DNA from: a virus | Reading direction: 5' to 3' (one strand) | Length of the DNA: 34,219 bases | Virus record (IMG/VR): IMGVR_UViG_3300036761_000603 | Location: 1 to 34,219 of that record | Shown: in pieces, positions 1 to 34,219 of the stretch | Numbering within the stretch: the first letter of the stretch is position 1 | How the letters are laid out: each line of letters starts with the position of its first letter | Position numbers and translations under genes: made by a program | The notes under the pieces: generated by a model | Seen by the model: the letters and a program-made list of their open reading frames with translations, nothing else | What the model was told of the DNA's origin: nothing | Databases searched by the model: none

Positions 1-273
1 GTTGTTTTTCCCTCCCCGGGGGCTCATTCCCGTAGATCCAGTCGTTCGTCTGCGGCTCGCGGTTACGGGGATGCTCACCGGAGGATTCGGCGTGAATGGG
101 CGAGAATCGTGGATGGGGGACTTGCCCGGTGTGCTCGTTGTGCTGAGGTGATCGTTCCCGGTTCGCCGTGGGATCTGGATCATCGTGATGATCGTCGCGG
201 CTATTTGGGTGCGTCTCATCGGGCGTGTAATCGGGCTACGTCGAAGTCGCGGCGGAGGTCTCGGGAGTGGTAG
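1..273 (+). CDS. HNH endonuclease, 5' end outside window
   Basis: The frame is open from base 1 and ends with TAG at 271-273, giving 90 residues of a protein whose start is not visible. The C-terminal half shows a Cys-Ala-Arg-Cys pair, then Asp-Leu-Asp-His, a Gly-Ala-Ser-His and a Cys-Asn-Arg-Ala, which is the His...Asn/His layout of phage HNH nucleases. In HK97-type phages such nucleases sit beside the terminase and assist genome packaging or end cleavage. Here it overlaps the terminase gene by 7 bases. If the contig is circular, the same frame continues back through the window end to GTG codons at 34052 or 34037. The N-terminal part is very Arg/Ser-rich. Confidence 0.85.
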   Translation, partial: VVFPSPGAHSRRSSRSSAARGYGDAHRRIRREWARIVDGGLARCARCAEVIVPGSPWDLDHRDDRRGYLGASHRACNRATSKSRRRSREW

Positions 274-1712
274 CGGTGTTGGCTGGCCCTCGGATTCGTG
301 CGGTGCGGGAGTGGTCGTCGTCGCTTGGGGATGAGGCTGTTGGGCTCGCTGCTTCCGCCGGTTTGATCCTCGATGAGTGGCAGGCTGATGCTTTGCGTGA
401 TCTGTTGTCGTTGGGGGACGACGATCGGTGGTTGCATTTCGAGGCTGGCATCAACGTGGCTCGTCAGAACGGGAAGGGCGGGATTCTGGAGGCGCGGGAG
501 TTGGCGGCTCTGTTCCTGACGGGGGAGTCGTTGGCGGTGCATTCGGCGCATGAGTTCGCGACGTCGCAGGAGCATTTTCGTCGGATCGAGGATCTGATTC
601 AGTCGACGCCGGAGCTGCATTCTCGGGTGAAGGCGAAGTCTGGCTATCGGCATTCGCACGGTGACGAGTCGATCAATTTGAAGGACGGCCGCCGGCTGGT
701 GTTTAAGACGCGGACGAAGTCGGGGTTGCGTGGTTTCGCCGGCGTGGATTTGCTGGTGATGGATGAGGCGATGATCATCAATGAGGCTTCGCACGGGGCG
801 ATGATGCCGACGTTGCGGGCGTCGCAGGCTGTGCACGGTCCGCAGTTCGTGTATGCGGGTTCCGCTGTTGATCAGGAGATCCACGAGCATGGGATTGTGT
901 GGGCTCGGATTCGTGAGCGCGGCCAGGCGGGTGTCGATCCGTCGTTGTGTTACATCGAGTATTCGGTGGAGGCGGAGCACCCTGATGATGTGACGGACGA
1001 GATGGCTGCCGATGTGGGGTTGTGGCATCAGGCGAATCCTGCGTTGGGGATTCGGATCAGCGAGGAGCATATGGAGCGGGAGTTGCGCGCGATGTCGCCG
1101 CGCACGTTCGCTGTTGAGCTTCTCGGGGTGGGGGATTGGCCGGCGACGGACGGTTCGCAGGACGTGGTTGTGTCGGCGGAGGACTGGGCTGCTGTCGAGG
1201 ACACTGACTCTGTGCTGGTCGATCCGATTTGCCTTGCGTTCGATGTGTCTCCTGATCGTCGGACCACGATTTCTGCGTCGGGGTTGAACGAGCGCGGGAA
1301 GCTGCACATCGAGGTCGTGAACTCTCGGTCTGGGACGGGCTGGGTGGCGGAACGTTTGGAGGAGCTGTACCGGTCGCATGAGGTCGTTGAGATCGTGTGT
1401 GATGGGTTTGGTCCGTCGGCGTCGATCGCCCGTCGGGTTGATGAGGTGGGGATCACGGTGCGGCGGATGGGGTCCGGTGATTACGCGAGGGCGTGTGGGT
1501 TGTTTGCTGATGCGGTGGGTGAGCGGGCGTTGCGGCACATCGGCCAGGACGATTTGAATGCGTCGGTGAAGGGGGCTCGCACGAGGCCTTTGGTTGATCG
1601 TTGGGCATGGTCGCGGACGAAGTCTGTTGCGGACGCGGGCCCGGTGATCGCGTGTTCGTTGGCGCTGCTGTCGGCCGAGGAGTCGGATCTCGGCGGATTG
1701 GAGATCTTCTAG
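267..1712 (+). CDS. terL: terminase large subunit (ATPase and nuclease)
   Basis: This is the motor that packages phage DNA into the prohead and cuts it. The 481-residue protein has a variant Walker A at about residues 64-71 (ending RQNGKG, usual for actinophage TerL), a Walker B at 161-167 (DLLVMDE), and a C-terminal RNase H-like nuclease with likely metal-binding acids at D326, D379 and D457. Full length for the family. The GTG start at 267 overlaps the end of the HNH gene; GTG 276 is an alternative. No small terminase subunit is recognisable beside it, so it lies outside the window, is too diverged to see, or is absent. Confidence 0.95.
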   Translation: MVAVLAGPRIRAVREWSSSLGDEAVGLAASAGLILDEWQADALRDLLSLGDDDRWLHFEAGINVARQNGKGGILEARELAALFLTGESLAVHSAHEFATSQEHFRRIEDLIQSTPELHSRVKAKSGYRHSHGDESINLKDGRRLVFKTRTKSGLRGFAGVDLLVMDEAMIINEASHGAMMPTLRASQAVHGPQFVYAGSAVDQEIHEHGIVWARIRERGQAGVDPSLCYIEYSVEAEHPDDVTDEMAADVGLWHQANPALGIRISEEHMERELRAMSPRTFAVELLGVGDWPATDGSQDVVVSAEDWAAVEDTDSVLVDPICLAFDVSPDRRTTISASGLNERGKLHIEVVNSRSGTGWVAERLEELYRSHEVVEIVCDGFGPSASIARRVDEVGITVRRMGSGDYARACGLFADAVGERALRHIGQDDLNASVKGARTRPLVDRWAWSRTKSVADAGPVIACSLALLSAEESDLGGLEIF

Positions 1713-2842
1713 TGGGCCGCATCCGCGACTATTTCGCGCAGGGCGCGTTCGGTGCTGATCTGGCGAAACGGGTGGATGCGACGCCGCTCGAGGGAACGAA
1801 CATGTCGTTGTTCAACTCGATCATCCCGAACTGGTGGCAGGACACGTACGGGACACCGCCTACGGGCGGTGCTGCCCTGGCGGATTCGGTGTGGGTCGCG
1901 AACCGCTGCCAGCAGTTGAACGCGCAGCAGATCGCGTCGATGCCTTTGGTGTTTCATGGGTCGGAGGAGCCGGCGTGGGTTTCGTCGCCTGATCCGCACT
2001 GGTATCCGAACGGCATCGGTGATGCGTTGCATTCGATCGTCGATCAGCTGTACGGGTGGGGGTTCTCATGCCAGTACATCACGGACTTTTACGCGAACGG
2101 GTTTCCTCGCACGTGGACGGTGTTGTCGTCTGGTGCTGTGCAGATGCGGCTGGTTGATGGTTCGCGCGAGTACAAGATGGGCGAGAACATTCTCGATCCG
2201 CGTCGTGTGGTGCAGATCGACCGGAACCCTGGGACGGGTTTGCATGGGACGTCTGCGTTGCGTGCGTATGCGCAGACGGCGTGGGGGTTGTTGGCGGCGG
2301 GGAATCAGTCGTTGAATGTGACGCAGGGTGGGATTCCGCAGGCGGTGTTGAAGTCGGAGCGGAAGCTGACGAAGGAGCAGGCGGAGGCGCTGCAGGAGCA
2401 GTGGATGACGGCGACGTCTACGCGGAACGGCGCTCCTCCGGTGTTGCCGCCTGAGCTGACGTTCGAGGTGCTGTCGATCAATCCGTCGGATTTGGCGTTG
2501 CTCGAGTCGCAGGAGTGGAACGCCCGTGTGCTCGCGACCGCGTATGGGGTGCCGGCCGTGATCCTGAACATGAGTCTTCAGGGCGGGTTGACGTATCAGA
2601 ATCCGGCGGCGCTTGGTGAGATGTGGTGGCGGTTCGAGCTCCGGACGACGGCGACGCGGATCGCGAATGCGTTTACGGCGCAGATGCTGCCGCGCGGCCA
2701 GTGGGTCAGCTTTGACGCGGCCGACACGTTTGCGGAGATCACGGACATTTCAGACGATGACGACGAGCAGCTGTCGCAGGTCGCGAAGGCGTCTCCTGCT
2801 CAGCAGCCAGGACGCCTCACGGCGATCGGAGGTACCGGATGA
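1712..2842 (+). CDS. HK97-family portal protein
   Basis: Forms the dodecameric ring at the capsid vertex through which DNA enters and leaves. The 376-residue product matches HK97-type portals in length and pattern: an N-terminal Trp/Asn-rich segment (residues about 35-75), a hydrophobic core, and the stretch around LMATAYGVP/NMSLQGGLTYQN-like residues near 275-300 typical of the family. The GTG at 1712 shares its G with the TAG stop of terL; a longer ATG frame from 1601 exists but would lie deep inside terL and is not credible. The gene ends in an ATGA overlap with the protease. Confidence 0.92.
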   Translation: MGRIRDYFAQGAFGADLAKRVDATPLEGTNMSLFNSIIPNWWQDTYGTPPTGGAALADSVWVANRCQQLNAQQIASMPLVFHGSEEPAWVSSPDPHWYPNGIGDALHSIVDQLYGWGFSCQYITDFYANGFPRTWTVLSSGAVQMRLVDGSREYKMGENILDPRRVVQIDRNPGTGLHGTSALRAYAQTAWGLLAAGNQSLNVTQGGIPQAVLKSERKLTKEQAEALQEQWMTATSTRNGAPPVLPPELTFEVLSINPSDLALLESQEWNARVLATAYGVPAVILNMSLQGGLTYQNPAALGEMWWRFELRTTATRIANAFTAQMLPRGQWVSFDAADTFAEITDISDDDDEQLSQVAKASPAQQPGRLTAIGGTG

Positions 2843-3630
2843 GCACACTCGAAACCGACATACAGACGCAAGACGACGAAGCCCCGGGAACGGGGCTTCC
2901 CCATGTTGACGAGCGGCCCGAGAGGGTCGTTGCCGTCAGGAGGTTCGACGCGAAAATCACTTCGGGGGACGGACGCACGGTGTCGTTCCGGATTGCTCCG
3001 TTCGGTGAGATCGCAGTTAGCGCCGACGGCCTCGGAGGCGTCCCGAAAGGCGTGCCGTACAGCGAGGAGCTGATGCCGGGGTTGTACGACCGCCAGTTGA
3101 AGGCGGCGAATCGGGTGCTGCTGAACTTCGAGCATCAGCAAGGGCTCGCGGGGGTGATCGGCCATGCTGTTGAGCTCCGCCACGAGCGGGACGGCTATCA
3201 CGCGTCGTTCCGGATTCAGGAGACACCGGACGGCGACAAAGCATTGCTGCTGGCGCGTGACGGTGTGTTGAGTGGCGCTTCGGTCGAGTCGTACTGGTTG
3301 AAGTCGATCCGTACGGCCGGCGGCGTCGTCCAGCGCGTCAAAGCGCATCTCGAGGCCGTCGCGATGTGCAGGCAGGGCGCATACCCCGGGGCCGTCCTGA
3401 CGGGCCTCCGGAGCGACGAAATCCCGGACGAGATCCTGATGGACGAAGAGTTGCTTCCAGTTTCTGCCAACCCCGAGCTGATCGAACGCTGCCGTCAGCT
3501 TGGCATCCGCATGCCGCAGCGATACGAGGCGCACCCCGACGAAGCGGACACCCCGGCAGACGCCGGCACCTCCGAAGACGGCACCCGCCCAGACCAGGCC
3601 ACTGCTGAATCAGAAGGAGTAATCACATGA
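2839..3630 (+). CDS. prohead maturation protease, HK97 (U35) family
   Basis: Serine protease that trims the capsid delta-domain during prohead maturation. The 263-residue protein has the family pattern: a beta-rich start, an Asn-Phe-Glu-His motif with likely catalytic His99, and an SGASVES segment with likely catalytic Ser148. After residue about 195 the sequence becomes an acidic, Pro/Asp/Glu-rich tail, probably a disordered region with a possible scaffold-binding role. It sits between portal and capsid genes with ATGA overlaps at both ends, the classical order. Confidence 0.9.
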   Translation: MSTLETDIQTQDDEAPGTGLPHVDERPERVVAVRRFDAKITSGDGRTVSFRIAPFGEIAVSADGLGGVPKGVPYSEELMPGLYDRQLKAANRVLLNFEHQQGLAGVIGHAVELRHERDGYHASFRIQETPDGDKALLLARDGVLSGASVESYWLKSIRTAGGVVQRVKAHLEAVAMCRQGAYPGAVLTGLRSDEIPDEILMDEELLPVSANPELIERCRQLGIRMPQRYEAHPDEADTPADAGTSEDGTRPDQATAESEGVIT

Positions 3631-4874
3631 GCACGACACAGAGCGAGCTTCGGCTCGCGAGCCTACTCGACGAGCGGGAAACAGTCACCAAGTTGCACGA
3701 GACGGTGATCGCGTCGATCGAGACGAACGACAACAAGCTGCCGTCGGAGTCGCAGGCGCAGATGATCGTCGGCTACCGGGAGAAGGAGATCGCTCTCGAC
3801 GAGGAAATCCAGTCCCTCACGGACGACGTGGAGCGGAACCGCAGGGCGGTCGAGAGCTCGAAGGCCGTCCGCCGTGTCCTCACGGGCGGCCAGGACGGCG
3901 TCGAAGTCGACGGTGACGGAGTGGCGTACAGGTCGATGGCCGCGTACGCACGGGACGTCATCCTGACCGGAACGGGCCGTGTTGCTGGTCAGATCGCCGC
4001 GCAGTTCGGTGAGCCGACCGAGATCCAAAGGGCAAAGGAGCGGTTGCAGCTGGCTCTCCGTACCCCGGCGAACACACTGTCGGGGAACGTGGGTGGTCTG
4101 ACGCCGCCGCAGCACATCGCGCAGATCTTCCAGGTGATCGACAAGAGCCGGCCGATCGTCGCAAGCGCACGGAAGTCCGACCTCGAGCGGGGCACCCTTA
4201 CGTACCCGGTCGTCACGACACCGCCGGTCGTCGCGGTGCAGGGGACGGAGAAGACGGAGGCAGGGAACACGGGCATGGTCATCGACATGGTGACCGCGAC
4301 CGCTTCCACGTATCTCGGTGGCGGCGACCTGTCGTGGCAGGCGATCAACTGGTCGACGCCGAACGCGCTCGACCTGTGGTTCGACCTCGTCGCAGCGGAT
4401 TACGCGTTGAAGACGGAGCAGGACGCCGCACAGGTGCTCCAGCACTCCGGCTTCAGCAACAACATCAGCTCGACGATCGCCGGTACGCCGACGTTCGCGC
4501 AGTTCATGACGGCAGTGGGCGCCGGCGCGTCGGATGTGTTCACGAACTCCGGTCGGATCGCGGACACCGTGTACATGTCACCCGACAGGTACTGGTACAT
4601 CTTCGGAACGACGTCGGACGCGTTCGCGCAGTTCACGTCGGTGTCCGGCGATGGTGTCGGTCCGCTTCGCTTCATCTCCTCGAGGGGGATGGACGCGGGT
4701 GTGATCGTCGTCGGCGACTCGCAGGGTCTGCTGGTCGCGGAAACGGCCGGCGCCCCGGTCGAGCTCCGGGTCGTGGAGCCGGCTATCGGCGGTGTCGAGG
4801 TGGGTCTGATCGGTGCGTTTGAGGCCGTCGTCGTCGATGACGGTGCGTTCGCGATGATCACGACCGAGTCGTAG
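3627..4874 (+). CDS. major capsid protein, HK97 fold with N-terminal delta domain
   Basis: The main shell protein. In the 415-residue product, residues 1 to about 80 are highly charged and probably coiled-coil, the built-in scaffold (delta) domain removed by the upstream protease. The rest has the HK97-type run of beta strands, including the conserved region around TLTYPVV and a C-terminal IGAFEAVVVDDGAFAMI segment. Besides the ATGA overlap with the protease gene, a clear Shine-Dalgarno (AGAAGGAG, near 3610-3617) precedes the ATG, fitting the need for high expression. The gene is followed at once by a strong hairpin. Confidence 0.95.
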   Translation: MSTTQSELRLASLLDERETVTKLHETVIASIETNDNKLPSESQAQMIVGYREKEIALDEEIQSLTDDVERNRRAVESSKAVRRVLTGGQDGVEVDGDGVAYRSMAAYARDVILTGTGRVAGQIAAQFGEPTEIQRAKERLQLALRTPANTLSGNVGGLTPPQHIAQIFQVIDKSRPIVASARKSDLERGTLTYPVVTTPPVVAVQGTEKTEAGNTGMVIDMVTATASTYLGGGDLSWQAINWSTPNALDLWFDLVAADYALKTEQDAAQVLQHSGFSNNISSTIAGTPTFAQFMTAVGAGASDVFTNSGRIADTVYMSPDRYWYIFGTTSDAFAQFTSVSGDGVGPLRFISSRGMDAGVIVVGDSQGLLVAETAGAPVELRVVEPAIGGVEVGLIGAFEAVVVDDGAFAMITTES

Positions 4875-4886
4875 GTGTGGGGTAAG

Positions 4887-4914
4887 GCGGGGGTGTCCTT
4901 CGGGACGCCCCCGC
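4887..4914 (+). terminator. UUCG-capped stem-loop after the capsid gene
   Basis: A 12-bp stem (4887-4898 with 4903-4914, one G-U pair) closed by C-TTCG-G, the unusually stable tetraloop. It starts 12 bases after the capsid stop and is not followed by a T-run. It may be a partial terminator, or a 3' stabiliser that raises capsid mRNA relative to downstream genes. A gene start with a perfect ribosome-binding site lies 30 bases further on. Confidence 0.75.
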
Positions 4915-4930
4915 GCCACTCTCTAACGGT

Positions 4931-4942
4931 GAGGAGGTGATC
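4931..4942 (+). promoter_or_regulatory. near-perfect Shine-Dalgarno before 4945
   Basis: The run AGGAGGTGATC at 4932-4942 is complementary to eleven consecutive bases of the 16S rRNA 3' end and fixes the ATG at 4945. It is exceptional in this genome, where most starts are coupled to the previous stop and lack a strong site. It probably restarts translation after the post-capsid hairpin. Confidence 0.8.
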
Positions 4943-4944
4943 GT

Positions 4945-5568
4945 ATGAATCAGAGACCCGGAGCGACAGACGAACTGGTAGTCGACTGGGGGGCAACGGC
5001 CGCGACGTTGGGCGTTCGCGTGCTCGACAACCAGGGGGCGACGACGATCGCCCGCACCACAGGGTTTGTGGAGTACCCGGCAGGTTCGGGTGTCTACTAC
5101 CTGGCCTCGTTCACGTTCCCTGACGTTCGGGGCACGTACACGCTGCTGTATGACGACGATGGCGGAATAGCGGCCCTCGGGCATGTGTCGACGGAAGGTC
5201 TGCTTATCACGTCGAGCGCTCCGGAGGCGCCTACGGGTGACACGTACGGGACGACTGACGAGCTGTTCCTGCGCTTGAAGATTCGGCAGCCGACACCGGA
5301 TCAGGAGGCGCGCGGCGAACAGGTGCTGCTGATGGCGACAGGGGAGATCAACTCGGAGATCGACCTTGCCGTCGGCGTCGACCTCGAGCCGTGGCAGTTG
5401 GCGCTCGCCGCCGAAGTAAACCTCAAGCGCGCTGTCGAGCTTTGGGCTGAATCGCCGTTCGGCCTGATCGGCTTGGATCAGGAGTTCGTGACGCACACAG
5501 CCCGTAACTCGTGGGAACGTTACGCGCACATGCTTGCCCCGTTGAAAGACCAGTGGGGATTGGCCTGA
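4945..5568 (+). CDS. head-tail connector (gp6-like) with N-terminal beta domain
   Basis: Probably part of the adaptor ring beneath the portal. The 207-residue product seems to have two parts: residues 1-95 form a beta-rich, Ig-like segment with many Tyr/Thr/Gly residues; residues 100-207 are helical with the layout of gp6-like connectors (TTDELFLRLKI, an ATGEI helix, then W-AESPFGLIG and a final LAPLKDQWGLA). Position right after the capsid gene supports this. The N-terminal addition is not usual for minimal connectors and could be a surface or docking domain. ATG chosen because of the strong Shine-Dalgarno. Confidence 0.75.
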   Translation: MNQRPGATDELVVDWGATAATLGVRVLDNQGATTIARTTGFVEYPAGSGVYYLASFTFPDVRGTYTLLYDDDGGIAALGHVSTEGLLITSSAPEAPTGDTYGTTDELFLRLKIRQPTPDQEARGEQVLLMATGEINSEIDLAVGVDLEPWQLALAAEVNLKRAVELWAESPFGLIGLDQEFVTHTARNSWERYAHMLAPLKDQWGLA

Positions 5569-5571
5569 TCC

Positions 5572-5997
5572 GTGGCTGACCTCGTCCTGATCATGGAAGA
5601 GATGGCCGACAAGATCCGCGCGACCCTGTCGACGGTCGACTTTCCCGTCCAGGTCGAGCCGCGCATGATCTTCAACCCCACTTGCCCGTCCGTCGACATC
5701 TATCCCGCGAACCCGTCGCGGGAGCAGGAGTCAGCCGGCATGGGAGATTTGGCGGGCGCCTATCTGTTCACGGTACGCGCACGGTTCCTGATGGACGACA
5801 CCGATTCGGGGCAGGAGCTCGCGCTCGCGATGATGAACGACAACGACGACCTCTGCTTGGGCTGGGCGTTGTTCGACGACCAGACGCTGAACGGGTATGC
5901 GTCATCGGTGTTCGTTGACGACCCCTCGGGGTTCCTTGCTTTCGACCCGCACATGGGTGTGACGTGGCGTGTGACCGTGTACGCGGTGGACAGTTGA
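5572..5997 (+). CDS. probable tail terminator or head-tail joining protein
   Basis: 141 residues, GTG start three bases after the previous stop. It has an N-terminal helix (MADLVLIMEEMADKIRATL), then alternating beta strands and an acidic centre ending MGVTWRVTVYAVDS. This size, fold pattern and position between connector and tail genes fit the tail-terminator/neck family, but I do not see a diagnostic motif. It is the last recognisable structural gene before the glycan island; its TGA stop overlaps a TTG start. Confidence 0.6.
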   Translation: MADLVLIMEEMADKIRATLSTVDFPVQVEPRMIFNPTCPSVDIYPANPSREQESAGMGDLAGAYLFTVRARFLMDDTDSGQELALAMMNDNDDLCLGWALFDDQTLNGYASSVFVDDPSGFLAFDPHMGVTWRVTVYAVDS

Positions 5998-6671
5998 CCG
6001 CGACAGCCGTAGAGACGGTGCTCCGGTTGTCGATCGACGTCGAGTCAGACTGCCGGAAAACGCCTGACTGCGAGCCGTTCGTCCTCAGCGAATACTCCGA
6101 CACGTTCTACAGCAACCCCGGGCACCCGCTGTCGATCGCTCCACTACCAGCTACCGGAGACCTGTACGAGTATCGAACCTGTTCCAAGGTCGTGCGGGAA
6201 AACGCACGCGTCTCGGCCCGTCGAGGTTTCAGGTACGAGCGAATCGACAGGGCCGACTGGGAGGATGACCTGCACGCGATCAGGTCGTCGGCGCGCGAGA
6301 GGCAAGGGCGGACGATGCCGCAGGCGTACCTCGAGCGGCAGGCGTACTCGCATGATGTTCCGTCTGGTTGTCCGCGGCATAGCGCGACCGTCCACGGTGT
6401 GATCGGATTAGACGGGCATCTCGTGGCGTACTGCCAACTCATGCAGTGCGGCGAGGTCGTCAGGTTCAACACGATCCTCGGGCACGCCGACAGCCTCGCA
6501 GACAGGGTCGTGTGGCTTCTCGTCCTCGAAGCCATCAAATGGCATATCGGTGAGTGCGGCGCACGTTTCGCTCTCTACTACACGCACGACTCAGGCCACG
6601 GGCCGGGGCTCCGCTACTTCAAGGAGCGGTTCGGGTTCTCCGCAGCCGAGGTGGAGTGGGTGATCGTGTGA
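5994..6671 (+). CDS. GNAT-like N-acyltransferase
   Basis: 225 residues if translated from the TTG at 5994, which overlaps the previous stop as TTGA; an in-frame GTG at 5964 would lie inside the previous gene. The C-terminal half resembles a GNAT fold: a strand pair around HGVIGLDGHLVAYCQL (about 134-150), a long helix with VVWLLVLEAIKW (172-183), then a YYTHDSGHGPGLRYFKERFGF segment (195-215), typical of the acceptor and CoA end. The N-terminal half, with an R-S-S-A-R-E-R-Q-G-R stretch near 97-106, is typical of phage and polysaccharide-linked GNAT relatives. It heads the glycan-modification genes. Acceptor unknown; an amino sugar is plausible. Confidence 0.65.
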   Translation: MTATAVETVLRLSIDVESDCRKTPDCEPFVLSEYSDTFYSNPGHPLSIAPLPATGDLYEYRTCSKVVRENARVSARRGFRYERIDRADWEDDLHAIRSSARERQGRTMPQAYLERQAYSHDVPSGCPRHSATVHGVIGLDGHLVAYCQLMQCGEVVRFNTILGHADSLADRVVWLLVLEAIKWHIGECGARFALYYTHDSGHGPGLRYFKERFGFSAAEVEWVIV

Positions 6672-7162
6672 TCCCGCTGACATTCGAGCAGCTCCGCGAC
6701 CCAGGAACCAGCAACCTGTTTCCGCGGCATCTCCTTCGGCACGGCGACACGGCGCTGGTGCTGTTCGCCGCGGGCTTCCACGGCCGCCAGGATGCGTTCT
6801 GGATCGCAGAGGCGGGAATGACGGCAACGTGCGTGGATCTCGACAAGATCCGTCTGCACGACATGGCTGCTGTGTATCCGCCCGCATGGGAGTTCGTTGT
6901 TGGTGACGCGTTCGCGTTCGTGGAGGAATGCGCCGCTGAGCCGCACCGGTGGGATGTCGTGACTGTCGATTGCTGGTCGAACCAGTTCGACGCGTGCGCC
7001 GCTGCCGCGGAGTTATGGTGCTCGGTCGCGAGATCCGCGGTTGTGCTTGGCACCGGACGTGGAACGGTGGTCGTCCCGCCTGACGGGTGGGAGATCAGCG
7101 AGGTACGCCACCGCTCGACCTACGACGGCGGCGTGTTCTGGACTGTGCTGGAGCCACGATGA
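6668..7162 (+). CDS. class I SAM-methyltransferase-like protein
   Basis: 164 residues from the GTG overlapping the previous stop as GTGA. A Rossmann-like series is visible: a hydrophobic strand with a glycine turn (VLFAAGFHG, 31-39), a strand ending in acids (CVDLDK, 55-60), GDAFAF (79-84) and WDVVTVDCW (95-103). This is the layout of a short class I methyltransferase or spermidine-synthase-like fold. The first glycine loop is weaker than in typical enzymes, so activity is uncertain. Its place between two acyltransferases suggests sugar O- or N-methylation. Confidence 0.6.
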   Translation: MIPLTFEQLRDPGTSNLFPRHLLRHGDTALVLFAAGFHGRQDAFWIAEAGMTATCVDLDKIRLHDMAAVYPPAWEFVVGDAFAFVEECAAEPHRWDVVTVDCWSNQFDACAAAAELWCSVARSAVVLGTGRGTVVVPPDGWEISEVRHRSTYDGGVFWTVLEPR

Positions 7163-7596
7163 TCAGGCGTGAACACCAGAAATATCCGCTCCGCACAGGC
7201 GACGTCGCGCGGGTCGGCACGGGCGCCTTCTACCTCGACGAGATCACGTTGCTGAACGACCAGGGCATCACGATCGGCGACCGTGTGTCGATCGGCGCGC
7301 GCTGCTGGCTCAACGGGTTCGGCGGCATCACGATCGGGTCAGACACCATGATCGGGCCCGGCGTGTTCATTCACTCCGCCAACCACAAGATCGTGGATGG
7401 CAGCGTCGACCCTGACGAATGGGATGAGCGGCCCGTGACGATCGGTCGTGGTTGCTGGATCGGCGCTGGCAGCATCGTGCTGCCCGGCACAACACTGGAC
7501 GACGGCTGTGTGGTCGGCGCTGGATCGGTGCTGCACGGCCATTACGACACAGGGGTTGTGTTCGGCCCGAAAGCCCGCGAGCTGGAAACCGCATGA
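7159..7596 (+). CDS. hexapeptide-repeat (left-handed beta-helix) acyltransferase
   Basis: 145 residues with ATGA overlaps on both sides. Repeated I-G-x-x-x-x hexads run from about 37 to 125 (ITIGDRVSIGARCW, ITIGSDTMIGPGVFI, VTIGRGCWIGAGSIVLPG, VVGAGSVL). The loop with HSANH at 72-76 supplies the histidine used for catalysis in maltose/galactoside acetyltransferase relatives. It likely transfers acetyl from acetyl-CoA to a sugar hydroxyl or amine as a trimer. Length is short but complete for this group, which lacks the N-terminal helical domain. Confidence 0.85.
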   Translation: MIRREHQKYPLRTGDVARVGTGAFYLDEITLLNDQGITIGDRVSIGARCWLNGFGGITIGSDTMIGPGVFIHSANHKIVDGSVDPDEWDERPVTIGRGCWIGAGSIVLPGTTLDDGCVVGAGSVLHGHYDTGVVFGPKARELETA

Positions 7597-8336
7597 GAGC
7601 GTGTGAGCCGTTCCTGCCTTCTGATCTTGTGGCGCTCGGTGCCCTGCTCGAGGCCGCTGATGTCGTGCCGATGGAGGACGTGTTCGACGGCGCAACGAGC
7701 GTGTCGGAGATCGGGATGCGCCACGACTGCGACAACCTCATCCACCCGGCCGTCCAGATGGCCGAATGGGAAGCCAACTGCGGTATCCGCTCCACCTACT
7801 ACATCCTGCACACCGCGCCCTACTGGAACGACAAGCCGCTGCTACGAGCGAGCCTCGAAACGATCGCCGACTGCGGCCACGAGATCGGAATCCACAACAA
7901 CGCCGTCACGGTTGCGTTGCAGACCGGACGTGATCCCGCCGACGTGCTGCACGAGGCAACCGACGAGCTCCGGTCGTACGGCTACCCGATCAGGTCTACC
8001 GTCGGACACGGCGACAGCCTCTGCAATGTCGTCCGCTACTGCAACGACGAGATCTTCGACACCTGCGCTCGCCCAGGGTTCGGTGGGTTCCCCGACCGAA
8101 CTCTCGAGTACAAGGGACGCCAGGTTCGGTTGCGGCCACGTCCGATGAGCGAGTACGGGTTCGATTTCGACTCGATCTGGTTGCGTCGCGGCGACTATCT
8201 GAGCGACAGCGGCGGACAATGGTCGAAGCCGTTCGCGGATGTTGCTGCGGGCTGGCCTTCGAACGGCCAGTTGCACATGCTTGTCCATCCCGATTGGTGG
8301 GCGCAGGCGTTCGCGCCTGTGTTGGCGGTGACATAG
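7593..8336 (+). CDS. polysaccharide-deacetylase-like (NodB-fold) protein
   Basis: 247 residues from the ATG in the ATGA overlap at 7593. The RHDCDN motif (43-48) replaces the usual TFDD metal motif, and GHEIGIHNN (95-103) matches the second metal/His motif of NodB-like carbohydrate esterases. A VGHGD element follows (138-141). These suggest metal-dependent removal of N- or O-acetyl groups from a sugar. It could instead be a catalytically diverged sugar-binding relative. It lies directly upstream of the collagen-like fibre gene. Confidence 0.7.
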
Positions 8337-8337
8337 C

Positions 8338-11616
<3,279 letters not shown>

Positions 11617-11619
11617 AGG

Positions 11620-11868
11620 ATGACCCTGGTGGAGCGTCTAGCGGTGATGGAGTCGGAGGTCGAGTCGTTGAAGGCGGAAGTCGAGTCATTGCGGTTCAAC
11701 CAGGAGGGCGAAGGGCAACTGTGGTTTCTTGTGCGCGATCACGCGCAGAGGTTCGACACGCTCGCGACGCCGTGGTGGAAGCGCGTCTGGTTCCGCATCC
11801 TGGGGTGGCCGGGCCGCCGTGACCTGAATGCCGACCGGCCTGCGTGGCGCCCGTGGAGGGCGTTCTAG
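11620..11868 (+). CDS. small coiled-coil protein with Trp-rich C-terminus
   Basis: 82 residues. Residues 1-28 are a strong heptad-like coiled coil (leucine/valine spaced among Glu/Lys). The second half has a WWKRVWFRILGW segment that could be an interfacial membrane or docking helix, then Arg/Trp-rich residues. An AAAGG lies just before the ATG. Its position between two appendage genes suggests an adaptor or chaperone for the fibre. No family recognised. Confidence 0.65.
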   Translation: MTLVERLAVMESEVESLKAEVESLRFNQEGEGQLWFLVRDHAQRFDTLATPWWKRVWFRILGWPGRRDLNADRPAWRPWRAF

Positions 11869-13590
11869 GTGCCTACGCAGTTGTTCTTCCGGTCGGCTGC
11901 CGCGACGACGCAGCGCGGCACGAACACGAACGACCAGCGAGGGTCAGCGAAGGGATGGTGGTCGCAAGGGTTCGCGACGACGAGAGGCGGGGGCGTCACG
12001 TCGCAGAACGCGGCGACGGTCACCGGAGCCACCGCAGGGATCGAACTGGATGACGCATCGGGCTTCCTGTACGAGTGGATCTCCGATCCCCTCGACGCCG
12101 ACACGACGATCTCCGGGACGATCACGCTAAACCTGTGGGCTTCCGAGAGTTCTATGAACGCGAACGTCGCGATCAACGCACGGATCGACCGGCTCGACAG
12201 TCAGGGCGCGATCGCCTCCACGATCCTGACGACCGCTCGCGTCACCGAGGTTGCCATCACGACCAGGGCAGCGAACAACTTCACGGGCACGCCGACTTCG
12301 ACGGCCTTCCTGAAGGGCGACCGCATTCGCGTCGTCGTGTTCGGTGACGACGCGGGCACGATGGCGACGGGCTTCACGTTCGACTTCGGCTACAACGGCA
12401 CGTCGGCGGCGGCCGACGGAGACTCGTACGTGACGTTCACGGAGACGTTCGGGTTCCTCACGACCGTCCCGGCCGGATCGACGCTCTACCTCACGAACAC
12501 CGATCTTGCGCTCGCGACAGTCAATGACACCGGGTTCGGGACGGCGACGGTGGCGACGTCGGACGACCAGGGAGGCACGCCGAACTGGACGAACCCGGCG
12601 AACGCCGAAGTGTCCGATGACGTCTACGCGACCCTTGTTCTGGCGGGCACCGGCGGCGACATCCTTACCCTGAGAACGTATGGGTTCTCGCTTCCCGCCG
12701 GTTCCATCATCAGGGGAATCGAAGCGATCATCGAGGGGAAAGTCTCGACGGGCACCTACAACATGAGCGGCGCCCTGTACGTGGACGAGGTCGGCAACAG
12801 GTCGAGCAAGACGCTGACGTTGACGACGACGGAGCAGCAGTTCACGCTCGGCGGCCTCGCCGACAACTGGAACCCGACGATATTCCTGACCGAAACGCTC
12901 GTGGAAGGATCGAGCTTCAGTGTTCGTGGGGTGACAGCCACGACGGCCACTCTCACGATCAGCATCGACTACATCGCCGTCAAGGTCTACTACTCCACAA
13001 ACGGGCTGGAGAAGGAGATGTGGACGTCTCGCGGCGGCGGGGACATCCAGGTTGACAACAGAGGCACATCTTCTGTTTCAAACTGGGTAGCGGTTCCGGT
13101 TCAGAACTACACGTCAACTTCCGTCGGCGGCGTTCAACTGGAGTGGTACACGAAGCCTCTGGTGGCTTTCACGCTCTCGGGCCTCGTGAGGGCGAACCTC
13201 CGAACGAATCAGGTGAGCGCGGCAGGAGACACGTCGCCTCGTGCTGAGATCGCTGTCTGCGACGCAGACGGATCGAACGCCGTAATCTGGGGTGCCGCGT
13301 ACTTCAACGACGCGACCGGCGGCGAGATGACGAGCACGCAGGCCGCGTACATCATCGACGTCGCCGGAGACGACCTAGCGGTCACTGACGGGCAACGGAT
13401 CAGGCTTCGCTGGTATTACGGGCCGAAGTCCACATCGCAGAAGGGAGGGGAGGCGATCAGCAGCTACTACGCCGGGACGAGCGGCGGCGCATCGGGCGAC
13501 AGCTACCTGATCCTGCCGCAAACAGTCACCGAGGCAGCGACCATTCCTCGGCACCCGGCGATCAACCACTGCAACCCCGCGCTCGCGTGA
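11869..13590 (+). CDS. large beta-rich appendage protein with internal duplication
   Basis: 573 residues, GTG start directly after the previous TAG. Three parts can be seen. Residues 1-200 form a Thr/Ala/Gly-rich beta module ending in a GDSYVTFTETFGF strand. Residues 200-380 are a different beta domain. Residues 385-565 resemble the first module: both begin with a W-x-S/T-x-P-L element, continue through a hydrophobic strand series with acidic turns, and end with a GDSYL/V strand. No catalytic motif was seen. Likely a virion appendage or carbohydrate-binding adhesin working with the collagen-like fibre. GTGA overlap with a possible micro-ORF. Confidence 0.75.
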   Translation: MPTQLFFRSAAATTQRGTNTNDQRGSAKGWWSQGFATTRGGGVTSQNAATVTGATAGIELDDASGFLYEWISDPLDADTTISGTITLNLWASESSMNANVAINARIDRLDSQGAIASTILTTARVTEVAITTRAANNFTGTPTSTAFLKGDRIRVVVFGDDAGTMATGFTFDFGYNGTSAAADGDSYVTFTETFGFLTTVPAGSTLYLTNTDLALATVNDTGFGTATVATSDDQGGTPNWTNPANAEVSDDVYATLVLAGTGGDILTLRTYGFSLPAGSIIRGIEAIIEGKVSTGTYNMSGALYVDEVGNRSSKTLTLTTTEQQFTLGGLADNWNPTIFLTETLVEGSSFSVRGVTATTATLTISIDYIAVKVYYSTNGLEKEMWTSRGGGDIQVDNRGTSSVSNWVAVPVQNYTSTSVGGVQLEWYTKPLVAFTLSGLVRANLRTNQVSAAGDTSPRAEIAVCDADGSNAVIWGAAYFNDATGGEMTSTQAAYIIDVAGDDLAVTDGQRIRLRWYYGPKSTSQKGGEAISSYYAGTSGGASGDSYLILPQTVTEAATIPRHPAINHCNPALA

Positions 13591-13670
13591 AAGGAGAAAG
13601 GAACGTCGTCACCGCACCCCCGTGCACCATTTCACCGATCACTAACACCAAGAATAAGGAGGCTCGATAA
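13587..13670 (+). CDS. candidate 27-residue micro-ORF
   Basis: A GTG overlaps the previous stop as GTGA, and the TAA stop overlaps the next ATG as TAATG, giving an unbroken coupling chain. The product is short, basic and has no recognised motif. It also holds the AAGGAGG ribosome-binding site for the next gene near its end, so it may only be a translated spacer or leader. Confidence 0.35.
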   Translation: MKGERNVVTAPPCTISPITNTKNKEAR

Positions 13671-14014
13671 TGCCCGCATACACACCGGCAACGCTGATCT
13701 CGACGAAAATCCTCGGGAACGGCGCGGCCAACATCGCAACATGGCGGCACCAGAACACCGCTGGCGCCTCGACGTTCAGCATCATCCGAACGTTCCTGAT
13801 CGAAACCGTCACGGCCGCACGCACCGTCACGATCCAGCAGGGCGTCACGGCAGCCGACACGGCAGCGCAAAGGCTGTTCGACGCCTACCCGCTGACGGCA
13901 AACCAGCCGTTCATCCAGAACGGATGGTGGGTCGTGATCAACTCCGACTACTTCCAAGGGTTCGCCAACTCGACGGACATCAACGGCGCAGCCTACGGAT
14001 ACACGTACGCATGA
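13670..14014 (+). CDS. small structural-like protein of unknown function
   Basis: 114 residues, preceded by AAGGAGG about 8 bases upstream. It is Ala/Thr/Asn-rich with predicted beta strands, including RTVTIQQGVTAADTAAQRLFDAYPL (spanning about 51-75) and a final WWVVINSDYFQGF region. Composition resembles small virion surface proteins. The strong ribosome-binding site suggests high expression, as for a decoration protein. Function not assigned. Confidence 0.7.
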   Translation: MPAYTPATLISTKILGNGAANIATWRHQNTAGASTFSIIRTFLIETVTAARTVTIQQGVTAADTAAQRLFDAYPLTANQPFIQNGWWVVINSDYFQGFANSTDINGAAYGYTYA

Positions 14015-14250
14015 CGGCGGTTCAGGACATGGAGCGGCGGGCTCATCGTTTCGATGAGCTGGCCCTCCGTCCGCAAGCGAAGGGCATCCCGACGTTCCGC
14101 TGTCCCGTGTGCAGAAACAAAGCTCAGAATGATGCAACGGCGATGGAACCAGCGTGCACGGGCCCAGGATCGGCTGACGTGCATCCGCTGACGGTGATGG
14201 TGCGTGTGGCCGACGAGCAGCCGACGAACATGATCTGCGTGACGACATGA
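14011..14250 (+). CDS. small zinc-ribbon-like protein
   Basis: 79 residues with ATGA overlaps at both ends. Cys-Pro-Val-Cys at about 31-34 and further Cys at about 49 and 76 suggest a zinc site, though the second pair is widely spaced. The N-terminal 25 residues are helical and charged. It directly precedes a methyltransferase and two glycosyltransferases; an adaptor role is a guess only. Confidence 0.6.
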   Translation: MTAVQDMERRAHRFDELALRPQAKGIPTFRCPVCRNKAQNDATAMEPACTGPGSADVHPLTVMVRVADEQPTNMICVTT

Positions 14251-14855
14251 CAACATCTAGCGGGAACCTCGTGGAAGACGCGCAGGACTGGGAAGCCGGC
14301 TGGTGGGGCGACTGCATCAACACGTTCGGTGAGGAAGCGAAGCAGATCAGCTACGCGCACCGGATGGGGTTGCTCGTCGTGCCCGACTACGGACGCTGGC
14401 CCATGTACGACCTTGCCGAAGCATCCATTCTCGATCTCGGCGGCGGCCCGGTATCGATGCTGCTGAAGACACGCAACAAAGGTAAGCATTGCACCGTCGT
14501 CGACCCGTGCGCGTACCCGGAATGGATCGCGACCCGCTACGAGGTCGCGGGCATCGAGTACGTGCGAGAGGAAGCCGAGACGTTCCAGTCGGGCATCGAG
14601 TTCTCGGAGGCGTGGTGCTACAACGTGTTGCAGCACGTCGTCGACCCCGAGTCGGTGATCGCGACAGCGAAGACGCACGCGAGCAGGCTCCGCATCTTCG
14701 AGTGGCTCGAGACGGAGGCGTGCGACGGACATCCGCACACGTTGCGGGCTGACGACCTGAACAAGTGGATCGGGAAGGGTTCGGGCGTGATCGAGATGGT
14801 GAACGAGAACGGCGCCTACGGCCTCGCGTTCTACGGAAACTTCGACCTCCGGTGA
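14247..14855 (+). CDS. class I SAM-dependent methyltransferase
   Basis: 202 residues. ILDLGGGPVS at 61-70 is a good motif I for SAM binding; CTVVDPC (about 81-87) fits the acidic end of strand 2, and a CYNVLQHVVDPE segment (about 129-140) matches the post-III region of small-molecule methyltransferases. The C-terminal half contains an EWLETEACDGHPHTL segment like those of sugar and lipid O-methyltransferases. Coupled by ATGA to the zinc-ribbon-like gene and by GTGA to a glycosyltransferase, so a sugar-methylating role is likely. Confidence 0.85.
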   Translation: MTTSSGNLVEDAQDWEAGWWGDCINTFGEEAKQISYAHRMGLLVVPDYGRWPMYDLAEASILDLGGGPVSMLLKTRNKGKHCTVVDPCAYPEWIATRYEVAGIEYVREEAETFQSGIEFSEAWCYNVLQHVVDPESVIATAKTHASRLRIFEWLETEACDGHPHTLRADDLNKWIGKGSGVIEMVNENGAYGLAFYGNFDLR

Positions 14856-16006
14856 CATCAACGCTACACGTGATCGGACTTCCACACACGCAGACGAACG
14901 GCGAGTGGACGACGTGCGCATACACGACGAAGGCCGAACGGTTCTGCCGAATGATGACCGGAGGCGACCGCAAAGTCATCCTCTATTCGGGCGAGCTCAA
15001 CACAGCTCCCTGTGATGAGCATGTTCCGTTGCTGACGGAGGAACGACGGCGCGAGTGGTTCGGCCCGCCCGACGAGACACAGCTGAACCGGGGCGGCTTC
15101 GACTGGCAGGCAACGTCGCCCTGGTGGACGGAAATGAACGCGAGGGCGATCGGCGAGATCATGGAACGAGCCGACAAGCAGGATCTGCTTCTTCTCTCGT
15201 CGGGCACGTCACAACAGATCATCGCGGAGGCGCTACCTCAGCTCACGCTCGCGGAGTACGGCGTCGGCTACGAAGGCATCATCCTCACTCGGGCGAAGAC
15301 GGCAGGCCCGTGCTTCGCCGCTTACGAGTCCCATTCGCACCGGCACCTTGTTTACGGGCTGAACGGTTGGCGCCGGGGCCGCGAGTACGACACCGTGATC
15401 CCGAACTTCTTCGACCGGGCCGAGCTGCCCGAGGGCGACGGCGACGGCGGCTACCTGTTGTTCATGGGCAGGCTCATCCATCAAAAGGGCGTCCACATCG
15501 CCGCGATGGTCGCGGAAGCTCTCGACATGCGGCTCGTCGTCACGGGGCCCGGGGCGACGGAGTGGGGAGACGGCTTCGTCAGGTTCCCCGAAGGCGAAGC
15601 GAGGGCGCCGGGATTGGAGTACGTCGGCCCCGTCGGGATCGAGGAGCGCGCGCGGCTGATGGGAGGCGCGGCGGTGACGCTGATGCCGACCCTGTACGTG
15701 GAGCCGTTCGGAGGCGTCGCCGTCGAAAGCATGATGTGTGGTACCCCCGTCGTCACGACCGACTTCGGAGCGTTCACAGAAACCGTCGTCGAGGGGCTAT
15801 CCGGCTACCGCTTCCAGACGCTGCAGGAAGCTGTCGACGGAACAGAGCGCGCAATGAGCCTCGACCGGCCCACCGTTCGCGACTACGCCGTCGGCCGCTA
15901 CTCCCTCGACGCCGTCGCCCCACTGTACGACCGCTGGTTCACGAACCTCGACGGACTGTGGGGCGAAGGCTGGACCGCCCTGCGCGAACGAGAACTGGCC
16001 GCCTGA
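14852..16006 (+). CDS. GT4-like (GT-B fold) glycosyltransferase
   Basis: 384 residues from the GTG that overlaps the previous stop (GTGA); an upstream ATG at 14765 lies inside the methyltransferase gene. The C-terminal half has the GT4 signature: GRLIHQKGVHIAA (about 207-219), then E284-PFGGVAV-E292, the E-x7-E nucleotide-sugar motif, followed by CGTPVVTTDFGAFTE. The N-terminal half is the acceptor domain. It probably transfers a sugar from a nucleotide donor onto a growing glycan or virion protein. Confidence 0.92.
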   Translation: MTSTLHVIGLPHTQTNGEWTTCAYTTKAERFCRMMTGGDRKVILYSGELNTAPCDEHVPLLTEERRREWFGPPDETQLNRGGFDWQATSPWWTEMNARAIGEIMERADKQDLLLLSSGTSQQIIAEALPQLTLAEYGVGYEGIILTRAKTAGPCFAAYESHSHRHLVYGLNGWRRGREYDTVIPNFFDRAELPEGDGDGGYLLFMGRLIHQKGVHIAAMVAEALDMRLVVTGPGATEWGDGFVRFPEGEARAPGLEYVGPVGIEERARLMGGAAVTLMPTLYVEPFGGVAVESMMCGTPVVTTDFGAFTETVVEGLSGYRFQTLQEAVDGTERAMSLDRPTVRDYAVGRYSLDAVAPLYDRWFTNLDGLWGEGWTALRERELAA

Positions 16007-16803
16007 TGCCGTCCCTCTGGTTCGTCGTCCCGGTTCACGGGAGGCTCCCGCTTGCCTCCATCTGCCTACGCCAGTTACGCCGCACCTGTGACGCGCTGAC
16101 CGAAGCCGGCATTGAGGCCACCGCTGTCATCGTGGCTGACAAGGAGAACCTGCGTGATCTACAGCGGCGTCTGAAGGGCAGCGGCGAAACGCCGATGCTA
16201 GGGTTCGGAACAGTGAAGCGCGACAACACGTTCCTGAGCCGCAGGTTCAACGACGGCATCCAACTCGCTCTCGACCCGCAGCACAATCCTCGGCCAGCCG
16301 ACTATGTGGTTCCGTGCGGATCGGACGACTGGGTCGACTGGCGCATCCTCACGAAACTTCCCGAGGGAAACACGGTGCTCGGGTTCCAGCATCTGTCGTT
16401 CGTCAGGGAAGACGGACGCGAGATGACGTCCAGGTTCCTGAACTACCCGGGTGGCTGCGGCATCCGCGTGTATCCACGCCGGATGATGGCGAGGCTTGGC
16501 TATCGGCCCGCGGACGAGGACCGCAAACGCGCGTGCGACACCAGCATTCTGCGGAACGTGATCCAGGCCCACCAGGGCATCCGGATGCAGATTCTGCATG
16601 GCGAGATCGACCCCCGTCAGATCGTCGACTGGAAGTCATCGGAACAGCAGCTCAACTCGTACGAGGCATTGGAGATCCACAAGCCCGTCTCGACGGCCGA
16701 TCCGTTCTCCGAGCTCGCAGACATCTATCCGGCCGAATCGTTGCGTGACATGGAAGCCCACTATACGAACGCAAGGCCGCAACGGTTCCTGGTGACGACA
16801 TGA
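16006..16803 (+). CDS. GT-A fold (GT2-like) glycosyltransferase
   Basis: 265 residues, start sharing one base with the previous stop (TGATG). It opens with a strand LWFVVPVHGR typical of GT2 enzymes. CGSDDW at 104-109 supplies a DxD-like metal/nucleotide-sugar motif, and RRFNDGIQLA resembles the usual N-x-G segment before it. It is shorter than many GT2 proteins and lacks membrane helices, so it is likely cytosolic. Works next to the GT4 enzyme, perhaps adding a second sugar. Confidence 0.85.
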   Translation: MPSLWFVVPVHGRLPLASICLRQLRRTCDALTEAGIEATAVIVADKENLRDLQRRLKGSGETPMLGFGTVKRDNTFLSRRFNDGIQLALDPQHNPRPADYVVPCGSDDWVDWRILTKLPEGNTVLGFQHLSFVREDGREMTSRFLNYPGGCGIRVYPRRMMARLGYRPADEDRKRACDTSILRNVIQAHQGIRMQILHGEIDPRQIVDWKSSEQQLNSYEALEIHKPVSTADPFSELADIYPAESLRDMEAHYTNARPQRFLVTT

Positions 16804-17015
16804 ACGACACCCACGGCCTCTATCTGGTGTGCGGTTCCCGTGCTTACCGCGGGCATCAGCCAGGAGAGACGTTCGAGGCGAACATCGAACGGAACGCGGA
16901 ACGTCGTGCCGTACAACGACGCGACATACGTTTGCTCGAGCGGATTACCCCGACCATCCAGCCGGGGAGTTTCACGCTTCCGCATGGCTGGCTCACACAA
17001 GAAGGAGGAAGGTAG
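16800..17015 (+). CDS. small conserved-looking phage protein, unknown
   Basis: 71 residues with ATGA overlap to the glycosyltransferase. The pattern YRGHQPGETFEA (16-27), an Arg/Glu-rich helix (28-47) and a Pro/Gly-rich end with LPHGWL recalls short proteins encoded just upstream of tail-tube genes in actinophages. No enzyme motif. It marks the return from the island to tail genes. Confidence 0.65.
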   Translation: MNDTHGLYLVCGSRAYRGHQPGETFEANIERNAERRAVQRRDIRLLERITPTIQPGSFTLPHGWLTQEGGR

Positions 17016-17018
17016 GCA

Positions 17019-17435
17019 ATGGCTTACCCGAGGAACATCGCCCTACACGATGAGATTCTCATCGACGGAACGGACGCAAGCAACGCGTTCAGAGCCTTCG
17101 GGTTCTCGAGCGAGCACACATCAGAAGACGTCAGCGGATTTTCGGTGACAGGGTTCGACGAGACGCTCGCCGGCCGCACTGCGCAGACGCTGAAGGGAGA
17201 GGCGTTCTACACGCCCGAGTCGTATGCGTTGCTGTACCCGCTGCACGCGAACAGGGAAGTGTTCCCGATCCAGTGGCAGCCCGAGGGGCTGACGGACTCG
17301 ACTCGGGAGACGTACGTCGGGAACGTGCAGCTCCTGACGTTCAACCCCGAGGCGACCCGCGGCAGCGTGCGTGTGATGACTTGCACGTTCGTGGCCGCTG
17401 ACGAGGACGGCATCACCGCAACCACCGGCTCGTAA
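17019..17435 (+). CDS. probable major tail (tube) protein
   Basis: 138 residues with a strong AGGAGG ahead of the ATG. The sequence is rich in predicted beta strands, with DASNAFRAFGFSS and FSVTGFDETLAG early, GEAFYTPE in the centre and VRVMTCTFVAADE near the end, matching the beta-sandwich of small tail-tube proteins. Strong translation signal and position before the chaperone and tape measure genes support the call. It could also be a tail adaptor. Confidence 0.65.
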   Translation: MAYPRNIALHDEILIDGTDASNAFRAFGFSSEHTSEDVSGFSVTGFDETLAGRTAQTLKGEAFYTPESYALLYPLHANREVFPIQWQPEGLTDSTRETYVGNVQLLTFNPEATRGSVRVMTCTFVAADEDGITATTGS

Positions 17436-17436
17436 C

Positions 17437-17829
17437 ATGGCCGGCGGAAGCATCCACGTAGAGGGACTCGCTGATCTGAACCGGGCTCTCCGCCGTACCG
17501 ACCGTGACGTGCGGCTCGGGATCCGGCGGGAGCTCCGGTCAGTCGCGGAACCCGTGAAAGCGGACGCGGAAGCGCTGGCGCTCGGGCGCATCCCGAACCT
17601 GGGGGTTGAGTGGAGCCGCATGCGGATCGGGCAAACAGCCCACACCGTGTACGTGGTGCCGAAGCAACGCGGAGTGAAATCACGGGCGAGGCAGAAGGCA
17701 CGCAGGCCGAACCTGAAAACGCTTCTGCTCGACCGGGCGATGGAACCAGCGCTCGCGCGCAATGCGGACAGGACGGAACGAGAGGTCTCGGAGATGCTCG
17801 ACCGGGTCGCGGACAACTTCAGCAGATGA
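17437..17829 (+). CDS. HK97 gp10-like head-tail joining protein
   Basis: 130 basic residues. The N-terminal part (HVEGLADLNRALRR, then a helix with RELRSVAEPVKADAEALA) has the gp10-like layout: a short strand, a Leu-rich helix and a long helix ending before a strand-rich segment with HTVYVVPKQRG. Such proteins cap the tail or join it to the neck. Its place after the tail-tube-like gene rather than before it is slightly unusual. Confidence 0.75.
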   Translation: MAGGSIHVEGLADLNRALRRTDRDVRLGIRRELRSVAEPVKADAEALALGRIPNLGVEWSRMRIGQTAHTVYVVPKQRGVKSRARQKARRPNLKTLLLDRAMEPALARNADRTEREVSEMLDRVADNFSR

Positions 17830-17839
17830 AAGGAGCACA

Positions 17840-18277
17840 GTGGACACCCTGACGATCAAGGGGGTAGCCCGCAGGGTCGACGGCGACTATGCGTGCGATC
17901 TCGCAGCGATGTTCGACGTGTCGTCGGACGAAGCTTTGACGAACCAGGAAGCGCATCTCGTGAAGCGGTTGTCGGGGTCGCGCGGGAACGAGATCGTCGA
18001 GGCGTTCATCGCCGGCGACACTGACGTTCGGATGGCGTTGGCGATCATCGTGCTTGGCCGTCATGGCAAGGACGCGGACGAAGCGTCGTTCTGGGCGGCG
18101 AAGATCGGCGCGACGACGTTCACTCTCGGCGCGGACGATCTCGAGGAGCCCGCCGACCCTCCTACGACCGAGGGAGAGCCGCTGAGCTCGCCCTCGAACG
18201 ATGGTGGGGACTCTTCGAGTACGACCTCGGACGGGCCCCCGGAGAACGTCCTGAGTCTTACTGGAACCCGAGGTTAG
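17840..18277 (+). CDS. tail assembly chaperone, short (gpG-like) form
   Basis: 145 residues from the GTG at 17840, preceded by AAAGGAG. Residues 1-105 are helical and acidic, as in gpG-type chaperones that bind the tape measure protein during tail assembly. The zero-frame tail after residue about 113 becomes Ser/Pro/Gly-rich and low in complexity, whereas the overlapping -1 frame looks strongly protein-like; this suggests that a frameshift product is also made. Confidence 0.8.
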   Translation: MDTLTIKGVARRVDGDYACDLAAMFDVSSDEALTNQEAHLVKRLSGSRGNEIVEAFIAGDTDVRMALAIIVLGRHGKDADEASFWAAKIGATTFTLGADDLEEPADPPTTEGEPLSSPSNDGGDSSSTTSDGPPENVLSLTGTRG

Positions 18278-18372
18278 GCGACGTTGTCAATCTTCGCCCC
18301 TGCGATTTGGGAGAGCTCACGCAGTTGCAGCTCTATAACGCCCACACCTACGCGAACCCTCTCGAGGAATAG
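17840..18372 (+). CDS. tail assembly chaperone, -1 frameshift (gpGT-like) form
   Basis: The -1 frame is open from 18025 to the TAG at 18370-18372 and has no good start of its own. From about 18178 it encodes a sensible sequence beginning AELALERWWGLFEYDLGRA, with Trp, Tyr and Phe residues like other gpT extensions. With a slip near 18172-18178 the fused protein would be about 177 residues. It ends directly before the tape measure ATG at 18373, exactly as expected for the conserved G/GT system of siphophages. Confidence 0.75.
18172..18178 (+). other. candidate -1 slippery site GGGAGAG
   Basis: In the zero frame this reads G-GGA-GAG. Slipping back one base gives GGG-AGA and joins the two chaperone frames. 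Only the first codon re-pairs well, so the site is imperfect and the true slip point could lie elsewhere between about 18100 and 18200. Confidence 0.4.
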
Positions 18373-20409
18373 ATGACCGACACGCGCGAACTTCGGATCA
18401 ACGTCATTGGTGATAACCGGAAGCTCACCAAGACGTTGAAGGACACGGAGACGAAGACGAACGCGTTCGCGAAACGTCTGGAGGCGGCGGCGGCCGGAGG
18501 GGCGTTGGCGTCGCGTGGCGGTGCTGCGGGCGGGTTGGCTTCATCGGCTGCGCTTCTCCGTGGTGGCGGTATCGCGTTGGGAGCAGGGATCGCAGCCCGT
18601 CAGGTGCAGCTACTGACGACGTCTGCATCTGACCTGAATGAGCAGTTGACGAAGTCGCAGCAGGTCTTCGGTGATTCGTCCGCCTCGGTCGAGAAGTGGT
18701 CTAAGACGACCGCGAAAAGCATGGGGATTTCACGGACGGCGGCGCTCGAGGCGACCGGCACGTTCGGGAACCTGTTCGCGACGGTGAAGATCGCGCCGGC
18801 CGCAGCAGCCCAAATGTCGCAAGCGCTCGTGACGTTGGCAGCCGACCTGGCGTCGTTCAACAACGCGAACCCGACCGACGTGCTGGACGCATTGCGATCG
18901 GGGCTGATCGGTGAGGCGGAGCCGTTGCGCCGCTTTGGTGTGCTGCTATCCGAAACACGGGTGCAGCAGGTCGCGATGGCGAACACCGGGAAGACGAACG
19001 CGAAGGCGCTGACGGATCAGGAGAAGGCGTTGGCGCGCTACCAGATCATCCTGAAGGACACCGTGAAGGCGCAAGGCGATTTCGCTCGCACGTCGGAAGG
19101 GCTCGCGAATCAGCAGCGGAAGCTGAAAGCACAAACCGATGATCTGAAGGTCAGCCTCGGCAAAGGGCTGCTGCCGGTGATGACGGAAATGACGAAGCTG
19201 ATGACCGAGGGCGTCGGCGCGGCCGCGCTGTTCGGCGAAAAGCTCGGTAAGGTCGGTGTAACCGGAGAACGAATTGGGTTCGTGATCAAGGACTCGTTGG
19301 TCAGCGCTATCCCGGTGATTGGGCAGGCGCACAAGGCAACCCAACTGTGGAATCTCGCGTTCGGCCAAACGGAGCAGAAGATCTTCGACGTGACAGCTGC
19401 CGCGAAGGCGTTCGGCGACGCGTTCGGGGTCGCGGCCTTGCAGGCATCTGATGCTGCGAACAAGGCAGCGTCTGTGCCGGCATTCGGGCAGCCTGGATTC
19501 AAGCCGGGGAAAGCACCGGCAGTGCCTCTCGGCCCTTCAGTCGAGAAACGAAATACGATCATCGACCAGGGCATCTCGCGGGCGGCGTTCCGAGCCCAGT
19601 CTGACGACGCCGCGAAAGAACTCGCCGGGCTGAAAGAAATCGAAGCGATGATCGTCGCGCGGATAGCGGTCACGAACGACATCACCCGGAAGCTAAAGCT
19701 CGAGGACGACCTGATCACGGTGCAACGTCAGCAGCAGGACGCACGCGACCGCATCCAAGCATCAGCGGAGCAGCGTCTCGCCGATCAGAAGCAAGCACGG
19801 CTCGACAAGCGGCAGGCGGCAGAGGAAAAACGGCTGAAGGCAGCTCAGGCTCGGGCAACACGTATCGCGCAGATCACCGCCCGCCAGTTCAAACAGCTCG
19901 GTCTGAACGCCGAAGGAGACCAACCCACACCGGGAGTCGCCAACCTGAAGAAGCGCGTGGCGACGTTCGCGGACGCGGTCAAAGGATCGTTCCTCGACAC
20001 CAGCAAAACGAAAGCGCAACTCGCCAGGTTCCGGAAAGTGCTCGAGGAGTCGCTTGTGCCGAAGGACGTACGCGCGAAAATGGACGAGCTGTTGCGCGAC
20101 CTGAACGCGAAGCTGAACGCGAACGCGAAGAAAGGTCCGCTGACGAAAACACGACAGCTGAACGCCGACAGGATCATCGACGGCCTCGGACTCTCACGCG
20201 ACGAAGCCCGATCGTTGAAAGCGCGGCTGTCGCACTTCAATTCGGGAGGGGTAGCGCTCGCCGGCTCAGGAGGAAGCTCATCTCCGATCGTCGTTCACTC
20301 CAACCTGTATATCGACGGCAGCAAAGTCGCGACGTCCACAACGAAGCATCAGCAGAAACGGCGGCGGCGGAACCCGCAGCAAACCAGAGGAAGGAACGGC
20401 GGCGTCTAG
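18373..20409 (+). CDS. tail tape measure protein
   Basis: 678 residues. The N-terminus has a charged helix and then an Ala/Gly-rich hydrophobic stretch (about 37-80). FGDSSASVEKWSKTTAKSMG (about 98-117) and the LRRFGVLLSETRVQQ region (near 186-200) are characteristic of phage tape measure proteins. The rest is long, charged and helical, ending in a basic tail. By the usual 0.15 nm per residue, the tail would be about 100 nm. ATG follows the chaperone stop without a gap. Confidence 0.92.
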   Translation: MTDTRELRINVIGDNRKLTKTLKDTETKTNAFAKRLEAAAAGGALASRGGAAGGLASSAALLRGGGIALGAGIAARQVQLLTTSASDLNEQLTKSQQVFGDSSASVEKWSKTTAKSMGISRTAALEATGTFGNLFATVKIAPAAAAQMSQALVTLAADLASFNNANPTDVLDALRSGLIGEAEPLRRFGVLLSETRVQQVAMANTGKTNAKALTDQEKALARYQIILKDTVKAQGDFARTSEGLANQQRKLKAQTDDLKVSLGKGLLPVMTEMTKLMTEGVGAAALFGEKLGKVGVTGERIGFVIKDSLVSAIPVIGQAHKATQLWNLAFGQTEQKIFDVTAAAKAFGDAFGVAALQASDAANKAASVPAFGQPGFKPGKAPAVPLGPSVEKRNTIIDQGISRAAFRAQSDDAAKELAGLKEIEAMIVARIAVTNDITRKLKLEDDLITVQRQQQDARDRIQASAEQRLADQKQARLDKRQAAEEKRLKAAQARATRIAQITARQFKQLGLNAEGDQPTPGVANLKKRVATFADAVKGSFLDTSKTKAQLARFRKVLEESLVPKDVRAKMDELLRDLNAKLNANAKKGPLTKTRQLNADRIIDGLGLSRDEARSLKARLSHFNSGGVALAGSGGSSSPIVVHSNLYIDGSKVATSTTKHQQKRRRRNPQQTRGRNGGV

Positions 20410-21750
20410 GTGCCGGACGGAAGGGTGCTGATCGCGTTCGCCGACGGCCCACTCGTCGCAGCACCAACGTGGACGCGCATCGACGACACACCGAACCTCG
20501 TCGCGGAAATCGAAATCAACACCGGCAAACAAACCGAGCTCGACGTCACCGAAACCGGCACCGCCGTCGTCAGGATCAACGACACCGAAGGCTTGTTCGA
20601 CCCCGACAACACAGGCTCACCCTACTTCGGGAACCTGGACGGCAAACAGATCCTCATCCAGCTTTACAATCCCGTGACGGCCACGTGGTTCCCGAGGTTT
20701 CGCGGAATCATCGACGAGTACGGCTACGACCTGAACCCCGCAACATCGGGCGGCGTGTCGATCATTTCGGACGTTCAGATCGAGTGCGTCGACATTATGG
20801 ACTACCTCGCGGGCGTCGACCTAATCCCCGGAGTTCACGGCAACACTCCGCCAGCAGGATCGGAGGGAACGATCTTCTACGAGGACGGCGAGGTCGACGC
20901 ACGCATCATCCAGGTGCTGGCAGACCTCGGCATCGACCCTGACATGTACGTCGTGTTCTCAGGGAACGTGGACGTGCAAGAGTCACTCTACGACCCCGGC
21001 GACAAGGCTCTCGTGGCGCTACGCGACGCCGGTGACGCTGAGTTCCCGGGGCTCGCGAACATCTACGTTGACAGGTTCGGCCGCTTCGTGTTCCACGGTC
21101 GCGGCGCCCGTATCGATCCTGACGGTGTGTCGGCCGGAGCGGGTGACGCAGCCTGGGATTTTCAACGGTGGTATGCGGGAGACGGCGCAGCGATCGTGCT
21201 CGACCCCACTCGCGCTCAGATACGCCCGCCTGTCCAGTTCTCCCGCGCGCGCAACCGCCTCATCAACTCCGCTTTGTGCTTCCCGAAAGGCGTCACCGAA
21301 ACGGTGATCCCGACGCTCGTGTTCCAAGACGCAACGTCGATCGCCGCCTACGGAGTCCATTCGGAATCGTGGTCAGAGCTGATCGTCGCCGGCCACAAAA
21401 CGAACGGAGACACAGCCGACGACCAATGCCTCAAGTACTCGACGTTCTGGGTTACGAATTTCAAAGACCCACGCACCCGCGTCCAGGCCGTCACGATCAA
21501 GGCGATGCGCCCCGATGATCCGCGGGCAGCGGAAACATGGCGAATCATGACGCGGTCAGACATCAGCGACATCCTCGACCTCGAGGTGGGCGTCGCCGGC
21601 GGCGTTGGTGTTGCTGGCGAATACTTCATCGAGGGATGGCACCAAACGATCCGGCCGCTCAACCCAACCCACGACATGGTCGAACTGTCGCTTAATCTGT
21701 CGTCTACGGCGGATTGGGCTGACCCCGACAACGTGTTCGAGGGCAGTTAA
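20410..21750 (+). CDS. minor tail protein (tail tip/hub)
   Basis: 446 residues, GTG immediately after the previous TAG. The start (WTRIDD, then TGTAVVRINDTEGLFDPDN around 54-72) is typical of actinophage minor tail proteins that follow the tape measure gene and form the distal hub. The centre contains many aromatic and Asp residues in predicted strands. No lytic motif seen. Position and length support a tail-tip role. Confidence 0.8.
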   Translation: MPDGRVLIAFADGPLVAAPTWTRIDDTPNLVAEIEINTGKQTELDVTETGTAVVRINDTEGLFDPDNTGSPYFGNLDGKQILIQLYNPVTATWFPRFRGIIDEYGYDLNPATSGGVSIISDVQIECVDIMDYLAGVDLIPGVHGNTPPAGSEGTIFYEDGEVDARIIQVLADLGIDPDMYVVFSGNVDVQESLYDPGDKALVALRDAGDAEFPGLANIYVDRFGRFVFHGRGARIDPDGVSAGAGDAAWDFQRWYAGDGAAIVLDPTRAQIRPPVQFSRARNRLINSALCFPKGVTETVIPTLVFQDATSIAAYGVHSESWSELIVAGHKTNGDTADDQCLKYSTFWVTNFKDPRTRVQAVTIKAMRPDDPRAAETWRIMTRSDISDILDLEVGVAGGVGVAGEYFIEGWHQTIRPLNPTHDMVELSLNLSSTADWADPDNVFEGS

Positions 21751-21751
21751 A

Positions 21752-22486
21752 ATGTTGCCGCGCAAGCACGCCCGCACGCATTTGCCCGGAGGCACCGACC
21801 CGCTCCCGAGCGCCGCTCCCGCTGGCGGCATTAGCGTGCCCGCGACGAAATACACGATGCTCGGGAACGAATGGTGGCTCTATTACGACTCGGGTTTCCA
21901 CTCCGGCTTTGCTCCTGTGCGTGACAGCGCCGCACCGTTCGGCGGCTACTTCCAGTCGACGGCCCAGAACGCTTATTTCCTGTTGGGCTGTCCACTCGGC
22001 CCCGTTGACTCCCGCTGGTGCATTGATTTATGGTGGTCGGAAGGATCTGATTACGGGAAGTTCGACATGGAATGGCAGACCACCACGGCCGCGAACACGG
22101 CTGGTGGCGTTGATCTATCTGACCAGTCGATAGCTGAGCCAGACGAGGGAGGCACTTGGTACAACACGTCTGCGGGAACGACGATATGGCAGATAAATGC
22201 TTACACCGTTGCCCCCCATGACGACCACTACGACGACCAGATTTGTTTGTTCACCCCGCAGGGTGCGCCTGGAACGATGCTGTCTGCCAACGGCACGAGC
22301 GGAGCCGGTGTCGACCCGTGGCAATGGCAAGCTACGGCGCTGATGAACGGCGGTGCGGACGGGAACGTGTGGTGGTGGATGCGACTAAAAGTGAAGACGA
22401 AGGACGCTTCGTCTTCGGGCTACCGTTGTCGGATTCACGCGATCAGGATCCGTCGCGAAGCCGCGTTTGGCTGGACACCCTTCTAG
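21752..22486 (+). CDS. tail fibre or receptor-binding candidate
   Basis: 244 residues from the ATG two bases after the previous stop. It opens with HARTHLPGGTDPLP (residues 6-19), a motif seen at the start of many actinophage minor tail or fibre proteins. The rest is very rich in Trp, Tyr, Gly and Asp, with predicted beta strands such as CIDLWWSEG and GNVWWWMRLKVK, consistent with a carbohydrate-binding jelly-roll. It lies just before the lysis genes, the usual place for a receptor-binding protein. Confidence 0.7.
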   Translation: MLPRKHARTHLPGGTDPLPSAAPAGGISVPATKYTMLGNEWWLYYDSGFHSGFAPVRDSAAPFGGYFQSTAQNAYFLLGCPLGPVDSRWCIDLWWSEGSDYGKFDMEWQTTTAANTAGGVDLSDQSIAEPDEGGTWYNTSAGTTIWQINAYTVAPHDDHYDDQICLFTPQGAPGTMLSANGTSGAGVDPWQWQATALMNGGADGNVWWWMRLKVKTKDASSSGYRCRIHAIRIRREAAFGWTPF

Positions 22487-22541
22487 CCCCCTAAGCAAGC
22501 AAGGAAACGCTGACAACTAACCCGACACGGGAGGCAGCCGC

Positions 22542-23207
22542 ATGACACTCAGCCCGGATGCTCTCCCGACATTGAAGGTCGGGTCGCGTGGGCCAGCGGT
22601 GAAGGCCGCGAAGATGGGCGTCAACCACTGGAACGCGAAACCCGGCAACACGATCCCGGTCTTCGGCGTGTTCTTCCGGGCGCTCGTGAAGCAGTTCCAG
22701 ACGGCCCACACGATCCCGGCGTCGGGTGTGATCGGCCCCGCAACCTGGGAAGCACTGCTCCCGCACATGAACGACATCGCAAGGAACCTGCTCGAGCCGC
22801 CCGTCGACTCGGCGCTCGCCAAAGCACGCAAGATGCTCGCCTACTGCCGTCTGTTCGACGGCCCCTACGTGTACGGCGGCGAACACGACCGTACGCTCGC
22901 TGACGACACACCCCACGGCAACTTCGACTGCTCCTCGAGCACGTCGCTGCTGATGTATCGGTTCGGGATCCTCGGATCAGACCGCGCCCAGGTATCGGAG
23001 TGGTTCGAGTCGTGGGGGCAGTCGGGCCGCGGAAAGTACGTGACCGTCCACGCGAACGGCGACCACGTGTGGACGGAATTCAGCCTGCCCGAAGGGTACT
23101 TCCGTTTCGATACGAGCCCTCATGGTGACGGCCCCCGCGGCCCACGGGTACGCACGAGCCGCCGGTTCGACAGCAGCTTCGTCCACCGGCACCCGGCGGG
23201 AATGTGA
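22542..23207 (+). CDS. endolysin: peptidoglycan-binding plus NlpC/P60-like domain
   Basis: 221 residues; GGGAGG lies upstream of the ATG. Residues 12-73 form a PG_binding_1 domain (GSRGPAVKAAK, then FFRALVKQFQ and GVIGPATWEAL). Residues about 95-215 look like an NlpC/P60-type peptidase: YVYGGEHD, the catalytic Cys130 in FDCSSSTSLLMY and His175 in GDHVWTEF. It would cut peptide links of host peptidoglycan to release progeny. Domain order, binding first and enzyme second, is common in actinophage lysins. No signal peptide, so it needs a holin. Confidence 0.88.
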   Translation: MTLSPDALPTLKVGSRGPAVKAAKMGVNHWNAKPGNTIPVFGVFFRALVKQFQTAHTIPASGVIGPATWEALLPHMNDIARNLLEPPVDSALAKARKMLAYCRLFDGPYVYGGEHDRTLADDTPHGNFDCSSSTSLLMYRFGILGSDRAQVSEWFESWGQSGRGKYVTVHANGDHVWTEFSLPEGYFRFDTSPHGDGPRGPRVRTSRRFDSSFVHRHPAGM

Positions 23208-23566
23208 CGCCGGCGGAAGAAGAACGGCAGGAGCTCATGGTCGCAGCGTTGGACAGGCTCATCGCCGCCGAACTCGCGGGCCTCAGACGCGAAATCGTAC
23301 TCACGAACAGCCAGTCCGAACGGGCCATCCACCTCGCCTCGCAAGAATCAAAGGAACGGCTGGAAGCCCACAACGGACTGATCGAACAAATGCGACAACA
23401 GGCCTCCCATTATGCGACACGCGAGATAGTTGCGATCAACCACGAGACAAGTTTGCGTCGCTTCGAACGCGTCGAGAAATGGCAGGCGCAAATGACCGGA
23501 GCCCTGGTTCTGATTTCGCTGGCGCTGCCTATAGCAACGGCCTACCTGATCCATCTATTGAACTGA
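23204..23566 (+). CDS. coiled-coil protein with C-terminal membrane helix
   Basis: 120 residues from the GTG in a GTGA overlap with the endolysin. Residues 1-95 are charged and helical; residues 98-118 form one hydrophobic helix (GALVLISLALPIATAYLIHLL). The layout resembles XhlA-like lysis accessory proteins, which sit on the inner membrane face and assist holin. Could be a holin regulator or spanin-like factor. Confidence 0.7.
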   Translation: MTPAEEERQELMVAALDRLIAAELAGLRREIVLTNSQSERAIHLASQESKERLEAHNGLIEQMRQQASHYATREIVAINHETSLRRFERVEKWQAQMTGALVLISLALPIATAYLIHLLN

Positions 23567-23578
23567 GGAAGGAGTGAT

Positions 23579-23656
23579 GTGACCCAATCCACACTCGTGA
23601 CCGTCCTAATCGTGCTCGGAATCATCAGCTTGCTCGTGTTCATACTCAGACGCTAA
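23579..23656 (+). CDS. 25-residue single-span membrane micro-protein
   Basis: A GTG preceded by GGAAGGAG, with a product of 25 residues of which about 18 form a hydrophobic helix (LVTVLIVLGIISLLVFIL) and which ends Arg-Arg. The ribosome-binding site and place in the lysis cassette argue that it is made. It may be a pinholin-like or antiholin-like factor. Confidence 0.6.
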   Translation: MTQSTLVTVLIVLGIISLLVFILRR

Positions 23657-23666
23657 GGAGAAAACC

Positions 23667-23849
23667 ATGCTCACCCGCATCTCAGGAGTGACCGCCGCCA
23701 TCGCGGCGATCCTCAACGCCATCGTCCTCCTCGGATGGTGGAACCTCACGACCGACCAGATCACAGCGATCAACATTGCTGTAGTCGCAGTCGGCACCGT
23801 CATCCACAGCTACTTCAACCCGAACCTCCCCGGCGGACCATCCGCCTAA
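23667..23849 (+). CDS. holin candidate with two membrane helices
   Basis: 60 residues with AAGGAG before the ATG. Two hydrophobic helices (about 5-24 and 32-47) are joined by a short polar turn, and the C-terminus is Pro/Gly-rich. Size, topology and location after the endolysin match class II holins or phage r1t-like holins, which permeabilise the membrane at lysis time. Confidence 0.75.
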   Translation: MLTRISGVTAAIAAILNAIVLLGWWNLTTDQITAINIAVVAVGTVIHSYFNPNLPGGPSA

Positions 23850-23869
23850 CCCAGAAGGAGAGGCATCTC

Positions 23870-24058
23870 ATGTCAAAGCCAGCAGTGGGAACAATCGTGA
23901 AAGCCGACTTCGGAGCAGGCGAAGAATACGCTTTGCTCGTCGACATCGGAGGCGACAAGGACACCCTCGTGGCATTGGGGAATGGCGACAAGCTCGGCTA
24001 CCGTGAGCCGGAAGACCGCGACGACCAGGGTTCGGGCCGCACGTGGTGGAACGCCTAG
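23870..24058 (+). CDS. small acidic protein, unknown
   Basis: 62 residues with AGAAGGAG ahead of the ATG. It is beta-rich at the start (VGTIVKADFGAGEEYALLVDI, residues 6-26) and very acidic at the end, closing with TWWNA. It resembles a small SH3-like domain, but no family is assigned. It is the last gene of the late block; its stop forms a shared CTAG with a possible minus-strand gene. Confidence 0.65.
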   Translation: MSKPAVGTIVKADFGAGEEYALLVDIGGDKDTLVALGNGDKLGYREPEDRDDQGSGRTWWNA

Positions 24059-24225
24059 GGGACGAACGGCACCACGAAGCGGTAGGTGCCGCCGCCCGAA
24101 TGCGTCGTCACCAACCTGATCACAACGCCACGCCCACCCGTCCTCGCGACGATCACGATGACGTCGACGCCTTCCTGAATCCCGGCCAGCCGAAGCTGCC
24201 GCGGCACCGCGTTCGTGACGCGCAC
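24055..24225 (-). CDS. possible convergent small gene
   Basis: The only minus-strand candidate. From GTG at 24225 it encodes 56 residues with a protein-like pattern: VTNAVPRQLRLAGIQEG, then VIVIVARTGGRGVVIRLV and a final YRFVVPFVP. The stop overlaps that of the + strand gene in a CTAG. Codon use has the GC-rich third positions of real genes here, but no ribosome-binding site is clear. A longer start at 24318 would cross the regulator promoter. Confidence 0.4.
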   Translation of the reverse strand: MRVTNAVPRQLRLAGIQEGVDVIVIVARTGGRGVVIRLVTTHSGGGTYRFVVPFVP

Positions 24226-24263
24226 CGACGCCGGAGTAGCGTGGACTAGCGTTCGCTGACATG

Positions 24264-24316
24264 TAAGTCGTACGCTCTTGACACCTAGTACGCGACGTAG
24301 TATAAGTGCGCTACGC
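24264..24316 (+). promoter_or_regulatory. candidate operator repeats around the early promoter
   Basis: A direct repeat flanks the promoter: TAAGTCGTACGC at 24264-24275 and TAAGTGCGCTACGC at 24303-24316. Between the -35 and -10 lies an inverted repeat, TACG-cga-CGTA, at 24289-24299. Such placement suits binding by the Cro/C1-like protein encoded directly downstream. Confidence 0.45.
24278..24306 (+). promoter_or_regulatory. strong sigma70-type promoter for the early operon
   Basis: A perfect TTGACA (24278-24283), a 17-base spacer and TATAAG (24301-24306). Transcription would begin near 24312-24314, only about 3-5 bases before the ATG at 24317, so the mRNA would be close to leaderless, a common state in actinobacteria. 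No ribosome-binding site precedes the ATG, which agrees. Confidence 0.8.
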
Positions 24317-24616
24317 ATGGATACCACGGTGATCGACCTCAGCGAACTGCGCGACAGAATCAGGCTCGCTCCACTCCCCCTCATCGCCGCACGTCTCAGG
24401 CGAGCACGCCGCGCGAAGGGCTACTCCCACGACCGGCTAGGGCAACTCATGGGCGGCGTCACCCGGCAGCATCTGATCAAGCTCGAGAAGGCGAAGCACC
24501 GACCCGGACCCGAGATGCTCGTCCGCGCGGCCGAGGCGCTCGATCGCCCGCTCGATTACTTCCTGCTTGAGGCAGCAGGCGAACCGAACCCCTTTCCGGA
24601 CGAGCAGGCGGCCTGA
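24317..24616 (+). CDS. Cro/C1-type helix-turn-helix regulator
   Basis: 99 residues from the ATG just after the promoter. Residues about 22-82 form an HTH_3 domain: RLRRARRAKGYSHDRLGQLMG, then recognition helix near TRQHLIKLEKAKHRPGPEML, then AAEALDRPLDYFLL. It could repress or autoregulate its own promoter, which contains repeats, or act as an early switch. A longer frame from TTG 24278 would begin inside the -35 box and is rejected. No integrase accompanies it. Confidence 0.88.
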   Translation: MDTTVIDLSELRDRIRLAPLPLIAARLRRARRAKGYSHDRLGQLMGGVTRQHLIKLEKAKHRPGPEMLVRAAEALDRPLDYFLLEAAGEPNPFPDEQAA

Positions 24617-24617
24617 G

Positions 24618-24722
24618 ATGGAGCACGACATGCTCGTCGCTCTCCGGGACGCACTCGACCTCGCGATCGAACGGTCGGAGGAGAACGTCCTCCGCCACCG
24701 CGACCCGGAGCGCAGGACGTGA
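24618..24722 (+). CDS. 34-residue acidic micro-protein
   Basis: ATG one base after the previous stop; the stop overlaps the next GTG (GTGA). The product is a single amphipathic, charged helix (LVALRDALDLAIERSEENVL). No family. Coupling to both neighbours favours translation. Confidence 0.5.
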   Translation: MEHDMLVALRDALDLAIERSEENVLRHRDPERRT

Positions 24723-24796
24723 CGGTCGGCGCCGCGATCCTCTGGTCGCTTTGCTTCTGGCTCGGACTCGCCGTCCTCATCGGAGCCCTCACGTGA
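24719..24796 (+). CDS. 25-residue membrane micro-protein
   Basis: GTGA overlaps at both ends. Nearly the whole product is one hydrophobic helix with two Trp and Leu/Ala/Gly residues (AAILWSLCFWLGLAVLIG). One of several tiny membrane peptides encoded in the early operon; role unknown, perhaps superinfection exclusion or host membrane modulation. Confidence 0.5.
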   Translation: MTVGAAILWSLCFWLGLAVLIGALT

Positions 24797-25014
24797 CCGT
24801 GTTCGAGCCAGTACGCCAAGCACGAGCCGCCTGGGAACGCACCCAGCCACAGCTGTTCCCCGAACTGCCGGACGCCACCAGCCCCCCTCGGGCGGGCGCG
24901 ACCTCCCCCTCGGCGGCGCCCGGGCGCCCGGCAGCAACACCTAACACGAACGGCGTCGGCAGCACATCCCCGGAAGAGATGAGCGCTGCCGACGCCATTG
25001 GAGGCACATCGTAA
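24793..25014 (+). CDS. Pro/Ala/Ser-rich small protein
   Basis: 73 residues from the GTG in the GTGA overlap; an ATG at 24751 would lie inside the previous gene. The start (VFEPVRQARAAWERTQPQLFPEL) is helical; the rest is disordered, rich in Pro, Ala, Ser and Thr. No family recognised. Stop overlaps the next ATG (TAATG). Confidence 0.55.
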   Translation: MTVFEPVRQARAAWERTQPQLFPELPDATSPPRAGATSPSAAPGRPAATPNTNGVGSTSPEEMSAADAIGGTS

Positions 25015-25175
25015 TGCCGCACACAGTCGACGGCACCTATCTGCTCGTCGTCATCGCCGCCTTCATCGTCCTAGCCGGCGTCTTCAAGTACGCGGCTTGG
25101 GAGGAATGGGACGACCGGAGACGCCACCAACGCCGCGTCCACCGCAACATGCAGAACATCGGCGGCTCACGATGA
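25014..25175 (+). CDS. 53-residue single-span membrane protein
   Basis: ATG overlaps the previous stop as TAATG and the end overlaps the next ATG as ATGA. One hydrophobic helix at about 9-24 (YLLVVIAAFIVLAGVF) is followed by a strongly basic, Arg/His-rich cytosolic tail (DDRRRHQRRVHR). Not recognised; could tether something to the membrane. Confidence 0.6.
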   Translation: MPHTVDGTYLLVVIAAFIVLAGVFKYAAWEEWDDRRRHQRRVHRNMQNIGGSR

Positions 25176-25381
25176 CCGTCCGGAGCCAGGCCCGCGCAGA
25201 CGTCCAACACGCGCTCGCACTCGTGCAAACAGCGGTCGGCCATGACAGCGTCCAAGGCGTCGTCCTGATCGAACTGTTGGCCGCCATCACGGCGCTCCGG
25301 GAGGCAGATCGGAAGTTGCGGCCTCCGTTGCGGATCGTGGACGACCCATTGGCTTCCCCCGGCTACTCGGTGCGCGTCTGA
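25172..25381 (+). CDS. small helical protein, unknown
   Basis: 69 residues, ATGA start; an in-frame ATG at 24998 is too far upstream. Helical for residues 1-50 with regularly spaced Ala/Leu/Val, then a short Pro-rich end. It shares its final A with the start of the nuclease gene (TGATG), so it may be part of the same recombination set. Confidence 0.6.
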   Translation: MTVRSQARADVQHALALVQTAVGHDSVQGVVLIELLAAITALREADRKLRPPLRIVDDPLASPGYSVRV

Positions 25382-26184
25382 TGAGCGGCGACCCCCAAAG
25401 ACTCTGGAGCGTCACGACCCTGATCGGAGCCGGCGTCCCCAAGGAAGCACTGATCGGATGGGCAGCCAGAGTCACCGCCGAGCGCGCCTATGACAAGGCC
25501 GCAACGCTGGCGGCCATGCGCGCCGACGGAGACCGCGACGCGGCAATCAAGTGGATGACCGAAGCCCGGTGGGAAAAGAGCGGCAGCGCCGCCGTCCGCG
25601 GAACCACTGTCCACTCGTTCATCGAAGCCTACGCGCTCGGGCAAACCCCTGAAGTGCACCCCGACCTCGAACCGTACAACCAGCAGATCCTTCGGTTCCT
25701 CGACGACCACCAACCAGAGTTCGAGGCAGCAGAATCCCCCGTCTACAACCTCAAGCTCGGGTACGCGGGCACGATGGACATGATCCTCGTCGTCGGCGGC
25801 AAACGCTGCATCGTGGACGCGAAAACGACCGACAAGCCCGTCGACGCGCGCTCCCGTCCCCCGTACGGTGAGGTGGCGTTGCAGCTCGCCGCCTACGCTA
25901 ACGCCGAGGTCGTCGGCGTGTCCCCGGCCGTGATGCGAACCCACAACTCGCGCCGCTACTACGTCTACGACGAGGCGCTCGAGTACCAGCCGATGCCCCA
26001 GGTCGAGGGAGCGTTGGCGTTGGTCGTGTCGCCGTACGACTACCGGCTGATTCCCACCAGGATCGATGACGAGGTGTGGAGATCGTTCCTCGCCGTTCGC
26101 GAGGTTGCCCGCTGGAGCTTGGCGACGTCCAAAAACGTGTTCGGCCCGACGATCACCGCCCTAGCGAAGGAGGCGGTGGCGTGA
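25381..26184 (+). CDS. RecB-like PD-(D/E)XK exonuclease
   Basis: 267 residues. The motifs of the Cas4/RecB family are present: RGTTVHSFIEAYALG with His78, GTMDMILV with Asp133, CIVDAKTT with Asp146 and Lys148, and QLAAY with Gln168 and Tyr172. It probably degrades linear DNA ends 5' to 3' to give single strands for recombination or replication. The next gene, a gp3-like protein overlapping by GTGA, may be its DNA-binding partner. There are no Cys clusters as in Cas4. Confidence 0.88.
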   Translation: MSGDPQRLWSVTTLIGAGVPKEALIGWAARVTAERAYDKAATLAAMRADGDRDAAIKWMTEARWEKSGSAAVRGTTVHSFIEAYALGQTPEVHPDLEPYNQQILRFLDDHQPEFEAAESPVYNLKLGYAGTMDMILVVGGKRCIVDAKTTDKPVDARSRPPYGEVALQLAAYANAEVVGVSPAVMRTHNSRRYYVYDEALEYQPMPQVEGALALVVSPYDYRLIPTRIDDEVWRSFLAVREVARWSLATSKNVFGPTITALAKEAVA

Positions 26185-27338
26185 GCCCGATCATCGACAT
26201 TCAGAGAAGGTTGGTGGAAGTCGGTCGCATACGGATGGGGAAGCGGGCGGAGAACGGAGCCCCGACGAAGCTCGAGACGTTCAGGATCACGTCACGCGAC
26301 CAGTCGCGCCTGACGGAGATCGCGGGCGTGTACGGCGGCGACGTCGTGCCGTGGGCGGAACGGGAAGGAGAGTTCGAGGTGATTACCGCCACGGACGAGC
26401 TTCCGATCCTGCTGCTCCCCGGGCAGGCGTTGTCGCAGTGGTACGAGCTTTGGTCCGCCGGTGGCTGCCAGCGGCGCTGTGACGGCGAGAACGACGTGAT
26501 CTCGGACGGCCCATGCGTGTGCAGCACGGAGAGGGGCGACCGGAACTGCAAACCCACGACGCGGCTGTCGGTGATGCTTCCCGAGATCCCCGGCCTCGGT
26601 GTGTGGCGGCTCGAGTCGCACGGCTACTACGCGGCCGTCGAGCTGTCGGCCACCGCAGGGATGCTCGAGCAGGCTACGGCTCAGGGGCAGGTGTTCCCTG
26701 CTCGCCTTCGGATCGATCAGCGCGCCCAGGTGAAGGAAGGGAAGACGACCCGGTACGCGGTCCCGGTGATCGACATTGACGTGAGGCTGCCGGAGGCGCT
26801 CGGGTTCTCCGCGGCGCCGGAGGCGCTTCCGTCGAGGTACAGGCCGATCGCGGAGCTCGAGCAGTCGACCGGCGTGTCCGTGACGGAGGGTCTGGAGGCC
26901 GCGGCGCGCCAGGCGGAACCGAAGGCGCAGACCGCAAGGTCGGCTGAGCCGATCGGGGCTGCCGGCGACTTCATGGATTCGTCGTACGTCCCCGTCCCGG
27001 CCGACGACGTGATCGCCAATCCGGAGAAAGAAGAGGCAGGGGCGGCGACACCGATCCCTCCGAACGTGCCTCCCGCCCCGACGAAAGCCCAGCTCGGGAA
27101 ACTCGGAGCCCTCGTCGGGAAGCTCCGAGACGACCAAGGGGCGATCACGACCGACCATCTCTGGGCAGCGGTGGCTGCCGCCCGAAGCTACGACAAGGAG
27201 CAGATGGTCGAGCTGTTCGGCGGCCTGGACGACGACGGGGTTCTACATTGGGGGCCTCTGCTTGAGACGCTGACCAGGCCTGAAGCGTCTGAGCTGATCG
27301 ACCGGCTGTCCGCGCTCGAGGAGAAGGCGGCGGCATGA
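26181..27338 (+). CDS. phiC31 gp3-like protein (recombination factor family)
   Basis: 385 residues from the GTG in the GTGA overlap. Residues 1-220 resemble the gp3-like family of actinophages, with a Cys set at 96, 100, 112, 114 and 123 likely binding zinc, followed by LSVMLPEIPGLGVWRLESHG. In phiC31, gp3 also acts as the recombination directionality factor of the serine integrase, but relatives occur in phages without integrase and next to RecB-like nucleases, suggesting a basic DNA-recombination or replication role. Residues 220-310 are a disordered Pro/Ala linker; 310-385 form a helical tail. Confidence 0.7.
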   Translation: MSPIIDIQRRLVEVGRIRMGKRAENGAPTKLETFRITSRDQSRLTEIAGVYGGDVVPWAEREGEFEVITATDELPILLLPGQALSQWYELWSAGGCQRRCDGENDVISDGPCVCSTERGDRNCKPTTRLSVMLPEIPGLGVWRLESHGYYAAVELSATAGMLEQATAQGQVFPARLRIDQRAQVKEGKTTRYAVPVIDIDVRLPEALGFSAAPEALPSRYRPIAELEQSTGVSVTEGLEAAARQAEPKAQTARSAEPIGAAGDFMDSSYVPVPADDVIANPEKEEAGAATPIPPNVPPAPTKAQLGKLGALVGKLRDDQGAITTDHLWAAVAAARSYDKEQMVELFGGLDDDGVLHWGPLLETLTRPEASELIDRLSALEEKAAA

Positions 27339-27514
27339 TCGTCGTCCCCGTCTTTGACGTCGAAGCCCTTCTAACGTGGGCTGACTTCCCTCTGCCGGAC
27401 GACAAGGCGGAGTGGACGCGACTGCTCAACCAGATTCGCACCGATTGCGTCGCGGCCGCCGAGCAGATCCAGCTTCTCGAGGCTGCTCTCGCTCAGGCTA
27501 GGGGAGCGTCGTGA
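27335..27514 (+). CDS. small acidic helical protein
   Basis: 59 residues with ATGA and GTGA overlaps at its ends. It begins with a hydrophobic VVPVFDVEALLTWADF segment and continues as a helix with Leu heptads to the end. No family recognised. Might be a small partner of the upstream DNA-binding protein. Confidence 0.6.
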   Translation: MIVVPVFDVEALLTWADFPLPDDKAEWTRLLNQIRTDCVAAAEQIQLLEAALAQARGAS

Positions 27515-27834
27515 GCGACCACGCCGCTATCGTGCGGGAAGGACTCCACGCCTGCGGCTACGGCAGTGGCCTAACCGTGGCAGCACAGCGCGAGTGCTTC
27601 GCTGCTCTCGACCGTCTCGTAGCCGAACTGACCGAGGCGAAGCGCGAGTTCGTGCAGATTCCGACCACCGCACAGATCCTTCGCGCCGAGGCTGCGGAGG
27701 CCGAGGTCGCACGGCTCAACCATGAGAACGGCAAACTGGAAGAAGAAGCACGGGCGCTACGGGAGGCGCTCCGTGGCTACATGTTCGGCGGCTCGTTGGA
27801 TTCCCTCAAAGCCGCTCTCGGGGAGGACGCATGA
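27511..27834 (+). CDS. coiled-coil protein sharing an N-terminal module with the next gene
   Basis: 107 residues from the GTG in a GTGA overlap. Residues 1-12 (MSDHAAIVREGL) are nearly the same as the start of the following gene. Residues 30-95 form a long charged coiled coil (alanine and glutamate rich). The end is a short Gly/Leu segment. Function unknown. Confidence 0.7.
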   Translation: MSDHAAIVREGLHACGYGSGLTVAAQRECFAALDRLVAELTEAKREFVQIPTTAQILRAEAAEAEVARLNHENGKLEEEARALREALRGYMFGGSLDSLKAALGEDA

Positions 27835-28193
27835 GCGACCACGCCGCAGTTGTGCGGGAGGCGCTGCAGACACGGGCTGACGGAGCGCTGCTTGTTTCCC
27901 TGCACGCCGACGGAACGGAGACAGTGTTCTGTGGTGATCAGGGCGGCGAGTACGTTGGCTGGCAGGAGCGGTCGTATGCCGACTCGAAGGGATGGACGTA
28001 TCGCGCAGATGCCGATAACGCAGCCATCGCTGCCATCGCTGCTCTCGACGCTCTCGTCGCCGAACGGGACAACGCCGTGGCGAAGGGACAATCGCGGCTG
28101 CGCTGTTGGCTGTTTGGCCACGACTGGAAACGCCGCGAGTGGCATGTTCTCGGCACCTGTGATCGCTGCGGAAAGAAGGAGGCTGGCTCGTGA
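27831..28193 (+). CDS. two-part protein with C-terminal zinc-finger-like motif
   Basis: 120 residues, ATGA start. N-terminal MSDHAAVVREAL repeats the module of the preceding gene. The C-terminus has CWLFGHDW and, 20 residues on, CDRCGKKE, giving three cysteines and a histidine in a small zinc-knuckle layout. Middle part is helical and Ala-rich. Unknown role. Confidence 0.7.
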   Translation: MSDHAAVVREALQTRADGALLVSLHADGTETVFCGDQGGEYVGWQERSYADSKGWTYRADADNAAIAAIAALDALVAERDNAVAKGQSRLRCWLFGHDWKRREWHVLGTCDRCGKKEAGS

Positions 28194-28447
28194 ACGACGA
28201 CGAGATGGAAGCGCAAATGGAGTACTGGAAGAGCAAGGCCAAGGCTGCGGAGGCCGAACGGGACGAGGCGCGGAGGGAATTGCGGAATCTGCGCGAGCTA
28301 ACCGTGATCTGCGCGGCTGAAGCATGTGACGACGCCTGCGAACGGCATCAACCTGGTTGCGACGGAAGCTGCACCCATCTGGCGGGACACATCAACGCTT
28401 GCAACCGCCGCGCTGCTCTTGCCGCTACCAGCGAGGAGGGAACGTGA
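28190..28447 (+). CDS. coiled coil plus Cys/His cluster protein
   Basis: 85 residues from GTG with GTGA overlaps. The first half (about 1-36) is a charged coiled coil. The second half contains six Cys and two or three His in a compact stretch (CAAEACDDACERH, then CDGSCTH), a probable metal-binding knot. No family name recognised. Confidence 0.65.
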   Translation: MNDDEMEAQMEYWKSKAKAAEAERDEARRELRNLRELTVICAAEACDDACERHQPGCDGSCTHLAGHINACNRRAALAATSEEGT

Positions 28448-28716
28448 GCGCCCCTTCCCCTTACGAGCTTTTCGAACAGACGGGTGGCGGCGACGCCTAC
28501 CGAGTTGCGATGCTTGAGCACGGCCACATTGCCCCCGTTTCGCCGCAACAACAGAAGAAGCTCGGAAAGCGGATACAGATATGCGGCCTTCTCCATCAGA
28601 GCGACTGGTCGGAGTGGCGCAGATACGGGAACGCTACCGAGGGCTTCTACGAGGGCCGGTGGTGTCGGACTTGTTCGACCACGCAGACTCGCGCTCTCGC
28701 GAAGGAGGACGCATGA
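28444..28716 (+). CDS. small protein with C-terminal Cys motif
   Basis: 90 residues from the GTG overlapping the previous stop. The central part is basic and rich in Gln/Lys; the end has WCRTC and an earlier lone Cys at about 51, possibly one zinc site. ATGA overlap with the helicase gene that follows suggests joint expression. Confidence 0.65.
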   Translation: MSAPSPYELFEQTGGGDAYRVAMLEHGHIAPVSPQQQKKLGKRIQICGLLHQSDWSEWRRYGNATEGFYEGRWCRTCSTTQTRALAKEDA

Positions 28717-30041
28717 CTGGTAGGCCCGTGGCTCGGCTTCCGAATCGCGAGACGAGCGTGAGCTCGTACGCCGACTACATCCAGACGAAGCTGCGGATGC
28801 ACACCGACTGCGGTTTCGACGCGCAGGCGTCCGAGCAGCTGTATCCGTTCCAACGCGAGATCGTGGAGTGGTCGCTGAAGCGCGGCCGTGGTGCTGTGTT
28901 TGCCGACTGTGGACTTGGGAAGACGCCGATGCAGTTGGAGTGGGCGAGCCAGATCGCCGCCCGCACGAACGGAGACGTGCTGATCCTGGCGCCGCTCGCA
29001 GTGTCCGCGCAGACGAAACGGGAGGGCGAGAAGTTCCATGTCGACGTGAACGTGTGCCGCACCGCCACGGACATTCGCCCGGGCGTGAACGTCGCGAACT
29101 ACGAGCGGCTGCATCATCTACAGGGCCACGAGTGGTCGGCTGTCGTCCTCGACGAATCCTCGATCCTCAAAGCCTTCGACGGGAAAACGCGGGTTGCTCT
29201 AACGGAGTGGGCGCAGCGGATCCCGTTCCGACTGTGCTGCACCGCCACCCCTTCGCCGAATGACTATGAGGAGCTCGGCGGCCACTCCGAGTTCCTAGGG
29301 GTGCTGAACCGGAAGGTGATGTTGGCCGAGTTCTTTGTCAATGACGGCATCAGCGCCGGCCACTGGCGGCTGAAAGGCCATGCGGACGGCGCCTACTGGA
29401 AGTGGGTCGCGACGTGGGCGCGGGCGTTGCGGTCCCCGGCCGACATGGGCTACCCCTCCGACGGCTTCGACCTACCGCGGCTGATCGTGGAAACGATCCA
29501 GGTTGACGCGGGCGCCGTCTCCGACGACCGGCTGTTCGCGGTTCCCGTCGCGACGATGATGGAACGCCGGCAGGCACGGCGGGAAAGCATCTCGGAGCGT
29601 GTCGGGATCATGGCCGACATCGTCAACGACTCGTCCGAAGCTTTCGTCGTCTGGTGCGACCTAAACGACGAATCGTCCGCGCTCGCAAAGATGATCCCCG
29701 ACTCCGTCGAAGTGCGCGGATCAGACGACGCCGACCACAAGGAATCGGCGCTGCTCGCGTTCACGAACGGCGACGCCCGCGTCATCGTCACCAAGCCCTC
29801 GATCGCCGGCTGGGGGCTGAACTGGCAGCACTGCCACAACGTCGCCTTCGCCGGCCTCTCCGACTCGTATGAGCAGTACTACCAGGCCGTCCGCCGCTGC
29901 TGGCGGTTCGGACAAACGCATCCGGTGCGCGTCGTGATCGTCGCGTCCAACCGCGAACAGGCCGTCCTCGAGAACGTGCGTCGCAAAGAGGCGCAGGCGC
30001 AGGCCATGTTCGCCGACATCGTGGAGGCCATGAATGAGTGA
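28713..30041 (+). CDS. SF2 helicase (SNF2/DEAD-like)
   Basis: 442 residues from the ATG in the ATGA overlap. Walker A DCGLGKT is at 65-71, motif II is DESS at 147-150 in place of DEAH, and the motif III TATPSPND is at 177-184. The second RecA lobe has SIAGWGLNW (about 361-369) and motif VI QAVRRCWRFGQ (about 391-401), as in SNF2-type ATPases. Likely moves along double-stranded DNA. It overlaps the methyltransferase by 8 bases, so the two may act together on DNA modification or defence avoidance. Confidence 0.9.
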   Translation: MTGRPVARLPNRETSVSSYADYIQTKLRMHTDCGFDAQASEQLYPFQREIVEWSLKRGRGAVFADCGLGKTPMQLEWASQIAARTNGDVLILAPLAVSAQTKREGEKFHVDVNVCRTATDIRPGVNVANYERLHHLQGHEWSAVVLDESSILKAFDGKTRVALTEWAQRIPFRLCCTATPSPNDYEELGGHSEFLGVLNRKVMLAEFFVNDGISAGHWRLKGHADGAYWKWVATWARALRSPADMGYPSDGFDLPRLIVETIQVDAGAVSDDRLFAVPVATMMERRQARRESISERVGIMADIVNDSSEAFVVWCDLNDESSALAKMIPDSVEVRGSDDADHKESALLAFTNGDARVIVTKPSIAGWGLNWQHCHNVAFAGLSDSYEQYYQAVRRCWRFGQTHPVRVVIVASNREQAVLENVRRKEAQAQAMFADIVEAMNE

Positions 30042-30954
30042 GCGGGCAGGAGACAGGTGGACGTTAAAGCTCGGCGATTGCGTCGAGCGGGTCGCCGAAG
30101 TGGACGACGAATCGGTTGGGCTCAGTGTGTTCAGCCCTCCATTCCCGGGAATGTACGTGTACAGCGACTCACCCCGAGACATGGGCAACGCCCACAACAT
30201 CGAGGACTTCATCGACCACTACCGCTACCTGATACCCGAGCTCCTCCGCGTCACCAAGCCTGGACGCCACGTCGCCGTCCATCTCTGCCAGACGATCAGC
30301 GTCAAATACCTCGACGGCTACTCAGGCATCAAGGACTACCGCGGTGCCGTCATCCAGGCGATGATCGACGGCGGATTCATCTACTACGGCGAAGTCTGCA
30401 TTGACAAAGACCCGCAGGTCAAGGCGATCCGAACGAAGGATCAAGGGCTGCTGTTCAAGAGCCTCGCTACCGACTCGTCCCGGATGCACATGGCGCTCGC
30501 CGACTACCTATTGCAGTTCCGGAAGCCCGGCGACAACGAAGAACCGATCCGGGCCGGGATCAGCGCACGCTACGGCAACGCGGACGGGTGGATCACCGCC
30601 GAAGAATGGATCGAATGGGCCGCCCCCGTCTGGTATCGGGCATCCGACAGCTACCCGGGCGGCATCCGCGAAACCGACGTCCTCAACGCCGCCGTCGCCC
30701 GCGAAGACAGGGACGAACGCCACATCGCACCGCTGCAGCTCGGCGTCATCGAACGCGCCGTAAAGCTGTGGAGCAACCCCGGCGACCTCGTACTCTCACC
30801 GTTCGCGGGCATCGGCTCCGAAGGCTACATCGCGCTCAAGCACGGCCGCAGATTCGTCGGCGTTGAGTTGAAGCAGTCGTACTTCGATACCGCTTGCCGA
30901 AACCTCACCGCAGCCGGAGGACAGATGAGTCTCCTAGCCGGTGACGCCGCGTGA
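30034..30954 (+). CDS. beta-class site-specific DNA methyltransferase
   Basis: 306 residues. Catalytic motif IV is SPPF at 34-37 and the SAM-binding motif I is SPFAGIGSEG at 255-264; IV before I is the beta-class order. SPP(F/Y/W) is commonest in N4-cytosine enzymes, though adenine cannot be excluded. The central region (about 110-230) would be the target-recognition domain. Overlap with the helicase suggests translational pairing. Probably shields phage DNA from host restriction. Confidence 0.9.
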   Translation: MSERAGDRWTLKLGDCVERVAEVDDESVGLSVFSPPFPGMYVYSDSPRDMGNAHNIEDFIDHYRYLIPELLRVTKPGRHVAVHLCQTISVKYLDGYSGIKDYRGAVIQAMIDGGFIYYGEVCIDKDPQVKAIRTKDQGLLFKSLATDSSRMHMALADYLLQFRKPGDNEEPIRAGISARYGNADGWITAEEWIEWAAPVWYRASDSYPGGIRETDVLNAAVAREDRDERHIAPLQLGVIERAVKLWSNPGDLVLSPFAGIGSEGYIALKHGRRFVGVELKQSYFDTACRNLTAAGGQMSLLAGDAA

Positions 30955-31049
30955 CTCGCGCCCTCCTGATCCTGTGCGCCACAGTGTCCGTCCTGTCGCT
31001 CGCCGCCGCACTCATCGCCTACTGGACAGCGAAAGCAGTCGTCGAATGA
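30951..31049 (+). CDS. 32-residue membrane or secreted micro-protein
   Basis: GTGA and ATGA overlaps at its two ends. It consists of a Thr-Arg start, one hydrophobic helix (LLILCATVSVLSLAAALIAYW) and a short charged tail with Glu at the end. Lys and Glu near the C-terminus suggest it remains in the membrane. Not recognised. Confidence 0.5.
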   Translation: MTRALLILCATVSVLSLAAALIAYWTAKAVVE

Positions 31050-31318
31050 GCGCCCAAGCCTCCGACCACATCTACCGGCTCCACCCAGACCACCAGCAAA
31101 CACTAGACCCGTCGAAACTCGTCCACCTTTGCGCTGCCGTCCACAGTCCCTTCCACTTTTGCGCGGGCGTCCACAGCCCCGAGGGCGGCGGCGTCAGCTT
31201 CCGAGACCAACTCGATCCCCGTGCCACCGGCCTCTGCGCTTATTGCGGAGAGCCGCTGCCCATACCTGCCCCGGTGCAGGCCAAGCCCATGAGAGGACCA
31301 GTGACATCCGAAGAATGA
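31046..31318 (+). CDS. Cys/His-rich small protein with internal repeat
   Basis: 90 residues from the ATG in an ATGA overlap. Two tandem ten-residue copies (VHLCAAVHSP and FHFCAGVHSP) lie at 26-45, each with Cys and His; a CAYCGEP knuckle follows near 67-73. Likely a zinc-binding protein. The stop overlaps the next ATG. Confidence 0.6.
   Translation: MSAQASDHIYRLHPDHQQTLDPSKLVHLCAAVHSPFHFCAGVHSPEGGGVSFRDQLDPRATGLCAYCGEPLPIPAPVQAKPMRGPVTSEE
31121..31180 (+). repeat. 30-bp tandem direct repeat within the Cys/His gene
   Basis: Copies at 31121-31150 and 31151-31180 match at 25 of 30 positions and are in frame. They duplicate a His-x-x-Cys-Ala-x-Val-His-Ser-Pro peptide. Confidence 0.8.
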
Positions 31319-31827
31319 CACTCACCCTCGCACTCGCCATCCTCATCCTGACCGCCACCGCCCGGGCCACGGCGCCCGCCCTCACAACCCTGATAGCCGA
31401 GGCCCAGGTGTCCCTCTGGACATGCCAGGATCAACTCCAACAGCCACGCACCCGCTACAGCGTCTCACCCTACGCGCTCCCACGCTCCCACGCCTACCGG
31501 GAGTGGACGCTCAACCTTTGGACACAGAGGCGCACAGCGTGCCTCACAGCCCTACACGAACAAGCCCGCCAGTGGAACTGGCAAGCGTTTCTGCCGGCGA
31601 ACTGGCGGAATGTGGCCCGATGTGAAACCGGGATCGACTGGACATTCGCTAACGGAGTCTACGTCTCGGCTTTCGGCATCAGCCGGCGTGAGTACGACCG
31701 CGACGCCGCCTACATGGACGCACCACCCTGGAACGACGCCCGACCGCCTTCGCCTTGGAACCAGTATCAGGCGGCGCTCGGGCATTACCGCCGGTTCGGA
31801 GACGGCTGGGGGTGCCCGGGCCCGTGA
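31315..31827 (+). CDS. secreted Rpf/transglycosylase-like protein
   Basis: 170 residues from the ATG in an ATGA overlap. Residues 1-21 are a likely signal peptide or membrane anchor (LALAILILTATARA). The C-terminal domain (about 95-170) resembles resuscitation-promoting factors and lytic transglycosylases: WRNVARCETGIDW with candidate catalytic Glu104, then WNQYQAALGHYRRFGDGWGC. It would cut glycan strands of host peptidoglycan outside the membrane. A second lytic enzyme, encoded in the early operon, is unexpected. Family-typical W..A.CE.G.W pattern strongly supports the call. Confidence 0.82.
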   Translation: MTLTLALAILILTATARATAPALTTLIAEAQVSLWTCQDQLQQPRTRYSVSPYALPRSHAYREWTLNLWTQRRTACLTALHEQARQWNWQAFLPANWRNVARCETGIDWTFANGVYVSAFGISRREYDRDAAYMDAPPWNDARPPSPWNQYQAALGHYRRFGDGWGCPGP

Positions 31828-32171
31828 GCAACCCGCAGAAACGCAAAGGGGATAAAGCTGAACTAGAGGTACAGGCTTTGCTCCGCGACGAGCTCGGCGT
31901 CCAAGCACGCAGGCAACTCGGAGCAGGACGACGCGACGACATCGGCGACATCTCAGGAGTTCCCCTGACGACTGTCCAAGTGGGGAACATCAAGAACGTT
32001 GCGGGCGCAGTACGCCACAAGCCGCTCGAGTGCGAACAACAGCGCGAACGCGCCGGCACACCATTCGCCGCCACGTTTCTGCGGCTCACAGGCGGCGAAT
32101 ACCGGGTCGTGCTCACCGTGGAGCAGTGGTGTGTTCTGTGGCGCGAAGCAACAGCGGGACTCGTGCCATGA
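31824..32171 (+). CDS. Holliday junction resolvase-like (PD-(D/E)XK)
   Basis: 115 residues from the GTG overlapping the previous stop. KRKGDKAELEVQALL at 6-20 and RRDDIGDISG (37-45) follow the start of phage/archaeal Hjc-like nucleases. However, the expected Glu-x-Lys is replaced by Gln52-Val-Gly54 with a Lys at 57, so the catalytic lysine is shifted or missing. It might use the later Lys, or be inactive. Would resolve branched DNA before packaging. Confidence 0.65.
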   Translation: MSNPQKRKGDKAELEVQALLRDELGVQARRQLGAGRRDDIGDISGVPLTTVQVGNIKNVAGAVRHKPLECEQQRERAGTPFAATFLRLTGGEYRVVLTVEQWCVLWREATAGLVP

Positions 32172-32356
32172 GTCCCGCGAGACCTGAACCGCTGTTCGAC
32201 GTGAAAGCCACCGCCCCCAAACAGTGCTCGCGCGGCTGCAAAGCCCAAAACATTTGCGCCTGGGCCGCAGACAAACACCACTACGGCATCGACGCGAAAC
32301 AGTCCCGCACGTGTCTGCTGCGTTACGACCAGGCCAGCGCGAAGGTGCCGTACTGA
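32168..32356 (+). CDS. small Cys-rich protein
   Basis: 62 residues, ATGA start. CSRGC and then a lone Cys at about 35 and another at about 52 give a four-Cys zinc-ribbon-like pattern. Basic overall. Its stop overlaps the following ATG as TGATG. Similar small zinc-like proteins are common in early regions of actinophages. Confidence 0.6.
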   Translation: MSPARPEPLFDVKATAPKQCSRGCKAQNICAWAADKHHYGIDAKQSRTCLLRYDQASAKVPY

Positions 32357-32553
32357 TGCGCGACGACCTTTACATCAGCGAACTGCAACATCGCATCCAA
32401 ATGCTCGAACGCCAACTGTCCGCACGTCCCACCAACGCCCAGGTCGAATACGTGCGCGACTACGGCAACCGGCAGAAGAAACTGTACGAGGCCGTGTTGG
32501 CCCGCTGCGTCGTGCTCAAACGCAAACTGGAAGAGAAGGGAAAGGCGGCGTGA
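32356..32553 (+). CDS. small coiled-coil protein
   Basis: 65 residues. Almost wholly helical with heptads (ISELQHRIQMLERQL, later LYEAVLARCVVLKRKL), predicted to dimerise. Starts at the TGATG overlap and ends in a GTGA overlap. May bridge the Cys-rich protein and the nuclease that follow each other here. No family. Confidence 0.65.
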   Translation: MRDDLYISELQHRIQMLERQLSARPTNAQVEYVRDYGNRQKKLYEAVLARCVVLKRKLEEKGKAA

Positions 32554-33104
32554 GCGTCGACTACGAACTCGCTTTCCCCACCCCTGAAGCGCAACAAGCA
32601 GCCCTAGACGCATACATCCAAGCCAACATCGGCTACGGCGGCGGCAAACCCTACGACACACGCCAGTTCTACCGCTGCCCATTCCGAGGCGACGTCGCCG
32701 GATACGAAATCCCGTACGACCGGGCACGCGAGCTCGTCACAGCCGCGAACGAAGAACGAACAGAACGTCGCGATCTCGAGCAGCCGAGCCCCGTCAGCGA
32801 AGCCGAGGTCGTGCTCCTCGCCGCCCTCCTGTTCTACGGCGAAAACCCGCTGTTGCAGCATCCCGTCGGCCCCTACGACCTCGACTTCCTGATCGACGAC
32901 TACCGAGCCGCGATCGAGGTCGACGGACGCCAACACCTCAACCGAAACCAAGCCCGCAAAGACAAGCGGCGAGACCAGTATGTGCTCGAAAGGACCGGCA
33001 TCAGAACATATCGAGTTCCCGCCCGAGACGTCTTCAAAGACCCCCTTTGGACAGTCCGTTACACCTGCCGAGAGATCAGCCTCGACACCCTTAGGGGACT
33101 CTAA
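32550..33104 (+). CDS. DUF559/Vsr-like endonuclease
   Basis: 184 residues from the GTG in a GTGA overlap. The C-terminal domain has the PD-(D/E)XK layout of DUF559 proteins: YDLDFLI with Asp112, then IEVDGRQH with Glu123, Asp125 and His129, then KDKRRDQYVLERTGIRTYRV. The N-terminal 90 residues are phage-specific and helical. Could nick DNA in replication or recombination, or act as a mobile or anti-competitor nuclease. Its stop overlaps the initiator start (TAATG). Confidence 0.8.
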   Translation: MSVDYELAFPTPEAQQAALDAYIQANIGYGGGKPYDTRQFYRCPFRGDVAGYEIPYDRARELVTAANEERTERRDLEQPSPVSEAEVVLLAALLFYGENPLLQHPVGPYDLDFLIDDYRAAIEVDGRQHLNRNQARKDKRRDQYVLERTGIRTYRVPARDVFKDPLWTVRYTCREISLDTLRGL

Positions 33105-33787
33105 TGCCGTACCTCCTGATCGACGACGGAATGGCCGAAAACCCGAAGGTAATCGGGCTGTCAGACAAGGCGTTTCGCCTGTGGATAACTGCCCTCGTGT
33201 ATTGCGCCAGAAACCTAACGGACGGTGCTATCTCCGAGTTAGCTATCCGTAGTTTGGCACCTAACTGCCAGATAGATAGGCCGTTAAGCGTCGTAAAACA
33301 GATCGTAGAAGCAGGCCTATTCGACGAAACAGACGCCGGATGGCTCGTTCATGACTTCCTCGAATACAACCCTAGTCGCGCTGAAATGGACAGAAAACGC
33401 GCAAAGACAAGGGAAAGGAAACGCCGTTACGACCAATCACGTAACGCCAACCGTAACGCCGTTACGAACATGGGCGGTAACGGCGTCAAAGACCCCCCCC
33501 AAGGGGGGTCTAAAGACCCCCCCCGTGGGAGCAGCCCTGCGGGCCCCCACGGAAAGACCAACATCGCAGCCGGCGCAGTCGGCACCAGATCAGCAAGCAA
33601 ACCCCAACGCGAACGAACACCAGACCCCGAAATCAACGCCGCACCACCACCACCAGAACTCCTCGAAATGTTCGGCATCACCAAACCAAACATCCTCCCC
33701 GAACCCGACGTAGACGAACAAGACCAGGTGCTCATCGACTACTACGCCACCCTCGAGGTCGACGAAGCCGGATTCCCAATCGCATGA
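33104..33787 (+). CDS. DnaD-like replication initiator / replisome organiser
   Basis: 227 residues. Residues 1-95 form a winged-helix region (LSDKAFRLWITALVYCARNLTDG, then VVKQIVEAGLFDET and WLVHDFLEYNPS) like DnaD-family phage replisome organisers. Residues 95-115 are very basic. A linker (about 115-150) is rich in Asn, Pro and Gly and is encoded by CGTAACG repeats and C8 tracts, which suggests an origin inside the gene. The acidic C-terminus (about 180-227) may bind the host helicase loader or helicase. No polymerase or primase gene was found, so host replication proteins are probably recruited. Confidence 0.78.
   Translation: MPYLLIDDGMAENPKVIGLSDKAFRLWITALVYCARNLTDGAISELAIRSLAPNCQIDRPLSVVKQIVEAGLFDETDAGWLVHDFLEYNPSRAEMDRKRAKTRERKRRYDQSRNANRNAVTNMGGNGVKDPPQGGSKDPPRGSSPAGPHGKTNIAAGAVGTRSASKPQRERTPDPEINAAPPPPELLEMFGITKPNILPEPDVDEQDQVLIDYYATLEVDEAGFPIA
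33425..33482 (+). repeat. CGTAACG iterons, possible origin of replication
   Basis: Four exact copies in both orientations: CGTTACG at 33425-33431 and 33460-33466, CGTAACG at 33440-33446 and 33452-33458. A fifth near-copy, GGTAACG, is at 33476-33482. Copies at 33452 and 33460 form a perfect inverted repeat with one base between them. They lie within the coding region of the putative initiator, as the iterons of lambda O do. Confidence 0.6.
33488..33524 (+). repeat. C8/G6/C8 element forming alternative hairpins
   Basis: AAAGACCCCCCCC occurs at 33488-33500 and again at 33512-33524. The block GGGGGGTC at 33503-33510 can pair with GACCCCCC at 33491-33498 (loop CCAA) or with GACCCCCC at 33515-33522 (loop TAAA), both 8-bp stems. 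A further CCGTGGG/CCCACGG stem lies at 33523-33552. Confidence 0.75.
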
Positions 33788-33807
33788 CCGCCCTTAGGAG
33801 CCGCCCA

Positions 33808-34020
33808 ATGAGCCGACCCCTACCCCGCTACCAACCCGACACCACAGCCGCAGACCACATCAAAATCGAACGCATCACCCGCAACGCCAACCCCACCCAA
33901 ATCAGCCTCAAGTTCGCATCACCAGCAGAACTCCGAGGCATCCCAGTCCAAGCACGCGGAATTGGTGGCACATCACCCAACACCAACCCACTCACAGAAA
34001 CAATCAGGCGCAATCCCTAG
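33808..34020 (+). CDS. small basic protein, unknown
   Basis: 70 residues from the ATG at 33808, chosen because AGGAG lies 7 bases upstream (33796-33800). The coupled start at 33784 (ATGA overlap with the initiator) would add eight residues and is also possible. It is Pro/Arg/Thr-rich with a short strand-like core (QISLKFASPAELRGIPV), and is the last gene in the window. Not recognised. Confidence 0.6.
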   Translation: MSRPLPRYQPDTTAADHIKIERITRNANPTQISLKFASPAELRGIPVQARGIGGTSPNTNPLTETIRRNP

Positions 34021-34219
34021 CGTCCATCCGCCCCCCGTGATATACACACCAGTGGGAACCCGCAGGCACAAGCAACTTGCGGCACCCCGGCCCGAGACGA
34101 AGACCCTCGGCCACCTTCTACGCCACACGTGTCACCAAAGCCACCCACCGAGGTGGCCTCGTAGTTGCCAGAACGAAAACAGACATCAGCCGTTTTTAAG
34201 CCGGAGGCGGTTTCTTGAC
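34021..34219 (+). other. 199-base terminal region without a confident gene
   Basis: Two modest hairpins are visible: GGCC-c-GAG with CTC-GGCC (34089-34112) and CGAGG-tgg-CCTCG (34149-34161). A T5 run lies at 34193-34197. In the frame of the HNH gene the region is open from GTG 34037 or 34052 to the window end, so it may encode the N-terminus of that gene if the genome is circular or terminally joined. No clear promoter was found. Confidence 0.5.

Follow-up and report, generated by a model that had tools for sequence, protein, structure and literature searches.

In Catdawg, a Corndog-type mycobacteriophage, gp33-36 comprise a methyltransferase and three glycosyltransferases (GTs) lodged among structural genes, and gp38 of Corndog is reported to be essential for capsid glycosylation (PMC12363180; gp38 follows Corndog numbering, gp33-36 Catdawg numbering). 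BclA of the Bacillus exosporium is described as a Thr-rich, glycosylated bacterial collagen (PMC8968730). In freshwater actinophages, GTs and collagen-like proteins are both reported, with no link drawn between them in the portion of the paper available (PMC10202952). Our search of open-access PMC, outside which most subscription papers lie, returned no link between a phage collagen fiber and a GT in the text it covers.

Gene content of the island

The window analyzed here is a whole viral record of 34,219 bases. A PHROG search matched terminase, portal, major head, tape-measure, endolysin and helicase profiles in it; g6, g7 and N had no PHROG match, so that g6 and g7 are called connector, and N tail tube, from position and reading. 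No near-identical DNA was found in 50,697 phage records. A preliminary description had seen in the window a single glycan-building island wrapped around a collagen-like fiber. The genes are as follows.

5994..6671, + strand: A, Fem/MprF-like transferase fold, module 1 (AlphaFold model, structural matches)
6668..7162, + strand: B, methyltransferase-like protein, module 1, weakly supported (Pfam Spermine_synth E 0.17, below cut-off)
7159..7596, + strand: C, hexapeptide O-acyltransferase in the variable B|D slot (Pfam Hexapep 3.8e-16)
7593..8336, + strand: D, NodB-like protein, module 1 (RHDxD and GHExGxH motifs)
8338..11616, + strand: E, collagen-like fiber with N-terminal anchor and C-terminal head, module 2 (Pfam Collagen 3.3e-119; PHROG tail fiber families)
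11620..11868, + strand: F, small protein 3' of the fiber, module 2 (conserved in L002)
11869..13590, + strand: G, appendage protein, module 2 (relative in L002; PepX_C at cut-off, E 1.2e-4)
13670..14014, + strand: H, small protein, module 2 (13 loci with relatives, most of them collagen loci)
14011..14250, + strand: I, small protein, module 2 (relatives in 7 loci; no Pfam match)
14247..14855, + strand: J, class I methyltransferase, partner of K (Pfam Methyltransf_23 2.3e-6; phrog_3603)
14852..16006, + strand: K, GT4 glycosyltransferase, linked to collagen genes (Pfam Glyco_trans_1_4 2.6e-15; phrog_3408)
16006..16803, + strand: L, GT-A glycosyltransferase, module 1 constant step (predicted model, structural matches)
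16800..17015, + strand: M, small conserved protein 3' of L (31 loci; no Pfam match)

The island lies where it had been described, and its coordinates and gene set proved correct on re-check. Its enzyme-like genes number seven and not eight in a row: A, B, C and D precede the collagen gene E, and J, K and L follow it, split off by E and the appendage genes. C, E, J and K score above their Pfam cut-offs; of the two methyltransferases proposed earlier, J is thereby upheld while B matches only weakly. Start-stop overlaps occur at g7|A (TTGA), A|B (GTGA), B|C (ATGA), C|D (ATGA), I|J (ATGA), J|K (GTGA), K|L (TGATG) and L|M (ATGA), so the coupling claimed earlier as ATGA or GTGA extends to eight junctions and two further motifs, but is missing at D|E. 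The island is real, yet it is composed of two modules rather than one. Module 1 (the cassette) consists of A-B-C-D and L-M. Module 2 consists of the collagen fiber, the appendage genes, methyltransferase J and the GT4 K, and sits at the D|L junction. We lean toward reading these as two decoration modules, each mobile in its own right, that lie stacked in a single virion operon, with K serving the fiber and module 1 some other part of the virion.

The nearest cultured capsid relatives belong to Corndogvirus (25% identity), and Corndog-type capsid and portal are homologous to those of the window's lineage. As in the window, the Corndog-type enzymes are lodged among structural genes; they lie between portal and protease in the order methyltransferase-GT-GT-GT, and they differ in this place and in having no Fem-like or NodB-like gene among gp33-36. 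A comparison over six proteins gave no sequence relation to A, B, X, D, L, K or J (best E 0.038), and the homologous enzymes that would mark a Corndog-type virion glycosylation cassette were thus not found. A copy of the cassette also lies on a 38.9 kb contig assigned to an Actinomycetota MAG. With the capsid identity this hints weakly at an actinobacterial host, because the contig could be a phage placed in the wrong bin; no tRNA was found.

Module 1 proteins and their relatives

Searches of Pfam and NCBIfam gave no match for window A, D or L, and PHROGs gave none for A, B, D or L. PDB profile searches returned nothing clear except 3bcv for L (E 0.001). For A, an AlphaFold model of 6018-6668 (pLDDT 94) has FemX, FemA, Sbb17/Sba18 and MprF as its top 12 VIA rows (Z 13.5-15.8 over 177-195 residues); the tandem GNAT VipF comes next at Z 13.4 over 141 residues, less than 1 from the lower Fem-type rows. 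The predicted fold of A is the tandem-GNAT Fem fold seen in Fem/MprF aminoacyl-tRNA transferases, nearer to these than to the plain GNAT proposed before. The model of L (pLDDT 93) matches WrtF, heparosan synthase, TarP and TarS at Z 15.4-16.0 (GT-A matches span 174-199 residues), in agreement with the earlier GT-A assignment.

B has relatives in 43 loci. C has them in the window and L013 only, and its best NCBIfam matches, of the WbbJ and WcaF types, fall under their cut-offs. The RHDxD and GHExGxH motifs of D, from which we take it to be NodB-like, are invariant across 31 relatives; one of the 31 matches Pfam Polysacc_deac_1 weakly (E 0.075; window D does not), and one matches a PHROG (E 0.009). 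M lies behind L in every locus where both were seen. A tblastn search of the 50,697 phage records at E 1e-5 found no match for D, L or the X of L008, X being the alternative to C.

Relatives of module 1 form 29 non-redundant collinear loci, window included, out of 36 with both D and L. Seven non-redundant D+L loci without a g7 match (L018, L020, L021, L023, L027, L044 and L046) were left out; near-duplicates (L014, L016, L029, L031 and L035) were removed before counting, and L007 and L030 were counted separately because their cassettes differ. D lies directly before L in 20 of the 29. A collagen gene separates them in two, the window and L008, and is absent there in 27. In four further loci (L018, L021, L023 and L027) the set follows a capsid gene to which the window capsid profile has no match. 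That A, B, C, D and L serve the fiber is not supported, and on this test they come out as independent of it. The preliminary description had proposed looking for the same gene set beside collagen genes in other phages and had named enzymes found away from them as contrary to its view; for these five genes the survey went against it.

The block before L is exchangeable. L007 and L030 are 94.8% and 90.2% identical in their flanks, 95% in L and 93% in the capsid, whereas A, B, X and D are only 49, 51, 36 and 44% identical and the A-B order is reversed. A-B-X-D has been replaced, with a swap edge about 50 nt or less from the D|L junction; such a swap was seen in one of the two close phage pairs compared. 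dN/dS ranges from 0.08 to 0.38, which we count in favor of the two-module reading.

It is conceivable, though unlikely, that module 1 instead acts on the host envelope late in infection, remodeling a wall polymer or a precursor of peptidoglycan to counter superinfection or decoy receptors, and that its position among virion genes reflects only expression timing. The modeled closeness of L to TarP and TarS and of A to FemX, FemA and MprF would suit this, and the block swap would also fit a changing host receptor. For GTs near pelagimyophage tail fibers, one study favors a change of the host O-chain, which points the same way (PMC7029224). Against it, two lineages keep the set within the head and tail genes. 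Enzymes that deacetylate a finished wall polymer are as a rule exported, whereas hydropathy reveals neither an export nor a membrane segment in D, X or L; no strongly hydrophobic segment is seen in these three or in K.

The collagen-like fiber and its proposed glycosyltransferase

E contains 290 Gly-X-Y triplets, with Thr at Y in 79% and Pro in 2%. This long array, together with phage tail-fiber profiles, makes E a collagen-like tail fiber, and the Gly-x-Thr gene recognized earlier is confirmed. BclA resembles E in being Thr-rich and collagen-like, and is itself glycosylated; it differs in being a spore surface protein with Gly-Pro-Thr triplets, E being nearly Pro-free. The head of E is 84-94% identical in L002 and L003, where the collagen module is present and nothing in the locus matches A-D or L.

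K reaches 57.4 bits against the curated Glyco_trans_1_4 cut-off of 27, so the GT4 assignment stands. The counts that follow hold for close relatives, since the best 80 of 562 K relatives and the best 80 of 214 J relatives were taken; K loci on already known contigs (L306, L307, L326, L332 and L337) were left out. A same-strand collagen-like gene lies within 5 kb upstream of K in 27 of 43 non-redundant IMG/VR loci (16 have none), compared with 2 of 48 loci downstream (Fisher p 6.5e-10). Compared with random positions, K is enriched near collagen when the distance is set at 3 kb or 5 kb; at 1.5 kb it is not (14 vs 11.1, p 0.18). Of 80 J loci, 60 have a K-family gene within 500 nt (15 of 25 once clustered); J itself is near a collagen gene in 6 of 21 loci, the other 15 having none upstream.

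The same arrangement occurs in three Synechococcus phage species (one record each). ACG-2014f has a collagen gene with J, K and PiuC, and S-CAM7 and S-CBWM1 have collagen genes before K. The collagen, J, K order is shared, and J and K are 44% and 32% identical to those of the window. These phages differ from the window in being T4-like, and no module 1 was seen in the stretches examined. K turns up in one (L015) of 34 further virus records that carry module 1 genes; there a collagen gene precedes it by 2.6 kb and the cassette is about 9 kb away. In the lineage of the window K accompanies collagen, not the cassette. Collagen upstream of a K-family GT4 in unrelated phages is as expected of a dedicated fiber glycosyltransferase. 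At the level of sequence the GT4-collagen link is supported, and the earlier idea of a decorated fiber survives for K, whose family lies just 3' of Thr-rich collagen-like genes, while for A, B, C, D and L a role as fiber enzymes is not supported.

A doubtful alternative is that J and K are passengers of the tail-fiber region that act on the host surface, their place behind collagen being uninformative about the fiber. The K and J loci without upstream collagen and the lack of excess at 1.5 kb speak for it; the one-sided order of collagen and K and the tracking of collagen by K in the window's lineage speak against it.

In the collagen-head family (window, L002, L003, L050, L052, L053, L056, L057, L058 and L059), a K-family GT4 is near collagen in 4 of the 10 non-redundant loci (window, L002, L003 and L053). 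L056 and L057 have a weak GT2 match under cut-off, and a GT candidate in L058 was dropped for want of Pfam support. The three loci with J and K, which are close relatives, are Pro-poor (Pro in 2-3% of triplets; 15-36% in the others). We rejected the notion that a GT is required by Pro-poor Gly-X-Thr collagens, as a wider survey of Thr-rich collagens ran the opposite way: a GT gene lies within 6 kb in 1 of 22 Pro-poor records (expected 2.8) and near 13 of 26 Pro-containing ones (expected 6.9). This survey used 22 of 28 Pro-poor and 26 of 99 Pro-containing records and two GT families; in record G007 a different collagen gene is closer to the GT than the one counted.

Proposed roles and consequences

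What is shown covers the genes present and their synteny, the junctions, a single block swap, the order of collagen before K and the folds of A and L; substrates, linkages, step order and virion proteins as targets we infer. K would add a sugar to the collagen fiber, most likely on the Thr hydroxyls of Gly-X-Thr, and J would methylate it. Module 1 would act in the cytoplasm on a different virion protein, probably of the head or tail. The constant GT-A L would attach a sugar that is likewise constant; the exchangeable block, A-B-(X or C)-D, would tailor it by deacetylation and by acyl or aminoacyl transfer, and would add one more sugar, a methyl or an O-acyl group. Both swaps of the tailoring block and insertion of fiber genes would use the D|L junction. 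The best reading of module 1 would be an exchangeable glycan on another virion part, by analogy with Corndog-type capsid glycosylation.

Several results count against the two-module reading: the scarcity of GT genes near Pro-poor Thr-rich collagens, the J and K loci that have no collagen gene nearby, the lack of K enrichment at 1.5 kb, the single swap in two pairs, and the Corndog-type enzymes for which no sequence relation was found. L is near wall-teichoic GTs and A near wall-building Fem enzymes, and a host-wall target also fits. That all seven enzymes make one glycan for the collagen fiber is very improbable: they flank it and are overlap-coupled, and L008 likewise carries a collagen gene between D and L, but there is none at that place in most cassette loci and L002 and L003 have the collagen module with no match to A-D or L.

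The presence of two separate sugar-building sets suggests a possible coating of phage particles with sugars that can be swapped. More tentatively, the window may hold two unrecognized decoration systems of tailed phages, a K-family GT4 that O-glycosylates Thr-rich collagen fibers and an interchangeable cassette whose product, a tailored amino sugar that may be aminoacylated, is built on a constant virion protein. Near-identical phages would then differ in particle chemistry, like bacterial serotypes. Should A-D act as a glycan allele, cassette exchange would alter particle chemistry and leave the capsid as it is, which would matter for adsorption, host range and recognition. A K that does glycosylate phage collagen would be a compact enzyme for making glycosylated collagen-like fibers and would offer a possible reason for the Thr-rich repeats, a point testable on S-CAM7 and S-CBWM1. 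Unlike the window, ACG-2014f and S-CAM7 carry an additional 2OG-Fe(II) oxygenase; if the two-system proposal is true, this enzyme, found with K in some cyanophages, would be a phage counterpart of collagen maturation.

Gene content and synteny of module 1

The 34,219-base window is a complete viral record, with PHROG profiles for terminase, portal, major head protein, tape measure, endolysin and helicase. Three genes lack a PHROG match; from position and reading, g6 and g7 (upstream of A) are called connector genes and N the tail tube. The preliminary description reported eight consecutive enzyme-like genes flanking a collagen-like gene; the island is there, with seven such genes, split four and three by the collagen-like gene and its companions, and the start-stop overlaps said to couple island genes are present at eight junctions. 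We distinguish two modules:

Module 1: A (Fem-like), B (methyltransferase-like), C (hexapeptide O-acyltransferase), D (NodB-like), L (GT-A) and M (small protein behind L)
Module 2, at the D|L junction: collagen-like fibre E, companions F-I, methyltransferase J and GT4 enzyme K

Pfam cut-offs are passed by C, J, K and E; B has only a weak Pfam match, and A, D and L have none.

An alignment of D led to 44 IMG/VR loci, and gene order was worked out by applying iterated profiles to the window and 58 loci, L060 being added later. The common order is g7, A, B, a slot, D, a second slot, L and M; some loci have B before A. Among 36 non-redundant loci having both D and L, g7 lies upstream in 29; in these, the L match is at most 35 nt from the D match in 20, and a tail-tube homologue follows module 1 in 26. 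L009 has a tail-tube homologue (4811-5227) between capsid and g6, not behind M. The B|D slot is occupied by a small GT, X, in 23 of the 29 loci; elsewhere it holds a weak GT4-like gene (L015), a methyltransferase (L019, L024) or the hexapeptide enzyme (window), and it is empty in L022 and L060. Fibre genes occupy the D|L slot in six of the 29 (window, L008, L009, L010, L024, L026), including collagen in two (window, L008). The window fibre shares its N-terminal anchor with the fibres of L009 (by motif), L010 and L026 (by reading). L005 and L039 carry short other ORFs in this slot: a 95 aa ORF reading like a LuxR-type helix-turn-helix (L005:7783-8070) and an HNH-like endonuclease ORF (L039:10831-11259). 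The window's capsid profile has no match in L018, L021, L023 and L027, where L-A-B-X-D lies behind a different capsid gene (B is unmatched in L021; L023 has L twice and also a tail-tube match).

Block exchange and predicted folds

The phages L007 and L030 share 94.8% identity in the stretch that ends where A starts, and 90.2% in the stretch that begins about 50 nt upstream of the D stop. The L and capsid proteins of the two are 95% and 93% identical, while A (49%), B (51%), X (36%) and D (44%) diverge and the A-B order is reversed. A-B-X-D can thus be exchanged as a unit. Its right edge is the position of module 2 in the window. The other close pair compared, L042/L043, has no swap. In the gene pairs for which dN/dS was estimated, it is 0.08-0.38, with dS near saturation for module 1 pairs, a range compatible with genes under constraint.

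The structure model of A (pLDDT 94, from a 33-member alignment) has FemX, FemA, MprF and Sbb17/Sba18, the latter aminoacyl-tRNA-dependent synthases, in its 12 best VIA rows (Z 13.5-15.8 over 177-195 residues). Next comes VipF, a tandem acetyltransferase (Z 13.4 over 141 residues). Because these rows are of Fem/MprF type and VipF scores lower, A is better called a predicted Fem-like fold than GNAT, its earlier name. The model of L (pLDDT 93) is a GT-A enzyme close to WrtF, heparosan synthase, TarP and TarS. D relatives keep the RHDxD and GHExGxH motifs across all 31 compared, whereas the Pfam deacetylase model matches one of 31 members, at E 0.075, and not the window's D. A hydropathy scan (threshold 1.6), which checks for export or membrane segments and is not a signal-peptide predictor, found no segment at or above threshold in X (n=25), D (n=31), L (n=29) or K (n=3), and values above 1.6 in 2/33 A and 4/28 B members.

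Module 2 and its collagen neighbours

L002 has the whole E-F-G-H-I-J-K series, and L003 has E, H, I, J and K. The records of these two loci (L300, L301) each have three further GT2 matches above cut-off, within a run of small GT and methyltransferase-like genes adjoining terminase and portal-like genes. Among the best 80 of 214 J relatives, a K-family gene lies within 500 nt of J in 60 loci (after clustering 15 of 25, eight in the window's order); among the best 80 of 562 K relatives, J is as close in 10. K has a match in 58 phage records: 51 are from S-CAM7, S-CBWM1 and ACG-2014f, and the other seven are faecal contigs whose matches are partial or weak. In the one record examined for each, two collagen genes precede K (S-CAM7), the tail-fibre gene preceding K has 67 collagen triplets (S-CBWM1), or a collagen protein is followed by a small protein, J, K, a 2OG-Fe(II) oxygenase, another small protein and a tail fibre (ACG-2014f); all three are Synechococcus phages. 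This oxygenase (L304:9609-10202; Pfam 3.8e-18) might be a collagen hydroxylase.

From the best 80 of 562 K relatives in IMG/VR, 54 representatives were kept. Of the 43 loci that extend at least 3 kb upstream of K, 27 have same-strand collagen in the 5 kb on that side, compared with 2/48 on the downstream side (Fisher p 6.5e-10). When collagen on either side is counted and K is compared with randomly placed positions in these loci, it has collagen nearby in 26 vs 16.4 at 3 kb and 31 vs 22.5 at 5 kb, with no excess at 1.5 kb (14 vs 11.1). The K profile found one virus record, L015 (K cut by the contig end), among 35 other module 1 records, which include a MAG with ten GT matches of its own. In L016/L329, a near-twin of L015, a collagen gene precedes K by 2.6 kb and the cassette is about 9 kb away; in this lineage K accompanies collagen and the cassette does not. 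One contig (L310, the same as L012) has A-, D- and X-like genes together with a GT4 of the K family, near which the opposite strand carries a collagen-like frame.

Some results go against a role in fibre decoration: J is near collagen in only 6 of 21 loci (from the best 80 of 214), and Pro-poor Thr collagens have a GT within 6 kb in 1/22 (expected 2.8), while Pro-containing ones do in 13/26 records, which are not independent (expected 6.9, p 0.0016). That J and K are passengers of the tail-fibre region seems to us rather unlikely. Two other viral contigs (L104:1-10815, L101:1-7364) contain very long, nearly Pro-free Thr-Y collagen frames of up to 3605 aa and 1107 triplets.

Possible function and precedents

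The composite that we favour, with moderate confidence, is that K and J would decorate the collagen fibre, while module 1 would make a tailored glycan on another part of the virion. L would be the constant step, and variation in A-B-X-D would alter the glycan on a constant scaffold; the L007/L030 swap is compatible with such an arrangement. The folds of A and L suit host-wall chemistry as well, and module 1 could instead remodel the host wall, which we think rather unlikely.

Glycosylated phage virions, collagen-like tail fibres and bacterial collagens that carry glycans have all been described before (PMC12363180, PMC8968730, PMC7029224). The accessible part of the open-access PMC literature yielded no report of the collagen-then-K order, a swappable A-B-X-D block or a Fem-like fold within a virion-gene cassette. 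Closest among known systems comes the methyltransferase-GT-GT-GT set carried by the Corndogvirus Catdawg, whose capsid (25% identity, profile E 8.3e-27) and portal are homologous to the window's; Corndog gp38 is reported (PMC12363180) to be essential for capsid glycosylation. No sequence relation was found between the Catdawg enzymes and the set described here, which may act like the Corndog-type system but is no member of it.

Follow-up and report, generated by a model that had tools for sequence, protein, structure and literature searches.

A candidate lambda-type replication origin inside the initiator gene of a virus, with a layout that recurs among actinophages

The present analysis points to a cis-acting replication origin of the lambda type, in a virus of actinobacteria, that lies within the gene for its own initiator. 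The candidate occupies positions 33425-33552 of the window, by which we mean the whole of IMG/VR virus record IMGVR_UViG_3300036761_000603 (34,219 bases). We put the probability of this reading at roughly 85%. Homologs that are annotated as replication initiators carry iterons, a tandem repeat and often a hairpin at the same location, regardless of whether that location is coding or non-coding. An origin inside the initiator gene was the central claim of the original prediction, and it appears to be essentially right, as it is supported both by the layout found in relatives and by an association between iteron type and one helix of the initiator. The gene and the protein parts concerned are the following.

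33104-33787, plus strand: predicted replication initiator gene, 227 aa (PHROG, tblastn, AlphaFold2)
Initiator protein: winged-helix N-domain, residues 1-90; basic helix, residues 92-122; low-confidence linker, residues ~123-183; small C-terminal part
33377-33469, plus strand: codons of the basic helix (residues 92-122), the proposed iteron reader, with K106 and Y109 as key residues (column association)

That the gene at 33104-33787 encodes a replication initiator is indicated by several sequence comparisons. The protein matches PHROG 2447 'replication initiation protein' at E 7e-29 (7.3e-29) over residues 1-181, a profile match that places it within the actinophage replication initiator family, and it matches PHROG 3926, also 'replication initiation protein', at E 2e-22. 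A tblastn search with the initiator matched 235 actinophage records, several of which are annotated 'RepA-like replication initiator'. AlphaFold2 models a confident winged-helix N-domain (residues 1-90) and a long helix (residues 92-122), with pLDDT values of 96-98 over residues 11-110, followed by a low-confidence linker after residue ~123. Among the viral predicted structures of BFVD, this fold resembles replisome organisers and DUF1376 proteins with E values down to ~2e-7, and the modelled N-domain is thus probably of a fold shared with winged-helix initiators of these types; a lambda-O-domain protein appears only at E 0.24. Foldseek returned nothing below E 0.001 from the PDB, and its VIA list consists of general winged-helix proteins, which do not indicate function. 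The gene had been described as DnaD-like, and this survives insofar as the product is a predicted initiator whose winged helix is like those of replisome organisers and DUF1376 proteins. The label itself is loose, as a Pfam search of the protein found no family at E<=1, thus neither the lambda O N-domain nor DnaD, and by sequence the initiator is recognisable as neither of them.

The start of the initiator gene is overlapped by a restriction-endonuclease-like gene (32550-33104, REase_MTES_1575/DUF559), and in several relatives the gene immediately upstream of the initiator encodes an HNH or RusA-type nuclease. In one relative (L002:6004-6996), an apparent HNH endonuclease motif, as read from the sequence, is inserted between the initiator N-domain and the C-terminal part. 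Elsewhere in the window, 28764-30954 encodes a SNF2-type helicase and, immediately after it, an N4/N6 DNA methylase, while 7144-7596 and 14247-16006 hold genes for a hexapeptide transferase, a methyltransferase and a group 1 glycosyltransferase, an unusual set of sugar type.

Within the candidate origin, the following elements were located.

33425-33431, minus strand: iteron 1, CGTAACG, exact match
33440-33446, plus strand: iteron 2, CGTAACG, exact match
33452-33458, plus strand: iteron 3, CGTAACG, exact match, left half of the inverted repeat 33452-33466
33460-33466, minus strand: iteron 4, CGTAACG, exact match, right half of the inverted repeat
33476-33482, plus strand: iteron 5, GGTAACG, one base off (6/7), overlapping GTAACGGCG at 33477-33485
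33488-33500, plus strand: A/C-rich tract copy 1, AAAGA-C8, in the place of the relatives' (CCCGA)n repeat
33512-33524, plus strand: A/C-rich tract copy 2, AAAGA-C8
33490-33511: hairpin A, AGACCCCCC / GGGGGGTCT, 9 bp, loop CCAA, left pairing of the G6 block
33503-33522: hairpin B, GGGGGGTC-TAAA-GACCCCCC, 8 bp, loop TAAA, right pairing of the G6 block
33523-33552: downstream (third) GC hairpin, CCGTGGGaGC...GCcCCCACGG

As had been predicted, five GTAACG sites in both orientations are gathered inside 58 nt, four of them exact CGTAACG and one GGTAACG, and one pair forms a perfect palindrome, the inverted repeat CGTAACG-C-CGTTACG centred on one base. Over the entire window CGTAACG is mildly enriched (9 copies vs 4.75 expected, a number reached in 2/100 shuffles), and, outside the collagen gene, no 6-mer of the window is clustered as densely as the iterons are. 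The product of the collagen gene (8338-11616), possibly a tail fibre, has 1092 residues with collagen repeats (Pfam Collagen, E 3e-119). Both of the anticipated AAAGAC8 repeats are likewise present, and AAAGACCCCCC occurs twice in the window, each time at an AAAGA-C8 block, with 0.01 occurrences expected. The tract has no clean short tandem repeat (best run 7) and consists of these two copies. The G6 block at 33503-33508 had been thought able to form either of two 8-bp hairpins; it does have two alternative pairings, of which the rightward one is 8 bp and the leftward one 9 bp. Similarly, the linker-coding part of the gene does hold these elements, but not exclusively, since iterons 1-5 (codons ~108-127) also encode the end of the predicted basic helix. 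The stability of 33480-33560 exceeds the genome mean, and the interval contains no classical AT-rich unwinding element; softer DNA is found upstream of the candidate origin tract, at 33220-33420. The detrended GC skew has its minimum at the contig ends rather than at 33.4 kb, and the keto-skew minimum, at 34191, is nearby without being decisive.

Every one of these repeats lies inside coding sequence, which raises the possibility that they merely mirror a weakly constrained, proline/glycine-rich repetitive linker (N-A-V-T-N, K-D-P-P) and have no function as DNA. Compatible with this, the model assigns low confidence and no structure to the protein beyond residue ~123, and the linkers of relatives are R-P-D-P-T repeats. 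However, when codons were redrawn from the phage's own usage with the protein kept, P was 5e-5 for five GTAACG sites and likewise 5e-5 for four CGTAACG sites, 0.004 for two C8 runs and 0.027 for a best stem of at least 9. Such shuffles rarely reproduce the iterons; the repeats are real, and the protein sequence does not account for them. Comparisons with relatives bear on the same question. The pentamer repeat of the family, whose 5-nt period is out of step with the codons, is present in all three codon phases, and at 12 family loci (counted in a set that includes repeat-selected loci) it lies past the initiator stop codon. Propionibacterium phage B22 and Arthrobacter phages Sarge, TripleJ and DrYang have an early-ending initiator, and there most or all of the iterons and repeat falls into an unannotated gap of ~190-315 bp. 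Because a 5-nt repeat occurs in all codon phases and is also found beyond stop codons, selection in the repeat region acts on the DNA, not the protein. Together with a hairpin loop that is conserved over varied stems (see below), these observations render a mere reflection of the linker exceedingly improbable.

The layout itself is widespread, being shared by dozens of related viruses. In L005 and L006, the distant relatives found first (30-33% identity), GTAACG iterons are followed by (CCCCCGT)n in the same place, and iterons ahead of a 5-7-nt tandem repeat are seen in named phages of Gordonia, Mycobacterium, Microbacterium, Arthrobacter, Streptomyces, Propionibacterium and Curtobacterium. 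Our survey set comprised 82 nonredundant relatives chosen by protein alone; a set including repeat-selected loci was not used for prevalence. A tandem-repeat run of at least 12 was present at 52 of the 82 protein-selected loci vs 4/1014 control stretches, and the tandem repeat is the strongest repeat of its own locus in 63/82. Its unit is CCCGA at 35 of the surveyed loci, and it mostly starts 380-450 nt after the start of the N-domain. In the 140 nt before the repeat, a 6-mer with at least 4 copies is found in 52% of cases vs 3% of controls. About a third of the relatives are without a strong repeat. On the coding strand the repeat is A+C-biased in 62/63 cases (mean 0.76, control 0.53), and in relatives the 10 nt directly after it hold a short AT-rich stretch (61% vs 35%). 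The association also holds in reverse, as 54 of 80 viral loci found by (CCCGA)x4.4 alone have an initiator N-domain directly 5' on the same strand. A further 66 prophage loci unused in the 82-locus survey contain repeat runs in 31 cases vs 2/674 controls. A BLAST search of the phage collection for the CCCGA pentamer gave no match, low-complexity sequence probably having been masked.

A scan for (CCCTTA)n yielded mostly unrelated genes, and three of its 29 loci (L221, L226 and L248), from other phage groups, look initiator-like and have iteron-like repeats ahead of the (CCCTTA)n, which hints that the initiator genes of phages other than actinophages may commonly contain such repeats. Searches of viral contigs with the L221 and L226 proteins gave too few relatives for statistics.

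Another recurrent element is the hairpin that follows the repeat. A perfect stem of at least 8 occurs within 48 nt after the repeat in 30% of loci vs 0.7% of control stretches; a perfect hairpin is present in about a third of the 82 relatives, and most relatives are without a compact hairpin of at least 7 bp. For a count of loops, protein-selected and repeat-selected loci were pooled, giving 48 hairpins with a stem of at least 7, which represent 43 distinct stems. The loop is TAAC, TAAA, TGAC or TGAA (C-T[AG]A[CA]-G) in 28/48, every one of them C-G closed, compared with 1/315 control hairpins. The foot of the hairpin is a few nt or less from the end of the repeat. In the prophages, a hairpin with a stem of at least 7 was found in 24/44 vs 2.1% of controls, with the same loops, and hairpin B of the window carries the family's loop as well. 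Because the loop is conserved while the stems vary, the data suggest that structure is recognised at the hairpin.

A conserved loop over varied stems is also typical of RNA signals, and most copies of the hairpin are transcribed. It is therefore conceivable that iterons and tract form an origin, whereas the hairpin is an independent structure of the initiator mRNA that affects translation or stability. We regard this as rather unlikely, since the hairpin foot abuts the end of the DNA repeat, the same loop occurs in the initiator gene of P22, in which the P22 origin lies, and an Rfam search of the gene and the segment produced just weak chance matches far below gathering scores. The Rfam result bears equally on a second alternative, in which there is no origin at all, the iterons being an autoregulatory operator or roadblock and the hairpins an intragenic attenuator or terminator. 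Initiators often autoregulate, and the palindromic sites of the window do adjoin strong hairpins. Nevertheless, the sites lie in the middle of the gene, ~320 nt past the start codon, no T-run follows the hairpin, and the equivalent place holds the known origins of lambda and P22. A purely regulatory role consequently seems very improbable to us, and we return to the reading of an intragenic origin.

The family also offers a view of how the initiator might read the iterons. Relatives were sorted by iteron type (GTAAC/GTCAC, GTTCG, GCAA and TCGC), and the alignment columns most tied to iteron type correspond to window residues 105, 106, 109, 110 and 98, all within the basic helix (K106 z 18, R105 z 11, Y109 z 8). 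Basic-helix columns stay on top even after residues encoded by the iterons are dropped. The helix has the family motif [ED]R-X1-x-x-X2-R. An aromatic X2 accompanies GTAAC in 19/20 cases vs 3/34 with GTCAC, which goes with a small X2, while methionine at X1 accompanies GTTCG in 19/22 cases vs 0/54 with other iteron types; tests of iteron type against basic-helix residues gave p ~1e-10 and 4e-15. Iteron type switches 23 times across the N-domain tree, and well-supported branches provide just 4 independent X2 pairs, none of them contrary, a number too small for significance. The 66 prophage loci partly confirm the X2 and X1 associations (p=0.018 and 0.0015, respectively). With Y109 and GTAACG iterons the window fits the X2 rule, and its Y109 codon overlaps iteron 1. 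Something similar is seen in the eukaryotic bZIP protein Pap1, in which an aromatic residue of NxxAQxxFR reads TTAC half-sites (PMC7261193). Like bZIP basic regions such as that of Pap1 (PMC7261193), the family has a basic helix and an aromatic residue paired with TTAC/GTAA half-sites; unlike them, its helix is without the invariant Asn and does not match the NxxAAxx[SC]R / NxxAQxxFR signature. The resemblance is treated here as a parallel and not as kinship.

When compared with known origins, the candidate most resembles those of the lambda type. In lambda, ori lies in gene O (PMC7466680). The elements of the actinophage loci are arranged as in lambda O and P22 gene 18: iterons come first, next a repeat tract biased towards A and C, and finally a palindrome or hairpin. 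The candidate of the window is similarly found mid-gene, 3' of the DNA-binding domain, with its iterons after the N-domain and before the C-terminal part of the initiator and with hairpins beyond the tract (33503-33522 and 33523-33552). The likeness to lambda O in position that had been proposed stands, and the element order agrees as well, but an AT-rich unwinding tract, a defining feature of such origins, is missing beside the iterons of the window. Instead, the tract is GC-rich and A/C-biased, formed by C8 blocks in the window and by CCCGA repeats in relatives. The iterons also differ, being short 7-mers in both orientations rather than 18-bp direct repeats as in lambda. The best reading of these sequences is that the window represents a variant found across actinophages, with the place of the AT-rich tract taken by a hairpin and a repeat that is GC-rich and A/C-biased. 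In P22 gene 18 (L254:234-1049), CCCCC-TAAA-GGGGG stands right after the repeat tract, with a loop as in the actinophage hairpins.

A C-rich tract at an origin could alternatively work as a template-strand G-quadruplex instead of serving, together with a hairpin, for unwinding or ssDNA binding. The repeats (CCCGA)n, (CCCGT)n and (CCCAAA)n give at least 4 opposite-strand G-tracts in many relatives, and the window has two C8 runs. However, equivalents without G3 tracts occupy the same place in Kithara (AGACAG), TripleJ (CCATTAA) and DrYang (AACCAG), and the repeats of lambda, P22, Rac and a Ruminococcus phage are A-rich; what they have in common is A+C bias, not G-tracts. Because several equivalents are without G-tracts, a G-quadruplex is ruled out as the common denominator, and we consider such a mechanism fairly unlikely for these origins. 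An unwinding or ssDNA-binding tract accompanied by a hairpin is the reading we prefer.

The closest described proteins are those of the 'RepA-like replication initiator' family (PHROG 2447/3926), such as Yvonnetastic gp115, MenE gp43 and Marvin gp71, which have a homologous N-domain and in which the iterons, the repeat tract and in many cases the hairpin are placed as in the window. The window differs from these relatives in having two AAAGA-C8 blocks and no clean pentamer repeat. For the RepA of mycobacteriophage prophages, Wetzel et al. 2020 suggested, by analogy with lambda, that the origin lies within repA or immediately ahead of it, and they reported that the regions examined contained no repeated motifs (PMC7157519). 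That RepA is an actinophage initiator like the protein of the window, but it differs in its length of 320-350 aa and in its plasmid-type relatives (PMC7157519). A search of the open-access literature turned up no account of the CCCGA repeat, of the layout or of the conserved hairpin, an absence that is weak evidence given its open-access scope.

Based upon these features, a sequence of events can be proposed. The initiator would bind the GTAACG iterons, using both its winged-helix N-domain and the basic helix that follows (residues ~98-110), and the resulting complex would strain the adjoining duplex. Opening may then begin at the A/C-biased tract, at its border with the hairpin, whereupon the exposed strand could form the hairpin whose loop is C-TAAA-G. 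This hairpin might keep the site open and/or mark where the helicase loader or primase is placed. We infer initiator binding, unwinding, the role of the hairpin and the start of replication at 33425-33552 from the arrangement of these elements. Whether actinophages have a distinct class of origin, defined by iterons that a basic helix reads with a simple residue-to-base code, a GC-rich, A/C-biased microsatellite (mostly CCCGA) instead of an AT-rich tract, and a C-T(A/G)A(C/A)-G hairpin that serves as a structural signal for the loading of helicase or primase, is a proposition to which we give even odds.

The claims put forward are a conserved origin hairpin loop and a residue code between initiator and iteron, both directly testable, and a further puzzle is how an origin could open beside a very GC-rich tract. 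If the proposal is true, the identical loop of P22 would make the hairpin a wider, unrecognised component of lambda-type origins. To our knowledge, the origins of most actinobacteriophages are unmapped, and a rule based upon sequence alone would indicate where they lie in dozens of phages and prophages already sequenced.
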